Assembly (NCBI GenBank): GCA_039801085.1 | Contig: JBDRTY010000005.1 | Span: forward strand, 1-64,000 | DNA from: a candidate division WOR-3 bacterium | GTDB lineage: Bacteria; Hydrothermota; Tepidihabitantia; Tepidihabitantales; Tepidihabitantaceae | Direction of reading: 5' to 3' | Length of the DNA stretch: 64,000 nucleotides | In this document: piece after piece, positions 1-64,000 of the stretch | Numbering within the stretch: position 1 is the first letter of the stretch | How the letters are laid out: every line of letters begins with the position of its first letter | Notes under the pieces: generated by a model | The model's input: the letters and a program-made list of their open reading frames with translations, nothing else | Databases searched by the model: none | What the model was told of the DNA's origin: nothing | Program-made: the position numbers and the translations under genes

Positions 1-2180
1 ATCAGGGGGTCGGCAATCCGGATTCTGCCCGAGACCGAGCTTGCCCCCACCTCGCCGTAGTTCTTTACCCAGGTCGGCAGGTTGATAATCTCACCCGGGT
101 TGATGATGCCATCACCATTGCCGCCGGAGTCATCAATAATGCTGCGGAGATAGACCACATAAGGGTAATTGGGGGCAATGGTAACTGCACTGCCAAGATA
201 GGGGAGGAGGTTCCGGCCGGTGACCGTGACATAAAGCGAGTCTCCCGGCAGAACGGTCTGGAGGTTGAAATTGATCTGTCCGGAGGCATCAGTATGGCCG
301 ACATAATAAACGGTCGTGTCCTGTCTTGACATCACACACACCTGGGCATTGGCAACCGGACCGGTGCCATCGGTGACAGTGACAGTAAAAGGAAATGAGC
401 CGATGATCACCGTTTGTGGATGAGAAACGGTCAGCGGTCGTGGTGTCGCTGACCAGATATTCAGTTCCGGGTCGCCGAAACTGTTGAACATATAAAGCTC
501 TTCCTCAGAAACCTCGTCGGGCAGCGGATAGGCGAGAAGCATGAACAGCTTGCCCCACTGGGTACACTGGACAAAGGTATAGGCAAGGCTGTCAACATAG
601 GACATGAAGGTGCCGGCAGCGAGCGAGTCGTTGTAACCGGAATAGCTCACCTCGGATGCGCCGAAATAACCGATCCCACCCTTCTCCGCGCCCGCCTTGA
701 GCCAGGCTTCGGCATGGCAGTCTGAAGCCTCATCAAAATTGCCGGACAGACAGGTGGGGGCAATCACCATCGGCGTCATTCTGCCGTTGTTCAATGCATA
801 GACATTGGAGTTCGTCCAGGAGGGGCTGACATTTGCCCAGGCGTCGTTGGCACCATGGCCCCGGTAGAGCATCCAGGCTCTGCCCTGATTGAGTGAATCG
901 GTGAGCCGCTGGGCGGTGTTCAGCCCCCAGCGCTCGAACAGGGTATCAAACTGGGTGAACGGTCTGCCCAGCACATAATTCCGGATCCGGATTACGACGG
1001 TCCAGAAACGGGTAGGCTGACCGCTTTCATAGCCGGCAAGGGCACAGACCCGCTTGAACCACTCGGTATTAGCAAGGTAGGGCTCCATTTCATAGCGGTA
1101 GAGCTTATTCATTACCGCCCGGGCTTCGTCAATGGTCCGGACACAGACCCGGGCAATCATCAGGTCGGCAAGGAGGTCGCTGCCTTCGTGGAGTGAATAG
1201 TATAGATCAGAGGCATCGGTTTGACCGGGCCAGTGGCAGCATTTCACGAACTCCGGGGCGTCACCGACGAGCAGCACATAGTCCGGCGGCTTGGGCCAGG
1301 TGAGATAGGCGTTGTGGATGTAGTTGTAGATCAGGGCGGTGTCATTGCCACCAAGCTGGGAGGTGGTGACCACCCTGGTCTCCCAGCCCTTGCGTTTTTT
1401 CCACTCAGCAAACGGCGTTACCGCACTGGCAAACTGATCATTGACAATGATCAGATAACTTCCATCTTCGGCGCGCTGGGGTGGGGCGACAAAACGGTAA
1501 TTGGCAATGAACGACCGGTAAAGCGGTTCAAACGCCCGGGAGATTTTCGGCTGGCGGTGTATTTTGGGGTTGATGCCGGATCGGTTCTGCTGGTAGTTGA
1601 GTACCACCCGGATACGGCGGGAGACCCGGAGTTCGCCGGTGACCGGGTTGAAGCGCAAAGGCTGAATTACCAGCTGGACGAGCCGGAAGTCACGCATGAT
1701 CATCGGTGCACTGCTGCGTGCCGGTGCCTCCGGATAAAATTCATGCCGGGCGTAGCGGGCTTCATCAATGACAAACGGTGGCGTTGGACTGTTTTCTGCC
1801 AGCGGCGGCTGAGCCGGATAGATGCGGAATCCGGACAGGGTAATGGCATCCTCTTCGAGAACCTGGACATCGATATCGGCGAAGTCCGGCACCGCAATAA
1901 ACCGGGCGACTACCGGCAGTTCCGGAGCGCCGGTCTGGCTCATCCTGCCGGCGGCAGGGATGTTGAGCCGCAGGCGCTGGAACCGGCCTGCCGGCGTAAC
2001 CGTATCTTCGACATAAAAACCGGAAAGATTAAGTTCAACGATGGTGTGCTGCTGATCAGAAGACAGCACCTCAAACTGCGATGGTGTCTCATCGGCGCTG
2101 GTTTGCAGGCCAATCCAGCGTGGTGTGCCGGTCAGAAATGCCGGCAGGATAAAAATTAGCGTCAGTAATGCTTTTTTCAT
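1..2180 (-). CDS. Gingipain-like C25 cysteine peptidase, 3' end cut by window edge
   Basis: Secreted cysteine protease; the frame is open from an ATG at 2180 to the left edge (about 726 residues visible). It opens with a signal peptide (MKKALLTLIFILPAF), followed by a propeptide-like region. The C25 catalytic pair is visible: His442 in RGHGAND and Cys477 in APTCLSGNF, 35 residues apart. After about residue 530 come Ig-like segments and the start of a CARDB-type module (GDGIINPGE), where the window ends. An AAGGAG site precedes the start. Only 12 nt separate it from the upstream dehydrogenase gene, so the two are probably co-transcribed. A C-terminal sorting domain is expected by family but lies outside the window. 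Family call is firm; substrate is unknown. Confidence 0.85.
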   Translation of the reverse strand, partial: MKKALLTLIFILPAFLTGTPRWIGLQTSADETPSQFEVLSSDQQHTIVELNLSGFYVEDTVTPAGRFQRLRLNIPAAGRMSQTGAPELPVVARFIAVPDFADIDVQVLEEDAITLSGFRIYPAQPPLAENSPTPPFVIDEARYARHEFYPEAPARSSAPMIMRDFRLVQLVIQPLRFNPVTGELRVSRRIRVVLNYQQNRSGINPKIHRQPKISRAFEPLYRSFIANYRFVAPPQRAEDGSYLIIVNDQFASAVTPFAEWKKRKGWETRVVTTSQLGGNDTALIYNYIHNAYLTWPKPPDYVLLVGDAPEFVKCCHWPGQTDASDLYYSLHEGSDLLADLMIARVCVRTIDEARAVMNKLYRYEMEPYLANTEWFKRVCALAGYESGQPTRFWTVVIRIRNYVLGRPFTQFDTLFERWGLNTAQRLTDSLNQGRAWMLYRGHGANDAWANVSPSWTNSNVYALNNGRMTPMVIAPTCLSGNFDEASDCHAEAWLKAGAEKGGIGYFGASEVSYSGYNDSLAAGTFMSYVDSLAYTFVQCTQWGKLFMLLAYPLPDEVSEEELYMFNSFGDPELNIWSATPRPLTVSHPQTVIIGSFPFTVTVTDGTGPVANAQVCVMSRQDTTVYYVGHTDASGQINFNLQTVLPGDSLYVTVTGRNLLPYLGSAVTIAPNYPYVVYLRSIIDDSGGNGDGIINPGEIINLPTWVKNYGEVGASSVSGRIRIADPL

Positions 2181-2192
2181 GCCATTCTCCTT

Positions 2193-3317
2193 TTAAACCT
2201 TGTATGCTCGGACGGTTAAATTAAGTCCCCGGCGCCGGAGTTCGGTGATAAATCTGCCCGCCGGCACCGCCTTTTCACCCGGCTGGACACCGCAGACAGG
2301 AATCTGATTGCGCGCCAGCATCAGCCCGACAACTGCGGCGGAAAAGCCGGTGGTGCGCATCATTGCGGTCAGACCGGTTTTTTTGTCTGCATAATCAACC
2401 AGCTGATAACGCAGCAGCCGGCGGCTGCCATTTTTTATCCCTGTAACTTCAATCCGCAGCAGGACCACATCATCGGTTTCCCAGCCCAGCACCTTTTCCA
2501 GGGCGCAGGCAAGTTCGGCACGGGGCAGACGGCGCCAGTTGCCGACCGCGCTTTTCATGATCAGCTCGAACATCAGCCGGTGTCCCGGATAACGGATGGT
2601 TTTATAGTCCAGCTCCCTGATTTTCCCCTGGAAGGTTTCGGGCAGAGTTGAGGCGCCCCCGGAGGTGTGAAAGGCTTCCAGCCGGCCGAAGGGCGGCGGG
2701 AAGATAACCGTCTCCGGTTCAGTCAGCGCCTTTACCTGCTGAATTTTCCCATTCCGGAGCACCAGGCACGGTTCGGCATACTCGTTGAGCAGACCCTGAG
2801 CAGAAAAGACCAGTTTATAGAAGAGCGGGGGCTGGGGTTTTACCGGCAGGCCGCCAACCCGGATTTTGACCTCTTCGGTCCGGTCGAACCGGGAGACCGC
2901 ATCCGCGACCAGAATGTTGGTCATCCCCGGTGCCAGTCCGCAGTCCGGAATAATCGTGCAGCCGACAGTCTGTGCCTGCTGGTCCAGCGCCAGCTGTCGC
3001 CGCACTATGGAGTTGTTACCGCCGAGATCACAGAAATTGGTGCCGGTGGCGATTGCCATCCGGGTGAGTCTTAGGTTGTAATTATAAGGAACACAGCTGA
3101 TCGCTGCCTGACAGCGGGCAAGCAGCTTTTTCAGTTCATGTGCGGTCGCCTCGGCATGGACCGGGATGAGCCGGCTGCTTTTGAGAAACCGTCGCAGCCG
3201 GTTCAGCGGCCGCGGCTGGCGGTCAACAACATAAACCTTTTCCACATCGGGCTGGCGGACCAGATCAAAGCTGACCGCCTGTGCCATCTGTCCGGCACCG
3301 AAAATCAGCAGTTCCAT
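2193..3317 (-). CDS. Saccharopine dehydrogenase-family NAD(P)-dependent oxidoreductase
   Basis: 374 aa cytoplasmic oxidoreductase. The N-terminal Rossmann fold is evident from MELLIFGAGQMAQA and a following acidic strand end (VYVVDR). The central segment PDCGLAPGMTN is typical of the saccharopine / lysine 6-dehydrogenase family. The family acts on lysine-derived or related amino acids, and the exact substrate cannot be read from sequence. A GGAGG site sits 5 nt before the ATG. A promoter at 3379-3406 gives a leader of about 55 nt. It is the first gene of a two-gene unit with the C25 peptidase. Confidence 0.8.
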   Translation of the reverse strand: MELLIFGAGQMAQAVSFDLVRQPDVEKVYVVDRQPRPLNRLRRFLKSSRLIPVHAEATAHELKKLLARCQAAISCVPYNYNLRLTRMAIATGTNFCDLGGNNSIVRRQLALDQQAQTVGCTIIPDCGLAPGMTNILVADAVSRFDRTEEVKIRVGGLPVKPQPPLFYKLVFSAQGLLNEYAEPCLVLRNGKIQQVKALTEPETVIFPPPFGRLEAFHTSGGASTLPETFQGKIRELDYKTIRYPGHRLMFELIMKSAVGNWRRLPRAELACALEKVLGWETDDVVLLRIEVTGIKNGSRRLLRYQLVDYADKKTGLTAMMRTTGFSAAVVGLMLARNQIPVCGVQPGEKAVPAGRFITELRRRGLNLTVRAYKV

Positions 3318-3378
3318 TTTTCCTCCTATGTCAGCAGCGGTGCTGACCGGCAGTTCTGTCCCGACTGTTTATCAAGTT

Positions 3379-3406
3379 AATTTAACAACCAGTCCCTGAC
3401 AGTCAA
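3379..3406 (-). promoter_or_regulatory. Promoter of saccharopine dehydrogenase-family gene
   Basis: Reading the minus strand, a -35 TTGACT (3406-3401) and a -10 TAAATT (3384-3379) are separated by 16 bp. It is back to back with the pyr-operon promoter, the two -35 boxes lying 10 bp apart. Confidence 0.6.
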
Positions 3407-3416
3407 ACAAATTTTC

Positions 3417-3444
3417 TTGACTTTATCCTGCCGGCAGTGATAAT
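3417..3444 (+). promoter_or_regulatory. Promoter of pyr operon (leaderless)
   Basis: -35 TTGACT (3417-3422), 16-bp spacer, -10 GATAAT (3439-3444). Only 8 nt lie between the -10 box and the ATG at 3453, so the transcript should begin at or next to the start codon. No Shine-Dalgarno site and no room for a PyrR-type attenuator. Confidence 0.6.
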
Positions 3445-3452
3445 CAGGCAGA

Positions 3453-3686
3453 ATGAAGAAACAGGATGTCCGACCCCAGAAAGCGGTCAAAGTTAAAACC
3501 GCGGTCAAGACACCCGCCGGACCCCAGCTGGCGTTCAAGCGGAAAAATTACATTCTCCTTGGCGCCGGGCTGTTGACAATTATTGCCGGCTTTATCAGCC
3601 TCAGCGCCGGGTCCATCACCCTTGCCCCAATCCTGCTGGTAGCGGGCTACTGTGTCCTGATTCCCCTTGCCCTGCTTTTGAAATGA
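3453..3686 (+). CDS. Small two-helix membrane protein (DUF3098-like)
   Basis: 77 aa. A basic N-terminal tail of about 30 residues is followed by two hydrophobic helices (roughly residues 33-53 and 57-76), with a KRKNYILLGAGLL entry that resembles DUF3098 proteins. Function unknown. It is the first gene of the pyrimidine operon, overlapping pyrR by the 4-bp ATGA. Its start is leaderless: the -10 box ends 8 nt upstream. Confidence 0.6.
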   Translation: MKKQDVRPQKAVKVKTAVKTPAGPQLAFKRKNYILLGAGLLTIIAGFISLSAGSITLAPILLVAGYCVLIPLALLLK

Positions 3687-4228
3687 AACAGCGCCTGCTG
3701 TCAGCAGACGAGCTTGACCGGCTGATCCGGGAGCTGAGTCAGCAGGTTGCTGCCCGCAATACCGATATTGACCGGCTGGCGCTGATCGGGATTCAGCGCC
3801 GGGGGGTGCCGCTTGCCCGACGGATCGCCCGGGAACTGAAGCGGCTGACTGGCACCGAACCGCCAGTGGGCTCAATTGACATTACCCTCTATCGCGACGA
3901 CCTCCAGCTCGTTGCCGAGACACCGCTGGTGCGCGGTTCCAGCATCGGTTTTGATATCAACGGCAAACGGGTGGTGCTGGTGGATGATGTGCTCTTCACC
4001 GGCAGGACGGTCCGGGCGGCGCTGACCGAACTGCTCGATTTCGGCCGGCCGGAGACGGTTCAGCTGCTGGTGCTGGTGGATCGGGGATACCGGGAGCTGC
4101 CAATCCAGCCCGATTTTGCCGGACTGAAGGTGGAGACCGGACGGGATGATCTGGTGGATGTCTATCTCACCGAAACCGACGGCCGGGATGAGGTGGTGCT
4201 GACGCGCCGGAAAGGGGAAACCGCTTGA
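3683..4228 (+). CDS. pyrR: PyrR bifunctional pyr regulator / uracil phosphoribosyltransferase
   Basis: 181 aa, full family length. The PRPP-binding loop is clear (VVLVDDVLFTGRTVRAAL), as is the N-terminal phosphoribosyltransferase region (IGIQRRGVPLARRI). In Gram-positive relatives PyrR binds attenuator RNA in response to UMP and also converts uracil plus PRPP to UMP. No leader attenuator is visible in front of this operon, so either the enzymatic role dominates or its RNA target lies elsewhere. It overlaps the preceding gene (ATGA) and pyrB (TTGA) by 4 bp each. Confidence 0.92.
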   Translation: MKQRLLSADELDRLIRELSQQVAARNTDIDRLALIGIQRRGVPLARRIARELKRLTGTEPPVGSIDITLYRDDLQLVAETPLVRGSSIGFDINGKRVVLVDDVLFTGRTVRAALTELLDFGRPETVQLLVLVDRGYRELPIQPDFAGLKVETGRDDLVDVYLTETDGRDEVVLTRRKGETA

Positions 4229-5202
4229 AAGCCCAGCGGGTAAAGGCAAACCCGGCGACCGGCGGGTTGAAGCATCTCCTGGGGATTGCGGAGCTGGACC
4301 GGGAGGAGATTCTGACCATTCTGGAGCAGGCGAAGAAATTCCGCGAGGTGCTGGACCGGCCGATTCCGATTGTGCCGGCACTGCGCGGCAAGACAATTGT
4401 CAACCTTTTCTTTGAGCCCTCAACCCGGACGGTAACCTCGTTTACTCTGGCTGCCACCCGGCTTTCGGCACAGTGCCTCAACTTCTCGGTTGCCGCCTCT
4501 TCGGCGAAAAAGGGTGAAAGCCTGCTGGACACGGTGGAGAACATTGAGGCGATGCGGGTGGACGGAGTGGTGGTCCGGCATCAGGCTGCCGGTGTGCCCC
4601 ATTTTCTGGCGCAGCGGGTGAACTGTTTTGTGGTCAATGCCGGTGACGGCTGTCATGAGCATCCGACCCAGGCGCTGCTTGATGCCTATACGCTGCTGGA
4701 GCGGTTCGGTTCCCTCGAAGGAAAGAAGGTGCTCATCGTCGGCGACATTGCCCATTCCCGTGTTGCCCGCTCCAATATCATCTGTCTCAACCGGCTGAGG
4801 GCAAAGGTGGCGGTGTGCGGTCCGCCGACTCTGATCCCGACCGATATTGCGGAAATGGGGTGTGAGGTGTTTTTCCGGCTGGACCGGATTCTCTATGAGG
4901 TGGATGTGGTCCATATGCTCCGGCTGCAGGTGGAGCGGATGAGCGCCAATTTCATCCCCAGCCTGCGTGAGTACCGGCAGTTTTACGGTCTGACCCGGGA
5001 GCGGCTGATGAAACTCAGTCCGGAGACGGTGATCATCCATCCCGGTCCGGTGAACTGGGGGGTGGAGATGGACTATGATGTCCGGGAGCTGCCCCAGACC
5101 CTGATTCTGAATCAGGTCAAGAACGGGGTGGCGGTGCGGATGGCGGTGCTTTATCTTCTGGCAGCGAGCCGGGGTCTGCTGAACGGTGAGGGTAATGAAT
5201 AA
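4225..5202 (+). CDS. pyrB: Aspartate carbamoyltransferase catalytic subunit
   Basis: 325 aa enzyme that condenses carbamoyl phosphate and aspartate in de novo pyrimidine synthesis. The carbamoyl-phosphate loop FEPSTRTVTSF, the HPTQALLD motif, and HMLRLQVERM are present. The HPGP motif reads HPGPVNWGVEM, with Trp where Arg is usual in many homologues. The start is TTG at 4225, overlapping the pyrR stop by 4 bp, which indicates translational coupling. No pyrI regulatory subunit gene is next to it. Confidence 0.95.
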   Translation: MKAQRVKANPATGGLKHLLGIAELDREEILTILEQAKKFREVLDRPIPIVPALRGKTIVNLFFEPSTRTVTSFTLAATRLSAQCLNFSVAASSAKKGESLLDTVENIEAMRVDGVVVRHQAAGVPHFLAQRVNCFVVNAGDGCHEHPTQALLDAYTLLERFGSLEGKKVLIVGDIAHSRVARSNIICLNRLRAKVAVCGPPTLIPTDIAEMGCEVFFRLDRILYEVDVVHMLRLQVERMSANFIPSLREYRQFYGLTRERLMKLSPETVIIHPGPVNWGVEMDYDVRELPQTLILNQVKNGVAVRMAVLYLLAASRGLLNGEGNE

Positions 5203-6484
5203 AATTCTCTTTGCCGGCGGGAGTATCATTGATCCCCAGTCGGGCAAAATCCGCCGGGCGGATGTGCTGGTGGAAAACGGAGCCATCCGGGAGGTCGGGA
5301 CAAAGGTCCGCGGTGACGGCGCACGGGTGATCGACTGCAGAAACCGTTATCTCGCGCCCGGGTTCATTGACCTCCACTGCCATCTCCGGGAGCCGGGCGA
5401 GGAGATTAAGGAGACGATCGCCTCGGGCTGCTGGTCGGCATTTGCCTCCGGGTTCACCCAGATCTGTCCCATGCCCAATACCACGCCGGCGATTGACTCC
5501 GAGGCGCTGGTCCGGTTTGAACAGGAGGCGGCTACAGCGGCAAAGGCGGCGCGGATCATTCCGGTTGGCGCCATGACCAAGAACCGTCAGGGCCGGGAAC
5601 TGGCAGAGCTCGGCTCAATGGCTCAGGCCGGGGCACGGGCGGTTTCGGATGATGGCAGCTGGGTCAGCGATGCCGGGCTGATGCGCCGGGTCATGGAGTA
5701 TGCGACCAGCTTCAATCTCCTGGTCATGAGCCACTGCGAGGTGCCGGAGCTGACAGCCGGACCGGCAGATGAGGGCGGTGTGGCAACCCGGCTCGGATTA
5801 AGAGGTGCGCCCGGACAGGCGGAGGCGATTGCGGCGATGCGGGACATCATGCTTGCGGAGCTGACCGGTGCCCGGCTGCATATCTGCCATGTCTCGAGCC
5901 GGCAGACGGTGGAGGTGCTGCGCTGGGGCAAGGCGCGGGGAGTGGCGATAACCGCCGAGACCTGCCCCCACTACTTCACCCTGACAAGCGAGGCGCTTGA
6001 GGGTTATGACCCGAACCTGCGGGTCAACCCGCCGCTGCGCAGTGAGGCGGACCGGAAGGCGATTGTCAAGGGACTCAGGGACGGAACGATTGACTGCATC
6101 GCCACTGATCATGCGCCCCACAGCGCCGAGGAGAAGGAGCGGGAGTTTGAGTCGGCAGCGCCCGGTATCATCGGGTTTGAGACCGCCTTCAGCCTCGCCT
6201 ATGAAACACTGGTGCTGAAACGGGTGCTGACTCTGCCGGAACTGATCGCCCGGCTGACCGTGGTGCCGGCAACCATTCTTGGAATTGAACCGCCGGTGAT
6301 CAAACCCGGGGTGGAGGCGAATCTGGTGGTGATTGATACCGAACTCAAATGGGAGCTGACCCGGGCAAGGATTTACTCCCGGTCATACAACACACCGTTT
6401 CTGGGCAGGATGATGCGGGGCAGGGTGGTGGCGACTCTGCTGGGCGCAAACAGTTATTTTGATCCTGAATTCCTGAAAGTTTAG
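5195..6484 (+). CDS. pyrC: Dihydroorotase
   Basis: About 429 aa amidohydrolase that cyclises carbamoyl aspartate to dihydroorotate. Class I motifs are visible: DLHCHLREPG (metal-binding HxH), PMPNTTPAID, MSHCEVPEL, HICHVSS, TCPHYFTLT and DCIATDHAPHS with the catalytic Asp. ATG at 5195 is preferred; an in-frame GTG at 5186 is an alternative. Either overlaps the end of pyrB. Third pyr gene of the operon. Confidence 0.93.
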   Translation: MNKILFAGGSIIDPQSGKIRRADVLVENGAIREVGTKVRGDGARVIDCRNRYLAPGFIDLHCHLREPGEEIKETIASGCWSAFASGFTQICPMPNTTPAIDSEALVRFEQEAATAAKAARIIPVGAMTKNRQGRELAELGSMAQAGARAVSDDGSWVSDAGLMRRVMEYATSFNLLVMSHCEVPELTAGPADEGGVATRLGLRGAPGQAEAIAAMRDIMLAELTGARLHICHVSSRQTVEVLRWGKARGVAITAETCPHYFTLTSEALEGYDPNLRVNPPLRSEADRKAIVKGLRDGTIDCIATDHAPHSAEEKEREFESAAPGIIGFETAFSLAYETLVLKRVLTLPELIARLTVVPATILGIEPPVIKPGVEANLVVIDTELKWELTRARIYSRSYNTPFLGRMMRGRVVATLLGANSYFDPEFLKV

Positions 6485-6485
6485 C

Positions 6486-8570
6486 TTGGTTCTGCTTTTT
6501 CTCGCCCTGCTTTTGGCAGGTGGTAATGAGCCCGAATCGCTGCCGGAGATCCGGGTGCACCGCACTACCACACCGCCGGTGATTGACGGTGTGCTGGAGG
6601 AGGTCTGGTCCGGGGCGGACTCGGCAACCGGCTTTATTCAGCAGATTCCGGAGAATGGCAGACCGGCGTCAGACCCGACGACGGTATATCTCCTCCAGGA
6701 TGAGAAAAACCTCTACATTGCCTTCCGCTGCCCTGTCAGTGACTTCACCCGGGTGAACGACCGGCTGAGTGAGGAGCCGGACGGGGTCCGGGTGCTGATT
6801 GATCCCTTTGACGACAATGTCAGCGCCTACTGCTTCATTGTGGGATTTAACGGGGTGGAGACTGATTACCGGATCACCGGTGATGGCGCCAGTTATGAGA
6901 ACTGGGACGGGGTCTGGCGCTCGGCGGTGAAACGGCATGACTGGGGTTATGCAATTGAGCTGGCAATTCCCTTCAAGACCCTGCGTTATCCGCCGGCGCG
7001 GACCGAATGGGGGATTGACTTTGCCCGCTACTTTGTCCGGCGGGGTGAGCGGTCCTTCTGGTCCCGGCATGAGATTACCGGATTCCGGGTCTCGCGCATG
7101 GGCCGGCTTACCGGAATTCAGCCCGCATCCCGGCGCCTGGGGCTGGAGCTTTATCCGGTCGGACTGCTCCGGCAGGAGAAGTCGGGGAGTGATGCTGCCG
7201 GCTGGCGCGATCTGCTCCGGGCTGAAGCCGGACTGGATTTAGCCTATGCGCCCACACCGAGTGGCAATCTGCAGGTTACTCTCCTGCCCGATTTTGCCCA
7301 GATTGAGGCTGATCCCTATCAGGTGAATCTGTCCCGTTATGAACTCTGGCTTGCCGAGCGCCGGCCATTTTTCATAGAGGCGGTTGAGACATTTGGCGGT
7401 TCCTCCCAGCCGGTTAAAATCTTCTATTCCCGGCGGATCGGCCGACCCCTGCCCGATGGCCGGGTGGTGCCGATTTTAGCCGGAATGAAGTGGACCGACC
7501 GGCTCGGCCGGAGCCAGCTTGGGGTTCTCGGAGCGCTCACCGGTGAACTGGGCAGCGAACCGCAGAGCTTCTATTCGGTGCTGGCAGCCCGGCATCAAAT
7601 CCTTGCCAACTCCGAGCTCGGTCTGCTTTATGCAGGCAAGGACAACCGCCAGCTGTCCAATCACGGCCTGGCGCTGGACGGCATCTGGCGCCACCGCACG
7701 CTCACGAGCCGGCTGTTTGTCTGCGGTGCCCAGTATGGTGACAGCCTGGACTATGCCTTCAGTCTGGACGGCAGTTATCAGTCCGACCGTTTGAGCGGTG
7801 AGCTGATTCTCCGTCAGATTCAGCCCGAGTTCAACTTGAACGGTCCGGGCTATACCACCTGGCGCGGACAGTACGGCACATTTTACTTCGGTCCTACCGT
7901 TTACAACCGCGGCGGATTGCGCTACGGTGCGCTCCTGCCCGGAATCGAAATCAGCCGGGAGTGGGACTATCCGGCCGGGATTTTTGACCGGCGGGTCTTT
8001 GTCAATCTTACCGGAATGACCCGTTCCCAGCAGCATATAACCGCCTGGACCGGCTGGGGCGAGCAGTGGGCGCTTGAGCGCCGGTTTCCCGCAGTTTATG
8101 CGGGCATCTACTATGCCACCGACGCCACCCGTCCCTTTTCCGCCAGCCTTTACTGCAATTACGAAACCAGGTCTGCCAACTACCGCCGGCTGATGATCGC
8201 ACCGGTGGCACAGCTGGAGCTGACACTCCAGGGCAGGCTCGGCGACCGGCTCTCGGTCTGGTATACCCACAGCACGACGATTGAAGCCGATTCACTCGGA
8301 CAGGTGCGCCGGCAGGACCTGACAAGTGTGCTCCGGCCCGGGCTGGAATACAGCTTCTCGCCCAAGGCATCGGCACGGCTGTCCTGGGAGGCGGTAACAG
8401 GCTACGCCCCGGAAGCGGAGCGTCAGTATCTCCGGCACGGGCTGTTCGGACTTTACTCCTGGACCTTTGCCCCGCGCAGCACCTTCTACTTTGCCACCAA
8501 CTGGGTTCTTGACAAGGGCAATACCAGCGCCATCTTCGTTGCCAAGGTAAGGTATCTGTTCAATATTTAG
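6486..8570 (+). CDS. DUF5916-type outer-membrane protein with CBM9-like domain
   Basis: 694 aa. The TTG start lies one base after the pyrC stop and is followed by a short hydrophobic signal (VLLFLALLLAGG). Residues about 25-200 form a CBM9-like module (TPPVIDGVLEEVWSGA, ENWDGVWRSAV). The rest has alternating aromatic beta strands consistent with a barrel, ending in an aromatic-rich strand (YLFNI). Members of this family are predicted outer-membrane proteins of unknown function. Its place behind pyrC is probably incidental read-through. It converges on the PIF1 gene with an 11-bp overlap. Confidence 0.75.
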   Translation: MVLLFLALLLAGGNEPESLPEIRVHRTTTPPVIDGVLEEVWSGADSATGFIQQIPENGRPASDPTTVYLLQDEKNLYIAFRCPVSDFTRVNDRLSEEPDGVRVLIDPFDDNVSAYCFIVGFNGVETDYRITGDGASYENWDGVWRSAVKRHDWGYAIELAIPFKTLRYPPARTEWGIDFARYFVRRGERSFWSRHEITGFRVSRMGRLTGIQPASRRLGLELYPVGLLRQEKSGSDAAGWRDLLRAEAGLDLAYAPTPSGNLQVTLLPDFAQIEADPYQVNLSRYELWLAERRPFFIEAVETFGGSSQPVKIFYSRRIGRPLPDGRVVPILAGMKWTDRLGRSQLGVLGALTGELGSEPQSFYSVLAARHQILANSELGLLYAGKDNRQLSNHGLALDGIWRHRTLTSRLFVCGAQYGDSLDYAFSLDGSYQSDRLSGELILRQIQPEFNLNGPGYTTWRGQYGTFYFGPTVYNRGGLRYGALLPGIEISREWDYPAGIFDRRVFVNLTGMTRSQQHITAWTGWGEQWALERRFPAVYAGIYYATDATRPFSASLYCNYETRSANYRRLMIAPVAQLELTLQGRLGDRLSVWYTHSTTIEADSLGQVRRQDLTSVLRPGLEYSFSPKASARLSWEAVTGYAPEAERQYLRHGLFGLYSWTFAPRSTFYFATNWVLDKGNTSAIFVAKVRYLFNI

Positions 8571-10113
8571 GTTCGGGTTTGAGGCTCAAAATCCGGTCGA
8601 GCCGGAAGGTGCGCTCCTCCTGGCGCAGGGTGCAGAAGGCGCGCAGTCCCGGATAGGAGCTCCCCCGGAATTGGAAGTTACCCAGCTCCCGGGGGATGAC
8701 CAGCCGGCAGGACCGTTCGCCACCGGGCTTGAGGTAGACGATCCTCAGCGGCTGGCCGGTCCTGATTGCCGAACGGATGATTTCCAGCTTCTCCTCAAGC
8801 GCCGGCTCGGCTGCGGCCGTGCGGGAGCGCAGCCGGGAAAGAAACCGGACAATCCGCCAGTCGGTGAAAATGTCCTCCTCCCGGACCGGCCGGGTCAGGC
8901 TGATGCCGGCAAACGAGGTGCAGCGGGAGAGCGCCACATAGACCTGACCGGGTGCAAATGCACCGGCGCCGAGATCAATCACCACCCGTTCAAAGGTCTT
9001 GCCCTGCGCCTTGTGAATCGTCACCGCCCAGGCGAGCCGGAGCGGATACTGGGTAAAGGTGCCGGTGAGCTCACTCTCAATCTGCTGTCGCGTCTCGTTG
9101 AACCGGAAGCGAAAGATCTCCCAGCGGAACGGGGCAACCCTTGCCCTTCGGCGATCGGTAAACTGGACCTCAATCAGCTCCTGGTCTGTGTCCGGATCAT
9201 CGACAAAGTCAAGCACCCATCCCAGGGTGCCGTTGACCCACCGGCCCGCGCTGTCATTGACCAGCATCATCACCTGCGCACCCCTTTTCAGTGCCAGCAG
9301 TTCATCGGTGGGATAGAAACTGGGATTGAAGTTCCCATCAACCCGGGCGCGGAAATGAAGAAGCTGACCTGGCAACCCCCGAAGACGCTGATTGTTGATT
9401 TTCGCCGCCTGTTCATTCCGGGCGGTAAGGTGAATCACCGGTTCGTCCGGGTGTGAGTCCAGCTGGACCCCGACCCGGCTGTTGAGGTGTGCCAGCGCCT
9501 CCGGGCTGACGGTGTTGTTGCGGATCTGATTGAGGAGGTAGACAAATTCCGGCTCCTGCTGCCGGTAAACCCGGGTGAGCTCAAGAAATTCAAACTCCAG
9601 CTCCTGAAAAACCCGGGAGTCGAAGAAATAGGGGCTGGGATAATGGTTGCGGAAGATCTCCCGCTCGGCACCGGTGACTACCGGCGGCAGCTGATAAAGG
9701 TCACCGATGAATATCATCTGCACCCCCCCGAACGGCACATCCGGCTCGTCCCGGTTCAGGCGCAGAAACCGGTCCACGCAGTCCAGCAGGTCGGCACGCA
9801 CCATTGAGATTTCATCAATGACAATTACATCCAGTTTCTCATAAATCCGGCGGGTGCGGGAATGCAGACGGCTTACCTTGTCCGGGGTGATGTCGGGCTT
9901 GAACCGGAAAAAGGAGTGGATCGTCTCGCCCCGGACATTCAGGGCGGCAACGCCGGTCGGTGCCAGCACCGCCACCTGCTTTTCAGTATGGGTCCGGAAA
10001 TAATCAAGCAGGGTCGACTTGCCGGTGCCTGCCTCACCGGTGATGAAGAGATGGCGCCGGCTTTTCTCCATCAGCTCCAGCGCGCGGGTAAACTCGGGAT
10101 TGAGCTCAATCAT
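8560..10113 (-). CDS. PIF1-like helicase with C-terminal WYL-like domain
   Basis: 517 aa superfamily 1B helicase. Walker A is GEAGTGKSTLL near residue 25, Walker B is VIVIDEISMV, and later motifs include GDLYQLPPV and WAVTIHKAQGKTFERVVID. After about residue 445 there is a WYL-type module (LRIVYLKPGGERSCRLVIP, ending FRLDRILSL). PIF1-WYL fusions are known in Thermotoga, where the WYL part helps bind single-stranded DNA. Likely role: unwinding structured DNA such as G-quadruplexes or forks. It starts 22 nt after the flavin reductase gene, so probably shares its promoter. Confidence 0.85.
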   Translation of the reverse strand: MIELNPEFTRALELMEKSRRHLFITGEAGTGKSTLLDYFRTHTEKQVAVLAPTGVAALNVRGETIHSFFRFKPDITPDKVSRLHSRTRRIYEKLDVIVIDEISMVRADLLDCVDRFLRLNRDEPDVPFGGVQMIFIGDLYQLPPVVTGAEREIFRNHYPSPYFFDSRVFQELEFEFLELTRVYRQQEPEFVYLLNQIRNNTVSPEALAHLNSRVGVQLDSHPDEPVIHLTARNEQAAKINNQRLRGLPGQLLHFRARVDGNFNPSFYPTDELLALKRGAQVMMLVNDSAGRWVNGTLGWVLDFVDDPDTDQELIEVQFTDRRRARVAPFRWEIFRFRFNETRQQIESELTGTFTQYPLRLAWAVTIHKAQGKTFERVVIDLGAGAFAPGQVYVALSRCTSFAGISLTRPVREEDIFTDWRIVRFLSRLRSRTAAAEPALEEKLEIIRSAIRTGQPLRIVYLKPGGERSCRLVIPRELGNFQFRGSSYPGLRAFCTLRQEERTFRLDRILSLKPEPKY

Positions 10114-10135
10114 TCAGGGAAGCGGTCAAATGGGT

Positions 10136-10681
10136 TTATTTTACCTCGCTTACCGGTCCGGGCTTCATGAACCGGTTCCCGCCCAGATGGTAAATCAGCT
10201 CTGCCTCCGGCTTCCAGGTGCCGTTGTCCCACAGCCCCTCCTCCACCTCCGCATAGATCACCTCACCAAAGAACATGATGTGATCGCCGATCTCAATTCT
10301 GTCAATGACACTGCACTCCAGTGCACCGATACACTCTCTGATCTTCGGCGCGCGCAGCAGTTTGACCGCCTGCTCCGGGGTCAGCTTTGCACCCGCAAAC
10401 TTGTCCTCATCTCTGCCCGAGCGGGTGCCGCAGTAAAGCATGGCGTCAAAAAGAGTCCAGTCCGGAATGTTGACGACAAACTCACCCGAGCGTTCAATCA
10501 GTTCGGCGGAGAAGCGGGTTTTTCCGACCGCAATCCCCAGCGCCGGCGGCTGGAACGAAACCGGGCAGTGCCAGGCGATGGTGATGATACTCCGCCGGTC
10601 CTGAAAGGCGGAAGATACCATTACGACATTCCCTGAATTGATCAGCCGGTTTGCCTGAGAAACTGGGATCTCAATTTTCAT
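10136..10681 (-). CDS. Flavin reductase family protein (FMN-binding split barrel)
   Basis: 181 aa. The N-terminal pattern (VVMVSSAFQDRRSIITIAW), the PALGIAVGKTRFSAELI stretch and GEFVVNIP are typical of the flavin-reductase-like split-barrel family, which reduces FMN or binds it as an electron carrier. Partner unknown. A strong promoter (10690-10717) ends 8 nt before the ATG, so the mRNA is probably leaderless. PIF1 follows. Confidence 0.8.
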   Translation of the reverse strand: MKIEIPVSQANRLINSGNVVMVSSAFQDRRSIITIAWHCPVSFQPPALGIAVGKTRFSAELIERSGEFVVNIPDWTLFDAMLYCGTRSGRDEDKFAGAKLTPEQAVKLLRAPKIRECIGALECSVIDRIEIGDHIMFFGEVIYAEVEEGLWDNGTWKPEAELIYHLGGNRFMKPGPVSEVK

Positions 10682-10689
10682 TGATGATA

Positions 10690-10717
10690 GTTATAGGAGA
10701 GCAGGGTTAAATGTCAA
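10690..10717 (-). promoter_or_regulatory. Promoter of flavin reductase-PIF1 unit (leaderless)
   Basis: Minus strand: TTGACA (10717-10712), 16-bp spacer, TATAAC (10695-10690). The start codon begins 8 nt further on, and no ribosome-binding site fits. Confidence 0.7.
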
Positions 10718-10731
10718 AAACAGCGGCGGAC

Positions 10732-11109
10732 TTATCCGGTCTGGCAGCCATGCCGGTGGGAATGGTGGTTGCCGCATCCTTCGTGCCCGCAGCCGGGGGC
10801 ACCCGGCACCAGTGTGCCGGCAGCAAACCGCCTTATCATCTCCTCCACAGTTCCGGAAACCCCGGGATAAACGGCGATGCCGGCAGCGGTCAGCTGGTCA
10901 AGTGCGCCCGGTCCAATCCCGCCGCAGATCACTGCCTCAACCCGGTTCTCGGTGAGTATCCGGGCGAGCGCTCCGTGGCAGTGGCCCGGGTGAGGGATGA
11001 CCGATTTCGGACCGGTTCTGCCGTTTTCAATTTCCACCAGCGTCAGTTTTTCACACCGGCCGAAATGAGGGGCAACGGTATCGCCATCAGTGGCAACTGC
11101 TACCTTCAT
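10732..11109 (-). CDS. NifX/NifB-associated dinitrogenase cofactor-type protein with His-rich tail
   Basis: 125 aa. The body matches the small dinitrogenase iron-molybdenum cofactor family (MKVAVATDGDTVAPHFGRCEKL, and VEAVICGGIGPGAL). The C-terminal about 20 residues are Cys/His-rich (GCGHEGCGNHHSHRHGC), suggesting metal binding. No nitrogenase gene is nearby. Members of this family are often found with Mrp-type Fe-S carriers, as here: it overlaps mrp by 4 bp. Role inferred as Fe-S or other metal cluster handling. Confidence 0.8.
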   Translation of the reverse strand: MKVAVATDGDTVAPHFGRCEKLTLVEIENGRTGPKSVIPHPGHCHGALARILTENRVEAVICGGIGPGALDQLTAAGIAVYPGVSGTVEEMIRRFAAGTLVPGAPGCGHEGCGNHHSHRHGCQTG

Positions 11110-11924
11110 TTTACCTCCTGTTCAATCATCCGGTCAATGACTTTCATCAGGGCAGCGGCAGCTTTTGATTCCGGATGGGCAAGGACCAGGGGCATGCCGG
11201 CATCACTGCCCCGGACGATTGCCGGGTCAAGCGGCACCTGCCCCAGCAGCGGCACGCCCAGCTCCTGTGCCATCCTTGCCCCGCCGCCGGTGCCGAAGAG
11301 TGCAATCTCCTGACCGCAGTGGGGGCAGGTCATTCCGGACATGTTCTCAACCACCCCGAGCAGCTTCAGATTCAGCAGTCGGGCAAAGCTGACCGCCTTG
11401 CGCGAGTCGAGCAGTGCCACATCCTGCGGGGTGGTAACGACGAGTGCGCCGGTCGCGGGAATCAGCTGGGCAACAGAAAGCGGTTCATCACCGGTTCCGG
11501 GCGGAGAATCAATGATGAGCCAGTCCAGTTCGCCCCAGCTGACATCACCGAGAAACTGCATGATCGCCCGCAGCTTCAGCGGTCCGCGCCAGACCACCGG
11601 TGTATCCGGATTGTCCAGGAGCATCGCCATTGACACCACCAGCACCCCGGCGGGGGTGGGCACCGGTGCGATTCTGCCCCCGGACCCGAGCTCGAAACGG
11701 GCATTTTCCACCCCGAGCATCTTGGGCACATTCGGACCGTGAATATCGATATCCAGCAGGCCGACCTTCCGGCCGCGCCTTGCCAGTCCGGCGGCGAGAT
11801 TGACCGCAATTGTGGTCTTGCCTACACCTCCCTTGCCGCTGAATACCAGAAGCCGGTTTTTTACTCCCTGGAGATTGTCACTTATCTTGCGCAACTCCTC
11901 CGGGTCCATCCCTTTAACGCTCAC
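11106..11924 (-). CDS. Mrp/NBP35-family Fe-S cluster carrier ATPase
   Basis: 272 aa from GTG at 11924, chosen because AAAGGAG sits 5 nt upstream; a longer GTG at 11945 is possible. The deviant Walker A loop SGKGGVGKTT, the LDIDIHGPN motif, DWLIIDSPPGTGDE and the C-terminal CPHCG pair (in MSGMTCPHCG) identify the ApbC/Mrp family, which holds and transfers Fe-S clusters. It overlaps the DUF134 gene (11 bp) and the NifX-like gene (4 bp), forming a tight three-gene operon. Confidence 0.9.
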   Translation of the reverse strand: MSVKGMDPEELRKISDNLQGVKNRLLVFSGKGGVGKTTIAVNLAAGLARRGRKVGLLDIDIHGPNVPKMLGVENARFELGSGGRIAPVPTPAGVLVVSMAMLLDNPDTPVVWRGPLKLRAIMQFLGDVSWGELDWLIIDSPPGTGDEPLSVAQLIPATGALVVTTPQDVALLDSRKAVSFARLLNLKLLGVVENMSGMTCPHCGQEIALFGTGGGARMAQELGVPLLGQVPLDPAIVRGSDAGMPLVLAHPESKAAAALMKVIDRMIEQEVK

Positions 11925-12222
11925 CGTCACTCCTTTCTTTTGCACCGGGACATTTGATCACCAGCGCCTTACCGCCAACCAGCGCCGCCGCGACCTTCCG
12001 GCGGGCAGACTCAACGATCCGGCCAAAGGTGGGGCGCGACACCCCCATCATTGCCGCCGCCTGCTCTTGATAATGACCTTCGAGATCAGCCAGCCGCAGC
12101 GCCTCCAGTTCATCGAGCTCCAGCACCACCTGCTCGAGCTGGCAGAGCGGTACGCCCCGGGGTTTGAAAAAGGTGACCTCCGGACTGAACTCAATCCGGC
12201 GACAGCATTTACGCCGTGGCAT
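11914..12222 (-). CDS. DUF134 family DNA-binding-like protein
   Basis: 102 aa. MPRRKCCRRI is the family-typical start, so the ATG at 12222 is chosen over upstream in-frame starts. LDELEALRLADLEGHYQEQAA and MMGVSRPTFGRIVESARRKVA look like a sigma-region-4-like helix-turn-helix. GGAG lies 8 nt upstream. It heads the Mrp operon under a consensus promoter, which makes an autoregulator of Fe-S or metal genes plausible but unproven. Confidence 0.85.
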   Translation of the reverse strand: MPRRKCCRRIEFSPEVTFFKPRGVPLCQLEQVVLELDELEALRLADLEGHYQEQAAAMMGVSRPTFGRIVESARRKVAAALVGGKALVIKCPGAKERSDGER

Positions 12223-12265
12223 CAGACCGCTCCGGGTAGCGCAGGCTGTTTTTGAACATATGCTC

Positions 12266-12293
12266 ATTATAGCCGGTTTTGGGCAGATGTCAA
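12266..12293 (-). promoter_or_regulatory. Consensus promoter of DUF134-mrp operon
   Basis: Minus strand: perfect TTGACA (12293-12288) and perfect TATAAT (12271-12266) with a 16-bp spacer. The leader is about 37 nt and carries a Shine-Dalgarno site. It is back to back with the promoter at 12308. Confidence 0.8.
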
Positions 12294-12307
12294 ATACACA
12301 GTCAGGT

Positions 12308-12336
12308 TTGACCGCAACTGAATCTGCCGGCATAAT
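12308..12336 (+). promoter_or_regulatory. Promoter of beta-helix lipoprotein gene
   Basis: TTGACC (12308-12313), 17-bp spacer, CATAAT (12331-12336). The leader is about 45 nt and ends in AAAGGAGG before the ATG at 12388. Confidence 0.6.
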
Positions 12337-12387
12337 TTTGGCGGTCGGTACCGCCTGCGGAAATGACGGCAGCAAAGGAGGTGCAGA

Positions 12388-13809
12388 ATGAAAAGACGGG
12401 TACTGACGATGCTCATTGCCGGACTGCTCGCCGGCACAGGCTGCAGGAAAGCTGTTTCCGACCTGAGCGGTTATGACTATGTCCTCCGGCAGGAGGCGGA
12501 TGTGATCCATCCACCTTCAGGCACTCCGGATGCCTGGATTACCATCATCGGCGGTGATTATTCCGGAGATTACTATGTGGCGCCTGATGGTGACGACGGC
12601 AATCCGGGCACCGCGGAGCGCCCCTTCCGGACGATTGCCCTTGCGGTCAGCCGGCTCCAGCCCGGTGATACGCTGGTGGTCCGGGCGGGTGCCGGACGCC
12701 TGCGCCCGGTGATTGCCGGTGAAAACAATTTATACTGTGCCTTTGACCTCTCCGGCTGCCAGTATCTCCGGATTGAAAACCTCGAGATCACCAGCACGGG
12801 CGAGCACCGGTTCCGGGAGGGGTTCAGCGGTACTGCCGCACCGGTGGCACACATCCTGCTCCGTAATCTGAAAATTCACCATCTCGATGAGTTCGGCATT
12901 GACATCGGCGATGCGCTTGACCTCCGGATTGTCAACTGCTCAATCACCTACTGCGGTTTCGGCAGTATCGGCGGACCGGCAGGTCAGGCGGGCGGCTGGC
13001 GCGAGATACTGATTGATGGCTGTGACCTGTCCTACAGCGGCCATTACTATCAGGGCGGTGACGGCTCCCGGCGCCCCTATGACCGGCCGGACGGTTTCGG
13101 GATTGAGGCATCGGCCGGACCGATTGAAATCTGCCGCACCACCGCTACTCACAACTGCGGTGACGGGCTGGACTCCAAGGCAGAGCGAACCTGTATCCAC
13201 GAATGCCTGGTGGCAAACAACGCCTGCGACGGCATCAAGCTCTGGGGCGACTCCTCCCGGATTGAAAACTGCCTGATCTACGGCCGGGGAGATGGCAACA
13301 CCACCATTACCCCCTGGTCACCGCTGGTGATCAGCACTGAAAGGCGGGATGCCAGCTTTGAGATCATCAACTGCACAGTTGACGACAGCCTCGGTGGCAA
13401 CTACCTCCTCCATGTCCAGTATGACCAGCCCGATCTCCCTGTCCGTCTGAAAATTGTCAATACTATCTTTTCCAGCCGGGGCACAAATGCGCCCGCGGTG
13501 TGGCTGGCGCCCGCGGTCAGCCCGGACCTGCACCACAATTTGTTTTTCTCGCCGCAGGAGGAGCGGATTCTGATTCAGGGGGAACGGACTTTTACCCGGA
13601 ATGAGGTCAGCCAGCTCGGCACGGGCAACCTTTACGCCGATCCTCAATTTGTGCGGCCGGCCTGGGGCACGGAGGGGAATTACCATCTCTCTGCCGGCAG
13701 TCCGGCGCTTGATGCCGGTGATTCCGCCTCGGCACCGGCGGTTGACCTTGACGGCAGGTCCCGGCCGCAGGGCGCCGGAGTGGATATCGGATGCTATGAG
13801 GGGGAATAG
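12388..13809 (+). CDS. Secreted right-handed beta-helix protein, probable lipoprotein
   Basis: 473 aa. A signal peptide ends near a cysteine (LLAGTGCRKAV); the residues before it are not the classical lipobox, so lipidation is only likely. Repeating short strands with Asn/Gly turns (IENLEIT, LRIVNCSITYCG, IEICRTTATHNCGDG, IENCLIYG) indicate a parallel beta-helix as in polysaccharide lyases. The C-terminus LSAGSPALDAGD...VDLDGR...VDIGCYE is the choice-of-anchor Q signature. Function is probably binding or cleaving a polymer outside the cell; no catalytic residues are identified. Confidence 0.8.
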   Translation: MKRRVLTMLIAGLLAGTGCRKAVSDLSGYDYVLRQEADVIHPPSGTPDAWITIIGGDYSGDYYVAPDGDDGNPGTAERPFRTIALAVSRLQPGDTLVVRAGAGRLRPVIAGENNLYCAFDLSGCQYLRIENLEITSTGEHRFREGFSGTAAPVAHILLRNLKIHHLDEFGIDIGDALDLRIVNCSITYCGFGSIGGPAGQAGGWREILIDGCDLSYSGHYYQGGDGSRRPYDRPDGFGIEASAGPIEICRTTATHNCGDGLDSKAERTCIHECLVANNACDGIKLWGDSSRIENCLIYGRGDGNTTITPWSPLVISTERRDASFEIINCTVDDSLGGNYLLHVQYDQPDLPVRLKIVNTIFSSRGTNAPAVWLAPAVSPDLHHNLFFSPQEERILIQGERTFTRNEVSQLGTGNLYADPQFVRPAWGTEGNYHLSAGSPALDAGDSASAPAVDLDGRSRPQGAGVDIGCYEGE

Positions 13810-13874
13810 CAATTCAAGACACGCTTGCCAGCGGTTCAGTATCTCGGAGTGGGTATGGTGAGTGAGCCTGAACT

Positions 13875-16800
13875 TTAACTGGCGCTTTTTTCTTTTATTC
13901 CAAATAGTCTTTTAACCAGTCTGTCGTTTTCTTTTTCTAACTTTTCAATTTCTTTTTCTTTGCCTTCTAATTTTAACTGATGGCATTTTTTGGAGATTTC
14001 GGAAAGTTTTTGATGAAGCGGGTTTTTTGGATCGAATTTTGGAATACCAACGTGTTCCATTACAGAAGGTGTACCAAAACCCCGACCAGCAGACGAAAAG
14101 GATTTAATAAAATCACGAACCGGATTTGAATTGATAATAGCGCAAAGATAATGGGCTTCGGGTTCGGAGTCGGTGGCAAAAAAACATGTGGTGTACAAAG
14201 GAATTAAATTTTTATAGCCAAAATGAGTCTTAATACTGGAAACCACTGAAGCGATAATATCATTGCCCATATAACCCCAAACTACTTTGTAATTTGAAAT
14301 AGTTTTTTCATCGACACCAAACATCGCATAAAATGCTTTTTGCTGACGCACTCTTTTTGTAGACTTTGCATTGATGTTTAATAGATCGCTTTTAAATTTT
14401 GTAAGATATCCATATGTCCTTGGAAAATTAGTCTTCAAGACTTTTTCTTTTATCGGTTCTCCATTTTTATCATGAGTTAAGAGTATAAAAATTTCATTTT
14501 TTATTCCCCAACGTTTAATATCTGCCCCTCTTAGAGCAGGATAAATTAAATTTTTTTCAATTCTTTCTTCTATCTTGGCTATTTTTAATTTCCCTTTTTC
14601 GGGAATATTAGAAATAACAATATTACCATCTGAAAGCACCTGATTAACATTGACCCAAAATACTCCATAAGGTTTTGTCTCCACACCATATTGGGCTTTA
14701 TAATTATTTTTACCTTGTAGCTTTTCAAAATCTTCTCCTTCGGCAAGATAATGTTGCCAAGCACCAACGCTTGAGCCAATTGGCTTAGCGCTATATTTTT
14801 TCTTTTGCAAAAGCGGCAAAACTTCGTCTAATAATTTATCAGTAGCAATTTTGCCCACGCCTTTTTTCTTTGTCCAAACAATGTAGGATACCGGATATTC
14901 TGTTTTTTCTCCCTTTTTAAGGATTATTGCCGCAGTTTTATTTGCTGCTCCTTCAAATGGTTGAACAGAAACTAAGTCGTGGGCTTTTAATACTTTAAGA
15001 TATTTACCTTCTCCTAATTGAAATTTCCTGAATCCTTCACCAGCTCCCTTTGATTTAAAAACTTCTTGCGTTATTAAAAATCCTAATTTTGCACCATCTT
15101 TTAAGTAATAATCGGACGAGGCATAAACAAAGAGCATGGAAAAATCAGGACGACTAAATCCGTAAGTTTTTTTAAGTGGGAATAATCTATAATCTTGCCA
15201 AAGTTTTAAAGTTGCTTCCCTATACTCTTTAGAGAGAATTTCCCACAATATCCACGGCGGATTGCCGACGACAAAATCAAATTTACCGGCGACCATTGGA
15301 GCAAAAGCGTTTTTCAGAAATCTTGCCCAGATGCCATTTTTGTTTTGTTTTTCCAGTTCTAAAATTTGATTGTAAAAATTTTTAACTACTTGCTGATTGG
15401 TTGGAAATACTAATCCTTCTTTTTCAAATCTTGCCATCGCTTCATCAACCGAGTATTGATTTTTTGCCATTTCTTCAACAAGTGGCGCAGCAGTTGCCAA
15501 TAAAAATCCACTGTCTCGTACCCATTCAGCAGGAATTTGAAATTTACCAACAGAAGTTGAAACTTCTAAAAATTCGCCAAAAAGATTTCCTGTAGTTCGT
15601 GTCGGCGTTAAGACTGAATCACATAAATAAACGGGAATTTCAATATGCCCACCTTTTTCCAATATCTCATTAACCAAATCTCCCATTGCAAAAAGATAAT
15701 TTACTCTTGAGGCAATAACTGCTAAAGGATTTAAATCAAATCCCCAAATGTTCGCAACAATTCTTTTTGCAATTTCTAAATCCGGCATTTTTTCTTTTTC
15801 TCTTCCGTGTTTTATTGCTCGCTGAATAGCCAAAACAAGAAAAGTGCCTGAACCACAAGCCGGGTCCAAAAATCTTTTAAGCGTGTTGCCGTCGTAGCCG
15901 ACTTCATTGAGTAATAATTCCGCCAGCCAATCAGGCGTGTAATACTCGCCTAAACGATGTCGAACTTCTTTCGGAACTAAATATTGATAAAGTTTTTTAA
16001 GAAGGTCGCGGGTTGAAACCGGGTCTAATGTGCTGGTTGCCGGTTCAAATTCAGAAAGAGCGCGGGCAATTTCTCGGATGGCTTCCTTTAATTCCGGCGA
16101 ATCAAAAGCGGAAAGATACCAGCGGAAGAAGTCACCTTCCAAAAAATTGGTGATTCCCTTTCGGGCGTAAATTCCGCCGTTTTCTATGTCTTCAAGTTGC
16201 TGTTCAAGTTCGTCGTCGGATATATGGGCAAGTTGGGAAGCAAGAGACGAGCCAAAAGATGTTTCTCTTAAAGTCAGAAGTTCGGCGGCGATAAGTTTCA
16301 TTAAAAAAGCAAAATAGGTATGGACGGAAAACAAAAGTTCCTGAAAATCAGTTTCTTTGCCTACTTTGTAAAGTTTTGAAAGCGTTTCCGCTTCTTTTTT
16401 CTGATGGCCGCCGGTAAATTGTTCGCCATAAACAATGCCAAACAACCTTTTCCACTCGTTGAAAAATGTGCGGATGTGCGTTTGGTCGCCCCAATATTTA
16501 AGAGCATTGGCAAGGGCGGAAACCATTTTTGGGGCAAGCTCGCTTTGAGGACCAAACTTTTGAGCTAAATTTTCGGCGGTAAGAGGAAACCGGGACAAAG
16601 CCCGCAGGTGGATTAAAAAAGTTCGGGCGCTTTCCGGATTGAAATCATAAGGACCGCGAATAAGGAATTTGGTTTTGTCGAGCTGTTTGCCGTTTTTATC
16701 TTGGTATTGAACAAAGAAAATCTGCTCGCCATCAAAGCCTACCCCAACTAATTGCGTGAGTTTTGTTTCTTTTGCTTCATCGGATAAGTAATTTATCAAC

Positions 16801-17105
16801 TGCTCGTAGGCGTGGTTTATATTTTTTCTTGAAGTAAATGACCTTGGCGGCTCGTATTCAATAATAACTTGTCCATGGACTGCGTCTGATCGACCGCTAT
16901 AAACTGATTTCTCGTATTTAGGAGTTGATTTAATGTTTAATTCGGTTCTTATCGGCTCTAAAAGTTTTTCAAAACCGATTCTTAAATCTTCCTCGGTTCT
17001 GGCTTCATGAAGCAGTTTTTTTGTTCCTAAAACAAGGCTGTCAGCCAACCTGAGAAGCGAATCGTGGTGAAACTCGGTGGCTTGGTTTATCTTACCCTTT
17101 TTCAT
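13875..17105 (-). CDS. Type IIG-like restriction-modification enzyme, Eco57I-type N6-adenine methylase
   Basis: 1076 aa. Methylase motif I is FLDPACGSGTF (about residue 413) and motif IV is VVGNPPWILWE. The last about 350 residues look like a target-recognition region with a terminal coiled coil. Near residues 70-85 the segment SDAVHGQVIIEYEPP has the spacing of a PD-(D/E)XK nuclease site, with E-Y-E in place of E-x-K, so restriction activity is uncertain. The gene is visibly AT-rich and lysine-rich compared with its GC-rich neighbours, a sign of transfer. No separate specificity or nuclease gene is adjacent. Its promoter lies in a duplicated segment. Confidence 0.85.
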   Translation of the reverse strand: MKKGKINQATEFHHDSLLRLADSLVLGTKKLLHEARTEEDLRIGFEKLLEPIRTELNIKSTPKYEKSVYSGRSDAVHGQVIIEYEPPRSFTSRKNINHAYEQLINYLSDEAKETKLTQLVGVGFDGEQIFFVQYQDKNGKQLDKTKFLIRGPYDFNPESARTFLIHLRALSRFPLTAENLAQKFGPQSELAPKMVSALANALKYWGDQTHIRTFFNEWKRLFGIVYGEQFTGGHQKKEAETLSKLYKVGKETDFQELLFSVHTYFAFLMKLIAAELLTLRETSFGSSLASQLAHISDDELEQQLEDIENGGIYARKGITNFLEGDFFRWYLSAFDSPELKEAIREIARALSEFEPATSTLDPVSTRDLLKKLYQYLVPKEVRHRLGEYYTPDWLAELLLNEVGYDGNTLKRFLDPACGSGTFLVLAIQRAIKHGREKEKMPDLEIAKRIVANIWGFDLNPLAVIASRVNYLFAMGDLVNEILEKGGHIEIPVYLCDSVLTPTRTTGNLFGEFLEVSTSVGKFQIPAEWVRDSGFLLATAAPLVEEMAKNQYSVDEAMARFEKEGLVFPTNQQVVKNFYNQILELEKQNKNGIWARFLKNAFAPMVAGKFDFVVGNPPWILWEILSKEYREATLKLWQDYRLFPLKKTYGFSRPDFSMLFVYASSDYYLKDGAKLGFLITQEVFKSKGAGEGFRKFQLGEGKYLKVLKAHDLVSVQPFEGAANKTAAIILKKGEKTEYPVSYIVWTKKKGVGKIATDKLLDEVLPLLQKKKYSAKPIGSSVGAWQHYLAEGEDFEKLQGKNNYKAQYGVETKPYGVFWVNVNQVLSDGNIVISNIPEKGKLKIAKIEERIEKNLIYPALRGADIKRWGIKNEIFILLTHDKNGEPIKEKVLKTNFPRTYGYLTKFKSDLLNINAKSTKRVRQQKAFYAMFGVDEKTISNYKVVWGYMGNDIIASVVSSIKTHFGYKNLIPLYTTCFFATDSEPEAHYLCAIINSNPVRDFIKSFSSAGRGFGTPSVMEHVGIPKFDPKNPLHQKLSEISKKCHQLKLEGKEKEIEKLEKENDRLVKRLFGIKEKSAS

Positions 17106-17174
17106 ATTTACCCCAATTTAAGCATTAGTGATGGTAACACAATTAAGCATCCGCACTCACGGTTTTTAATTATG

Positions 17175-17202
17175 AATTTAATCATCAATGAAATAATGTC
17201 AA
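17175..17202 (-). promoter_or_regulatory. Promoter of R-M gene, inside duplicated segment
   Basis: Minus strand: TTGACA (17202-17197), 16-bp spacer, TAAATT (17180-17175). Its -10 region (13 identical bases) and -35 match those at 19820-19848, showing that the promoter was duplicated together with the 84-bp gene fragment beside it. Confidence 0.6.
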
Positions 17203-17232
17203 ACTCTGTGCCACTTGCCGGGGACTTTTGAG

Positions 17233-17316
17233 ACTATCTCCGATCTCGTGGTGTATTCCGGGTAGCGGGTGTAGACATAGCGGAGGAGGGCGGCAAGGGG
17301 GAGGGCGCCGAAGCGG
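17233..17316 (-). pseudogene. Truncated copy of the 3' end of the gene at 19854-20609; left direct repeat
   Basis: 84 bp identical, apart from one base (C at 17291 versus T at 19940), to 19882-19965, in the same orientation. It encodes only the near-C-terminal part of the downstream protein (RYVYTRYPEYTT). There is no start, and similarity stops abruptly at 17316. The rest of 17106-17351 holds the R-M promoter and nothing else that I recognise. Confidence 0.9.
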
Positions 17317-17351
17317 AGAATATCCCGGTCTCATAAGAGCGAGAGCTTCTT

Positions 17352-19766
17352 TTAGCGAAGACCAAGCACCCAGACACTGTTTGCCCAAGACAGGGTAAAA
17401 TAGACATATCTACCATCAGGGTGGACCGCAATACCTCGGGGATAGTGGTCTACCACGATCCTTTTGACAACCGTATTGTCAAATGTCCTAATCACCGAAA
17501 CAATGCCTGAGTACCACCTGTGAGTAACATAGACATAGTTACCAGTGGGTAGTGCCGCAATAGACCAAGGGTAACCTGCGACCGGGATTGTTGCCACTAC
17601 CGTGTTGTCCGAAGTCCGAATCACCGAGACGGTACTGTCGGTCCAATAGTTGGCAACATAGACATACCTGCCATTGGGCAGTGCGGCAATGCCCGCAGGT
17701 TCGTTTCCGACCGGGATGGTTGCCACTACCGTGTTGTCCGTAGTTCGAATTACCGAGACATTGTCTGAGCCCTGGTTAGTAACATACACATACTCACCAT
17801 TGGGCAGTGCGGCAATGCCCGCAGGTTCGTTTCCGACCGGGATGGTTGCCACTACCGTGTTGTCCGAGGTCCGAATCACCAGGACTTGACTTGGTTCACA
17901 GGTAACATAGACATACTCGCCATTGGGCAACGGTGCAATACTATGGGGAACAACTGTGAGCGGGACTGTTGCCGCTACTGTGTTATCCGAGGTTCGGATC
18001 ACGAGGACATCGCAATCAAGACCTCTGCAGGCGACATACACATACTCGCCATTGGGCAGCGCTGCGATGCCCGCGGGTTCGTCTCCGAGCGGGATGGTTG
18101 CCACAACCGTGTTGTCCGAAGTCTGAATCACTGAGACATTGTCTGACCCACGGTTGGCGACATACACATACTCACCATTGGGCAGCGCTGCGATGCCCGC
18201 AGGTTCGTCTCCGACCGGGATGGTTGCCACAACCGTGTCCGGATACTTCTCAGTAATTACAATTTCATGCCTGGCAGACCAGCCCGATATAGTACCGTTT
18301 ATATCTTTTGCCTGTGCCTTGACATAGTAGGTGTTTAGTGCTGCCCACCGGTGGCTCATGCTGACCGTTTCACCTGATGGGACATAAGAACTCCAATTAG
18401 ATATATTCCCGTCGCCCCAGTCAAATCGGATCGCAATGTTTTCGCCTTCAAGGTCCACGGTTGAAGAGGAGAATTCATAAGAGTTACAGGTATCACCACA
18501 CATAGCACCTGACGGTGTCGCCGGAGTATTCGGCGGTGCGTTTGTCGAGTGAAAGAAGGACCTTGAGTAATCGGCAAAGGTATAATCAAAGTCTGCCAAT
18601 TCCCAGGAGAGGATTTTAACCTTGAATTCCAGACCTGCTGCTATACCTCCACCAACATCAAAATCAAATGGTGGATAACTGATTTCATCGTAGAGGTAGG
18701 GCTTGAGATATAAACCGGGACCAATAACACCATAGATTTTGCATGCAACACAGCCTTTAAGAAACTTTTTCAGTGTTGCTGACAGGGGTCCCGAAGGACC
18801 GGCACTAAAACTCCAGTTAACATCGCAAGTCAGAGTGTTGTCGCAGATAGGGTGCCAGGAACCGTTTGAAAACTCTGTCCCAATTGTATTGGTAGATGTT
18901 AAATTTAACTCACTGGTAATATCCTGCCGCATGGTTAAGGCCAGGTCGGCATCAAGACCACCATAAACTAAAAGCTGGAAGTCAAAAACAATGGGCACAA
19001 AGCCAATAAAGATGATAACCTCGCCTAAAGATATCGGGGGCAGTAACGGGATTTCTACTCCGTCAGACACGGATTTGATAAGGTTGGTGTTGACACCATT
19101 GAAATGTATGCCATCAGATGAGATGCCGACGAGCTTGAAGTACTTTATCCCCCCGTCAATTTGCAACTCCAGGTCAACATCAAAACCCTTGGTAAGTATA
19201 ATTGTGTCAATGGACATGGAAACTGCGGGGTTGTTCTGAGGGTCCCTGATTTCAATCGAGATATCGGGTATTTTTATATTGAACAGCTCACCTTGCGGTG
19301 AAAGCTGGGGTTGTGCGGAGCGGATATGGTAGCGATATTTTTTACCATCTTTGATAAAAAAACTGTCTATTCTAACCGGAGCAAATTGCTGACCATGGGG
19401 GGAAAGCGAGAAAGTTGTGTCTATTTTGCCCCGTTCAATTGCATCTGTTAAACAGGCCTGTTCTGTGAGGACGACAAGAGTATCACCCCTTGCCGTCGTG
19501 GAGAGAACCCTCTTTAAATATCCATAACCGATTTCGCCAACAAGAATATCGCCCTTCCGGAATTCAGGTTTTGAGGCGCCGGATTGGTAGATTAAGTTCA
19601 GTGTATCACCCTTGATAATAACACCCAGGAAGTTTTGGTTTTTTTCTGGCAGTTTTACTTTATCACTTATTATTACCTCGCCCACCTTTTTCTTATGGTC
19701 GCAGTGGATTGTCAATATTGTGGTTACTGCCAGCATGACACCTATCGGGGTTAATATTTTTTTCAT
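17352..19766 (-). CDS. Secreted YVTN seven-bladed beta-propeller protein with PKD-like domain
   Basis: 804 aa from ATG at 19766, which has AAAAGGGGAG upstream (an in-frame start 45 nt earlier lacks this). The N-terminal hydrophobic signal ends near a Cys (TIHC), not a clean lipobox. Residues about 20-400 are unrecognised. About 400-500 is PKD/Ig-like (FDWGDGNISNW). About 508-804 carries seven repeats of about 42 residues (TVVATIPVG.EPAGIAALPNGEYVYV), enough for one propeller. Base composition is lower in GC than its neighbours. The gene is bracketed by 84-bp direct repeats. Family propellers bind ligands or surfaces; no enzyme site is seen. Confidence 0.8.
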   Translation of the reverse strand: MKKILTPIGVMLAVTTILTIHCDHKKKVGEVIISDKVKLPEKNQNFLGVIIKGDTLNLIYQSGASKPEFRKGDILVGEIGYGYLKRVLSTTARGDTLVVLTEQACLTDAIERGKIDTTFSLSPHGQQFAPVRIDSFFIKDGKKYRYHIRSAQPQLSPQGELFNIKIPDISIEIRDPQNNPAVSMSIDTIILTKGFDVDLELQIDGGIKYFKLVGISSDGIHFNGVNTNLIKSVSDGVEIPLLPPISLGEVIIFIGFVPIVFDFQLLVYGGLDADLALTMRQDITSELNLTSTNTIGTEFSNGSWHPICDNTLTCDVNWSFSAGPSGPLSATLKKFLKGCVACKIYGVIGPGLYLKPYLYDEISYPPFDFDVGGGIAAGLEFKVKILSWELADFDYTFADYSRSFFHSTNAPPNTPATPSGAMCGDTCNSYEFSSSTVDLEGENIAIRFDWGDGNISNWSSYVPSGETVSMSHRWAALNTYYVKAQAKDINGTISGWSARHEIVITEKYPDTVVATIPVGDEPAGIAALPNGEYVYVANRGSDNVSVIQTSDNTVVATIPLGDEPAGIAALPNGEYVYVACRGLDCDVLVIRTSDNTVAATVPLTVVPHSIAPLPNGEYVYVTCEPSQVLVIRTSDNTVVATIPVGNEPAGIAALPNGEYVYVTNQGSDNVSVIRTTDNTVVATIPVGNEPAGIAALPNGRYVYVANYWTDSTVSVIRTSDNTVVATIPVAGYPWSIAALPTGNYVYVTHRWYSGIVSVIRTFDNTVVKRIVVDHYPRGIAVHPDGRYVYFTLSWANSVWVLGLR
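17560..18245 (-). repeat. Tandem YVTN-coding repeats
   Basis: Within the propeller gene, units of roughly 126-129 bp repeat in tandem, several nearly identical at DNA level (for example the segments around 17670, 17800, 18050 and 18170 sharing the coding sequence for PNGEYVYV). Such similarity allows slippage or gene conversion between blades. Confidence 0.8.
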
Positions 19767-19819
19767 TTTGACTCCCCTTTTATCTGGTTGATAATCTTTT
19801 CCGGCTCTCAACCATTTGT

Positions 19820-19848
19820 AATTTAATCATCAGCCGATGCGATGTCAA
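19820..19848 (-). promoter_or_regulatory. Promoter of YVTN propeller gene
   Basis: Minus strand: TTGACA (19848-19843), 17-bp spacer, TAAATT (19825-19820). Leader of about 47 nt. It shares its -10 region and -35 with the R-M promoter at 17175-17202. Confidence 0.6.
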
Positions 19849-19853
19849 GATTG

Positions 19854-20609
19854 CTACGGTTTTTTACCCGATACCCTTACCACTATCTCCGATCTCGTGG
19901 TGTATTCCGGGTAGCGGGTGTAGACATAGCGGAGGAGGGTGGCAAGGGGGAGGGCGCCGAAGCGGGCTTTGATTAGTTTGATGCCGGGTTCGAGCTGGCG
20001 GAGGCGGCGAACCGCAAGCTGGTAGAGGTGGCGGGCAAATGCCCTGCCCTGAGGGGTGAGTTCAAGCATCAGGCTGGCAGCGTCGAGCCGTTCCGCGGTG
20101 GCGATGCCGGAGTTGAGCTGAAGGAGCTGGCGGATGGTTCTGGCATCGGTTGCCAGGACCGGGGTGCCGTCCGGCTCAAGCCGGATCGCCCGCACCAGTC
20201 CGGCAGAAATCAGGAGTTCGAGGTCGGAGTAGATCTCCGGGGAGAAGGGCCCGAGTTTGTAGGGGACAAATTGATAATGCCGGGGAACAAGCCGGTCGAG
20301 TTCGAGTTCCTTTAAGGCGATGAAGAGCAGTTTGGTGATTCTGGTCATGCCGAGGAGCGGTTCGGCAAATCTGCCGGTTCTGCCCGGTGCATAGAGGAGG
20401 AGCAGGAGCAGGTCCAGTCTTGAGCCGAGCCGGACCCGTGCCGGGTTTTCCCGGAAGCGGCGGAGCCGGATAAGCAGGCGTCTTAGCGCCGGGGTCTGGA
20501 GGTGCTGGCGGGTCCGGTCAAGCAGGGTTTTTTCGTCCCAGCGGTCGAGCCGGTTTTCCAGCTGTTGCCGCCAGTGGTGGAAAAGGGAGCGGATTTCCGT
20601 CTTTTTCAT
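19854..20609 (-). CDS. Winged-helix-like protein of unknown function, coupled to sigma factor
   Basis: 251 aa, not confidently assigned. Residues about 60-140 (FVPYKLGPFSPEIYSDLELLISAGLV) resemble the winged-helix, YGPFS-type pattern seen in Panacea/DUF4065-like proteins. LELTPQGRAFA later suggests a second DNA-binding-like segment. It overlaps the sigma factor gene by ATGA and has its own AAAGGAG site, so the two are made together; a regulator or antagonist of that sigma factor is one possibility. Its 3' end (19882-19965) is duplicated at 17233-17316. Confidence 0.55.
   Translation of the reverse strand: MKKTEIRSLFHHWRQQLENRLDRWDEKTLLDRTRQHLQTPALRRLLIRLRRFRENPARVRLGSRLDLLLLLLYAPGRTGRFAEPLLGMTRITKLLFIALKELELDRLVPRHYQFVPYKLGPFSPEIYSDLELLISAGLVRAIRLEPDGTPVLATDARTIRQLLQLNSGIATAERLDAASLMLELTPQGRAFARHLYQLAVRRLRQLEPGIKLIKARFGALPLATLLRYVYTRYPEYTTRSEIVVRVSGKKP
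19882..19965. repeat. Right copy of 84-bp direct repeat
   Basis: Lies inside the 3' end of the winged-helix-like gene and matches 17233-17316 at 83 of 84 positions. The two copies bracket the YVTN propeller gene. Confidence 0.92.
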
Positions 20610-21181
20610 CTCTGTCTCCTTTCGTACGCCTGGCGGAGCCGTGCCTCTGCCCGGCGCAGCCGCATGGTCACCGCTGACGGTTTGAGTCCGAGGATGGCGG
20701 CGATTTCACCGGGGCGCAGTTCCTCGAGGTAGTGGAGGATTAAGACGGTGCGGTCCTTTTCCGGGAGGTCGGCAAGCGCCTGACGGAGCCGGGCGATTGC
20801 CGGCGGGGTCTGGTCCGGTTCGCTGGTGGCAGCATCCTCAGGGCAGTTCTCAATCGGCACGGCTGGCGGGGTGCGGGCGATTTTCTGCTTCTGCCGGGCG
20901 ATGCGGTTGAGGCAGATGCGGTAGAGCCAGGTGGAGAGGCGGGAGTCGCCGCGGAATTTTTTTATCCCCTGTGCCGCAGCGGTAAAGGTCTCAATCGCCA
21001 CATCCTCGGCATCAGCGGTGTTTTCCAGCCGGGCAAGGCAGAGTCGCATGATCATCCGCCAGTAGCGGTGAAACAGTTTTTCAAATGCGCCCGGAGCGCC
21101 GTTTTGGAGCTCAATGAGCAGCTGGCGTTCCTCAGCGGGCAGTTTCTGCCCCACCGGTAAATGGTAGTGTTCACTGTTCAC
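20606..21181 (-). CDS. RNA polymerase ECF-type sigma-70 factor
   Basis: 191 aa from GTG. Region 2 is seen in FEKLFHRYWRMIMRLCLARL and DAEDVAIETFTAAAQGI, followed by STWLYRICLNRIARQK. Region 4 is LPEKDRTVLILHYLEELRPGEIAAILGLKPSAVTMRLRRAEARLR. Typical ECF length and layout. It directs RNA polymerase to a stress or envelope regulon, not identifiable here. No classical zinc-finger anti-sigma gene follows; the overlapping winged-helix-like gene takes that position. Confidence 0.9.
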   Translation of the reverse strand: MNSEHYHLPVGQKLPAEERQLLIELQNGAPGAFEKLFHRYWRMIMRLCLARLENTADAEDVAIETFTAAAQGIKKFRGDSRLSTWLYRICLNRIARQKQKIARTPPAVPIENCPEDAATSEPDQTPPAIARLRQALADLPEKDRTVLILHYLEELRPGEIAAILGLKPSAVTMRLRRAEARLRQAYERRQR

Positions 21182-21366
21182 CGGTCAATCCCTTTCGCTC
21201 TATACAGTTAGAGTCAGATTTTCTCTTCAATTTCACCGGCAGTTTCCGGTGCCGGGTTAATGTTATTTTTTTCAATGGCTTGCGGATTTGCACCCCATGA
21301 TACCCTATACCCCCGGCAGTTCCCCCGAGGGTGGGGTCGTTGCTGCGGGCAGGGTTGTGGCAAAAC

Positions 21367-21394
21367 TTGCCAGAATTTACGGCGTAATTAAAAT
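21367..21394 (+). promoter_or_regulatory. Promoter of lipoprotein operon
   Basis: TTGCCA (21367-21372), 16-bp spacer, TAAAAT (21389-21394). The leader has CCGGAGG before the ATG at 21446. The rest of the 264-bp gap from 21182 has no gene I can support. Confidence 0.5.
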
Positions 21395-21445
21395 TTTGCC
21401 GTGTATCAGCGGTGAGCATATGAGGTGTAAGAACCGGAGGTGTGA

Positions 21446-22123
21446 ATGAGAATTAATGTGCTCAGGGTGATACTGCTTTTTGCCCTGCTTGCCGGCTGCG
21501 ACCGCTGGCAGCCGTTTGAGAAGCTCAAGGGTCCGGAGTATTTCCCGCCGCTCGGGCAGTGGATTTATCAGGTGTATGAGACGCGGGACCCGAATTTCCG
21601 CTGGTCCTACAGCCGGGTGCAGGAGCACTGGGAGCGGATGAGATATGAGAACAATTCCGGCAAGGAGGTTGAGATTGATGTGATCCAGACGCTTAACTTC
21701 TATCCGGGCTCTTCGGGCTCGTGGTATACCTATTTTTATGTTGATGCGAGCGGGGTGTATGAGTATAACGGTTTTGAGTTCTATCCGACCCTGCTTTTTC
21801 CGGTTGAGCCGGGCAAAGGCTGGGTGGTGGAGCAGGTGACATTCATAGATGCCAACGGAGTTACGACTGACACCCGGCTTGAGGCGCAGACTTCACTGGA
21901 TACGGTGCGGGTTCCGGCGGGCGAGTTTGAGGCGGTGAAGGTGGAGCTGAACTTTTACGATTATACCTACTGGCTGGTTTACAAGCAGAAACAGCTCTAC
22001 TGGAAGCTGGTGCGCTGGTTTGCCGAGGGTTACGGGATTGTCCGGGAGTATGATTCCTATATCCCGAAGTATAAGGATCTGGAGTCGGTGAATTTGTTTG
22101 AGGAGACCGGAGGCGGGAAATGA
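21446..22123 (+). CDS. Lipoprotein of unknown function
   Basis: 225 aa with a clean signal and lipobox (LLFALLAGCDRW), so probably membrane-anchored at Cys17. The body is rich in Tyr/Trp and beta strands, with no motif I recognise. CCGGAGG precedes the start. It overlaps the next gene by 4 bp, and both encode exported proteins, suggesting a small envelope operon. Confidence 0.7.
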   Translation: MRINVLRVILLFALLAGCDRWQPFEKLKGPEYFPPLGQWIYQVYETRDPNFRWSYSRVQEHWERMRYENNSGKEVEIDVIQTLNFYPGSSGSWYTYFYVDASGVYEYNGFEFYPTLLFPVEPGKGWVVEQVTFIDANGVTTDTRLEAQTSLDTVRVPAGEFEAVKVELNFYDYTYWLVYKQKQLYWKLVRWFAEGYGIVREYDSYIPKYKDLESVNLFEETGGGK

Positions 22124-22614
22124 GAAGGGAAATGTTATTGGCTTTGGGGGTGCTGGCGTTTGTGCTCCTGCCGGCCGGGGTGAGCGCCAAGTCGCTGATG
22201 GCGATCAATTTTCAGACCGGTGTCACCCAGTCTGCCGGCTATACCTATTTCGGGTTGAGGTCGGTATTTTCCGGGATTGTCGGCGCCTCCTATGAGCGGG
22301 CGCTTGCTGCCAGCCGGTATAACAGGGGTTTGTTCACGATTGTCGTCGGTTATCAGCCGGAGCAGAGCACACTGTTCGGTTTTGTAGGAGGAGTCATTCC
22401 GGCGGGAATGAAAGCAGGGGTCTATGATCTGCCGAGCCGGGGTGCGGTCCGGCTGTTTCTGGATGTCGGCGGTAAGGTGCGGGTTTTGGGCAGTGAGCAG
22501 TTCGGGCTGTGTCTGACCGGTGAGCTGAGGTATCACCTTGACCCCGGAGTGGTGTTTGCCCCTGCCGGGCTGTCGCCCAGTATCGGAGTGCTGGCAGAGC
22601 TGGGCAGGTTGTGA
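22120..22614 (+). CDS. Exported outer-membrane-like protein of unknown function
   Basis: 164 aa. The signal peptide is MRREMLLALGVLAFVLLPAGVSA. The remainder shows alternating strands and Gly-rich turns (ASYERALAAS, IVVGYQPEQS, GAVRLFLDVGGKV) like a small beta-barrel or eight-stranded surface protein. It is translationally coupled to the upstream lipoprotein (ATGA overlap). No homologous family recognised. Confidence 0.6.
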   Translation: MRREMLLALGVLAFVLLPAGVSAKSLMAINFQTGVTQSAGYTYFGLRSVFSGIVGASYERALAASRYNRGLFTIVVGYQPEQSTLFGFVGGVIPAGMKAGVYDLPSRGAVRLFLDVGGKVRVLGSEQFGLCLTGELRYHLDPGVVFAPAGLSPSIGVLAELGRL

Positions 22615-22654
22615 TCCAATTAATGGCGCTTTTGCGCAGAAAAAGGAGGTAATC

Positions 22655-23968
22655 ATGAAGAGGGTTGTTTTAACCGGGCTGGTGCTGGCTGCAGTGTGTT
22701 CTGCCGCCAGTCTGACCTGGCTCGGCTCGCTGGGTACACCGTATGCGGAGTGTCACGGTGTTTCCACTGATGGCAGGGTTGTCGCAGGCTGGGCTGGCGT
22801 CTACGAGCCACATTATGCGTGGCGCTGGAATGCGGTGTCGGGAATGGAGACGCTGCCACCGCTTATGTCCGGCAGGAGCAGTGAGGTTTGGGGTCTGTCG
22901 GCAGATGGCAGTACGGTGGTGGGCACGGGCTTTGTTGACAACACCAGTAATTACCGCGGTTTCTGGCGCCGGGGTGATTCGCTGATCATCTTCGGCACTC
23001 TGGGCGGGAGTGTCAGCTGGGCTTATGCCGCATCCGAGGATGGTTTTGAGGTTGCGGGTTCGGCTGAGCATTCCTCAGGTTATAATCATGCCTTCCGCTG
23101 GACCGCAGACTCGGGGATGCAGGACCTCGGGGTCCTGCCCGGTGCGCTGCGCAGTGTCGGCCGGGCGATTTCGCTTGATGGCGGGGTGGTGGTCGGCTGG
23201 TCCGGTTTTGCCAATATGATTCACCATGCCTTCCGCTGGGAGAATGGCCAGATGGTGGACATTCACAACCCGGGTTTTGGTCAGAGTGAGGGAATCGGAG
23301 TGTCCGGCGACGGGCAGGTGGCGGTGGGTGCCTGGGGTGATGCCTCAATGACTCCGTGCCGGCCGTTTCGCTGGACCGCCAGCACCGGTATGTATGATCT
23401 CGGAACACTGGGCGGAGAATGGGGCGAAGCCTGGGCGGCAAATTATGACGGCTCAATTGTGGTGGGCTGGTCTGAGAGGTCTCAGGGTAACTGGGGCGCC
23501 TTCCGCTGGACTGCTCAGGGTGGGATGGAGGATTTGAATGTTACCTATGCGCAACTGCTGACTCCGGGTTCGGTTCTCCGGGATGCAATGGCGATTTCGC
23601 CTGATGGCAGGTTCATCGCCGGCAGAGGGTATAATGCGGCAACCGGCAGGGATGAGGCTTATCTTCTGGACACCGGTCCGATCGGGGTCGCGGAGCAGAA
23701 GCCAAGGATTAAAGGCAGGATTGATGGCGTCAGGATATTTTCCGGTAATCAGGCACTGATCAGGTTCCGGCTTGACCGGACCTGCCGGGTGGTGATAAAG
23801 ATTTACGATTCAGGTGGCAGGCTTGTTGCCCGTCCGGTTGATGCGGTGCTGGAGCCGGGTGATTACAGTCCGGTTTTTACTTTGGAACCGGGTGGTGGTG
23901 ATCTGCTGTTCTGCTGGCTGGAGCTTGGAGATGCGGTTTATCAGCAGCGGCTGATCCGGGTAAGGTAA
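22655..23968 (+). CDS. Secreted HAF-repeat protein with type-IX-like sorting domain
   Basis: 437 aa from ATG at 22655, which has AAAAGGAGG 7 nt upstream; the upstream in-frame extension overlaps the previous gene and lacks a signal peptide. Signal peptide MKRVVLTGLVLAAVCSA. About seven repeats of the HAF type (TLGG..SWAYAASEDG..VAGSA, HAFRWT) make a propeller-like fold. The last about 75 residues (VVIKIYDSGGRLV, ending YQQRLIRVR) resemble a type A C-terminal sorting domain. Function unknown. Confidence 0.75.
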   Translation: MKRVVLTGLVLAAVCSAASLTWLGSLGTPYAECHGVSTDGRVVAGWAGVYEPHYAWRWNAVSGMETLPPLMSGRSSEVWGLSADGSTVVGTGFVDNTSNYRGFWRRGDSLIIFGTLGGSVSWAYAASEDGFEVAGSAEHSSGYNHAFRWTADSGMQDLGVLPGALRSVGRAISLDGGVVVGWSGFANMIHHAFRWENGQMVDIHNPGFGQSEGIGVSGDGQVAVGAWGDASMTPCRPFRWTASTGMYDLGTLGGEWGEAWAANYDGSIVVGWSERSQGNWGAFRWTAQGGMEDLNVTYAQLLTPGSVLRDAMAISPDGRFIAGRGYNAATGRDEAYLLDTGPIGVAEQKPRIKGRIDGVRIFSGNQALIRFRLDRTCRVVIKIYDSGGRLVARPVDAVLEPGDYSPVFTLEPGGGDLLFCWLELGDAVYQQRLIRVR

Positions 23969-23990
23969 GACACAGCTTTTCCAGCCATCT

Positions 23991-24019
23991 TTGACCCCGG
24001 CTTGATGCCGGGGTATAAT
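23991..24019 (+). promoter_or_regulatory. Promoter of C39-like peptidase gene with palindromic spacer
   Basis: TTGACC (23991-23996), 17-bp spacer, perfect TATAAT (24014-24019). The spacer region carries a perfect inverted repeat, CCCCGGC (23995-24001), TTGAT, GCCGGGG (24007-24013), which could be an operator or the terminator hairpin of the upstream gene. Confidence 0.7.
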
Positions 24020-24053
24020 TTATTTAAGTGTCTTTAATTAAAAAGGAGCAGGG

Positions 24054-26189
24054 ATGAAAAAATTTCTGATTCTGGTCAGCATGCTGTTTCCGGTTTTCGG
24101 GCTGAATCTGCCTGAGCCGGGTATCCCGCCGCCGAATGCGGTTGATTTTGAGACGGTGAAAGGTCTGGCACAGCGCAAGGCGCAGGCGGAGTGGCCCGGC
24201 TGTCAAGCGGGAACGGTTGTGCCCTATGTTGATGAGCAGGGGCAGACCGTTGCCTATATGTTTCATTTCCGGACCGATGGCGGAGATTTCCCGGATTATG
24301 AGCAGGTGGTTGCCGATATTTTAAAAGAGCGGGAAGGGCTGACGGTTAATACCGATCTGACCCGGTGGCGTTCTAAATATGCCCACCTTCTGATCTCCGC
24401 CCGTTATGACCGGACCCCGATTGTCTGCTACGGCTATGGGACCAGCGAGTATTATGCGGTTGCGCCTGAGGGTCTGCGCCGGGCAAGGGCGATTCTGGGT
24501 AATGATGCCTTTCTGAGCCGGATCTACTTTGTGGCGCCGGTGGTGTTTCTGGAGTTCAGTAATCTTCAGGGTCAGCAGGTGATTTTCTCTGCTCATTTTG
24601 AGCAGAGCTGGCGCTCAAGAGCCGATTTCCAGCGTCAGGTTGCGGAGCTGAAGGCACAGGCGGGTGTTGAGGAGGCAAATCCGGTGGCGGTTGACCATTA
24701 CCGTCAGGAGTGGGAGCGGGCGCTTGTCCGTGACTTCTCGCGCTGGAATGAGGTTTACATTCCGGGTGCGGAGCGGGCGCCGTTCTATGACTGGAGTTAT
24801 GGCTGCACCCCGACCTCAGCGGCGATGGTGATGGGCTATATTGACCGGGTGCTGGGCTATGGCCGGCTCGTGGACTGGTTCTGGCAGCGCTGGGATATGG
24901 TGGAGGGGGAGTGGGACAAGCAGATTCCGAATGTCCAGCGGGAGTGTGCACTGCGGATGTTTACCGATACCACGAGAGGCGCGACGACGATCGGGGCGAT
25001 CGCCCAGGGGCTGTATCTTGTTGCCTGGGACAATGACTATCCTTCGTTTGAGATCGTTGAGGAGCTGGGCACCAGCGGTAATGACTGGGCATGGGAGACG
25101 ATTGTCCGGGAGTTTGATGCCGGTTATCCGATGGTCTGGTCGGCAATCTGGGCGATCCATTCGCTTGCCGGGTTCGGCTACCGGACTCCGGAGAAGGACC
25201 TGTTTGTCCATAACACCTGGTGGCAGCCGGCAGAGTGGTGGCACTATTCGGGAAATGAGCGCTCCCATGTGGCGGCGGTCCATCCTGCGGGCGCAGACCC
25301 GCAGTGTCTCCGGCTGCTTTATCCGCTCGGCGACACCTTTTACAACTCCTTTGGCCGGGGCGAGACGCTGCAGATCGGCGATACGGTGCGGGTCCGCTGG
25401 GACAACTCCGGGAATCCGGGCGACTGGGTGGCGATTGACATCTCGTTTGATGCGGGCAGGAGCTGGACCCGGCTGGACAGCGTGCCGGATCAGGGTTATT
25501 ATGACTGGCTGATTTCGCCGGACTATCAGGCACAGGAGTCGGTCCGGCTCAGGCTGCGTCAGTATTATCAGGGCACGCTGACCGCAGCTGATGGCACCTT
25601 CGGCTGTTTCCGGCTGGTGCGCGAGCCGCTGGCGCCGAAGTATCTGGGTCCGCAGAACGGTCTGCCGGTAACCCAGCCGCCGGTGGTGCTGGTGATTGAC
25701 ACATTGCGCACCGATTTTGACTCCGCCCATTTTGTGCTCTGGAAAGGGACTGCGGATACGGTGCTGAATCTGACCACCACCAGCCGGCGCTGCACCATTC
25801 CGGAGGGGCTTCTGGTATACAACCAGACCTATAAATGGGTCTGCCGGGCGCATAACCGGTTCGGCTGGGGCGAGTTCGGTCCGATGTGGAGCTTCCGGGT
25901 CGGGTTCCGGCCCGGGATCGAGGAGCAGGCTGCAGCTTCCGGATTTGCAGCTGTTTTCCAGCACGCCAGTATCCGGCTGTCCAGGCAGGGGGCGGTTGAA
26001 CTTTCCGGCGGTGAGTATGAAGTCTACAATGCGGTGGGTAAACTGGTGCGCCGGATTGATGCGGGTAAAGCAGGAGCGGTCTGGAATCTCACTGATGGTA
26101 ACGGGGCAAAACTGGCGGCAGGGATGTATTTTATCCGGAGCGGGAAAACGGACCGGGGAGCGGTGCAGAAGCTGATAATTCTGGAGTAG
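24054..26189 (+). CDS. Secreted C39-like cysteine peptidase with sorting domain
   Basis: 711 aa. A signal peptide (MKKFLILVSMLFPVFG) is followed by a propeptide-like region. The papain-like core shows Cys251 in SYGCTPTSAAMVMGY and a His369 candidate in WAIHSLAGFGY followed by HNTWW, as in C39-type peptidases. From about residue 420 there are Ig/fibronectin-like beta domains, and the C-terminus (YEVYNAVGKLVRR, AAGMYFIRSG, KLIILE) is a type A sorting domain. AAAAAGGAG lies before the ATG. Extracellular proteolysis is inferred from fold only. Confidence 0.8.
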   Translation: MKKFLILVSMLFPVFGLNLPEPGIPPPNAVDFETVKGLAQRKAQAEWPGCQAGTVVPYVDEQGQTVAYMFHFRTDGGDFPDYEQVVADILKEREGLTVNTDLTRWRSKYAHLLISARYDRTPIVCYGYGTSEYYAVAPEGLRRARAILGNDAFLSRIYFVAPVVFLEFSNLQGQQVIFSAHFEQSWRSRADFQRQVAELKAQAGVEEANPVAVDHYRQEWERALVRDFSRWNEVYIPGAERAPFYDWSYGCTPTSAAMVMGYIDRVLGYGRLVDWFWQRWDMVEGEWDKQIPNVQRECALRMFTDTTRGATTIGAIAQGLYLVAWDNDYPSFEIVEELGTSGNDWAWETIVREFDAGYPMVWSAIWAIHSLAGFGYRTPEKDLFVHNTWWQPAEWWHYSGNERSHVAAVHPAGADPQCLRLLYPLGDTFYNSFGRGETLQIGDTVRVRWDNSGNPGDWVAIDISFDAGRSWTRLDSVPDQGYYDWLISPDYQAQESVRLRLRQYYQGTLTAADGTFGCFRLVREPLAPKYLGPQNGLPVTQPPVVLVIDTLRTDFDSAHFVLWKGTADTVLNLTTTSRRCTIPEGLLVYNQTYKWVCRAHNRFGWGEFGPMWSFRVGFRPGIEEQAAASGFAAVFQHASIRLSRQGAVELSGGEYEVYNAVGKLVRRIDAGKAGAVWNLTDGNGAKLAAGMYFIRSGKTDRGAVQKLIILE

Positions 26190-26202
26190 CGGGTTTTAAT
26201 AA

Positions 26203-26231
26203 AAAAGCGGGTCCATTTCGGACCCGCTTTT
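26203..26231. terminator. Bidirectional intrinsic terminator
   Basis: Perfect 12-bp stem (26203-26214 with 26220-26231) and a 5-nt loop. It has A-rich and T-rich flanks, so it works in both directions between two convergent genes. Confidence 0.9.
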
Positions 26232-26245
26232 ATTTTAAAGGCGGA

Positions 26246-26740
26246 TTAATATTCGTCCTTTTTGCCGGTCAGCTCCTTTTCCATCAGGTCCGCGGTGGTG
26301 TAGACCGCCCGGATGACATCGGTCAGGGTGCTGGCATCAGCATCGGCTGCAATCTTGGCACAGAACCGGACCACCTTGGAGCCGTCAGAGCGCACCCAGA
26401 CATCAAACGAGCCGATCTTCTTCATGTAACTCTGTTCCAGCAGTTTGTTGGCATGTCCTGCCGGCAGGTTGCCCTTGAACTTGTAGACCGGAGACCAGAC
26501 CTCGCGGATTTCAAAGTCGCCGTAGGTCTCGGTGCCGGAATTGACAAACACCAGCTGGGTGCGATTCTCATCGGTGTCGAAAACCATCTTGAAGTCGTTG
26601 TCGGAGTCGATTTCATACTTGTAGCCGGCATCGTCGAGGATAGCCTTGACCCGCAGGTCCGGGTCACCAGCGGTGAGCAGACTGCCCATGCCGATTGCAA
26701 GCAGGATGCCCGCAATCATGATTACTTTATTGTATTTCAT
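26246..26740 (-). CDS. Exported YbjN-like protein
   Basis: 164 aa with a signal peptide (MKYNKVIMIAGILLAIGMGSLLTA). The body (ILDDAGYKYEIDSDNDFKMVFD, and RSDGSKVVRFCAKI) follows the YbjN/type III chaperone-like fold pattern. Exact role unknown. AAGGAGC precedes the start, and a promoter lies at 26800-26828. Converges on the C39-like gene across a shared terminator. Confidence 0.7.
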   Translation of the reverse strand: MKYNKVIMIAGILLAIGMGSLLTAGDPDLRVKAILDDAGYKYEIDSDNDFKMVFDTDENRTQLVFVNSGTETYGDFEIREVWSPVYKFKGNLPAGHANKLLEQSYMKKIGSFDVWVRSDGSKVVRFCAKIAADADASTLTDVIRAVYTTADLMEKELTGKKDEY

Positions 26741-26799
26741 AAAACGCTCCTTATGTTATGCATTTATCTCCCGGCAACCCTGCCGGAAACTATGGCATA

Positions 26800-26828
26800 A
26801 ATTTAAACGAGTGAGGGGTTGCTGTCAA
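26800..26828 (-). promoter_or_regulatory. Promoter of YbjN-like gene
   Basis: Minus strand: TTGACA (26828-26823), 17-bp spacer, TAAATT (26805-26800). Its -35 box is only 2 bp from the hutI -35 box facing the other way, so the two promoters must compete or be co-controlled. Confidence 0.65.
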
Positions 26829-26830
26829 GT

Positions 26831-26858
26831 TTGAATTGGGAAGCTGTTCGGGGATAAT
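26831..26858 (+). promoter_or_regulatory. Promoter of hutI (leaderless)
   Basis: TTGAAT (26831-26836), 16-bp spacer, GATAAT (26853-26858). The GTG start is 8 nt downstream. The GGAG just before the GTG is too close to act as a ribosome-binding site. Confidence 0.6.
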
Positions 26859-26866
26859 TACCGGAG

Positions 26867-28096
26867 GTGAATCCCGATATCCTTATCCATAACTGTTCTC
26901 AGCTGCTGACCTTTGCCGATGCAGGGCTGGGGCTGGTGGTGCGGGGTGCGGTCCGGATCCGGGCGGGAAGGATTGCCGATGTCGGAACGGACCTGACACC
27001 ACAACCCGGCGAGCAGGTGCTGGATGCCCAGGGATGCGTGGTCATGCCCGGTTTTGTTGACCCGCATACCCATCTGGTCTTTGCCGGCTGGCGGGCAGAG
27101 GAGTTTGAAATGCGGCTTGCCGGCAGAAGCTACAAGGAGATTGCTGAAGCTGGGGGCGGGATTTTGAATACGGTGAAGCTGACCCGGCAGGCGGGTTTTG
27201 AGGAGCTTTACCAGAGCGCCCGATGCCGGCTTGAGGAGGCGCTTTCCTGGGGGACAACGACGCTGGAGGTCAAGTCGGGTTACGGGCTTGAGCCGGAAAC
27301 GGAAATCAGGATGCTTGAGGTTGCCCGGCGGCTGGGGCAGGAGGGTCCGGTCCGGATTGTGCCGACATTTCTCGGTGCCCATGCGGTGCCGAAGGAGATA
27401 AGTAAGGAGGCATACATCCGGCAGATTGTGGAGGTGATGCTGCCCCGGGTTGCGGAGGAGAAGCTGGCGCGGTTCTGCGATGTGTTCTGCGAGAACTTTG
27501 TATTCAATGCGGAAGAGAGCCGGCAGATCCTGGAGGCGGGGAAAAGGTTCGGACTGCTGCCGACGGTGCATGCGGATGAGATTGAAAGTTCCGGCGGTGC
27601 GGAGCTGGCAGCCGAGATCGGAGCGGTCTCTGCCAGCCATCTGCTTCAGCCCTCAGAGCGGGGGCTGAGGATGATGGCGGAGCAGGGGGTGGTGGCGGTG
27701 CTGCTGCCCGGAACCTGTTTCTTTCTGCAGGAGAAGCACAGATCACCAGTAAACCGGATGCGGGAGCTCGGAATCACGATGGCGCTGGGCAGTGACTTCA
27801 ATCCCGGTTCCTGCACCCTGCTGGCGCCACCACTGGTTGGCCAGTTCGGGTGTATCTATTACGGGCTGACCATTACCGAAGCATTGCGGGGCATTACCAT
27901 CAATGCTGCCCGGGCGCTGAGGCTGGAGAGGGAAACCGGCAGTATTGAGCCGGGAAAATCGGCGGAGCTGGTCATTACCGATGTGCCCGATTACCGTCAT
28001 TTGATTTACCGGCTGGGACACAATCCGGTGCAGCTGGTTCTGAGTCAGGGCAGGGTAGTTTACACCAGACAGAAAGGAGTTTTAAAAAATGAATAA
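26867..28096 (+). CDS. hutI: Imidazolonepropionase
   Basis: 409 aa amidohydrolase for the third step of histidine breakdown (4-imidazolone-5-propanoate to formiminoglutamate). Metal-binding and catalytic motifs: MPGFVDPHTHLVFAG, TFLGAHAVP, HADEIES and GSDFNPGSC. It starts with GTG at 26867 under a leaderless promoter. No other hut gene is nearby; the VOC gene follows with an 8-bp overlap. Confidence 0.92.
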   Translation: MNPDILIHNCSQLLTFADAGLGLVVRGAVRIRAGRIADVGTDLTPQPGEQVLDAQGCVVMPGFVDPHTHLVFAGWRAEEFEMRLAGRSYKEIAEAGGGILNTVKLTRQAGFEELYQSARCRLEEALSWGTTTLEVKSGYGLEPETEIRMLEVARRLGQEGPVRIVPTFLGAHAVPKEISKEAYIRQIVEVMLPRVAEEKLARFCDVFCENFVFNAEESRQILEAGKRFGLLPTVHADEIESSGGAELAAEIGAVSASHLLQPSERGLRMMAEQGVVAVLLPGTCFFLQEKHRSPVNRMRELGITMALGSDFNPGSCTLLAPPLVGQFGCIYYGLTITEALRGITINAARALRLERETGSIEPGKSAELVITDVPDYRHLIYRLGHNPVQLVLSQGRVVYTRQKGVLKNE

Positions 28097-28433
28097 TCTT
28101 GTCCACTGGGAGATTCCGGCAACTGATCTGAAAAAATCCGCAGATTTTTACGCCCGGCTGTTCGGCTGGCGGATGGAGGAGTCGGGCAGTAATTACATCA
28201 TGTTTGAGGTGGAGAACGGAATTGGCGGCGGAATTTTCCGGGTGGAAAAAATGCCGGAGCCGTGTATTGATGTCTATATCAAGGTGGCGGACATCCCCGA
28301 GACGCTGAAGCGGGTTGTGGAGCTCGGGGGCAGGGTGGAAAAGCCCAAGACCGAAATCGGCGGCGGGTTCGGATATTATGCCTTCTTCCGGGATCCGTGT
28401 GGCTGCCGGATCGGCATCTGGTCCAAGGAGTAA
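28089..28433 (+). CDS. VOC (glyoxalase/bleomycin resistance) superfamily protein
   Basis: 114 aa, single VOC module (NLVHWEIPATDLKKSADFYARLFGW, then GYYAFFRDPCGCRIGIW). The family comprises metal-dependent lyases, dioxygenases and binding proteins; the substrate cannot be told. AAAGGAG lies upstream within hutI, with an 8-bp overlap. Confidence 0.8.
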   Translation: MNNLVHWEIPATDLKKSADFYARLFGWRMEESGSNYIMFEVENGIGGGIFRVEKMPEPCIDVYIKVADIPETLKRVVELGGRVEKPKTEIGGGFGYYAFFRDPCGCRIGIWSKE

Positions 28434-28439
28434 TCGGGC

Positions 28440-28706
28440 TCAGTCGCCTTCGTCCGTCGCCGGCTGATAGTCAATACCCGGAACCCAGAGGTTCTGGCTT
28501 GCGGGTTTCTCTTCTGCCGGCGGTGCCGGGCGATGCAGGCGCTGATAGTAGCGGATGCCGAAGAAGACGAGCAGCGCGATAAACAGAATGAGAAAGATGG
28601 CGCTGCCGATGTTGCGGTTGCGCCGGTAGGTCCGCTGGAGCTCACCATAGTCAGGGGGTCTGATGTCCTCATCAAATTTGACCGGAGTTTCTTCCCGTTT
28701 CGCCAT
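28440..28706 (-). CDS. Small single-pass membrane protein, unknown
   Basis: 88 aa. A charged N-terminus (about 33 residues) precedes one membrane helix (IGSAIFLILFIALLVFFGI), and a Pro/Ala-rich tail follows. No family recognised. A well-formed promoter ending 8 nt before the ATG supports it as a real gene. It converges on the VOC gene, 6 nt away. Confidence 0.6.
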   Translation of the reverse strand: MAKREETPVKFDEDIRPPDYGELQRTYRRNRNIGSAIFLILFIALLVFFGIRYYQRLHRPAPPAEEKPASQNLWVPGIDYQPATDEGD

Positions 28707-28714
28707 CGGAGTAT

Positions 28715-28743
28715 ATGATAATGGCGCAATAATTTTCTGTCAA
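28715..28743 (-). promoter_or_regulatory. Promoter of small membrane protein gene (leaderless)
   Basis: Minus strand: TTGACA (28743-28738), 17-bp spacer, TATCAT (28720-28715), then 8 nt to the ATG at 28706. Confidence 0.65.
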
Positions 28744-28762
28744 CCCCGGAAAAAGCATAAAC

Positions 28763-28790
28763 TTGACATTGAGCACGGGTTGTTTATCCT
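28763..28790 (+). promoter_or_regulatory. Promoter of rpsR-rplI (leaderless)
   Basis: TTGACA (28763-28768), 16-bp spacer, TATCCT (28785-28790). Only 6 nt separate it from the ATG at 28797, which should be the first transcribed bases. Confidence 0.65.
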
Positions 28791-28796
28791 TCACTG

Positions 28797-29024
28797 ATGA
28801 TGAACAAGCGCATGTCGAGAAGAGCCAAGACCTGTCCGTTCTGCGAGCAGGGTGTGACGCATATTGATTACAAGGACCCGAGACTCCGGGATTTTCTGAC
28901 CGAGCGGGGGAAGATCGTATCGGCGCGGGTTTCCGGTGTCTGCGCCCTGCATCAGCGCCGGCTTGCCCGTGCGATCAAGATCGCCCGGAACCTGGCACTG
29001 CTGCCGTTTACTGAGCACCGATGA
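28797..29024 (+). CDS. rpsR: 30S ribosomal protein S18
   Basis: 75 aa. CPFCEQG plus the later C and HQR ([24 protein letters not shown]) mark the zinc-binding form of S18. Leaderless start at 28797; a second ATG follows directly at 28800. It overlaps rplI by ATGA. The usual partners rpsF and ssb are not upstream. Confidence 0.95.
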
Positions 29025-29470
29025 AGGTCATACTTTTATCCGATATTGAACGGCTGGGGAAGCGGGGTGAGGTGGTAAATGTCCGGGACGGGTTTGCCCG
29101 GAACTACCTGCTGCCCAGAAAACTGGCGCTGGTGGCGGATGAGAGTAATCTGCGCCAGCTGGAGAACATCAGGAAACAGCTCGCCAGCCGGGAGACGAAA
29201 ATTACCCGACGGCTGATGGATATGGCGCAGCGGCTCGGGCTGGTGACGATCAAAGCCGGAATCAAGATGGGTGCCGAGGGCGCCTTTGGTGCGATCACCA
29301 ATGCCGATATTGCCCGCCTGCTCGAGCAGGCGGGATATCAGGTGGACAAGCATGCGATTGTCCTGGAGGAGCCGATCAAGGCGCCGGGGGTTTACGATAT
29401 TCCGGTGAAGCTGGGACATGAGATAACCGCCACGGTCAAGCTCTGGGTGGTGGAAGAGGCCGCGGGTTAA
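29021..29470 (+). CDS. rplI: 50S ribosomal protein L9
   Basis: 149 aa, normal length. The N-terminal rRNA-binding domain has the family signature ([30 protein letters not shown]), followed by the long helix and the C-terminal domain. It is translationally coupled to rpsR. Confidence 0.96.
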
Positions 29471-29522
29471 TTTCTGTCCCTTTGCCGGAAATCGGGAGGA
29501 GGAAGTCCGCAGGGAGACAGGC

Positions 29523-30005
29523 ATGATTGAGGTCCGGGTTGAGGCGGTACTGATTGAGCAGTCATCCAATACCCCGGTAATGCTGCTGAGGGAGGTTGGC
29601 GGTAGCCGGGTCCTGCCGGTATTTATCGGTCCGGCAGAGGCTTCAGCAATAATCTATGCCCTGGAGAAGACGCAGTTTGTCCGGCCGCTGACGCTGGATC
29701 TGATGCGCAATGTGATTACCGGGCTCAATGGCAGAGTCCGGCAGGTGGTGATCAACCGGCTTGATGATGAGACCTTTTTTGCCGAGCTGGTGCTGGAGAG
29801 CGGTGAGCAGCTGGTGGCAATTGATGCCCGGCCCTCAGATTCGGTCGGGCTGGCATTGCGGGTCGGAGCACCGATTTTTGTTGAGGATGAGGTGATGGAG
29901 CGTGCCGGACAGTGGCTTTCGGACGAGGAGGAAACCCGGCTGAAGGAACTGCGGGAGCGGATGCGGAAGGTTGAGCCCGAGGATTTCGGGAATTATCAGA
30001 TCTGA
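29523..30005 (+). CDS. Bifunctional nuclease (BFN/DUF151) family protein
   Basis: 160 aa. The BFN domain is evident in LREVGGSRVLPVFIGPAEASAI and VAIDARPSDSVGLALRVGAPIFV. Characterised members cleave RNA and DNA non-specifically; the bacterial role is unclear. An AGGAGG-rich stretch lies upstream in the 52-nt gap after rplI. A C-terminal charged helix follows the domain. It is one base from tyrS. Confidence 0.88.
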   Translation: MIEVRVEAVLIEQSSNTPVMLLREVGGSRVLPVFIGPAEASAIIYALEKTQFVRPLTLDLMRNVITGLNGRVRQVVINRLDDETFFAELVLESGEQLVAIDARPSDSVGLALRVGAPIFVEDEVMERAGQWLSDEEETRLKELRERMRKVEPEDFGNYQI

Positions 30006-30006
30006 T

Positions 30007-31197
30007 ATGCTGGACAAGGCGGTAATTGAGCGGTTGAAGCGGGGCGTGGAGCGGCTGGAGACCGAAGCGGAGCTGGCGGAGCGGCTGGAACGGGGCAGAC
30101 CGCTGCGGGTGAAGCTGGGGATTGATGCTTCCGGTCCGGATATTCATCTCGGATTTGCGGTGGTGCTGCGCAAGCTGCGGCAGTTTCAGGAGCTGGGCCA
30201 CACTGCGGTGCTGATCATCGGCGATTTCACCGGTAAGATCGGAGACCCGACCGGCCGGTCCAAGACCAGGCCCCAGCTGACCGAGGAGCAGGTGCGGGAG
30301 AATATGCAACGGTACCGGGAGCAGGTGTTCAAGATTCTGATCCCGGAGCGGTGTGAGTTCCGTTACAATTCGGAATGGCTGGACCGGCTGAATGCCACCG
30401 ACATCGTCAATCTGGCTGCCCGTTATACCGTCGCCCGGCTGATTGAGCGCGAGGACTTCCGCAAGCGGCTGGATGAGGGGGTGCCGCTGTTCGTGCATGA
30501 ACTGCTCTATCCGCTGTTTCAGGGGTATGATTCGGTGATGGTGCAGGCGGATGTTGAGCTGGGTGGTGCGGACCAGTACTGGAATCTGCTGGTAGGCCGG
30601 GAGCTCCAGGCGCGGTTCGGGCAGGAACCACAGGTGATCATGACCGTGCCGCTGCTGGTGGGGACTGACGGGAAGATGAAGATGTCCAAGTCCTATGGTA
30701 ATTATGTCGGAATCAGTGAGCCGGCAGGAGAGATGTTCGGCAAGCTGATGTCAATCCCGGATGAGCTGATTCTGGACTACTTCCGGCTGACTACGGACAA
30801 AACCGATGCCGAGATTGGTGAATATGAGCGCCGGCTCAGGTCGGGCGAGAATCCGCGCAATATCAAGGCGGAGCTGGCAAAGGCGGTGGTAGCGATTTAC
30901 CACTCACCGGCAGCAGCGGAGCAGGCGGCAGCGGAGTTTGACCGGGTCTTCCGGGAGAAACAGGCACCGGCAGAGATGCCCGAGTTCCGTATTCCGGATG
31001 CCGGAATCAATATTGTTGACCTGATTGTCCAGACCGGACTTCTGCCCTCCAAAAGCGAGGCGCGGCGCAAATTGCAGGAAGGGGCGGTTTATCTGGATGG
31101 AGTGCGGGTGAATGATCCGGCGCTGATGCTCAAGCCGCCAGCGGCGCCGGCAGTACTCAAGGTGGGTAAGCGCCGGTTTGTCCGGCTCACCGGATGA
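30007..31197 (+). CDS. tyrS: Tyrosyl-tRNA synthetase
   Basis: 396 aa from ATG at 30007; the longer in-frame start at 29971 lies inside the previous gene. The class I motifs are DIHLGF (HIGH equivalent, near residue 46) and KMKMSKS, placing it in the KMSKS-type TyrRS clade. A C-terminal S4-like RNA-binding domain (LLPSKSEARRKLQEGAVYLDG) is present. Located in the rpsR-rplI-BFN run. Confidence 0.94.
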   Translation: MLDKAVIERLKRGVERLETEAELAERLERGRPLRVKLGIDASGPDIHLGFAVVLRKLRQFQELGHTAVLIIGDFTGKIGDPTGRSKTRPQLTEEQVRENMQRYREQVFKILIPERCEFRYNSEWLDRLNATDIVNLAARYTVARLIEREDFRKRLDEGVPLFVHELLYPLFQGYDSVMVQADVELGGADQYWNLLVGRELQARFGQEPQVIMTVPLLVGTDGKMKMSKSYGNYVGISEPAGEMFGKLMSIPDELILDYFRLTTDKTDAEIGEYERRLRSGENPRNIKAELAKAVVAIYHSPAAAEQAAAEFDRVFREKQAPAEMPEFRIPDAGINIVDLIVQTGLLPSKSEARRKLQEGAVYLDGVRVNDPALMLKPPAAPAVLKVGKRRFVRLTG

Positions 31198-31219
31198 ATC
31201 TTTGCGAAAGGAGGTTTGC

Positions 31220-31528
31220 ATGATCGAGGAAAAACAGCCAGCCCAGGGACCACCGGTTCAAATTGAAATCGGGGAGAAGGAGTCGGAGGGAATCTATTCC
31301 AACTTTGTGCTGATCGCCCACTCCGCTTCGGAGTTTATCATTGACTTTGCCCGGATTCTGCCCGGTCTGCCGAAAGCCAAGGTATTTTCCCGGATTGTGA
31401 TGACGCCCCAGCATGCGGCACTGCTGCACGAGGCGCTGAGTGAAAATATCCGGAAATACGAGGCACGGTTCGGCAAGATCAATATCCACGGGCAGAAGGA
31501 AGATACTGCCAAGAGTCTCGGGTTTTAG
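31220..31528 (+). CDS. DUF3467 family protein
   Basis: 102 aa from ATG at 31220, with AAAGGAGG 5 nt upstream. YSNFVLIAHSASEFIIDFARILPG and SRIVMTPQHAALLHEAL are characteristic of DUF3467. Function unknown. Located between tyrS and the nucleotidyltransferase in one transcription direction. Confidence 0.85.
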   Translation: MIEEKQPAQGPPVQIEIGEKESEGIYSNFVLIAHSASEFIIDFARILPGLPKAKVFSRIVMTPQHAALLHEALSENIRKYEARFGKINIHGQKEDTAKSLGF

Positions 31529-31597
31529 ATGGTGAAAGGGGGACACCGGTAGGAGCAGTGTTGCCCGGAAACGGGCGGAATTGTGATGGAGGGAGAT

Positions 31598-32854
31598 ATG
31601 AAAATTCCGAGACGGTGTATTAAAAACCTGCCGCCAGTCTGCCAGCTGACCGCCAGTATCGTCGATGCCTGGGGTGGCAGGGCGTATCTGGTTGGCGGAC
31701 TGGTGCGTGACCTTCTGCTTGATGCCGGCGCTTTGTCCGGGGGGAACCAGGACTGGGACATTGCGGTGGACCTGCGCGGCACCGGCAAGGGGCTTCTGGG
31801 TCTGCTCAAGGAGCTGCAGAATCGTACTGGTGGCAGGTATGTTTTTCATCATCAGTTTCTGACCGGCACGCTGATGCTGTCCGGAATGCGGGTGGACATC
31901 GCTCATACGCGGGAGGAAAGCTATCTCCAGCCGGCACAGCTGCCGGTGGTCCGGCCCGCGGGGATTGAAGCGGATCTGAGGCGGCGGGATTTTACGGTGA
32001 ATGCGCTGGCACTGGTCCTGTCCGGTCCGGAGACAGGAACGGTAATTGACCCGACCGGCGGCGCCTCGGACCTGAAGCTCCGGCTGATCCGGATCATCCA
32101 TCCGCTCAGTTTCATCGATGACCCAACCCGGATCTTCCGGGCGATCCGGTTTGCGGTCCGGTTCGGGTTTGAGATTGAGTCCGGAACTTTGCATCTGATG
32201 CGCCAGGCGATCACCGCCGGCTATCCCGCGCTCCTGACACCGGAGCGGATTCTCTATGAACTGCGCTGTATCTGCCGGGAAAGAAATGCACTGAAGATGC
32301 TGGAGGCGGTAATCCGGGAAGGGGTGCTGGCAGCGTGTTTCCCGAAAGCATCCGGTCCGGAGTTTTTTGGCGTCCCGGTCAGGCAGGTCCTTAATGAACT
32401 GGCGGCGCTCGTTCATTCCGGTGCCGGTGAGGAGTTGCTGATGACTTATCTTCTGAGCCGGTTGCCGGTTAACGAACGATTTCCGATCACCCGTGAGGAG
32501 CGGACAGCCCGCGAGGCGCTGATGAACCGCACCGCCCTGCTTGGGCGTCTGAGCCGGGTGCGCCGGCGTTCCTCAATTTATCAGCTGTTGCGGGGCGTGC
32601 CGGTGCCGGCGCTTGAGATTCTGGCGGTGCTCAGTTCGGGTCCGGTCCGGAGCCGGCTCCGGCTGTATCTTGACGAGCTGATGCATGTTCAGCCACAGCT
32701 GCAGGCAGCGGACCTGATTGCAGCCGGGGTCAGACCCGGACCGCAGATGGGCAGAATGCTCGAGCGGCTGCTGGTGGCACGGCTGGACCGGAGGGTGAAA
32801 AGCCGGGATGAGGAGCTGGCACTGGTCCACCGGCTTCAGAGCAGCAATGTTTGA
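31598..32854 (+). CDS. CCA-adding / poly(A) polymerase-type nucleotidyltransferase
   Basis: 418 aa. ATG at 31598 is chosen because GGAGG sits 5 nt upstream (in-frame GTG at 31583 is possible). Motifs: YLVGGLVRDLLL, the catalytic DWDIAVDL (DxD), RRDFTVNAL, and DPTRIFRAIRFAVRFGF. Class II nucleotidyltransferases of this kind add or repair the tRNA 3' CCA end or poly(A) tails; the choice between these cannot be made by eye. No HD domain is obvious. It overlaps the M50 gene by 8 bp. Confidence 0.88.
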   Translation: MKIPRRCIKNLPPVCQLTASIVDAWGGRAYLVGGLVRDLLLDAGALSGGNQDWDIAVDLRGTGKGLLGLLKELQNRTGGRYVFHHQFLTGTLMLSGMRVDIAHTREESYLQPAQLPVVRPAGIEADLRRRDFTVNALALVLSGPETGTVIDPTGGASDLKLRLIRIIHPLSFIDDPTRIFRAIRFAVRFGFEIESGTLHLMRQAITAGYPALLTPERILYELRCICRERNALKMLEAVIREGVLAACFPKASGPEFFGVPVRQVLNELAALVHSGAGEELLMTYLLSRLPVNERFPITREERTAREALMNRTALLGRLSRVRRRSSIYQLLRGVPVPALEILAVLSSGPVRSRLRLYLDELMHVQPQLQAADLIAAGVRPGPQMGRMLERLLVARLDRRVKSRDEELALVHRLQSSNV

Positions 32855-33470
32855 TATCGAGGGACTGTTTCTTTCGGTGCCGGCGATTCTCTTCGGGCTC
32901 ACAATTCATGAGTTCAGTCACGGTTATGCAGCGCTGATTCTGGGCGACCCGACCGCAAGGGAGGAAGGGCGGCTGACACTGAATCCGCTCAAGCATCTCG
33001 ATCCCCTCGGCACACTGCTTTTGCTTCTGCCCTGGACGCGGTTCGGCTGGGCAAAGCCGGTGCCAATCAATCCGGCAAACTTCCGCTATCCGCTGCGCGA
33101 CCTGGCGATCGCTTCGCTTGCCGGTCCGCTGGCGAACTTTTTTACCGCCGGTGCTGCCGGGCTGATCTTCCGGCTCTTGGGAGTTTTCGGGGTGGGAGGC
33201 TTCTTTCTACGCCTGGCAGGTTATTTCGTGGTCTACAACCTGATTCTCGGTTTCTTCAATCTGATGCCGATTCCCCCGCTTGACGGCTCCCGACTTGTTT
33301 ATTATCTTTTACCGCCGGAACTCGCTGCCCGATACGGTCAGCTGGAACGGCTGGGTTTTGTGAGCATGATTCTAATCTTTGTATTCGGACTTCCGGTCTT
33401 CCGCTATCTGCTGCTGCCGCTCGTCTGGTTCACCGCACGGATCTTTACCGGTCAGGGGCAGTGGTTCTGA
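32847..33470 (+). CDS. Site-2-protease-family (M50) membrane metallopeptidase
   Basis: 207 aa from ATG at 32847. The zinc site HEFSH lies in the first membrane helix and the third ligand in NLMPIPPLDGSR. Four to five further hydrophobic segments; no PDZ or CBS domain, so it is the short soluble-domain-free type. Such enzymes cut membrane-bound regulators; the target is unknown. It overlaps the upstream gene by 8 bp. Confidence 0.88.
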   Translation: MFDIEGLFLSVPAILFGLTIHEFSHGYAALILGDPTAREEGRLTLNPLKHLDPLGTLLLLLPWTRFGWAKPVPINPANFRYPLRDLAIASLAGPLANFFTAGAAGLIFRLLGVFGVGGFFLRLAGYFVVYNLILGFFNLMPIPPLDGSRLVYYLLPPELAARYGQLERLGFVSMILIFVFGLPVFRYLLLPLVWFTARIFTGQGQWF

Positions 33471-33514
33471 GTTGAGGTGTAAGCGTATGAAAAGCCGGAA
33501 GAGGCGGGTTGTCA

Positions 33515-36052
33515 ATGGCAAGGAGTAAAGGGAACCGGGTGCGCCGGTTTGCGCTGCAGGTGCTGGCGGTTGCTCTTGTGCTTTACACCGGGGCAATGCT
33601 GGTTACCTTTCTTTTTGGTGGTTCGACGGGCGCGCTGGGAAAACTGCTGGCAGGCTGGCTTTTCCGGCTTACCGGCGGTTTTGCCCTGCTTTTGCCGGTT
33701 CTGGCGGGTGTGGCGGTGGTGATGTGGTTTGCCCGGGTACGCTCCTGGCGCCGGTTCTGGTCGTTTGTGCTGCTGACGGCCGGGGTCTTCATCGGTGCGG
33801 TCATTCTCTCCTTTTATAGTGGCACGGGCAATCCGGCGGGCTTCCGGCTGGAGGGTCCGCTTACCGGCATTGACAACTTCGGGGGTGCTGCCGGCAGACT
33901 CACTGCCTGGCTGCTGACCGCGGTTTTCGGGCTTGGCAGCCTGATGTTCGTGGGACTGGCGTTCTACTTCGGTTTTGTGCTCTGGTTCCGCCGGATCAGG
34001 AAAAAGGATCTGGTGCTGCCGGTCCTGATTGTGATTTACGGGTTTTTCCTCGAGTTTTTTACCGCCTGGCTCGGTGCACCGGAACGGCTCGCGGGCAGAT
34101 GCGGACAGGCGGTGGTGCAGGGACTGAATCTCCTTATCGGCAGCATCGGAACCCTGATGCTGCTGGTTACCGCACTCCTCATTCTTCTTGCCTTTTCCGG
34201 CTTGAGCATGCCCTTTTCCCACCGGTGGCTGAAAGTGGCAGGTTCATGGCTGGTTGAACGCCTGCGCCGGCGTCCGCGGGTGCAGGTGCCGACGCCGGAA
34301 GTCCCGGTCCAGCCGCCACCGGAGCCGGTTGTTGAGACACCGCCAGCGGAGAAAGCAGAAGTCGAGCCGGCCGTTGTGATTACCGTACCGAAACCGGCGA
34401 AGAAGCCGGTCAGGATCAACCTTGACGATTTTCAGCAGGAGTTTCTCGCCCGGCTGGATCAGCCCGGACCGCAGGACAAAATTTTCAAAGACCCGGCTGA
34501 GGCACAGGCGGAGGGCGAGCTGCTGATGAAAAAGCTCCGGGAGTTCGGGGTGGACGGCAAATTGACCGCCATCCTTTCCGGACCGCTGATCACCCGGTTT
34601 GAGCTTGAGCCGGCGCCCGGTGTCCGCTGTGGCGGGATTGAGAGTCTTGCCGATGACATTGCCCTGGCACTTTCCGCGGAGCGGGTCCGGATTCTGGCGC
34701 CGATTCCCGGCAAGAGTGCGGTCGGGGTGGAGATTCCGAACAAGAGCCGGCGCACTGTTTATCTGAAGGAGGTGCTGACCAGTGATGCCTTCCGCCAGCT
34801 CGATTCACCGCTGGGTTTTGCCCTGGGCACGACAATCACGGGTGAGCCCTATTGTGCTGATCTGCGGCAGATGCCTCATGTCCTGATCGCCGGCACCACC
34901 GGTTCGGGGAAATCGGTCTGCATCAATACGATCATCATGTCGATCATCTACCGCTCAACCCCGGAGGAGGTCCGGTTTCTGACCATCGACCCCAAGCAGC
35001 TGGAGCTGCCGATCTACAATCCGATTCCGCACCTTTTGTCCCGGACGACGATCGACCCGGAGCGGGTGGTGGATGAGCTGACCCGGATCGTGGAAATCAT
35101 GGAAGCCCGCTACAGCGAGTTTGCCGAGCTCGGGGTCCGGGATATCACCAGTTTCAATGCCTGCTGTGAGGAGGTGGGCAAGAGGAAAAAGCCGTATATC
35201 GTTGTGATCATTGACGAGCTGGCGGATCTGATGCAGCGGGCACCGGCGGAGATTGAGGCGCGGATCATCCGGCTCGCCCAGATGTCAAGGGCGGTCGGGA
35301 TTCATCTTGTGCTGGCAACCCAGCGGCCCTCGGTGGATGTGATCACCGGGCTGATCAAGGCGAACTTCCCGTGCCGGATTGCATTTCAGGTGGCAACCAA
35401 GGTGGACTCGCGGACGATCCTTGATGCCAACGGTGCCGAGTCGCTTCTGGGCCGGGGTGACATGCTCTTTCTGCCGCCGGGCAAGGGCGAAGCGGTCCGG
35501 CTGCACGGCTGTTTTGTCTCGGAGCGGGCGGCAAAGCAGGTGGTGGAGCTCTGGGCGGTGCGCTATCTTACCGGGCTTTTGAGCGAACTGGTGGAGGATG
35601 CAGCGGAAAAGGCACAGGCGCTGGTTGAGGCGGATGTGGTGGAGGTGCTTTATGACCCGCGGCGGGCAAGAGGCAGAAAGCTGGAGCTTTTAAGGGAGAT
35701 TCTGCCGGCGGAGGTTGTTGACAATCTGCTGCAGCGGCGTTATTATGAACCGCTTGAGGAGGAGCTGGCGGCGGTGCGTGCCGAGCGCAAAAGTGATGCC
35801 GGCAATGGTAATGAATATGACGAGTACTTTGCCGAGGCGGCGCGCCAGGTGGTGATTCACCGGGAGGCATCGGTTTCGATGCTCCAGCGGCGCCTGGATG
35901 TCGGCTGGGCACGGGCGGGCAGAATCATTGACCAGCTGGAGCGTGCCGGGATTGTCGGACCGCATGCCGGTTCCAAGCCGCGCAAGGTGCTCGTGAATGA
36001 TGAACAGGAGTTGGAGCAGAAGCTGAAACAGCTGTTTGGAGAGAAGCAATGA
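33515..36052 (+). CDS. ftsK: DNA translocase FtsK/SpoIIIE
   Basis: 845 aa from ATG at 33515 (GGAAGAGG about 10 nt upstream; TTG at 33509 is also in frame). About four N-terminal membrane helices, then a Pro-rich linker (residues about 255-310). The RecA-like motor carries Walker A AGTTGSGKS (about residue 460) and IVVIIDELADLM. The C-terminal gamma winged helix (ASVSMLQRRLDVGWARAGRIIDQLE) reads KOPS-type sequences. Pumps chromosomes during division. Confidence 0.95.
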   Translation: MARSKGNRVRRFALQVLAVALVLYTGAMLVTFLFGGSTGALGKLLAGWLFRLTGGFALLLPVLAGVAVVMWFARVRSWRRFWSFVLLTAGVFIGAVILSFYSGTGNPAGFRLEGPLTGIDNFGGAAGRLTAWLLTAVFGLGSLMFVGLAFYFGFVLWFRRIRKKDLVLPVLIVIYGFFLEFFTAWLGAPERLAGRCGQAVVQGLNLLIGSIGTLMLLVTALLILLAFSGLSMPFSHRWLKVAGSWLVERLRRRPRVQVPTPEVPVQPPPEPVVETPPAEKAEVEPAVVITVPKPAKKPVRINLDDFQQEFLARLDQPGPQDKIFKDPAEAQAEGELLMKKLREFGVDGKLTAILSGPLITRFELEPAPGVRCGGIESLADDIALALSAERVRILAPIPGKSAVGVEIPNKSRRTVYLKEVLTSDAFRQLDSPLGFALGTTITGEPYCADLRQMPHVLIAGTTGSGKSVCINTIIMSIIYRSTPEEVRFLTIDPKQLELPIYNPIPHLLSRTTIDPERVVDELTRIVEIMEARYSEFAELGVRDITSFNACCEEVGKRKKPYIVVIIDELADLMQRAPAEIEARIIRLAQMSRAVGIHLVLATQRPSVDVITGLIKANFPCRIAFQVATKVDSRTILDANGAESLLGRGDMLFLPPGKGEAVRLHGCFVSERAAKQVVELWAVRYLTGLLSELVEDAAEKAQALVEADVVEVLYDPRRARGRKLELLREILPAEVVDNLLQRRYYEPLEEELAAVRAERKSDAGNGNEYDEYFAEAARQVVIHREASVSMLQRRLDVGWARAGRIIDQLERAGIVGPHAGSKPRKVLVNDEQELEQKLKQLFGEKQ

Positions 36053-36711
36053 TTACACCCAGACAGTACCGGAACTGGATCAAGCGGATTGTGGAGCAGA
36101 TTCCGTGCGAGACCGACGAGTCGACGAAAAGTTACATCATGTCCCGATCTGAGGCAAAGCTGGTGGCGCCCAAGCCCGAGATTGTGGTTGATGACCACTG
36201 GTTCTGTGTCCGCCGTTATCATGACCCGATCTCGGATGAGCACATCCTTGAGGTTTACATCGGCAGCCAGCGCTCAGGTGAGGAGTGGATGGGCTATGAC
36301 CGGATTGACCCCCGCTGGCTGGATGCCGAAGGCAGGGATCTGGACCGCTGGGAACTCACGCGGGCATACATGCGCCCAAAGTTCCGGGGCGGCAACTATT
36401 CCCAGTTCATGGTCGAGCTGGTGCTGGCGCTGTGCAAGAAGAACCGGGGTTATTCGGTGGTTGCCTATCCGCGCCATGTGGCGATGCTGGTGACCTTGAT
36501 CAAGATGGGGTTCAAGACCATGGACGGCAAATACGATGCCACCCTGCGCCGGATTGTGAATGAGGGGATGCGCTTCTATGCCCGGGACCCGAACCAGCGC
36601 CGGCTTTATTATGCCCAGGAGTTCCGGCCCTTTATCATTGAGGGCAGTTTTATCATGGAGAAGCGGGTGCGCGGGGTTTCGCTCTGGGAGTTTCTCTGGC
36701 AGAAAATTTAG
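36049..36711 (+). CDS. Unknown protein coupled to ftsK, possibly GNAT-like
   Basis: 220 aa, not recognised. It overlaps ftsK by ATGA, so is translated with it. The middle section (AYMRPKFRGGNYSQFMVELVLAL, then YPRHVAMLVTLIKMGF) has the order of elements expected for an acetyltransferase-like fold, but no clear acetyl-CoA loop. No signal peptide or membrane helix. It converges on the ROK gene with a 4-bp overlap. Confidence 0.55.
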   Translation: MITPRQYRNWIKRIVEQIPCETDESTKSYIMSRSEAKLVAPKPEIVVDDHWFCVRRYHDPISDEHILEVYIGSQRSGEEWMGYDRIDPRWLDAEGRDLDRWELTRAYMRPKFRGGNYSQFMVELVLALCKKNRGYSVVAYPRHVAMLVTLIKMGFKTMDGKYDATLRRIVNEGMRFYARDPNQRRLYYAQEFRPFIIEGSFIMEKRVRGVSLWEFLWQKI

Positions 36712-37715
36712 TTTGAGGCGGGGAAAATCTGACCCAGCCGGCTGGCACCGAGGATGCCGGCATCATCAACCAGTTTTGAGAGGACAATCCGGAATCTGCG
36801 GTTGGTGCCGTAGAGCCGGGAGTTAACCGATTTCCGGACCGCACGGAGCAGGGGTCTGCCGAGCCGGCTGATTCCGCCGCCGAGCACAATTATTTCCGGG
36901 TCAAGAATCATAAGCGCATTGTAAATTCCCAGCCCGAGCAGTCTGCCGGTCTCTTCCACGACCTGCAGGGCGAGCCGGTCGCCTCGGCGGGCGGCGATGC
37001 CGATTTCCCTCGGGGTCAGACGCCGGTAGTCGTAGTTGATCAGATCAAAAAGCAGGCTCTGCTGTTCACTGGCACCGCCAAACAGAGTCAGCTGATTCCG
37101 GCCTGATGCCAGCCGGCGCTGCTGGAGGCGGAGCAGGCGTCGACAGCGGTGAACTATTGCCTCCGCACCAACATAACGCTCCAGACAGCCGCGATTGCCG
37201 CAGGGGCAGGGGACGCCGTTCGGGAAGATTACGGTATGGCCCAGTTCGCCGGCATAATGGTTTGCTCCCAAGAGCAGCCGGCCTTCAGCAATGATGCCGG
37301 TGCCAACCCCGGTGCCGAGGGTGATCACCAGCGCATTCGCACTGCCCCGGGCAGCGCCGAAGAGCCATTCGCCGAGTGCTACCGCATTGGCATCATTGGC
37401 ACAGAAGACCGGCAGCCGGGTCAGCCGGGCAAGTGTGTCTTTGACCGGCACCCATTCCCAGGCGGGAAGGTTCGGGGAGGTAAAGACAATTCCGTCCCGG
37501 TGATCAACCAGTCCGGCAATCCCGATTCCGAAACCGGCGACCGCATGCTTCTCTGCCATTGCCAGGGCGGTGCGGGCGAGCCGTTCCAGCACCGTGCCGG
37601 GTGGAGCCTGCGGGTCGGTGCGCAGCCGGCGCCGGGCAACGATTTTGCCACCCTCATCCACCAGCCCGACTTTGATATTGGTGCCGCCGATGTCAGCGCC
37701 GAGACAGAAACTCAT
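36708..37715 (-). CDS. ROK-family sugar kinase (glucokinase-like)
   Basis: 335 aa. The phosphate-binding N-terminus is GADIGGTNIKVGLVDE. The sugar site is NDANAVALGE and HYAGELGHTVI. The zinc cluster is CPCGNRGCLERYVG. Probably phosphorylates glucose or a related hexose. It follows the nucleotidyltransferase-like gene with a 23-bp overlap, consistent with a sugar activation unit. Confidence 0.88.
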   Translation of the reverse strand: MSFCLGADIGGTNIKVGLVDEGGKIVARRRLRTDPQAPPGTVLERLARTALAMAEKHAVAGFGIGIAGLVDHRDGIVFTSPNLPAWEWVPVKDTLARLTRLPVFCANDANAVALGEWLFGAARGSANALVITLGTGVGTGIIAEGRLLLGANHYAGELGHTVIFPNGVPCPCGNRGCLERYVGAEAIVHRCRRLLRLQQRRLASGRNQLTLFGGASEQQSLLFDLINYDYRRLTPREIGIAARRGDRLALQVVEETGRLLGLGIYNALMILDPEIIVLGGGISRLGRPLLRAVRKSVNSRLYGTNRRFRIVLSKLVDDAGILGASRLGQIFPASN

Positions 37716-38847
37716 CGGTCATGCCGAGCTCAAAAATTTTCAGCAGCAGTTTTTCATAAGCCGGGCCTGGTGCCGCATCCCGCCGTGCCATCATCCGGCG
37801 GACACAGTCCAGGATCTCCTCCCGGCGCCATCTGCCGGTTCTGCCCCAGGCGAAAGCCCCCAGCTGTTTTGGTGCGGGCCCGGGCTCAAACCAGTTGGCA
37901 AAGGTGCCCAGCACTGCACCGGTGGGAATCATGGTGCCGATTGCGGTCTTGACATGATCACCGACAAGACAGCCGAGCTTGAGCATGCCGGTGTCAATCA
38001 GGCGGCTTTTGAGCTGGAGCCGGACCGGATGGTAGTTGTTTTTCAGGTCCGAGCAGGTGGTCAGCGCACCGAGATTGACCCAGGCGCCGACATAACTGTG
38101 GCCGATAAACCCCTCATGGTGCTTGTTGACATAGCCCAGAAAGATTGAGCACTCCACCTCGCCGCCGATTTTGCACCGCGGTCCGAAGGAACAGCCGGGC
38201 CGGACCCGGGCGCCATCGATCACCGTGCCCGGTCCGACATAGCAGGGACCTTCAATCAGGGAAAGGGGCCGGACCTCGCAGCCGGCATCCAGATAAACCG
38301 GACCCTGTTCACTCAGGATGACCGCGGTGCGGTGCACCCGGGCCGAGCGGTTCTTGATCACACCGCCGGAACTGCGGGTTGAGGTGCGGAGTTCTCGGAT
38401 CAGCTCAGCCGGATTGTCGCGGACGAGCTCCCAGATAAATGAATAGACCCGGGCATTAACCTCCCTTTCCGGCAGGTTGAGCTGGACCCGGCCGAGAAAG
38501 CCGGGTTTCCAGGAGCGGGGCTGACTGAGCCGGAAACCGGCGATGCGTTTTTCCACAACAAAAACCTCCTCCGGACCGCTGACCGGCAGTTTTTCCAGCA
38601 GGACCGCACTGGCGGAGATAAAGAGCACCGGCGGCACCACCGGCTGGTTGACCAGACATTCGGGATGCTGTTCCTGCACCAGTTCGGCGAGCTCATCCCG
38701 GACCCAGAGGTTGAAGGTTTCTCTTGGATAGCGGCGGCGCAGTTTCTCCAAGAGTGTCCGGCAGCCGAAAAGCAGGTCAAACACGGGCCGGAGCTGAATC
38801 AGCGGATAGAAGTTACCCCAGTTCTCATCCTCATAGACGCAGATCAT
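37693..38847 (-). CDS. Putative sugar nucleotidyltransferase with left-handed beta-helix (GlmU-like)
   Basis: 384 aa from ATG at 38847, the start matched by a leaderless promoter. The N-terminal half (VYEDENWGNFYPLIQLRPVFDL) resembles the divergent nucleotidyltransferase part of GlmU-like proteins. From about residue 180 hexapeptide repeats occur (YVGPGTVIDGARVRPGCSFG, IGGEVECSIFLGYVNKHHEGFIGHSYVG). The family probably makes or transfers to nucleotide sugars; no activity is proven. Confidence 0.75.
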   Translation of the reverse strand: MICVYEDENWGNFYPLIQLRPVFDLLFGCRTLLEKLRRRYPRETFNLWVRDELAELVQEQHPECLVNQPVVPPVLFISASAVLLEKLPVSGPEEVFVVEKRIAGFRLSQPRSWKPGFLGRVQLNLPEREVNARVYSFIWELVRDNPAELIRELRTSTRSSGGVIKNRSARVHRTAVILSEQGPVYLDAGCEVRPLSLIEGPCYVGPGTVIDGARVRPGCSFGPRCKIGGEVECSIFLGYVNKHHEGFIGHSYVGAWVNLGALTTCSDLKNNYHPVRLQLKSRLIDTGMLKLGCLVGDHVKTAIGTMIPTGAVLGTFANWFEPGPAPKQLGAFAWGRTGRWRREEILDCVRRMMARRDAAPGPAYEKLLLKIFELGMTDEFLSRR

Positions 38848-38852
38848 AGTCA

Positions 38853-38880
38853 AGCATAATCTGTGGTTAAAACCTGTCAA
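38853..38880 (-). promoter_or_regulatory. Promoter of GlmU-like-ROK operon (leaderless)
   Basis: Minus strand: TTGACA (38880-38875), 16-bp spacer, TATGCT (38858-38853), and only 5 nt to the ATG at 38847. Confidence 0.65.
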
Positions 38881-39167
38881 GCAGGAGCGGTTCAGACTTT
38901 GCCGATGTTACCAGTAGCCAGTAGAAAGTCTGAGTCTGTATCCGCAGAAACAGCCCCGAAGTTTACGGGTTATAGTATAAACAGGGCATGATGCAGGTGC
39001 GGGCAGGGTAGAGGGAACTGCCCCCCGTGCAGACTTTTTCCGCTGTTAATTTACTAACCCATTGAAATTTTGTAATTTTGTAAGTTGATAACATAAATTT
39101 TCCTCTTAAAAAGATGTTAAATAAAAGGCTATTATGACTCAAATAAATTCTCCGGGCAAGCAAATGC
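38881..39167. other. AT-rich gap between GlmU-like gene and R-M locus
   Basis: No gene is supported here. The composition shifts from GC-rich to AT-rich at about 39030, marking the left border of the imported R-M segment. A weak hairpin (GGGCAG at 39001-39006 with CTGCCC at 39019-39024) is followed by a short T run at 39034-39039, too poor to call a terminator. Confidence 0.5.
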
Positions 39168-39195
39168 TTGAACAAGCTGAGATTATTTATATTAT
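39168..39195 (+). promoter_or_regulatory. Promoter of ThaI-like R-M operon (leaderless)
   Basis: TTGAAC (39168-39173), 16-bp spacer, TATTAT (39190-39195), 7 nt to the ATG at 39203. No Shine-Dalgarno site and no controller-protein gene. Confidence 0.55.
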
Positions 39196-39202
39196 AAGAT
39201 AA

Positions 39203-39835
39203 ATGCCCAGTCGCGTTGTGGAAATTTTCGATGACCAAGGCCTTGTTGAAAAAATAAAGAGGCGTCTGCCTTACTTGTTTCAGCTTGCAGAAATTGAAAG
39301 TTCACGGGCGGGCAAAGTAGGTATGGAGGTTGGTTCAATCCGTGAGAGAATAATAGTTGCTTTGCTAATTTACAAGTTTGGCGAGGCAAATGTTGAGACG
39401 GAAATTCCCATAACCGAGCCAGAGGTAGATGTAAAATTGTATGGAGAGCCGATTTCAATTAAGACTGTTACCGGCACAGGACTAGGAGGTGTAAAGTTGA
39501 TCTGGACGGTTGATGCGCAGAAGGCAAACGAATTTCGGGATCAGTATTATCCCAGTTGTGATATGCTACTGATACAAATAAACTGGAATAATAATGGTGG
39601 ATTTTATTACATTCCGCTAGAGGTTCAGAAAAGAATTTTTGAGCAATTGGGCCGGTATAATTACATTAAACTTCCTAAACCGGGGACGAATCCAAGAGGG
39701 GTCGAAATTACAAAAGATGCATTATCGAAACTTGCATACGACAGTATGTCAAAAAGAATCGAGATAACTTGGCAAAGGGGATCCATCGAATTTAATTCCT
39801 ACAAAAGGTGGGTTGATCTCTGGCAGGAGGAATGA
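39203..39835 (+). CDS. Probable ThaI-like type II restriction endonuclease
   Basis: 210 aa. The segment MEVGSIRERIIVALLIYKFG, followed by ITEPEVDVKLYGEPISIKTVTG and KLIWTVDAQKA, matches my recollection of the ThaI family (a CGCG cutter in Thermoplasma) and has PD-(D/E)XK spacing (D in EVD, SIK). AT-rich. It is followed with no gap by a cytosine/adenine methyltransferase, the expected protective partner. The specificity assignment is inference. Confidence 0.7.
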   Translation: MPSRVVEIFDDQGLVEKIKRRLPYLFQLAEIESSRAGKVGMEVGSIRERIIVALLIYKFGEANVETEIPITEPEVDVKLYGEPISIKTVTGTGLGGVKLIWTVDAQKANEFRDQYYPSCDMLLIQINWNNNGGFYYIPLEVQKRIFEQLGRYNYIKLPKPGTNPRGVEITKDALSKLAYDSMSKRIEITWQRGSIEFNSYKRWVDLWQEE

Positions 39836-40747
39836 ATGGTTAAAAGTCAAGTCAAAAATGGAACAAGAACAAGCGCGTTTGGTTCCCCGGGAAGGATTAA
39901 TCACGATTCAACTCCATTTTATACTAGCAGACTTTACAAGGGATTACCTAAAGAGAAGATTAAAAAATATAAAGAGAATCCAATTCCGGATCAGTATCTG
40001 AATAAAATTTTATGCAAAACAAGCGAAAATATGGAAGAGTTGCCCAACTGCTCGATACATCTGATGGTGACATCACCCCCTTATAATGTAGGGAAGCAGT
40101 ATGATGAAGACCTGACACTTGATGAATATCGGGAATTTCTGAAGAGAGTATGGATGGAAGTTAAAAGAGTTCTTGTCCCCGGAGGTAGAGCCTGCATAAA
40201 TATTGCCAATCTGGGAAGAAAGCCCTATATTCCTCTTCATACTTTTATTATTGAGGATATGCTCGATTTAGGATTTTTAATGCGAGGCGAAGTCATCTGG
40301 AATAAAGCTTCAAGCAGTAGTCCATCAACAGCTTGGGGCTCTTGGCTTTCAGCTAAAAATCCAACTTTAAGGGATATTCATGAGTATATTCTGATATTTT
40401 CCAAGGATATGTTTTCAAGAGAAAACATTGGCAGAAAAAGCACTATTTCAAAAGAGGAGTTTCTGGAATTTACCAAAAGCGTTTGGACATTTCCTGCTGA
40501 ACCGGCATCAAAAGTTGGCCATCCGGCACCATTCCCGGTAGAATTGCCCTACAGGTTGATTCAGCTTTATACATTTCAGGGCGAAGTTGTGCTCGACCCC
40601 TTCATGGGAAGCGGACAGACAGCAATTGCAGCGATCAAGACTGGGCGCTGTTATTTGGGTTACGAGATAAATCAAAAGTATGTGACGCTGGCAGAAAAGC
40701 GAATAAAGGATTTTCTCTCAAGTTTTAATCTCCCCAGATTGCTTTGA
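39836..40747 (+). CDS. Site-specific DNA methyltransferase (TSPPY class)
   Basis: 303 aa. The catalytic motif is TSPPYNV (near residue 81), and the SAM site LDPFMGSGQTAIAA comes after it, giving the beta order. This class includes N4-cytosine and N6-adenine enzymes; the TSPPY form and a ThaI-like partner suggest N4-cytosine. AGGAGG ends 5 nt before the ATG, which touches the nuclease stop. AT-rich, transferred with its partner. Confidence 0.88.
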   Translation: MVKSQVKNGTRTSAFGSPGRINHDSTPFYTSRLYKGLPKEKIKKYKENPIPDQYLNKILCKTSENMEELPNCSIHLMVTSPPYNVGKQYDEDLTLDEYREFLKRVWMEVKRVLVPGGRACINIANLGRKPYIPLHTFIIEDMLDLGFLMRGEVIWNKASSSSPSTAWGSWLSAKNPTLRDIHEYILIFSKDMFSRENIGRKSTISKEEFLEFTKSVWTFPAEPASKVGHPAPFPVELPYRLIQLYTFQGEVVLDPFMGSGQTAIAAIKTGRCYLGYEINQKYVTLAEKRIKDFLSSFNLPRLL

Positions 40748-40829
40748 GCTAAAAAAGGTAAATTGCGGCCAGCGGCAGTTTTGGATGTTATTAGTCAATG
40801 TGCAATAATTAGCGCACCGTACTGTACAA

Positions 40830-40857
40830 TTGCCTCCACCCGACCGCAGGTTATATT
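40830..40857 (+). promoter_or_regulatory. Relic ndk-type promoter
   Basis: TTGCCT (40830-40835), 16-bp spacer, TATATT (40852-40857). Aligns in position with the ndk promoter at 42528-42555 and sits directly before the ndk fragment. Confidence 0.45.
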
Positions 40858-40858
40858 T

Positions 40859-40906
40859 ACGGAGCAGACACTGCTCGTGATTAAGCCTGAGACGGTGGCA
40901 AGGTAG
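40859..40906 (+). pseudogene. Truncated 5' fragment of ndk
   Basis: 40861-40903 matches the intact ndk 5' end at 42566-42608 in 38 of 43 bases. It reads EQTLLVIKPETVAR and then a TAG stop, against EQTLLVIKPDAVAR in ndk. The start codon is degraded to ACG. It carries an upstream promoter-like pair at the same spacing. The rest of the 237-bp gap holds nothing else I recognise except the next gene's promoter. Confidence 0.85.
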
Positions 40907-40921
40907 TAAAGGTAAGATTCT

Positions 40922-40949
40922 TTGCCGGCAGCAGGATTTTAATTATAAT
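40922..40949 (+). promoter_or_regulatory. Promoter of SBBP propeller gene
   Basis: TTGCCG (40922-40927), 16-bp spacer, perfect TATAAT (40944-40949). A leader of about 30 nt ends in AAAGGAGG. Confidence 0.6.
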
Positions 40950-40984
40950 GCCGGTGGAGAGTTTATAAACAAAGGAGGCAGGAT

Positions 40985-42517
40985 GTGCGCCGGATTTCAA
41001 TGGTAGTTCTGACCGCATTTTTTGCCGGCTGGGCGCAGAACTGGGTTGCCCGTTATAATGGACCGGCAAATGATGATGATATCGTTGCCGGCATGGTTTG
41101 TGATGAACAGGGCAATGTTTATGTTGCCGGAACGAGCCGGGGTGGGACAATGGGGAGCGATATTGTAATCATTAAATACAGTCCTGCCGGTGAATCGCTC
41201 TGGGCGGTAAGGGTGGACGGTGGTGTCCATGGTGACGATGAGGCAAAGGCAGTTGCTTATCGGAACGGCCGGGTGGTGGTTACCGGCAGCACCGCTGAAC
41301 GCGATTCCCAGTGTACCGACATCATCACGCTGGTCTATAACACTGACGGCTCCCAGCGGCTGCTGGCGACCTTCGGTACCACCAACAGCGACGACGCCGG
41401 GCTGGCAGTTGCCATTGACAACAGCAGAAATGTCTATGTTGCCGGGTTTTCAACCGGTGCTACCACCGGCCGTGATATGAGACTGCTGAAATATAATGCC
41501 GACGGTTCGCTGGCGTGGATCAGCAGCTACATAACCGCCGAAGATGATTATCCGGTTCAGGTGGCAAGCCCGGTTTATCCGGATGTTTTTATTGCGGGCA
41601 ACTCCGGCAACTCTGAGGATTATGTTACGCTCCGGGTGAACGGTTTTAACGGCGATACCGTCTGGACCAGAAGGTATGACGGCCCGGCGGGAGGCAGGGA
41701 TGAAGCCCGCGGGCTGGTGGTTGATCCGGACCGGAATGTTTATGTGACAGGGGTCAGTCATGGCCTTAACACCAATGCCGACTTCACGACGATCAAGTAC
41801 AGCGCAAACGGCGGGCTGGTCTGGGTGCGACGCTATAACGGAACCTCAGACGGGGTGGACCGGGCAAACAGTATTACCCTTGACAGCAGCGGTTATATCT
41901 ATGTAACCGGTTGCAGCCAGAGTCCGGACGGTGATTTTGATTTCGCAACCGTCAAATATGACACCAGCGGTGTTGAGCGATGGGTGAGGCACTATGATGA
42001 TCCGGCAGGAGGAGATGATGAAGCCCGGATGGTCACCGCCGGTCAGGCCGGTTTTATATATGTTACCGGTTATAGTGCCGGCACGGCCACGGGCAGTGAT
42101 TATCTGACCATAGGATACAGTGAGGATGGGAGCGAGTGTGGATGCTACCGGTATGACGGTCCGGCAGGCGGTGTTGACGAGGCGGCTGCAGTGCTATGTG
42201 CTGGCAGCAGGGTTTATGTGACCGGCACAAGCGAGGGGGCGGGTACTGGCTCGGACTTTGCCACACTGGGTTATGAGCCCGCAGGCGTTATCGAGCCGTT
42301 ACTCACCGTAGGTGCGATTTCCCGATCCCGGTTGACAGTGATCAGAAACGGTTTTTACCGGGCAGATGCCGAAGGGGCGCTGATGGATGCGACTGGAAGA
42401 CAGGTGATGAGGGTCATTCCCGGAATAAACCTTCTCGGAGAAGTTCATGCCGGTCTGTATTTTGTGTGCGCCGGGACCGGCAACCGGAAGCTGACCAGCG
42501 TGGTAGTGATAAAATAG
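40985..42517 (+). CDS. Secreted SBBP beta-propeller protein with sorting domain
   Basis: 510 aa from GTG at 40985 (AAAGGAGG upstream). A short signal (VVLTAFFAGWA) is followed by about eight SBBP-type repeats of about 50 residues (RRYDGPAGGRDEARGLVVDPDRNVYVTG..SDF.TIKY). The C-terminal about 70 residues (LMDATGRQVMRV, HAGLYFVCAG, VVVIK) form a type A sorting domain. It lies between the ndk fragment and intact ndk. Ligand or function unknown. Confidence 0.8.
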   Translation: MRRISMVVLTAFFAGWAQNWVARYNGPANDDDIVAGMVCDEQGNVYVAGTSRGGTMGSDIVIIKYSPAGESLWAVRVDGGVHGDDEAKAVAYRNGRVVVTGSTAERDSQCTDIITLVYNTDGSQRLLATFGTTNSDDAGLAVAIDNSRNVYVAGFSTGATTGRDMRLLKYNADGSLAWISSYITAEDDYPVQVASPVYPDVFIAGNSGNSEDYVTLRVNGFNGDTVWTRRYDGPAGGRDEARGLVVDPDRNVYVTGVSHGLNTNADFTTIKYSANGGLVWVRRYNGTSDGVDRANSITLDSSGYIYVTGCSQSPDGDFDFATVKYDTSGVERWVRHYDDPAGGDDEARMVTAGQAGFIYVTGYSAGTATGSDYLTIGYSEDGSECGCYRYDGPAGGVDEAAAVLCAGSRVYVTGTSEGAGTGSDFATLGYEPAGVIEPLLTVGAISRSRLTVIRNGFYRADAEGALMDATGRQVMRVIPGINLLGEVHAGLYFVCAGTGNRKLTSVVVIK

Positions 42518-42527
42518 CGGACCTTAA

Positions 42528-42555
42528 TTGACTTCTGCCCACCGCAATTTAAAAT
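42528..42555 (+). promoter_or_regulatory. Promoter of ndk (leaderless)
   Basis: TTGACT (42528-42533), 16-bp spacer, TAAAAT (42550-42555). The GTG start at 42564 follows after 8 nt and has no ribosome-binding site. Confidence 0.6.
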
Positions 42556-42563
42556 TATGCTTT

Positions 42564-42977
42564 GTGGAGCAGACGCTGCTCGTGATCAAGCCGGATGCGG
42601 TGGCAAGGGGGGTGATCGGTGAGATCATCACCACGATTGAGCGTGCCGGACTGAAGATCGCCGGTCTGGTGATGCGCCGGCTCTCCCGTGCCGAGGCAGA
42701 GGAGTTCTATGCAATTCACCGGGGTAAGGATTTTTTTACCGGGCTGGTGGAGTTCATCATTTCCGGTCCGGTGGTTGCCCTGCTGGTTGAGGGTGAGAAC
42801 GCCCGGCAGCGGGTAAGGGAGCTTGCCGGTGCGACCGATCCGGCAAAGGCAAAACCCGGGACGATCAGACAGCGGTTCGGGACTTCGGTCCGGACCAATG
42901 CGGTCCATGCTGCCAATCCGGCTGAGGATGTGGAGCGGGAGATCAGATTTTTCTTTGGTAATTTAACTCAACCGTAA
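42564..42977 (+). CDS. ndk: Nucleoside diphosphate kinase
   Basis: 137 aa from GTG at 42564, giving MEQTLLVIKPDAVARG as in other Ndk proteins. The active-site His is in NAVHAAN, and GTIRQRFG precedes it. Balances NTP pools by transferring phosphate through the histidine. The upstream in-frame TTG at 42528 is the -35 box, not the start. It is followed by the C25 gene with 10 nt between. Confidence 0.94.
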   Translation: MEQTLLVIKPDAVARGVIGEIITTIERAGLKIAGLVMRRLSRAEAEEFYAIHRGKDFFTGLVEFIISGPVVALLVEGENARQRVRELAGATDPAKAKPGTIRQRFGTSVRTNAVHAANPAEDVEREIRFFFGNLTQP

Positions 42978-42987
42978 GGAGTTCAGA

Positions 42988-45900
42988 ATGAAAAGGTATG
43001 CGGTGCTGCTCGTGCCGGTCCTGCTTTTTGCCGGCATGATTACGAAAACACTGGAGTTCAGCCCAACTGAGCTGAGCATTACCAGTGTCAACGGCTATGA
43101 TGTGGTTCAGCTGAAAAATGCCGGTTCGGTTACCGAGCCGGGCAAGCCGGCGCTGCCGGTGGTGCCGGTGAATGTTGCTGTGCCGGCAAATGCAACGGTG
43201 ACCGGGATTGAGGTTATTCCGCTGGCGACTGAGGAGCTTGCCGGCAGTTACCGGGTTCATCCGGCACAGGAGCCGGTGGTGCTTTCGGCAAAGAGCCAGC
43301 CCGGATTTGTTCCCCCGGACCCGCAGATTTATACCCGGAGTGAGCCGTTTCCGGGCAGGTTTTATGACTGGAACGGCTATACCGGCACGATGATGGGCTG
43401 GCGGGTGTGCGGTTTTGGAGTCTATCCACTCCAGTATGAGCCGGCGAGCGGGAGGCTGACTCTTTACCGGCGGCTGCAGGTGAGGGTCAGCTATCAGGAG
43501 GGGGCGGTCAGTCCGGTGCGGCTTTCCGAGCGCCAGCTGGTGGCGTTTGCGCCGGCGGTGCGCAGTGTTGTGGTCAATCCGGAGGATGTAGGCGGATTCG
43601 CACCCGAGGTCCGGCAGACGGATCAGATGGACTGCGATTATGCGATTATCACCAATGCGACACTGGCTGGCAGTTTTCAGAGTCTGGTTGACTGGCGGAC
43701 GAAGAAGGGACTCTACACCCGCATCTTCCGCACCGACTCGATCAGTGCCCGCTATCCTGGTCGGGACCTGCAGGAGAAGATCCGGAATTTCATCATTGAC
43801 TACTGGACCAATCACGGGCTGATCTATGTTCTGCTGGCGGGTGACAACTCACTGGTACCGGCACGCCGGGCAAGGTGTGTGGTCGGAACTACTACCGATG
43901 ACATTCCGGCCGATCTCTATTATGCGGACCTGCAGTGGTCCTGGGACGGTAACCGGAATAACATCTTCGGCGAGATGAGCGGTGATACGGTGGATCTGTT
44001 CTACGACCTGTTTCTGGGCCGGGCATCGGTGGACAATGCGACCCAGGTGAGCACCTTTATCAGCAAGACGCTGTTTTATGAAAAGACGCCGACGACCGAC
44101 TATTTGCAGCGGATGCTTCTTCCCTATGTGATGCTCTGGTCCTCATCCGGCTATTCGGGCCGGGTGGTCTCAGAGACGATTGCTGCCAAGACCCCATCCG
44201 GCTGGACCGATGCCTATATTGCCAACCCGACTACCACCACACCGATGCGGGATTCAATCAACCGGGGATATCATTTCTGTCATGCTGCTGCCCACGGCGA
44301 TGATTACGGGTTTTACACCGAGAGCGGAACCCCGATTTACACGACCAGCACCGCAAGCGGTCAGACCAACTCGACCCGGCCGGTGATTCTGAACTCGATC
44401 GCCTGCATCTCGGGCAATTTTGAGGCTGAGGACTGTCTGGCTGAGGCGCTGATGAACAATGCTAATGGCGGGGCGGTTGCCACGATCATGAACTCCCGTT
44501 ACGGCTGGGGAACACCACCGACCATGGGTCCGAGTGAGAAGCTGGACTGCATGTTTTATGACTATTACTTCATCGGCGATACGGTGGAGATCGGCAGAAA
44601 TCACTGTTCAAGCAAGAATGTCTACGGTTACATTGCCCAGAGTCAGGCGGTGTGGCGCTGGTGCTATTATGAGCTGAATCTGTTCGGGGATCCGGCACTG
44701 CCGCTGTGGAATGGTGCACCGGGCACGATGAGCGCCCAGAACCGGGATACGATCACGACCGGTGCCCAGAGTTTTCAGGTGACGGTGACGAGCAGCGGTT
44801 CACCGGTGGTCGGCGCGCTGGTCTGCTGCTACAAGCCGGGAGAGGTGCATGAGGTCGGGTATACGAACGGCAGCGGGGTTGCGACGGTGACCATCAATCC
44901 GTTGACCACAGGGACGCTGTACCTCACGGTCAGCCGCAAGCAGTATCTGCCGGTGGAGAAGATGGTGGTGGTGGTGCCGGGCACACCTCAGCCGTATATC
45001 ACCATTATCCGGACCTTTGTTGATGACGGGGGCAACAACCAGCTCGATCCGGGCGAGACCGCGGATCTCTATGTGACGGTGAAAAATATCGGCAGTGCCG
45101 GGGCAACAAATGTGACGGGCAGACTGCGCACCGCTTCGGGTTATATCACGATGAGCGATTCCACCGCCAGCTACGGGACGCTGAATGCCAATGACACCGC
45201 CCGGGGCGACCGATACCGATTGACCGCCAGCGCCTCAACACCGCCGGGCAGCCAGATCAGTTTCACGCTGAATATTATCAGCAACGAAGGCAGCTGGAAT
45301 CCGACTTTCAGCCTGACGGTCGGCACACCCCAGCAGCCGGGACAGCTCTGGGTCAATCATGATACCGGCAACTGCAAGCTGAGCGTCACCGCGCTCGGTT
45401 CAATTGGGTTCACCGAACCGCCGAGTCTGGATCTTGGTGCCGGGTTCTCCTACCCGAAGACGAGCGCGAGTCATCTTTACTATTCAAGTCTGCTGGTGGG
45501 TAACAGCGAAAGTTATGTCGTGGACCGGTTCTACGGCCGGCCCGCCTCGAGCATCAATACCGATTTCCAGCTGGTGGACAGTGTGCGGATGATCTTCCCG
45601 CCGCAGTCCGGGGATGAGCAGTTCCGGGCGGTCCTGAGTGACGCCGCGCATTCAACCCCCAAAAACCTGCGCATAACTCAGAACAGCTATATGTCGGCAC
45701 AGCCCGGCTATGATGATTTTGTCGTGCTGGTATATGATATTCAGAATCAGGGCTCAAGTGCGGTGAACGGTCTCTATGCCGGCATCTTTGCCGACTTTGA
45801 TGTCGGAGCAGATCCGACCCAGAATACGGTGACAAGCAGTGAGGCCAAGCGGTTCAGCTACATGCGGTCCGCATCCAGCGCCAACCCCTGTGTCGGGGTG

Positions 45901-46488
45901 AAGATCCTTGAGCCGCAGTCTTTTGCCAACCTGTGTGCGATTGACCATGCGCGCTATGTTTATCCCGATTCGGCGATGACCGAGGGGATGAAGTTCCGGA
46001 TTCTCAATGGCACGGTCAGTCAGCGCAACTCCAACCGCAGCTATGACTGGTCGGTCGGGGTTTCGGTCGGGCCTTTCAATCTCAACCCGGGTGCGAGCCA
46101 GCGGGTGGCGTTTGCCTTTGTCGGTGGCACCTCGGCAGCCGATTTTGAAGCCAATGCGGACAGCGCCCAGTCCTGGTATGACAACTATCTCGGGATTCAG
46201 GCGGAGGAAGGAGGACAGCGGAGTCCGGAATTTGCCGGTATCAGAATTGTTCCCAATCCGCTTTCCAGCCTGGTCTGCCTGAGTTACAACCTGAATCAGG
46301 CAGGACGGGTGCAGGTTGCACTCTATGACATCACCGGCCGGCAGGTTGCCGGTCTTCTTGACCGGCACCTGGAACCGGGCAGACTGGAGCTGCGCTGGGA
46401 TGCGAGCCGGCTCGCCTGCGGAGTGTATCTGGTGAAGATTACTACACCCGGTGGCATAGATTCCCAGAAACTGGTGATCAGACGCTGA
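42988..46488 (+). CDS. Gingipain-like C25 cysteine peptidase with sorting domain
   Basis: 1166 aa, complete. Signal peptide (MKRYAVLLVPVLLFAG) and gingipain-type propeptide to about residue 210. The catalytic pair is His436 in AAAHGDDYG and Cys473 in SIACISGNFEAEDC, 37 residues apart. Ig-like and CARDB-like modules follow (DDGGNNQLDPGETADLYV). The C-terminal about 80 residues (IRIVPNPLSS, VQVALYDITGRQV, GVYLVKI, QKLVIRR) are a type A sorting domain. AAGGAG precedes the ATG. Same family as the protein at the left edge. Confidence 0.9.
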   Translation: MKRYAVLLVPVLLFAGMITKTLEFSPTELSITSVNGYDVVQLKNAGSVTEPGKPALPVVPVNVAVPANATVTGIEVIPLATEELAGSYRVHPAQEPVVLSAKSQPGFVPPDPQIYTRSEPFPGRFYDWNGYTGTMMGWRVCGFGVYPLQYEPASGRLTLYRRLQVRVSYQEGAVSPVRLSERQLVAFAPAVRSVVVNPEDVGGFAPEVRQTDQMDCDYAIITNATLAGSFQSLVDWRTKKGLYTRIFRTDSISARYPGRDLQEKIRNFIIDYWTNHGLIYVLLAGDNSLVPARRARCVVGTTTDDIPADLYYADLQWSWDGNRNNIFGEMSGDTVDLFYDLFLGRASVDNATQVSTFISKTLFYEKTPTTDYLQRMLLPYVMLWSSSGYSGRVVSETIAAKTPSGWTDAYIANPTTTTPMRDSINRGYHFCHAAAHGDDYGFYTESGTPIYTTSTASGQTNSTRPVILNSIACISGNFEAEDCLAEALMNNANGGAVATIMNSRYGWGTPPTMGPSEKLDCMFYDYYFIGDTVEIGRNHCSSKNVYGYIAQSQAVWRWCYYELNLFGDPALPLWNGAPGTMSAQNRDTITTGAQSFQVTVTSSGSPVVGALVCCYKPGEVHEVGYTNGSGVATVTINPLTTGTLYLTVSRKQYLPVEKMVVVVPGTPQPYITIIRTFVDDGGNNQLDPGETADLYVTVKNIGSAGATNVTGRLRTASGYITMSDSTASYGTLNANDTARGDRYRLTASASTPPGSQISFTLNIISNEGSWNPTFSLTVGTPQQPGQLWVNHDTGNCKLSVTALGSIGFTEPPSLDLGAGFSYPKTSASHLYYSSLLVGNSESYVVDRFYGRPASSINTDFQLVDSVRMIFPPQSGDEQFRAVLSDAAHSTPKNLRITQNSYMSAQPGYDDFVVLVYDIQNQGSSAVNGLYAGIFADFDVGADPTQNTVTSSEAKRFSYMRSASSANPCVGVKILEPQSFANLCAIDHARYVYPDSAMTEGMKFRILNGTVSQRNSNRSYDWSVGVSVGPFNLNPGASQRVAFAFVGGTSAADFEANADSAQSWYDNYLGIQAEEGGQRSPEFAGIRIVPNPLSSLVCLSYNLNQAGRVQVALYDITGRQVAGLLDRHLEPGRLELRWDASRLACGVYLVKITTPGGIDSQKLVIRR

Positions 46489-46508
46489 GCCCGGACAGTA
46501 AATCAAAA

Positions 46509-46530
46509 GGGGGTGTCGGCCGACACCCCC
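46509..46530. terminator. Intrinsic terminator between convergent genes
   Basis: Perfect 22-bp palindrome (GGGGGTGTCGG and its complement), AAAA before and TTATTTTTT after. Ends the C25 gene and probably also the FG-GAP gene from the other side. Confidence 0.88.
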
Positions 46531-46549
46531 TTATTTTTTCTTTCCGGAA

Positions 46550-48274
46550 TTACCTGGTAATCAGCAGTTTCTGGCAGATTTGACCGGTTCCTGTCTGAAC
46601 AAAGTAGATGCCGGGTGCGAGGCAGGTGGGGAGCACAAATCCATCGGTTTTGGCGGTGAGACCGGAAATGCGGGCACCGGTGCGGTCATAAAGCCGGACC
46701 GGCAGCGATCTCAGCGGTGCCGGCTGGAACCGGATGTGATCACCCGGACGGGCAACTCCCGGCACCAGCCGGAAATATCCCGGCAGATTATGGTGGTATT
46801 CACTGATGCCGGTGACGGGATGCCGGTAAAGACCGGTGCGCTGCATGTCAAACTGGTAGGTGGGCCACTGCCACCGGTCCCGGAACCAGGGGACATCGGT
46901 TTCCCAGATGGTGACGCTCATCGTATTGGCGTTATCATAGGAGACAGCAACGATGTCCATGGTGTCATCGCCGTCAACATCCGCGACGGTGGCACCATTG
47001 AGATAGGTCCAGCCCCTTGGCCGCAGGGGCCAGCCGGACACCGGTGTACCGTCATGATGGACCGCATAGAGGTAGCCGAGGGTGTCGGTGTTGGAGAGCA
47101 GATTGCTCGTAAAAATTATTTCCATGTCGCCGTCTCCGTCAAGGTCGGCAACGGTGATGTTGCCCTCTGCCGCATCGCCGTTGGGCTGATAAACCGGGAA
47201 ACCGGGCAGGATTGAGCCGTCAGCACTCAGGGCATAGAGCACCGAGGCACCGCCACCGACCACACCGGACAGACCGCACAGCACCTTGAGCTCACCGTTG
47301 AGATAAAGATCAGCAACCGTGGGCGGACAGTAGGTCCAGCGCGGGAAGGGGCAGGGCCAGCCGTCCATAATCGTGCCGTTGTGGCGGAAGACATAGACAC
47401 CCTGGGTTCCCTGATGCATGGCGACGATGATTTCCAGCGTGTCGTCACCATCAAGATCGGCAAGCGCGGGTGACTGGTAGGAGAACTTGGCGCCGTTGGG
47501 ACTTGTGACAGGCCAGCCGGGCAGAATGGTACCGTCAGGATGGAGGACATAGAGTGAGTTATAGGAGGCGTAGACGATTTCCGCCTGACCGTCAAGGTTG
47601 ATATCGCCAACCGCAGCGCCGAGTGCAGGTACATGATCAAGCGAGCAGGGCCAGGCACCGGGCTGACGGGTTCCGTTGTAACGCAGGACATGGAGATGAC
47701 CGATCGGCCAGTCCCGTTCGCCGACGATGATCTCGAGTGAATCATCGCCGTCAATGTCCGCCAGTGTGGGTGAATCGGCAAAGTTGCCATTGACCAGACC
47801 GGTGAAGGGAAATCCGGGCTTGACATTGCCGTTGCGGTCATAGACATAGACCGCACCACCGCTGGTCATTCCCCGGGTACAGATGGCAATCTCAATCTGG
47901 CCGTCCCGGTCGATGTCGGCTGCTGCCGCCGCATATTGGCCCATATAGGAAAAACTTTTCGGCCAGCCGGGATAATAGTTTCCATCGTAGCGCCAGACAT
48001 GCAGCTGTCCGGCAGTTGAGGGCATGATCACCTCAAGCCGGCCGTCAGCGTCAAGATCAGCCAGCGTGGCGCCCCGTGCCGGTCCGAACTGCGGATTGTA
48101 GGTTACCTTTTTCGGCCAGCCGGGCATGATTTGGAGCTCGTCGGTTGCCGGCAGACCTGCTGGCAGGTCTGCCGGAGTGATGGTGAGCATACCCGGCACC
48201 CTGGTTTGGGTCCCGGTGAACTCAACCTTCAATCCCGGTTGCAGGACAATCAGGAGTACAAGCATTGCGTTCAT
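46550..48274 (-). CDS. Secreted FG-GAP/VCBS-repeat protein with sorting domain
   Basis: 574 aa. A short N-terminal signal (MNAMLVLLIVL) is followed by many repeats of the type ADLDGDGDMEIIFTS / GWP, which form an integrin-like beta-propeller with calcium-type DxDxDG loops. The C-terminus (VRLYDRTGARI, APGIYFVQTG, QKLLITR) is a type A sorting domain. AAGGAGG precedes the ATG, and the gene starts 9 nt after hypA. Role probably adhesion or binding. Confidence 0.82.
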   Translation of the reverse strand: MNAMLVLLIVLQPGLKVEFTGTQTRVPGMLTITPADLPAGLPATDELQIMPGWPKKVTYNPQFGPARGATLADLDADGRLEVIMPSTAGQLHVWRYDGNYYPGWPKSFSYMGQYAAAAADIDRDGQIEIAICTRGMTSGGAVYVYDRNGNVKPGFPFTGLVNGNFADSPTLADIDGDDSLEIIVGERDWPIGHLHVLRYNGTRQPGAWPCSLDHVPALGAAVGDINLDGQAEIVYASYNSLYVLHPDGTILPGWPVTSPNGAKFSYQSPALADLDGDDTLEIIVAMHQGTQGVYVFRHNGTIMDGWPCPFPRWTYCPPTVADLYLNGELKVLCGLSGVVGGGASVLYALSADGSILPGFPVYQPNGDAAEGNITVADLDGDGDMEIIFTSNLLSNTDTLGYLYAVHHDGTPVSGWPLRPRGWTYLNGATVADVDGDDTMDIVAVSYDNANTMSVTIWETDVPWFRDRWQWPTYQFDMQRTGLYRHPVTGISEYHHNLPGYFRLVPGVARPGDHIRFQPAPLRSLPVRLYDRTGARISGLTAKTDGFVLPTCLAPGIYFVQTGTGQICQKLLITR

Positions 48275-48283
48275 AAAGCCTCC

Positions 48284-48613
48284 TTACTCAATTTCAATGC
48301 TTTCAACTGTCAGTTCATCACCGCCGGTGATTTCAGCACCGGCATTGCAGGTGCACATTTCTTCAACTGATCCGAACTCCTGTCCGCATTTCGGGCAGCG
48401 CAGGCGGAGCGGAGCCGGTCTGAATTCCAGCTCGGCACTTTCCAGTAGCGGATGATCCTTGAGCTGGTCAAAGTAAAACCGGACACATTCGGGGACAACT
48501 GAGGAATGTTCCCCAATCAGCAGGGTGATCCGCCGGATTCTGCGGGCACCGTTCTTTTCCGCTTCCCGGATTACCTGACTGATCAGGCTGCTGGTAATGG
48601 CAAACTCATGCAT
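48284..48613 (-). CDS. hypA: Hydrogenase nickel incorporation protein HypA
   Basis: 109 aa. The N-terminal MHE nickel ligand motif (MHEFAITSSLI) is present. The zinc site uses CPKCG and a second pair in CTCNAG, a C-x-C variant of the usual CxxC. Delivers nickel to NiFe hydrogenase. No hydrogenase or other hyp gene is in the window. It starts 5 nt after the DUF2723 gene. Confidence 0.88.
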   Translation of the reverse strand: MHEFAITSSLISQVIREAEKNGARRIRRITLLIGEHSSVVPECVRFYFDQLKDHPLLESAELEFRPAPLRLRCPKCGQEFGSVEEMCTCNAGAEITGGDELTVESIEIE

Positions 48614-48618
48614 CCAGT

Positions 48619-51498
48619 TTAAGGCAGCGAGTGCAGCAGCCGGGCGGCATTGGAGTCGGCAGGATGACGCCGGAGCCAGTCGGCAAGCAGCGTGCGGGCG
48701 CGGTTATAATCGTGCAGGTCGTCAACATAGAGCCGGTAGAGGACATTGACGAGCTGCCATTCATCCGGGTACATCGCCAGCGCCTGCTGGAACATCTTCT
48801 CTGCCTCCGGATAGTTGCCCATGCCCTGAGCGATCAGACCGCGCTGGAGTATCAGTTCGAGCCGGAGTCTGGGGTCGTCACCGGCATAGGCGAGTGCCGA
48901 ATCGACCGCCATCAGTGCCGCGGAGTAGTTACTGCTCAGTGCTGAAAAGCGGGAGTAGTGATAGAAGAGGAGCATCTTCTGCGGTGCTTCCAGTTCGAAA
49001 CGGAGTGCCGGTTGCAGTGTTGAGCAGGCAGCGGCATAGTTGCCGGCGCGGGCGTATTCCATTGCCAGAAGGAGGTAGGAATGGGCATAGGTGATGAGCA
49101 GGCCGCGGGTATTTTCATCCTTCTCCACGCGCGGGTCGAGCATCGATTTCATCTTGAACTGCTCAAACAGGAGCCGGCGGGTGCGGGCGGTGTCAATCTG
49201 TCCTTCACCCGGAATCTTTTCCCGTTCGCCGACAACCCGCTGGACCAGACCCTCCAGCCGGAGATAAGGCTGGACATCCTGCATATTGTCGGGGGAGACG
49301 GTGGTGGCGAAATAGACCGGGCTGCGGGGCTGATAACCGGGACCGAATACCTTCGCCATGAACTCCTGCGGTGTGGACTCATAATCCTGAGGCCAGATGA
49401 GCCTCACTCCGCCGGCGGTGGCAACGATGTTGCGGATCATGATATCCTTGAGCAGGACCACCCGGTTGTTTTTGGTCACAAATCCCTGGGGCAGGCGCTC
49501 GATTTCTTCCTCGCTGAAGGAAATCGGTGCCCCCCAGCGCTTGAGCTGTTTGCAGTACCAGACGGTGTTGAGCAGTGACAGGTTGGCGACTGCCACATTT
49601 TTGCCGAAGTTCAGATCGTTGTCCGCCACGATTGAGGGCACGGTCTGCATGAACCAGAGCGGAAAGGTGTCGTTGTCACCGTTGGTGAAGACAACCGCCT
49701 TGTCCCCCTCACAGCAGACGAGCATGTTATAGCCGTATTCAGCGGGAATCCAGTTGTGGCGCCGGGTGACGGTCTTGTAATTGAGCAGCATCGGGGCAAA
49801 TCCGAAGGCAAGGAAGAGTCCGGCAACAACGGGCATCGGGGCAAATTTTTTATCCTTCAGTTCCGCATCAAGCCATTTGAGCAGGGCATAGGCGCCATTA
49901 CCGATGAAGATGGTATAGAAGACAAATGAGAAGGCAAAGAAGTAGTCACGCTCGCGCACCTCCCGGAACTTGAGCTCGGGTCTGGGGTCGGAGGGGGAAA
50001 ATTTCAGGTTGAGATAGGTGAGCAGTCCGAGCGAGGCGACGATGAAGGCAACAAAGATCAGGGCGAATGATTTCTTGTCCCGCTTGAACTGATGGACCAT
50101 ACCCCAGATGCCGAGCAGCGGAGGAATCAGTCCCAGTATTCCCTGCCAGCCCAGCCGGAGAAAGATGCGGGGAATGTTGGTAAAGAGGACATCCAGAAAG
50201 CGCTCGTTGCCCCACTGCCAGAGGAAGTAGCGGGTGTAAAAGGCGATCTGCTCAATATAGGCGCGGAAGACATCAAAGACCGGATTGCGGTTAGCCCGCC
50301 ATTCATCTTCGGTCAGAAACTGGGTCTTGCGCGGGAACAGGCGCATCGGGTCATACTGCTCCCGCTTGAGCACGCTGACGAAGTCGCGCCAGCGTGCCGG
50401 TTCCACTTCGTTGATCGCCGGATAGTGGCGGGCACGGATGAGCATGATGAACTGGACTGTGCCGGCAAGCAGAACCAGTCCGAGGAGCAGACCAACATAG
50501 CCGGCACGCAGTTTCTTCCGGGTGTGGAGCCAGTAGAGGTAACCGCCGTAGCCGAGGATGAAGAGAATCACCAGCGCCGGCGAGCGGAACCAGCGCTCAA
50601 TGAAGGCAACGGTCGGGGAGGCGAGGAAGAGGACGATGTCATCCATGAGTTTCTGTCCGGCGCCGATGTAGGCGACGAGGAAGACGCCAGCCAGAATCCC
50701 CAGCCCGTAGAGCAGAGTAAGATTTCTCTCCGAGCGCTCCATGATCCGGATGGCATAATAAGTGCCGGCAAGGATCAGGGGCACAACGATGAAGGTGCCG
50801 GCAGAGAGCCCCATTTCATTCACGGTCAGGATCAGCAGATAGCCGACCATGAATTCAATGAAACGCAGATGAATCACCGCCTGCCGGTCAACGAGCAGGG
50901 CGAAGATGAGCACCGCAAAGACCACGAGCATCGGAGTGAAGTGGATGCCGGTGGCGACAAAGAGCAGAAAGATGGCGGCGAGAATCTGACGGTTGTCACC
51001 GGTCCCTCTTTCCCGGCCTTCTCGCCAGACAAGCGCCAGATAGAGCACAGTCAGGGCGATGACCACACAGGGACCGTAGACTTCAGCCTCGACACAGTTA
51101 TCCCAGTAGGAATAGGCAAACCCGCACATCAGGGCACCGAAGGCACCGGCAATGTGCGGTAGCCACGGGCGCCGGTTCTTTTCTGTGGCAGCGTTGATAG
51201 CAAGAATCTTGATGACGATGAGATAGAGCAGTCCGCAAGAGAAGGCACCGAACAGGGCAGGGATGAGATTTACCCGGAAGGCGATTTCCCGACCGATTGG
51301 CAGCATGGTGAAGATTCTGCCCAGCATGACAAACAGCGGTGTGCCGGGGGGATGAGGAATACCGGCAATGTAGGAGACGGCGATCAGTTCGGCACAGTCC
51401 CAGAAGGATGCGGTGGGCGCAACACTGTAGAGATAGACGCCCAGAACCACCAGAAATATCAGGAGAAAGATAACCAGGCGCCAGCGTGATTCATTCAT
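48619..51498 (-). CDS. DUF2723 membrane protein with C-terminal TPR
   Basis: 959 aa. The N-terminal half has about 12 membrane helices and the DUF2723 signature (SVAPTASFWDCAELIAVSYIAGIPHPPGTPLF), a GT-C-like glycosyltransferase fold. The later soluble part ends in tetratricopeptide repeats (YPEAEKMFQQALAMYPDEW). Probably transfers sugar to exported proteins, by analogy with O-mannosyltransferases. AAAGGAG precedes the start. Confidence 0.82.
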   Translation of the reverse strand: MNESRWRLVIFLLIFLVVLGVYLYSVAPTASFWDCAELIAVSYIAGIPHPPGTPLFVMLGRIFTMLPIGREIAFRVNLIPALFGAFSCGLLYLIVIKILAINAATEKNRRPWLPHIAGAFGALMCGFAYSYWDNCVEAEVYGPCVVIALTVLYLALVWREGRERGTGDNRQILAAIFLLFVATGIHFTPMLVVFAVLIFALLVDRQAVIHLRFIEFMVGYLLILTVNEMGLSAGTFIVVPLILAGTYYAIRIMERSERNLTLLYGLGILAGVFLVAYIGAGQKLMDDIVLFLASPTVAFIERWFRSPALVILFILGYGGYLYWLHTRKKLRAGYVGLLLGLVLLAGTVQFIMLIRARHYPAINEVEPARWRDFVSVLKREQYDPMRLFPRKTQFLTEDEWRANRNPVFDVFRAYIEQIAFYTRYFLWQWGNERFLDVLFTNIPRIFLRLGWQGILGLIPPLLGIWGMVHQFKRDKKSFALIFVAFIVASLGLLTYLNLKFSPSDPRPELKFREVRERDYFFAFSFVFYTIFIGNGAYALLKWLDAELKDKKFAPMPVVAGLFLAFGFAPMLLNYKTVTRRHNWIPAEYGYNMLVCCEGDKAVVFTNGDNDTFPLWFMQTVPSIVADNDLNFGKNVAVANLSLLNTVWYCKQLKRWGAPISFSEEEIERLPQGFVTKNNRVVLLKDIMIRNIVATAGGVRLIWPQDYESTPQEFMAKVFGPGYQPRSPVYFATTVSPDNMQDVQPYLRLEGLVQRVVGEREKIPGEGQIDTARTRRLLFEQFKMKSMLDPRVEKDENTRGLLITYAHSYLLLAMEYARAGNYAAACSTLQPALRFELEAPQKMLLFYHYSRFSALSSNYSAALMAVDSALAYAGDDPRLRLELILQRGLIAQGMGNYPEAEKMFQQALAMYPDEWQLVNVLYRLYVDDLHDYNRARTLLADWLRRHPADSNAARLLHSLP

Positions 51499-51519
51499 CT
51501 TCTAAGCTCCTTTGGTTCA

Positions 51520-52266
51520 TTATACCTTCAAAATTGTCTGCATTAAATTATACTTCAATTGCGATGGTGTCAAATTGATTAACAGTCGACCCCGGCGGGC
51601 AAAGCTGATGTTGCCGGTGGTCTCCGAGACGACAATGGCGACCGCATCGGTCAGGGTAGTGATACCGGCAGCAGCACGGTGGCGCATTCCCAGCCCGGGT
51701 TCGGTTTCGCCCAGCGGCAGGGTGCAGCCGGCAGCGATGATCTGGTTGCCGGAGATGATGACCGCACCGTCGTGGAGTGGGGAGGGCGGGGTGAAGATCG
51801 AGACCAGCAGTGGTGCGGAGATCCGGGCTTCGAGCCGGCTGCCGGTTTCGGTGTATTCGCGCAGTCCGATCTCCTGTTCCACGACAATCAGGGCACCGAT
51901 TTTCCGCTCCTTTAACTGGGCGGCAGCGGCTACCAGTTCCTCAACCAGAGTTGAATCAGCGGTCGGGCGGAAGAGGAAACGGATCGGGCGGGCACGGCCG
52001 AATCGGGAGAGGAGGTTACGGATTTCCGGCTGGAAGAGAATGACAAACGCCACCAGCCAGACAGTAGTCAGAGAGCTGATGATGAGCCCGAGTGCCTTGA
52101 AGTCAAGCCAGCGGGCGACGGTACCGACAAGTACAAGGAAGAGCAGGGCATAGAGCATGCGGATTGCCCGGGTGCCGCGGATAAAGCGCAGGAAGTAGTA
52201 GGTGGCGACCGTAACCAGCAGAATGTCGATAATGTCAACCGGCCGGATGCGGATAAAGGAAATCAT
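51520..52266 (-). CDS. cdaA: Diadenylate cyclase (CdaA type)
   Basis: 248 aa membrane enzyme making c-di-AMP from two ATP. Three N-terminal hydrophobic helices, then the DAC domain with D166-G-A (SPLHDGAVIISGNQ) and R195-H-R (GMRHRAAAGIT), both required for catalysis. The usual partner genes cdaR and glmM are absent; folP overlaps upstream by 4 bp instead. Confidence 0.93.
   Translation of the reverse strand: MISFIRIRPVDIIDILLVTVATYYFLRFIRGTRAIRMLYALLFLVLVGTVARWLDFKALGLIISSLTTVWLVAFVILFQPEIRNLLSRFGRARPIRFLFRPTADSTLVEELVAAAAQLKERKIGALIVVEQEIGLREYTETGSRLEARISAPLLVSIFTPPSPLHDGAVIISGNQIIAAGCTLPLGETEPGLGMRHRAAAGITTLTDAVAIVVSETTGNISFARRGRLLINLTPSQLKYNLMQTILKV
51547..51573 (-). promoter_or_regulatory. 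Internal promoter before DUF2723 gene
   Basis: Minus strand: TTGACA (51573-51568), 15-bp spacer, TATAAT (51552-51547), overlapping the 3' end of cdaA. A second TATAAT lies at 51524-51519 without a clear -35. Confidence 0.5.
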
Positions 52267-53462
52267 GCCCGGCTTCTATCCAACTGAATCGCCGTCAGTA
52301 TCTGCAGCGCCCGCCGGACCGGTAGAACATCATGAACCCGAACGATGCTGGCGCCGTTGAGTGCTCCGACAATGCAGCTGGTGATGGTGCCTTCGAGCCG
52401 TTCTTCCGGAGGGAGATTGAGGACATGGCCGATGAATGATTTCCGCGATGGCCCGATTACAATCGGCCGGTTCAGGGTACGCAGTTCAGCAAGGCGGCGG
52501 AGGATTTCCAGATTGTGTTCCGGTTTTTTACCAAAGCCGATACCCGGGTCAACGAGCAGGTTTTCAAAGCCGACGCCGGCTTCAAGCGCCTGATGAATTG
52601 ACTTCCGGAGTTCGCCGGTAATTTCCGCCATCAGGTCCTTATACACCGGATTGCGCTGCATGGTGCGCGGGGTGCCGCGAATGTGCATCAGAATTAAGCC
52701 GGCGCTGTATCGGGCGCAGATCCGGGCAAGTGCGGGGTCAAACTTCAGTCCGGAGATGTCGTTAATGAGTGCGGCACCTTCGGCAAGTACGGTTTCAGCA
52801 ACCCGGGAGCTGGTTGTATCAATCGAGATTGGCACCCGTGTCTTTTTTACCAGCGGTTTTAGTACGGGCAGGATCCGTTTCAGCTGTTCTTCCGGAGACA
52901 CCGGTTCTGCACCAGGGCGGGTGGATTCGGCACCGATATCCAGAATGTCCGCACCATCTTCCACCAGCTGATTTGCCCGTTCCAGTGCCGCATGCGGATT
53001 GAGATACCGGCCACCGTCGTAGAAGGAATCGGGGGTTATGTTGATAATGCCCATGATCAGGGTGCGGTTGAGATTCATGGTGTTGCGGCCGAGTTTAACC
53101 CGGTACTGCGGCTCGCGGGCAGCAGCAAGCAGGGTCTGGATCTCGGTGATGAGCCGGGCAGCACATTCCGGCTGTTTCTTCAGCCGGAGGCAGATCTGTT
53201 CATACTGGCGCAGGGTGGCAAAGAGGATCGCATCGGTTTTCTTCACCCTTCCGGAGATGGCATCCCGATGCAGGGCGCAGTCCGCGCCGCAGACAAGAGC
53301 GGTCTGTTTGAGGATGTTGCCGGCTGCTACCGAGATACCGGTAATTTTGAGCGGAATGACCTCGGCTTTCTGGGCGAAGATCGCCCAGGCGCGCTGGTCA
53401 ACACCCACCCGGGCGAGTTCGGAATTGAGATCGGCAGGATGGTGCAATGCAAGCAGACGCAT
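52263..53462 (-). CDS. folP: Dihydropteroate synthase with N-terminal extension
   Basis: 399 aa from ATG at 53462; TTG at 53486 is an alternative and neither has a clear ribosome-binding site. The DHPS domain begins at about residue 130 (LIMGIINITPDSFYDGG), followed by DIGAESTRPGA, INDISG, LMHIRGTP and GPSRKSFIG. The N-terminal about 130 residues are an extra domain seen in a subset of FolP proteins, function unclear. It starts 4 nt after rocD. Confidence 0.92.
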   Translation of the reverse strand: MRLLALHHPADLNSELARVGVDQRAWAIFAQKAEVIPLKITGISVAAGNILKQTALVCGADCALHRDAISGRVKKTDAILFATLRQYEQICLRLKKQPECAARLITEIQTLLAAAREPQYRVKLGRNTMNLNRTLIMGIINITPDSFYDGGRYLNPHAALERANQLVEDGADILDIGAESTRPGAEPVSPEEQLKRILPVLKPLVKKTRVPISIDTTSSRVAETVLAEGAALINDISGLKFDPALARICARYSAGLILMHIRGTPRTMQRNPVYKDLMAEITGELRKSIHQALEAGVGFENLLVDPGIGFGKKPEHNLEILRRLAELRTLNRPIVIGPSRKSFIGHVLNLPPEERLEGTITSCIVGALNGASIVRVHDVLPVRRALQILTAIQLDRSRA

Positions 53463-53466
53463 AAAG

Positions 53467-54663
53467 TTATGCAAGTATCTGAGCAATCCGTTCCAGCGCC
53501 CAGTCGATTTCGTCCCGGGTGATTACGAGCGGTGGTGCAAACCGGATTACCTGCTTGTGGGTGTCCTTGGCAAGGATGCCGAGCTGGAGCAGTTTTTCAC
53601 AGTATTCCCGGGCAGTACCAGCTTCGGGTTTAAGTTCAACACCGGTGAACAGACCGCGTCCCCGGATCTCTTTTATTTTTTGGGAGTTTAGGGCTGCCAG
53701 CCGGTTCTGAAAATAGGTGCCCAGTTCAGCTGAGCGTTCAGGCAGTCTTTCCTCTATGATTACGCTGACGGCGGTTCTTGCGACCGCGCAGGCGAGGGGG
53801 TTGCCGCCGAAGGTTGAGCCATGATTACCAGGTACAAATACGCTCATGATTTCGCGGGACGAAAGAACCGCGGAGATTGGCATGCAACCTCCTCCCAGCG
53901 CCTTGCCTAAAATCAGGACATCCGGTCGGGCATCTTCGTACTGGTAGCAGAAGAGGCGTCCGGTTCTGCCCAGGCCGGTCTGGATTTCATCAAGGATGAA
54001 GAGGATGTTGTGTTGATGACAGATGGCACGGGCACGCTGCAGATAGCCGTGACGGGGGACGATAATTCCGGCTTCGCCCTGAATCGGTTCCACCAGGAAG
54101 GCGACGGTGTTTTTGTCAATTGCCTGCTCGAGTGCGTCAGGGTTGTCATAGGGTATGATTTTGAAGCCCGGGGTAAACGGACCGAATCCATCCCGGTAGA
54201 GCGATTCGGTGGAGAAACTGATGATTGTTGTTGTTCGACCGTGAAAATTGTTGGCGCAGACAATGATTTCGGCCTGATCGGGCGCTACCCCCTTTTTCGT
54301 GTAGCCCCAGCGCCGGGCACACTTGATTGCGGTTTCAACCGCTTCCGCTCCCGAGTTCATCAAAAGCACCTGTTCCTGCCCCGTGATCTCACAAAGCAGC
54401 TGGCAGAGCGGACCGAGCTGATCATTGTAAAACGCCCTTGAGGTCAGGGTCAGCCGGTTTGCCTGTTCAATCAGGGTCTGAATAATGCGCGGGTGACGAT
54501 GTCCCTGGTTGAGTGCCGAATAGGCGGAAAGCATATCGAGGTAACGTTTGCCTTCAACATCTTCCACCCAGGCCCCTTCACCTTTGCAGAGCACAACCGG
54601 CAGCGGGTGATAATTGTGTGCCGAGTATTTTTCTTCAAGTTGAATGTAATCAGCGGTATTCAA
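53467..54663 (-). CDS. rocD: Ornithine--oxo-acid aminotransferase
   Basis: 398 aa class III PLP enzyme converting ornithine to glutamate semialdehyde. The family features are visible (LNSGAEAVETAIKCAR, FHGRTTTIISFSTE, EPIQGEAGIIVP, LDEIQTGLGRTG, and the PLP-lysine ILGKALGGG). It starts with TTG, with GGAAAGGAG 6 nt upstream, under a good promoter. A related acetylornithine-type activity cannot be excluded. Confidence 0.88.
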   Translation of the reverse strand: MNTADYIQLEEKYSAHNYHPLPVVLCKGEGAWVEDVEGKRYLDMLSAYSALNQGHRHPRIIQTLIEQANRLTLTSRAFYNDQLGPLCQLLCEITGQEQVLLMNSGAEAVETAIKCARRWGYTKKGVAPDQAEIIVCANNFHGRTTTIISFSTESLYRDGFGPFTPGFKIIPYDNPDALEQAIDKNTVAFLVEPIQGEAGIIVPRHGYLQRARAICHQHNILFILDEIQTGLGRTGRLFCYQYEDARPDVLILGKALGGGCMPISAVLSSREIMSVFVPGNHGSTFGGNPLACAVARTAVSVIIEERLPERSAELGTYFQNRLAALNSQKIKEIRGRGLFTGVELKPEAGTAREYCEKLLQLGILAKDTHKQVIRFAPPLVITRDEIDWALERIAQILA

Positions 54664-54693
54664 TTCGAACTCCTTTCCTGTTTTTTAAAACTT

Positions 54694-54722
54694 ATTTTAA
54701 GCGGGCAGGGCTCAGAAGTCAA
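54694..54722 (-). promoter_or_regulatory. Promoter of rocD-folP-cdaA unit
   Basis: Minus strand: TTGACT (54722-54717), 17-bp spacer, TAAAAT (54699-54694). The leader of about 25 nt contains the ribosome-binding site. Confidence 0.6.
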
Positions 54723-54755
54723 AGATAATAGTTCTGCCGGAGTGTTTGCTGAATG

Positions 54756-57026
54756 TTATTTCAGGAGAATGATTTTACCGTTCTGGACCGAGTTCGAAGT
54801 TACTGTCTGGAGGAAGTAAATGCCAGCTGGTGTGTTGGGAACTTTCCAATAGCGGGGACAGGGTTGATTATTTAAGACATCAGCAACGAGGACACCGGTG
54901 ATCGACCAGAGCCGGAGCCGGGCACCGGGCGGAATTAACATTTGAGCCTGAGCGAGCCGGCAGATGTGAGTTGGCAGACGGATCAGATTCGTTACTTCCC
55001 CGATTCCCGGGGTTTCCTGCATTCCAGCGCGGACCACGAGCGCATAGGGCTGACGAGCAGTATAGACATTGCGTGCATAAACCCGGATTTTCCATGTGCC
55101 GGTCATAGGCCGGGCGAGTTGAATCAGTTCCTCAACATTACGCTCATCCCAAAGCACGGGATTGGGAATCGACTGGTTTAATGCGAGCTGATTGCCACGG
55201 TAGCGGTTGTGGTCTGGACTTTCCAGTTCGAGATTCAGGTCATTGACAATGGCGATTTCGGCGTTGGGCATGGCCGCCGTGTCGGTCCAGGTCAAAACTA
55301 CACGCAGTGGTTCCCGGCGGTTAATGGTAATCTCATATTCATCATATTCTCCGGTTGCCAGCCCCAAGGTTTCGTCCACAAACACCAGAGTGAGTGAGTC
55401 GTCCGGAAAGTGCATAATCCGGGAGAGGTTCAGTCTGCCCCAGCCGGTGCGGATGTCAGGGATGGTTTCCCGGCCAACAGTTGTGTCGGCGGCAGTAATG
55501 GCAAATGCCCGCATCAGCGCCGAGCTGGGTTCGCAAATGGAGTGCTCTGGGTCTGGCTGGCCGGTCGGGTGCCACCCTTCTTTCAGGTACTGACGGAGCA
55601 GAGTAAGCGCGCCGCTGACTGAGGGTGCAGCAAAGCTGGTTCCTTCCCGGACCCGGTAGGCATTGATCCCGCCGCCATAAACGGTCCAGATGCTCTCTGC
55701 CGGTGCCACAAGATTGGGCTTGAGACGGTTGTCACGGGTTGGACCGGCAGAGGAGAGGGAGTAAATCAAATTCGCCCTGGTACCATTACCACAGCCGCCG
55801 ACGGTGAGTGCATTTTTTGCACAGGCGGGGTGACCGAGTTTGTAACGGGTGCCACCGCCGTTGCCTGCTGCCCAGATTACCAGAAATTTCTTGTCCTGCC
55901 AGCAGACCGCATCCACCGAGGCATCTGCCAGCCGGTATTCGGAAAGGTAATCCATGGTGCCGAAGGAACCGGATACCTGACGGACCGGTTCTGAAATGCC
56001 GAGGCCGAGCCGGACCGAGTCGAGCATTTCGGTGAGGTCATCAGAATAGATATACTGACCGCTGGCGGTGCCGATGTCCAAGAAATAGATCCGGGCATCA
56101 GGTGCCATGCCCTCAAGATTGCTTTCGTTACCGTTGATTGAATCCTCTCCGGCGAGGGTGCCCGCAACTGCTGAGCCGTGATAGTTGGCACCAGCAGCGT
56201 CACCGAATGCAGCATTGTAGTAAAGTTTATAGGCGGTAATCTTGCGGTGATCAGGATAGATGCCCGGTTGAGTCAGGGGAAAATAGGGGTCAAAGAACAT
56301 GTCGTGTTCGGTGTTGATTCCGGAGTCAAACAGCCCAATGAGCATGTTCTGTCCCCGGATGCCCCAACGCCAGATGCGCCGGCTTCCAGCCGGGTCCGGT
56401 ATGACGCTGTCCCAGCCAAACTGGAGGACCCACTGCACGTTGCGATTGAATGGTACTGGATTTTCACGGGCTTGAATCCAAAAGATCCCATCCCGGGCAG
56501 CGAGGCTTTCGAGACGACGACTGCGATCATCCAGGTTGAGAGCCGAAAGGTCAAGTGTCTCAGTTCTTGCCGGTTCCCAGCAGGCGCAGGTCAGCTTGGT
56601 GACGCGGGCACCCAGTTTTCGGAGTTCCGGGGCAAATTTGTATTCCGGAAGAAATGGCCCGTGCCAGTCAATCGGCAGAGTCTGGCAGAGCAGCTCAATT
56701 GAATCAGAGGTGCAACCGGCAGGTGACCGCACCACCAGTGTCTGATAGGCGAGATAGGCGACCGGAACAAGTCCGCGGTTCTTCAGTGTGGTAAGCCAGT
56801 GGCTGTAAATTGGAGCAGTGAAGTGCAGGAGCCAGTAGCGGGAGGAGATTTCAGCTGGCGTAGTGGCGGTGCGGGTATCAATTATTTTGCCGCTTGCCAG
56901 CCGGAGATAGCGGGCGTCGGTATAGGGCTCGGGCTGGAACCGGGCACGCACCTGGGTCCGGTTCAGGACCGGTTGAGCGAGACTGGTGGCAACCAGTACC
57001 AGCCCGAGCCCGATCCAGCGGTTCAC
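54756..57026 (-). CDS. Secreted subtilisin-like (S8) serine peptidase with sorting domain
   Basis: 756 aa. Signal peptide (MNRWIGLGLVLVATSLAQ), then a propeptide to about residue 200. The catalytic triad is Asp234 (LFDSGINTEHD), His283 (NYHGSAVAG) and Ser464 (GTSFAAPSVSG). A P-domain-like beta segment follows, and the C-terminus (LRLWSITGVLV, PAGIYFLQTV, GKIILLK) is a type A sorting domain. It overlaps the aminotransferase gene by 4 bp, an odd partner for a secreted protease. Confidence 0.9.
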   Translation of the reverse strand: MNRWIGLGLVLVATSLAQPVLNRTQVRARFQPEPYTDARYLRLASGKIIDTRTATTPAEISSRYWLLHFTAPIYSHWLTTLKNRGLVPVAYLAYQTLVVRSPAGCTSDSIELLCQTLPIDWHGPFLPEYKFAPELRKLGARVTKLTCACWEPARTETLDLSALNLDDRSRRLESLAARDGIFWIQARENPVPFNRNVQWVLQFGWDSVIPDPAGSRRIWRWGIRGQNMLIGLFDSGINTEHDMFFDPYFPLTQPGIYPDHRKITAYKLYYNAAFGDAAGANYHGSAVAGTLAGEDSINGNESNLEGMAPDARIYFLDIGTASGQYIYSDDLTEMLDSVRLGLGISEPVRQVSGSFGTMDYLSEYRLADASVDAVCWQDKKFLVIWAAGNGGGTRYKLGHPACAKNALTVGGCGNGTRANLIYSLSSAGPTRDNRLKPNLVAPAESIWTVYGGGINAYRVREGTSFAAPSVSGALTLLRQYLKEGWHPTGQPDPEHSICEPSSALMRAFAITAADTTVGRETIPDIRTGWGRLNLSRIMHFPDDSLTLVFVDETLGLATGEYDEYEITINRREPLRVVLTWTDTAAMPNAEIAIVNDLNLELESPDHNRYRGNQLALNQSIPNPVLWDERNVEELIQLARPMTGTWKIRVYARNVYTARQPYALVVRAGMQETPGIGEVTNLIRLPTHICRLAQAQMLIPPGARLRLWSITGVLVADVLNNQPCPRYWKVPNTPAGIYFLQTVTSNSVQNGKIILLK

Positions 57027-58096
57027 AGTTTCAGAATGTCAACGATCGCCTGTGTAACTTCCTGAATATCGTTTAATGTCAGATCTCCCATATGGGCAAT
57101 CCGGAAGGTTTTTTCCTTAAGGTCACCGTAGCCGTTTGAGATCTGCATGCCCCGCTCGCCGAGAGCGGTGTTCAGATCCTTGACGCTGATACCCCGGGTA
57201 TTAGTAACGGTTGTGAGGGTGACCGATTCGTAGCCCGGCTCCGGGAATACCGCAAAGTATTTTTTCGCCCATTCCCGGGTGAATTTTGCCATTTCCAGAT
57301 GGCGCTGATACCGCTTTTCCATGCCTTCAGCAAGGATGTAGTCCAGTTCCTTGTCCAGTGCCCAGAAAAGGGAGATTGCGGGTGTGGTGGGTGTCTGGTG
57401 GTCCTTTTCATAGCGCTTGAGCATCGCCTCGTAGTCGAAGTAGTAGCCACGATCGGGAATTGTCCGGCATTTTTCCATTGCCCGTGGGGAAACGATTGCC
57501 ACCGCCAGACCCGGTGGGAGTGCTACGCACTTCTGGCTTGATGCAACCACCACATCCAGACCAAGCCGGTCGATGTCAAACCAGTCGCCCATCAGACTTG
57601 AGACCGCATCGACTAAAATCAGGACATCGGGATATTTTTCCCGGATCATGGTGGCGAGCTCCTCGATCGGTGCCCGCACACCGGTTGAGGTCTCGTTCTG
57701 GGTGATGGTTACCGCTTCATACCCCCCCTTAGCCAGTTCGGCATCAACCAGTTCCGGCCGGACCGCCTTACCCCACTCCACCCGCACCGCGCCCGGTTCT
57801 TTGCCGCACGCCTGGGAGATTTTGAACCAGCGGTCGGAAAAGGCGCCATTAATGGTATGTAGTACCTTTTTACGGACAACATTGCGGATAGCGCCTTCCA
57901 TCAGTCCGGTTCCGGAGGCAGTCCACCAGAATACATAGTTATTGGTTTTGAGGATCTGGCGGGTCTTTTCTATGCACCGGTGGTTGAGGTCACCAAACTC
58001 CTTGGATCGGTGGCCGATCATCCACTGTGCCTGAGCCTTAAGTATTTCTTCCCGCACCTCAGTTGGTCCGGGGACAAAAAGTTTTTTATGTGTCAT
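57023..58096 (-). CDS. Class V aminotransferase, serine-pyruvate/alanine-glyoxylate type
   Basis: 357 aa PLP enzyme. FVPGPTEVREEIL and HRSKEFGDL at the start, VDAVSSLMGDWFDIDRLGLDVVVASSQKC around the PLP lysine. Family members interconvert alanine/serine with glyoxylate/hydroxypyruvate or make phosphoserine. Precise substrate unknown. It is the middle gene of a tightly overlapping yjbQ-aminotransferase-S8 unit (4-bp overlaps on both sides). Confidence 0.85.
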   Translation of the reverse strand: MTHKKLFVPGPTEVREEILKAQAQWMIGHRSKEFGDLNHRCIEKTRQILKTNNYVFWWTASGTGLMEGAIRNVVRKKVLHTINGAFSDRWFKISQACGKEPGAVRVEWGKAVRPELVDAELAKGGYEAVTITQNETSTGVRAPIEELATMIREKYPDVLILVDAVSSLMGDWFDIDRLGLDVVVASSQKCVALPPGLAVAIVSPRAMEKCRTIPDRGYYFDYEAMLKRYEKDHQTPTTPAISLFWALDKELDYILAEGMEKRYQRHLEMAKFTREWAKKYFAVFPEPGYESVTLTTVTNTRGISVKDLNTALGERGMQISNGYGDLKEKTFRIAHMGDLTLNDIQEVTQAIVDILKL

Positions 58097-58518
58097 TTTT
58101 CCTCCTGTGATTTTGATTTATTTCTATCGCCGATAATCTTTACTCGACATTCCCTGGTTCTGGGTCCGTCAAATTCACAGAAAAATATCCCCTGCCACCG
58201 CCCCAGTGCCAGCCGGTGGTCTTCAATCGGGATCACCAGAGAGGTGCCGATGAGCACCGATTTAATATGGGCGTCGGCATTACCTTCAGTGTGGCGGTAG
58301 GACAGATCCGACGGGATGAGCCGGTTGAGCAGCGCAGTGATATCTTCAGCCACATCCGGGTCATAACTTTCGTTGATCGTAATGCCCGCAGTCGTATGCG
58401 GTACATATAGGATACAGATACCGGAGCGGATACGGCTCTTTTCTACAAGCCGGCTAATCTGCGCTGTGATATCAATCAGTTCAGTGAGCTTTTGGGTATT
58501 AATCGTCAGCGATTCCAT
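58093..58518 (-). CDS. YjbQ family protein (secondary thiamine-phosphate synthase type)
   Basis: 141 aa. ILYVPHTTAGITINESYDPDVAEDI, YRHTEGNADAHIKS and LALGRWQGIFFCEFDGPR are the family signature. E. coli YjbQ has thiamine-phosphate synthase activity. The start at 58518 is only 10 nt past its -10 box, so the leader is about 4 nt. It is divergent from thiL, the next enzyme of thiamine pyrophosphate synthesis, which supports a thiamine link. Confidence 0.88.
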   Translation of the reverse strand: MESLTINTQKLTELIDITAQISRLVEKSRIRSGICILYVPHTTAGITINESYDPDVAEDITALLNRLIPSDLSYRHTEGNADAHIKSVLIGTSLVIPIEDHRLALGRWQGIFFCEFDGPRTRECRVKIIGDRNKSKSQEEK

Positions 58519-58528
58519 CCTGCTGAAT

Positions 58529-58556
58529 ATGATAACGGCAACTGCACTCGTGTCAA
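58529..58556 (-). promoter_or_regulatory. Promoter of yjbQ unit (near-leaderless)
   Basis: Minus strand: TTGACA (58556-58551), 16-bp spacer, TATCAT (58534-58529), 10 nt to the ATG. It faces away from the thiL promoter. Confidence 0.65.
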
Positions 58557-58575
58557 TGCTGAAGCGTTTTTCTTC

Positions 58576-58604
58576 TTGCCCATTAAGCCGGTCTTTGATA
58601 TCAT
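58576..58604 (+). promoter_or_regulatory. Promoter of thiL (leaderless)
   Basis: TTGCCC (58576-58581), 17-bp spacer, TATCAT (58599-58604), 5 nt to the GTG at 58610. No TPP riboswitch can fit in such a transcript. Confidence 0.5.
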
Positions 58605-58609
58605 AGGTA

Positions 58610-59575
58610 GTGCGAATTAACCAGTTAGGAGAACAAGGACTGATCAGAATAATTCAGCGGCAGGTCCACAGCCGGGGTAATCTTCAGCTGGGGATTGGTG
58701 ATGACGCTCTGATTCTGAAGGATGGCAGTACGGTTCTGACTACAGACACCTACGCCGAAGGGGTGCATTTTGATTTAAGTTATATGAGTTATTATGATGT
58801 GGGCACAAGATGTGCATGTGCTGCGCTTTCTGATGTAGTGGCGATGGGCGGTGAGCCCAAGGTGCTGCTGGTGGGGCTGGCGGTACCGCAGGAAACAGAT
58901 TTGCGTGCGATAAGGCAGTTGTACCAGGGGCTGGAGCGGATATGCAAAGAGATGGGGTGTGAGATCGGTGGCGGGGACATCATCGCTTTAGACCGGCTGG
59001 TGATCGCACTAACCGCATTGGGCAGAGCAGCGGTACCTGTGCTCCGTTCCGGGGCGCAACCCGGTGATTACCTTTATCTGACCGGTTATACCGGGCTTGC
59101 CGAGACCGGCAGACTGATACTTGCCGGAAGAGCAAGATTACCGGCATATACTGCAGGAATACGGTTGGCGGTTCAACGTCATCTTTGTCCCGTACCCAGA
59201 CTGCAGGTGATGCGCGCTCTGAGGTTGAGGATGTCGGCATTAATTGATACCTCAGATGGTCTGGGGACCGACGCCCGGCAGCTGAGTACTCAGAGCAGGG
59301 TTAAAATTGTGATCGAGCCGGATTGGTTGCCGATTCATCCGGTGACGCTTCAATTGTGTCAAGAACAGAGGAGGAGCCCTTTAGAGTTCGCCCTGAGCGC
59401 AGGCGAGGATTATGAACTGTTGTTTACCTGCAGAAGTAGCCCGCCGTCAATTGTTAAGGGTGTAAAGATCACAAGGATTGGCAGGGTGGAAAAGGGCAGA
59501 GGTTTTTATATTAAAAAAGGAGAAAACAAAATAGTTCCACTGAAAATTACCGGTTACGACCACCTTGTCGTTTAA
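58610..59575 (+). CDS. thiL: Thiamine-monophosphate kinase
   Basis: 321 aa from GTG at 58610. The ATP/Mg site motifs are GIGDDALIL, TTDTYAEGVHFDLSY and AALSDVVAMGG, followed by SALIDTSDGLGTDA and SAGEDYELLFTC. Phosphorylates thiamine phosphate to thiamine pyrophosphate. Leaderless start. The last about 60 codons are more AT-rich than the rest. Confidence 0.93.
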   Translation: MRINQLGEQGLIRIIQRQVHSRGNLQLGIGDDALILKDGSTVLTTDTYAEGVHFDLSYMSYYDVGTRCACAALSDVVAMGGEPKVLLVGLAVPQETDLRAIRQLYQGLERICKEMGCEIGGGDIIALDRLVIALTALGRAAVPVLRSGAQPGDYLYLTGYTGLAETGRLILAGRARLPAYTAGIRLAVQRHLCPVPRLQVMRALRLRMSALIDTSDGLGTDARQLSTQSRVKIVIEPDWLPIHPVTLQLCQEQRRSPLEFALSAGEDYELLFTCRSSPPSIVKGVKITRIGRVEKGRGFYIKKGENKIVPLKITGYDHLVV

Positions 59576-59597
59576 AATCTAACCAATGTTGAAAAAA

Positions 59598-59618
59598 TGT
59601 GGATAAATATGTGGATAA
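59598..59618 (+). promoter_or_regulatory. Two perfect DnaA boxes
   Basis: TGTGGATAA at 59598-59606 and again at 59610-59618, same orientation, 12 bp apart. They lie at the head of a very AT-rich 223-bp gap (59576-59798) before nrdR. Either DnaA control of nrdRD or part of a replication origin. Confidence 0.7.
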
Positions 59619-59756
59619 CAAGTTGAGTAGCTTATTTTATGCAATATACACCTTGATTATTGCGTAATTTTCTATTATGCTGAAGTATTCGGCATAGCTA
59701 ACACAAATATATTTTTATCAATAAATTACAGATGGGTGATTGATTAATTATTATGT

Positions 59757-59783
59757 TTGACATGCTATATATTGTGGTATAAT
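59757..59783 (+). promoter_or_regulatory. Promoter of nrdR-nrdD
   Basis: TTGACA (59757-59762) and TATAAT (59778-59783) are 15 bp apart. A second TATAAT (59785-59790) would put the start codon 8 nt after the -10 box, like the leaderless genes in this window. No ribosome-binding site precedes the ATG at 59799. Confidence 0.6.
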
Positions 59784-59807
59784 ATATAATTAATCTATAT
59801 GAAGTGT
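59762..59807 (+). promoter_or_regulatory. Pair of candidate NrdR boxes
   Basis: 16-bp sites at 59762-59777 (13 of 16 matches to the acaCwAtATaTwGtgt pattern as I recall it) and 59792-59807 (12 of 16). They start 30 bp apart, near three helical turns. The first fills the promoter spacer and the second covers the start codon. Confidence 0.55.
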
Positions 59808-60272
59808 CCATACTGTTCATGTGAAGAGGATAAGGTTTTGGACTCGAGGCCGGTTCAGGATGGGAATGCGATCCGTCGCAGAAGGGAGTGCTTAAAGTGC
59901 GGCAGGCGGTTTACAACTTATGAGTATGTAGAGCGAATGCCTTTAATGGTGATTAAACGTGATGGCAGGCATGAGCCATATGACCGGCAGAAGGTGGTGA
60001 ACGGTATTGTGCTTGCCTGTCGGAAGCGGCCGGTGGGCAGAAATGAGATTGAGCGGGTTGTGGACGCACTGGAGCGCCGGTTGGAAGAGGAAGGCAGGGT
60101 CGAAGTGAGTTCCGCTGAGATTGGCGAACTGGTGCTTGAGCAGTTGATTGAGATTGACCCGGTAGCCTATGTCCGGTTTGCGTCAGTCTACCGGCAGTTT
60201 ACCAGTCCAGAACAGTTTGTTGAGGAGCTGAGAAAAATAAAGAAGGAGGCAAGAGGTGTCAGAGGAGAATAA
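59799..60272 (+). CDS. nrdR: Transcriptional repressor NrdR
   Basis: 157 aa, normal length. The zinc ribbon is MKCPYCSCEEDKVLDSRPV...RRRRECLKCGRRFTTYEYVE, and the ATP-cone follows from about residue 49 (VIKRDGRHEPYDRQKVVNGI). Represses ribonucleotide reductase genes when dATP is high. It overlaps nrdD by 17 bp, and candidate NrdR boxes sit on its own promoter. Confidence 0.96.
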   Translation: MKCPYCSCEEDKVLDSRPVQDGNAIRRRRECLKCGRRFTTYEYVERMPLMVIKRDGRHEPYDRQKVVNGIVLACRKRPVGRNEIERVVDALERRLEEEGRVEVSSAEIGELVLEQLIEIDPVAYVRFASVYRQFTSPEQFVEELRKIKKEARGVRGE

Positions 60273-62781
60273 TCACCAGGAACCCAAGTTGCAGCAGGCG
60301 CGGCTGCCGGCAGCAGGGGGAAATCCGTCTGACGAGGGGCGGCCCAATAAATGGCATTTTCGTAAAGTGCAGAAGCGCTCCGGCGAGCTGGTGGATTTTG
60401 ACATTGACAAACTTGCCGGTTCGATCTTCAATGCTGCCCGTTCGGTCGGGGGCGAGGACTACAATCGCGCCCGCTGGTTGGCAGAACGGGTGGTAGAGTA
60501 CCTTTACGCCCAGCGTGGTCCGCACATTCCGACGGTTGAGGAGATCGGCGATGCGGTAGAGAAGGTGCTGGTCGAATACGGTCATGCCCAGACTGCCAAA
60601 GCGTATATTCTGAAACGGGAAGAGCGGGCGCGGGCAAGGCGGCTGGAGGCGGTGCGGGTTAAGCCCATGTTGTTCGGCAAGCGCGATACAACCGAGTTTG
60701 CCCTGTTTGTCCGCTCTTCCGATGATACGATCCGGAAGTGGGACCGTTCGCGGATCAGCCGGGCACTGGTGCGTGAGGCCGGGCTGGAACCGGAAATTGC
60801 CGAGGAGATCGCCCGGGAGGTTGAGGAGATGATTGTAGATGCCAATGTCCGGAGGGTAACTTCGAGTCTGGTGCGGGAACTGGTTAATGCCAAGCTGGTG
60901 GAGCGGGGACTGGAAGAGGCGCGACGGCGCCATGCCCGGCTTGGGGTACCGATTGCTGATGTGGAGAATCTGATTCTCTACAAGAACCGGGAGAACGCAA
61001 ATACCCCGCACAATCCCGAGGCGACGAATATGACCCTTGCTGAGTGGACATTGAAACAGTTTGCCCTGAGTTCGGTATTTGATGCTGATATCGCCGATGC
61101 TCACACCCGTGGTGATATCCATCTGCATGACCTAGGTTTTATCAATCGACCTTATTGCTCCGGGCAGTCACTGGAGTATGTGAAGAAGTTCGGGCTCAAT
61201 CTGCCGAATGCGTTATCAATGGCAAAGCCGGCGCGCCATCCGGAGACGCTTCTGGCGCACATGGTCAAATTTTCGGCAGCACTGCAGGGGCATTTTGCCG
61301 GGGCGATCGGCTGGGATGCGGTTAACATCTTTTTCGCACCATTTCTGGTCGGGATGAGTGACAAGGAGATTCACCAGCTGGCGCAGATGCTGGTTTTTGA
61401 GTATTCCCAGCAGAATGTTGCCCGGGGTGGTCAGGCGATCTTTTCCGACATTAATCTTTACTGGGAGATGCCGGCACATTTTGCCGAGGTGCCGGCAATC
61501 GGCCCTGGTGGTGAGTATACCGGCAAGAAATATGGTGAGTATCTGAACGAGGCACAGCGGTTTGTCTGGGCGATATTTGATGTTTACCGGGACGGTGACG
61601 GTTCCGGTCGGCCGTTTTTCTTCCCCAAACCGCTCGTCCATATCACCGAGAACTTCTTTAGGACCCCTCATTATCAGGATTTTCTCAATCATATCGCCGA
61701 TGTCGCTGCCGAGAAGGGTAATACCTATTTTGTCTTTGACCGGGGCAAGACCGCCAAGATCAGTGAGTGCTGCCGGCTCAGTTTCAAGCTGGATGAGCAT
61801 GATATGAATGATGCCAGAACCCCATGGAAGATGCGCTACTGTGCACTGCAGAATGTGACGATCAATCTGCCCCGGGTGGCTTTTCTTGCCAATCATGATG
61901 ATGAGGTGCTGTTTTCACTTCTGCGGGAGCGGATGGAGATGGTTGCCCGGGCGCACGAAGAGAAGCGGACTTTCATTGAAAAGCTTCTGGCACTGAAGTC
62001 AGAGGGACCGCTTGCGCTGCTGACCATGGATGCGGATGGCGAACCCTATCTGCGGATGCACCGGGTGACCTATCTTGTCGGCGTTTTGGGTTTGAATGAG
62101 ATGGTGCAGTATCACTTGGGCAAGGAGCTCCATGAAAGCGAGGAGGCGTTCAGGTTCGGTTTGAAAGTGATGGCGTTTCTCAATCTGGAGTGCCGGCGTC
62201 TGGCAGCGGAACACAAAATGCGACTGGTTATCGAGCAGACTCCGGCTGAGTCAACGGCGTTCCGGCTGGCAAAGCTGGATCTGGAGCTCTATCCGGAGCA
62301 GGCACAGCAGGTGGTCAAGGGCGATCTGCAGTCCGGAGCGGTTTATTATACGAACTCCACCTATCTGAATATCGGAGCGGCGATCGATCCGATTGAGCGG
62401 GTTTACCTTGAGGGCAAGTTTCACGATATGATTGAGGCGGGCGCGCTGACTCATGTCTGGCTGGCAGATTCCCGGCCGCCAAAGGAGGCGATTGCCAATT
62501 TTGTGCTTAAGACCTATCACCGGACCCGGAATGCCCAGATTGCCTTTTCACCTGAGTTCACGACCTGTGCACGGTGTCACCGGACGAGCCGGGGTCTCAA
62601 TGCCACCTGTCCCTACTGCCATTCAGCCGAAGTAGACTACATCACGCGGGTGACCGGGTACTTTTCCCGGGTTTCCGGCTGGAACGCCGGGAAGAAGCAG
62701 GAGCTCAAGGACCGGTTCAAGAGTGACCTGATAAATATCAATCCGGTCCGGGTGCCGATTCTGCGGTTTCAGGAATTGTGA
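60256..62781 (+). CDS. nrdD: Anaerobic (class III) ribonucleoside-triphosphate reductase
   Basis: 841 aa from GTG at 60256, with AAGGAGG 6 nt upstream inside nrdR. An N-terminal ATP-cone (VQKRSGELVDFDIDKLAGSI) is followed by a second cone-like helical region (residues about 160-230, KWDRSRISRALVREAGL). The core carries NIFFAPFLVG and SGQSLEY. The zinc site is CARCH plus CPYCH, and the glycyl-radical Gly801 is in RVTGYFS. Needs an NrdG activase, not in the window. Marks an anaerobic lifestyle. Confidence 0.95.
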   Translation: MSEENNHQEPKLQQARLPAAGGNPSDEGRPNKWHFRKVQKRSGELVDFDIDKLAGSIFNAARSVGGEDYNRARWLAERVVEYLYAQRGPHIPTVEEIGDAVEKVLVEYGHAQTAKAYILKREERARARRLEAVRVKPMLFGKRDTTEFALFVRSSDDTIRKWDRSRISRALVREAGLEPEIAEEIAREVEEMIVDANVRRVTSSLVRELVNAKLVERGLEEARRRHARLGVPIADVENLILYKNRENANTPHNPEATNMTLAEWTLKQFALSSVFDADIADAHTRGDIHLHDLGFINRPYCSGQSLEYVKKFGLNLPNALSMAKPARHPETLLAHMVKFSAALQGHFAGAIGWDAVNIFFAPFLVGMSDKEIHQLAQMLVFEYSQQNVARGGQAIFSDINLYWEMPAHFAEVPAIGPGGEYTGKKYGEYLNEAQRFVWAIFDVYRDGDGSGRPFFFPKPLVHITENFFRTPHYQDFLNHIADVAAEKGNTYFVFDRGKTAKISECCRLSFKLDEHDMNDARTPWKMRYCALQNVTINLPRVAFLANHDDEVLFSLLRERMEMVARAHEEKRTFIEKLLALKSEGPLALLTMDADGEPYLRMHRVTYLVGVLGLNEMVQYHLGKELHESEEAFRFGLKVMAFLNLECRRLAAEHKMRLVIEQTPAESTAFRLAKLDLELYPEQAQQVVKGDLQSGAVYYTNSTYLNIGAAIDPIERVYLEGKFHDMIEAGALTHVWLADSRPPKEAIANFVLKTYHRTRNAQIAFSPEFTTCARCHRTSRGLNATCPYCHSAEVDYITRVTGYFSRVSGWNAGKKQELKDRFKSDLININPVRVPILRFQEL

Positions 62782-63006
62782 ATGGTGCGGGTCAAGGTTC
62801 GGGTGAAGCCCGGTTCCACCAAGAACCAGGTTGTGCGTAATCCGGATGGAAGTCTGATAGTTGCGGTCCGGGAACCACCGGTTGAAGGCAGGGCGAATCG
62901 GGCAGCCGCAGAACTGCTCGCCACCTTTTTCCGGGTACCAAAGTCCGCGGTCCGGCTGGTGGCGGGCACCCACTCGCGTCAGAAAGTTTATGAGATCGGT
63001 GTTTAA
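62782..63006 (+). CDS. DUF167 (YggU) family protein
   Basis: 74 aa. KVRVKPGSTKNQV, VAVREPPVEGRANRAAAELLA and VRLVAGTHSRQKVYEI are diagnostic for the family. Function unknown. It starts directly after the nrdD stop and converges on the RNase gene with a 4-bp overlap. Confidence 0.88.
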   Translation: MVRVKVRVKPGSTKNQVVRNPDGSLIVAVREPPVEGRANRAAAELLATFFRVPKSAVRLVAGTHSRQKVYEIGV

Positions 63007-64000
63007 CCGGATTCAGTAAGAAGCTTGAATTCGGTTGGTGCCAACTGGTAATCGGTTTTGACATCAATTGCCAGTTCGTAGCGCCGGGCAAACTCAGATA
63101 GTCGTTCGAACCATTCGGTGGTGAGGAATTCGGTCATCATGGGAGAAGCGAGAATACGGACCTTTCGACCCCGGAGTTTTGGGAGCCGGGTGAGGATGAG
63201 GCGTTCAATCCGCATTGCCACTTCGGACCGAGAACGCACCCGGCCTGATCCCTGACAGACCGGACAGGTTTCAAAGAGCAGATACATCATTCCGGGCCGG
63301 GTTCGTTCCCGGGTCATCTCCAGTAATCCGAACCGGCTCATTTTGGAAAAATCCGATTTTGCCCGGTCATGTGCCAGATGATTCTTCAGTTCCTGTACTA
63401 CCCGTTCGGTGTTTTTCGGATCCTGCATGTCGATGAAATCAATGATGATCAATCCGGCAAGATCGCGCAGCCGGATCTGGCGGGCGATTTCCGCGGCCGC
63501 TTCCAGATTGGTCTCAAAGATCAGTTTTTCCGGGTCCTCCTCCTGGGCGGACCGGCCGGTATTGACATCAATAGCGACCATCGCCTCAGTCTGGTCGATA
63601 GTAATGAAACCACCCCCCTTGAGCCAGATGCGTTTGTGAAACAGCCGTTCCAGTTCCGCTTCAACACCGGTGAATTCCAGAAGCGGGACTTCACCCTGAT
63701 AATGTTCAATCCGGCGCCGGAAACGGGGTGCTACCCGGCTGACATAGCTGAGCAGCTGCTGATAGACCGGTTCGTAGTCCACCAGCACCTTTTCCACCTG
63801 CTCACTCAGGAGATCACGAACGACCTTGAGGGCGATTGAGGGTTCTTCATAAAGCAGCGCCGGTGCACTGTGCTGTTCTGCCTTCTGTCTGATTTCCTCC
63901 CAGGTTCGTTCCAGCTCCTGGTATTCCCGCCTCAGGTCATCAACTGAAGCTTCCTGTGCTACGGTGCGGATGATCAGACCGGCCTGCGGGTTCTTGAACT
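63003..64000 (-). CDS. rng: Ribonuclease E/G family protein, N-terminus beyond window
   Basis: About 332 residues of the C-terminal part; the frame is open through 64000, so an apparent ATG at 63797 is internal. GLIIRTVAQEASVDDLRREY begins the visible part. The catalytic metal site follows (MVAIDVNTGR and LIIIDFIDM), and CPVCQGSGRV is the zinc-link region. Endonuclease for rRNA maturation and mRNA decay. RNase G rather than E is favoured because there is no long C-terminal tail. Confidence 0.92.
   Translation of the reverse strand, partial: FKNPQAGLIIRTVAQEASVDDLRREYQELERTWEEIRQKAEQHSAPALLYEEPSIALKVVRDLLSEQVEKVLVDYEPVYQQLLSYVSRVAPRFRRRIEHYQGEVPLLEFTGVEAELERLFHKRIWLKGGGFITIDQTEAMVAIDVNTGRSAQEEDPEKLIFETNLEAAAEIARQIRLRDLAGLIIIDFIDMQDPKNTERVVQELKNHLAHDRAKSDFSKMSRFGLLEMTRERTRPGMMYLLFETCPVCQGSGRVRSRSEVAMRIERLILTRLPKLRGRKVRILASPMMTEFLTTEWFERLSEFARRYELAIDVKTDYQLAPTEFKLLTESG

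Follow-up and report, generated by a model that had tools for sequence, protein, structure and literature searches.

A candidate insertion hotspot for defence-type and secreted-protein genes behind one regulator gene in candidate division WOR-3

An orphan gene end beside a secreted propeller gene

The window, that is the whole stretch of 64,000 nucleotides analysed here, comes from a genome of candidate division WOR-3 (G000). It contains a gene for a winged-helix-like (wHTH) protein, which we call the anchor gene, together with a sigma factor gene upstream and a secreted-protein gene and a restriction-modification (R-M) gene behind its 3' end (Table 1). The anchor protein has no Pfam or NCBIfam match. 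It is a distant relative of SocA/DUF4065-domain proteins (27-31% identity), and a fold search returned weak MarR-type winged-helix matches alone, none of them at E <= 0.001. The sigma factor gene was found upstream of the wHTH gene in the genomes whose loci were read, and it is conserved in relatives with and without the gene arrays described below.

Table 1. Features of the locus in the window (positions of the window; strand; basis of the assignment)
Position	Strand	Feature	Basis
10719..19881	.	Entire segment that differs from sister genome G001	Synteny lost at block edge and regained before flavin-reductase gene
13875..17105	-	Type IIG restriction-modification enzyme, behind the orphan	PADLOC REase_MTase_IIG E 4e-278; Pfam Eco57I
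17175..17202	-	Promoter-like TTGACA-N9-TGATGATTAAATT, between the orphan and the R-M gene	
17199..17232	-	Orphan's own 34-bp reading-frame tail to TGA stop (SKVPGKWHRV)	
17233..17316	-	Orphan copy of the wHTH gene 3' end, 84 bp, 1 mismatch	Alignment and reading frame
17352..19766	-	Bracketed cargo: secreted YVTN beta-propeller protein	Pfam and TIGR02276
19820..19848	-	Promoter-like TTGACA-N10-TGATGATTAAATT, ahead of the propeller gene	
19854..20609	-	Anchor gene, winged-helix-like (wHTH) protein, 251 aa	ORF
19882..19965	-	In-place 84-bp block, 3' end of the wHTH gene	ORF list and alignment
20606..21181	-	Sigma-70-family (ECF-like) factor, partner gene upstream of the anchor	

An earlier note on this DNA had described an 84-bp near-perfect direct repeat with one differing base on either side of the propeller gene. 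Pairwise alignment of the two blocks bears this out, as 83 of 84 bases match. The right copy had been taken for the 3' end of the winged-helix-like gene and the left copy for an orphan, and both assignments are confirmed by the open reading frame of the anchor gene and by frame analysis. A search of the whole 1.91-Mb genome found the repeat at these two places only, without a third copy. In the orphan the frame stays open past the block up to a stop codon of its own (TTRSEIVSKVPGKWHRV, stop). Because the motif SEIVxKxxGK is shared, we read this tail as the likely former tail of the wHTH gene, which would predate the propeller cassette.

A single duplicated block of 142-146 bp, as had been proposed, is not accepted here, because the roughly 30 bp adjoining the 84-bp blocks are dissimilar on the left and right sides and past the blocks only a resemblance of promoters remains. 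This resemblance is real in so far as TTGACA and the 13-bp TGATGATTAAATT recur, but the spacers differ (9 versus 10 bp), and the score of the local alignment was equalled by 12 of 276 other TTGACA-type promoters of the genome. The 13-mer occurs three times in G000. A duplicated promoter as part of the repeat block was rejected, since the resemblance lies within the range of other promoters.

The assignment of the bracketed gene to the YVTN propellers was supported by matches to Pfam Lactonase (E 1.4e-18) and TIGR02276 (E 5.9e-55; YVTN/lactonase-type). The reading frame extends over 17352-19811 on the minus strand, with an ATG at 19766, and is also open from a TTG at 19811. Its GC content is indeed lower than that of the genome (47.8% versus 53.7%), but this is unremarkable, as 13% of 2.4-kb windows lie below 48%. 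The GC outlier at the locus is the adjacent Type IIG R-M gene (37.7%), which we read as an older neighbour than the propeller cassette. No Rfam match to an RNA element was obtained between 13000 and 22000. A virus or plasmid as the source of the wHTH fragment was rejected, with no viral-contig or phage match and only distant plasmid relatives.

Comparison with the sister genome G001, the nearest named assembly (SKW181), delimits the variable segment. Its wHTH gene is 85% identical to that of the window, and the two genomes are collinear at about 84-91% identity as far as the right-hand edge of the 84-bp block. Exactly there synteny is lost, and it is regained just before a flavin-reductase gene. 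The stretch between these edges measures 9.2 kb in the window versus 1.0 kb in G001, where the 84-bp block is single-copy and the propeller gene is absent. A relative with a single-copy site and no propeller was thus found, but its site is not empty: the 1.0-kb stretch holds other cargo, a WG-repeat gene (Pfam).

The same gene end in related genomes

Protein and profile searches recovered the wHTH gene at good score in 12 genomes of the order, all compared as assemblies of uneven quality. Eleven orphan wHTH 3' ends were found in four of these 12 genomes (one in G000, two in G009, one in G020 and seven in G027), belonging to two families. The orphans found on the contig of their host gene lie on its strand. 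G009, from another genus, carries its orphans after the host gene's end at positions 6775-6908 and 8053-8117 of the oriented locus L041. In G020, a member of another family, a 76-bp orphan of 100% identity lies 1,034 bp downstream with a DUF3800 gene in between. G027 has three orphans on the host contig (a, b and c) and four elsewhere (C111, C103, and d and e on C11), among which b and C111 are followed by identical sequence and may not be independent; its assembly comprises about 160 contigs, which give the order of the array in part. Near the G027 orphans lie genes for a nucleotidyltransferase, lipoproteins and serpins, an AbiEii gene and a weakly HicB-like gene (PHROG E 0.004). Across the arrays, orphans set apart AIPR/AbiU, nucleotidyltransferase, AbiE, DUF3800, serpin and lipoprotein genes.

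Other genomes carry the anchor gene with different surroundings. Defence genes follow the wHTH gene in G003 and G002 (AbiJ_NTD4, GmrSD_N, AbiE, methyltransferase), and no wHTH fragment was found at these two loci. G003 and G009 share 90% identity over 3.6 kb up to the wHTH gene end and are divergent beyond it. No inserts are apparent in G025 and G026, where a similar 260-aa gene follows the wHTH gene in both cases. We conclude that the propeller insertion forms a single layer in a hotspot that has been used repeatedly, behind the same gene in both families. Judged by sequence, defence-type and secreted-protein genes appear to have been inserted repeatedly directly behind this one regulator gene, each time leaving a stray gene tail.

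All 11 orphans retain the ESE/SE codons and a tail after them. In nearly all of them a stop codon comes immediately after this tail; C103 reads on a little longer. The left end lies anywhere between about -63 and +20 bp, counted from the YPEY codon, and every fragment starts within roughly the last 115 bp of the wHTH gene. Repeat lengths range from 31 to 275 bp across the arrays and from 31 to 135 bp at wHTH ends. The host wHTH genes of G000, G009, G020 and G027 are open to their stop codon: the direct repeat supplies the target with a complete 3' end. The tails differ from each other (IKDILK, LEKILK, IKEVLK, IEMILK; in the window SKVPGK versus VRVSGK) but remain coding-competent, as though every one of them had formerly closed a functional gene. 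For fragment a of G027, comparison with the host gene shows 7 of 36 positions differing left of the ESE codons and 0 of 36 to the right (Fisher p = 0.011), while the C111 fragment shows 2/36 differences to the left and 8/33 to the right. By this pattern both are chimaeras of two alleles relative to the host gene. Such fragments are not expected if one target was copied once and then drifted; recombination between alleles in the conserved end would produce them.

The specificity of the site was assessed by searching all 1,911,782 bases of G000 for direct repeats within 25 kb (length 40 bp or more, identity 88% or more). The wHTH pair was the only gene end with an orphan copy. Each of the remaining pairs was a dispersed repeat, repetition within paralogous genes, or a case of paralogues sharing their 5' or 3' ends, so a general genome-wide duplication was rejected. 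Likewise, 400 kb of contig 1 of G009 held no repeat made of a gene end plus an orphan. Inside the islands, however, other sequences are duplicated too. The G009 island contains a 275-bp repeat (97%), made of an AIPR-gene 3' end and a wHTH fragment, around a gene of 282 aa, and a 57-bp leader is also duplicated there. In the G003 island the 5' end of a DNA-alkylation-repair gene is repeated, one copy being fused to a secreted GH114-type protein. From the two scans, the wHTH gene end emerges as a special target, though not as the sole possible anchor inside an island.

Candidate routes of cassette entry

The remark that no transposase is present holds for the inserts seen: among the inserts scanned against Pfam, none gave a hit to a transposase or recombinase domain, and a Phage_integrase domain is absent from the arrays. 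Xer-type tyrosine recombinases number exactly two in each of the array-bearing genomes G000, G009, G020 and G027 and likewise in the array-free G001 and G013. G025 gave a third match, weak and partial, and G026 only one. Both Xer-type genes of G000 are located on contigs other than that of the array. Resolvase-type serine recombinases were absent from six of seven genomes (G000, G001, G002, G003, G009, G020), and G027 has one, on another contig. No Xer or serine recombinase was found to be nearby or array-specific. A transposon with target-site duplication was rejected, as the repeats are far too long and variable and a transposase is lacking; an integron, as there is no integrase beyond the Xer pair; and an integrase-bearing island, as the integrase domain is absent from every array. 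Since each of the six genomes tested encodes DprA and ComEC, DNA uptake by the hosts is plausible, as far as these two genes indicate competence.

In the reading we favour, with about even confidence, homology-anchored (RecA/HFIR-like) recombination inserts cassettes behind the conserved gene end in a polar, additive way. The entry point of this chromosomal cassette array would be the 3' end of the wHTH gene. Incoming DNA would stem from another wHTH locus and consist of a tail, a promoter and a cargo gene, usually ending in a partial wHTH tail of its own. It would pair with the conserved 3' end, so that the cargo is added directly behind the wHTH gene, the host gene acquires the donor's last codons and promoter, and the old tail, moved away in the downstream direction, survives as an orphan fragment. 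Applied to the window, the 84-bp repeat would stem from the entry of the propeller cassette in front of the Type IIG R-M gene, which is older. Joining most likely proceeds by general recombination anchored in a short conserved stretch, for which a dedicated recombinase would not be needed, and new cassettes would arise by homology-facilitated illegitimate recombination (HFIR) during DNA uptake, with one illegitimate join per cassette origin. From sequence we infer the identity of the donor, DNA uptake, the part of RecA or HFIR, and the expression and function of the cargo; promoter activity and any mobility are likewise presumed.

General recombination anchored in the conserved stretch would explain why the locus is specific, as incoming DNA is proposed to come from other wHTH loci, and also why the limits vary, why chimaeras occur and why an enzyme is lacking. 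The varied anchors, an AIPR 3' end and a DNA-alkylation-repair 5' end, also fit general recombination better than a fixed att site. Against it, the joins share little homology, 31-135 bp in the case of wHTH ends, and the confinement of fragment starts is tighter than random illegitimate joins might give. Furthermore, because no other gene end behaves like that of the wHTH gene in G000 or in the 400 kb of G009, a purely general mechanism must have help from the locus. A donor locus, circle or intermediate was not seen. The initial suggestion, insertion with a long target duplication or recombination-driven capture, fits well with the single copy in G001, but the process is recurrent, some of its orphans are chimaeric and the repeated block stops short of the promoter.

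A site-specific cassette system, in which the wHTH 3' end is an attB and the cassettes are small non-autonomous elements with a matching attP, moved by an Xer-type or unrecognised recombinase in trans, is possible but doubtful. It would account for the use of the same target gene end in two families, for the polar position and for a target gene that is always restored. The ESE core is common to all 11 repeats, and the system would explain the tight clustering and why this is the only gene-end-plus-orphan repeat in G000. The core is also the most synonymously conserved stretch between genera (YPEYTT stretch, 86% synonymous identity versus a mean of 55%), but this peak reaches only about 2.3 SD and another stretch is nearly equal (82%). 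Other points speak against it: the Xer-type pair is alike in array-bearing and array-free genomes, a serine recombinase occurs in G027 alone of the seven genomes, the repeats have left ends spread over more than 80 bp, and other anchors are duplicated in the same islands. We consider unlikely an integron-like system without an integrase of its own, in which the regulator 3' end would be a recurrent attachment site and non-autonomous defence or secretion cassettes would be added and exchanged across WOR-3 families by a trans recombinase that current profiles do not recognise.

Strict insertion with a long target duplication, in the sense described for R-M genes of H. pylori, appears quite unlikely. 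Here a gene would enter by an unspecified process that duplicates the recipient's own target a single time, driven by the neighbouring R-M gene or other selfish cargo. The near-perfect repeats of 84 bp in G000 and 76 bp in G020 agree with it, as do the adjacent Type IIG enzyme and repeat lengths of tens to hundreds of bp, as in the pattern called long and variable (PMC3031569; for R-M genes, PMC1643837). The match of 83 of 84 bases in the window is consistent with a copy of the recipient's own target, but fragment a of G027 is chimaeric, and the G027 chimaeras together with the different coding-competent tails on the two sides point to two alleles rather than to a single copied target. Moreover, the gene bracketed here is a propeller and not an R-M gene. 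Chance similarity, misassembly, or ordinary local duplication and decay without insertion is very improbable: G000 is a 7-contig assembly, but ordinary reads can span an 84-bp repeat, independent assemblies have the same arrangement with different cargo, and the sister genome lacks the propeller. The G001 locus and the independent arrays in G009, G020 and G027 disfavour both an assembly error at the repeat and a propeller ancestral to the locus with a fragment that arose separately.

Comparison with known systems

The WOR-3 locus bears on how defence genes accumulate in islands without a transposon or integrase. Successive additions behind one gene end each leave a footprint there, in several genera, so that the order of arrival becomes directly readable. 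The locus also lets general recombination be tested against a hidden site-specific enzyme, and it suggests an easy pattern to search for, namely a defence gene behind which lies the orphan 3' end of the gene upstream.

Integron cassette arrays are similar in that single genes or small operons join at one fixed site in a polar fashion, and in having a site that recurs between cassettes. In contrast to integrons, no integron integrase accompanies the two Xer-type genes here, and what recurs between cassettes is coding sequence, namely the 3' end of the gene upstream. Integrative elements at gene 3' ends, with att sites in tRNA or protein genes, share the restoration of the target by the incoming end and the old end as a direct repeat on the far side, but the WOR-3 inserts are about 1-4 kb without a recognised integrase, and the repeat limits vary.

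Insertion with a long, variable target duplication is known from H. pylori, where R-M genes are often involved (Nobusato et al., 2000, Gene 259:99, as reported in PMC1643837 and PMC3031569). Compared with the pattern as summarised in these two reports, the WOR-3 locus likewise has a gene between long variable direct repeats of the target, no transposase and, here, an adjacent R-M gene, and the repeated target is single-copy in a relative without the insert (G001). Unlike the pattern outlined there, the WOR-3 arrays reuse the same gene end in two families, are multi-layered with mostly non-R-M cargo, and show swapped tail alleles and chimaeric fragments. In T6SS clusters of V. cholerae, arrays with displaced (shifted) 3' ends and no integrase occur, and HFIR has been proposed (PMC5361080). 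As in these effector-immunity or Rhs arrays, a conserved anchor receives a new module behind it, its displaced 3' end is kept as an orphan, and layers follow each other without an integrase. The WOR-3 anchor differs in being a small regulator that is kept intact, and the cargo is of defence or secreted-protein type rather than immunity genes of the anchor. Taken together, the WOR-3 locus combines the long target duplication with features of the T6SS arrays, and adds recurrence on one regulator gene across families.

Repeats in the propeller gene and features of genes in relatives

The blades of the secreted YVTN beta-propeller are encoded by seven near-tandem copies of about 126 bp each, with identities of up to 87%. 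GC content of this blade array is 53%, in line with the genome average, in contrast to 44.6% in the rest of the gene. Among the relatives with cargo behind the wHTH gene, G003 carries a cysteine-rich ORF (62 aa) that is duplicated within a 402-bp tandem unit; the endonuclease-like gene ahead of the ORF has its end repeated in this unit as well. In G009, the C-terminal stretch of a 282-aa array protein resembles, by eye, a GIY-YIG nuclease. Pfam and NCBIfam returned for this protein only sub-threshold matches to other families, and PHROGs no match.

Features and their coordinates
Feature	Location	Coordinates
Propeller blades	window	17391-18263
Cysteine-rich ORF	G003, L042 (oriented)	14294-14884
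282-aa protein	G009, L041 (oriented)	6914-7762
Common 3' end	G000 C3	143227-143480; 145792-146045
Repeated 5' end	G000 C1	412267-412420; 414381-414534
Region of the VMTPLPAKQGLK repeats and AbiE-like pair	G000 C2	121472-125031
AbiE-like pair	G000 C2	123525-124777

Shared gene ends in the window's own genome (G000)

Two different secreted-type proteins have in common a 254-bp 3' end (96% identical), which, judged from sequence, resembles a shared C-terminal module. A 154-bp repeat (99% identical) spans leader and signal peptide of two proteins that differ otherwise, suggesting that 5' ends of secreted-protein genes may be swapped.

Short repeats and an AbiE-like pair

Outside the window, several ORFs contain short repeats reading VMTPLPAKQGLK. 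An AbiE-like gene pair adjoins them, flanked on both sides by 193-bp direct repeats (95% identical), which are members of a dispersed family. The short repeats themselves look like a CRISPR array.
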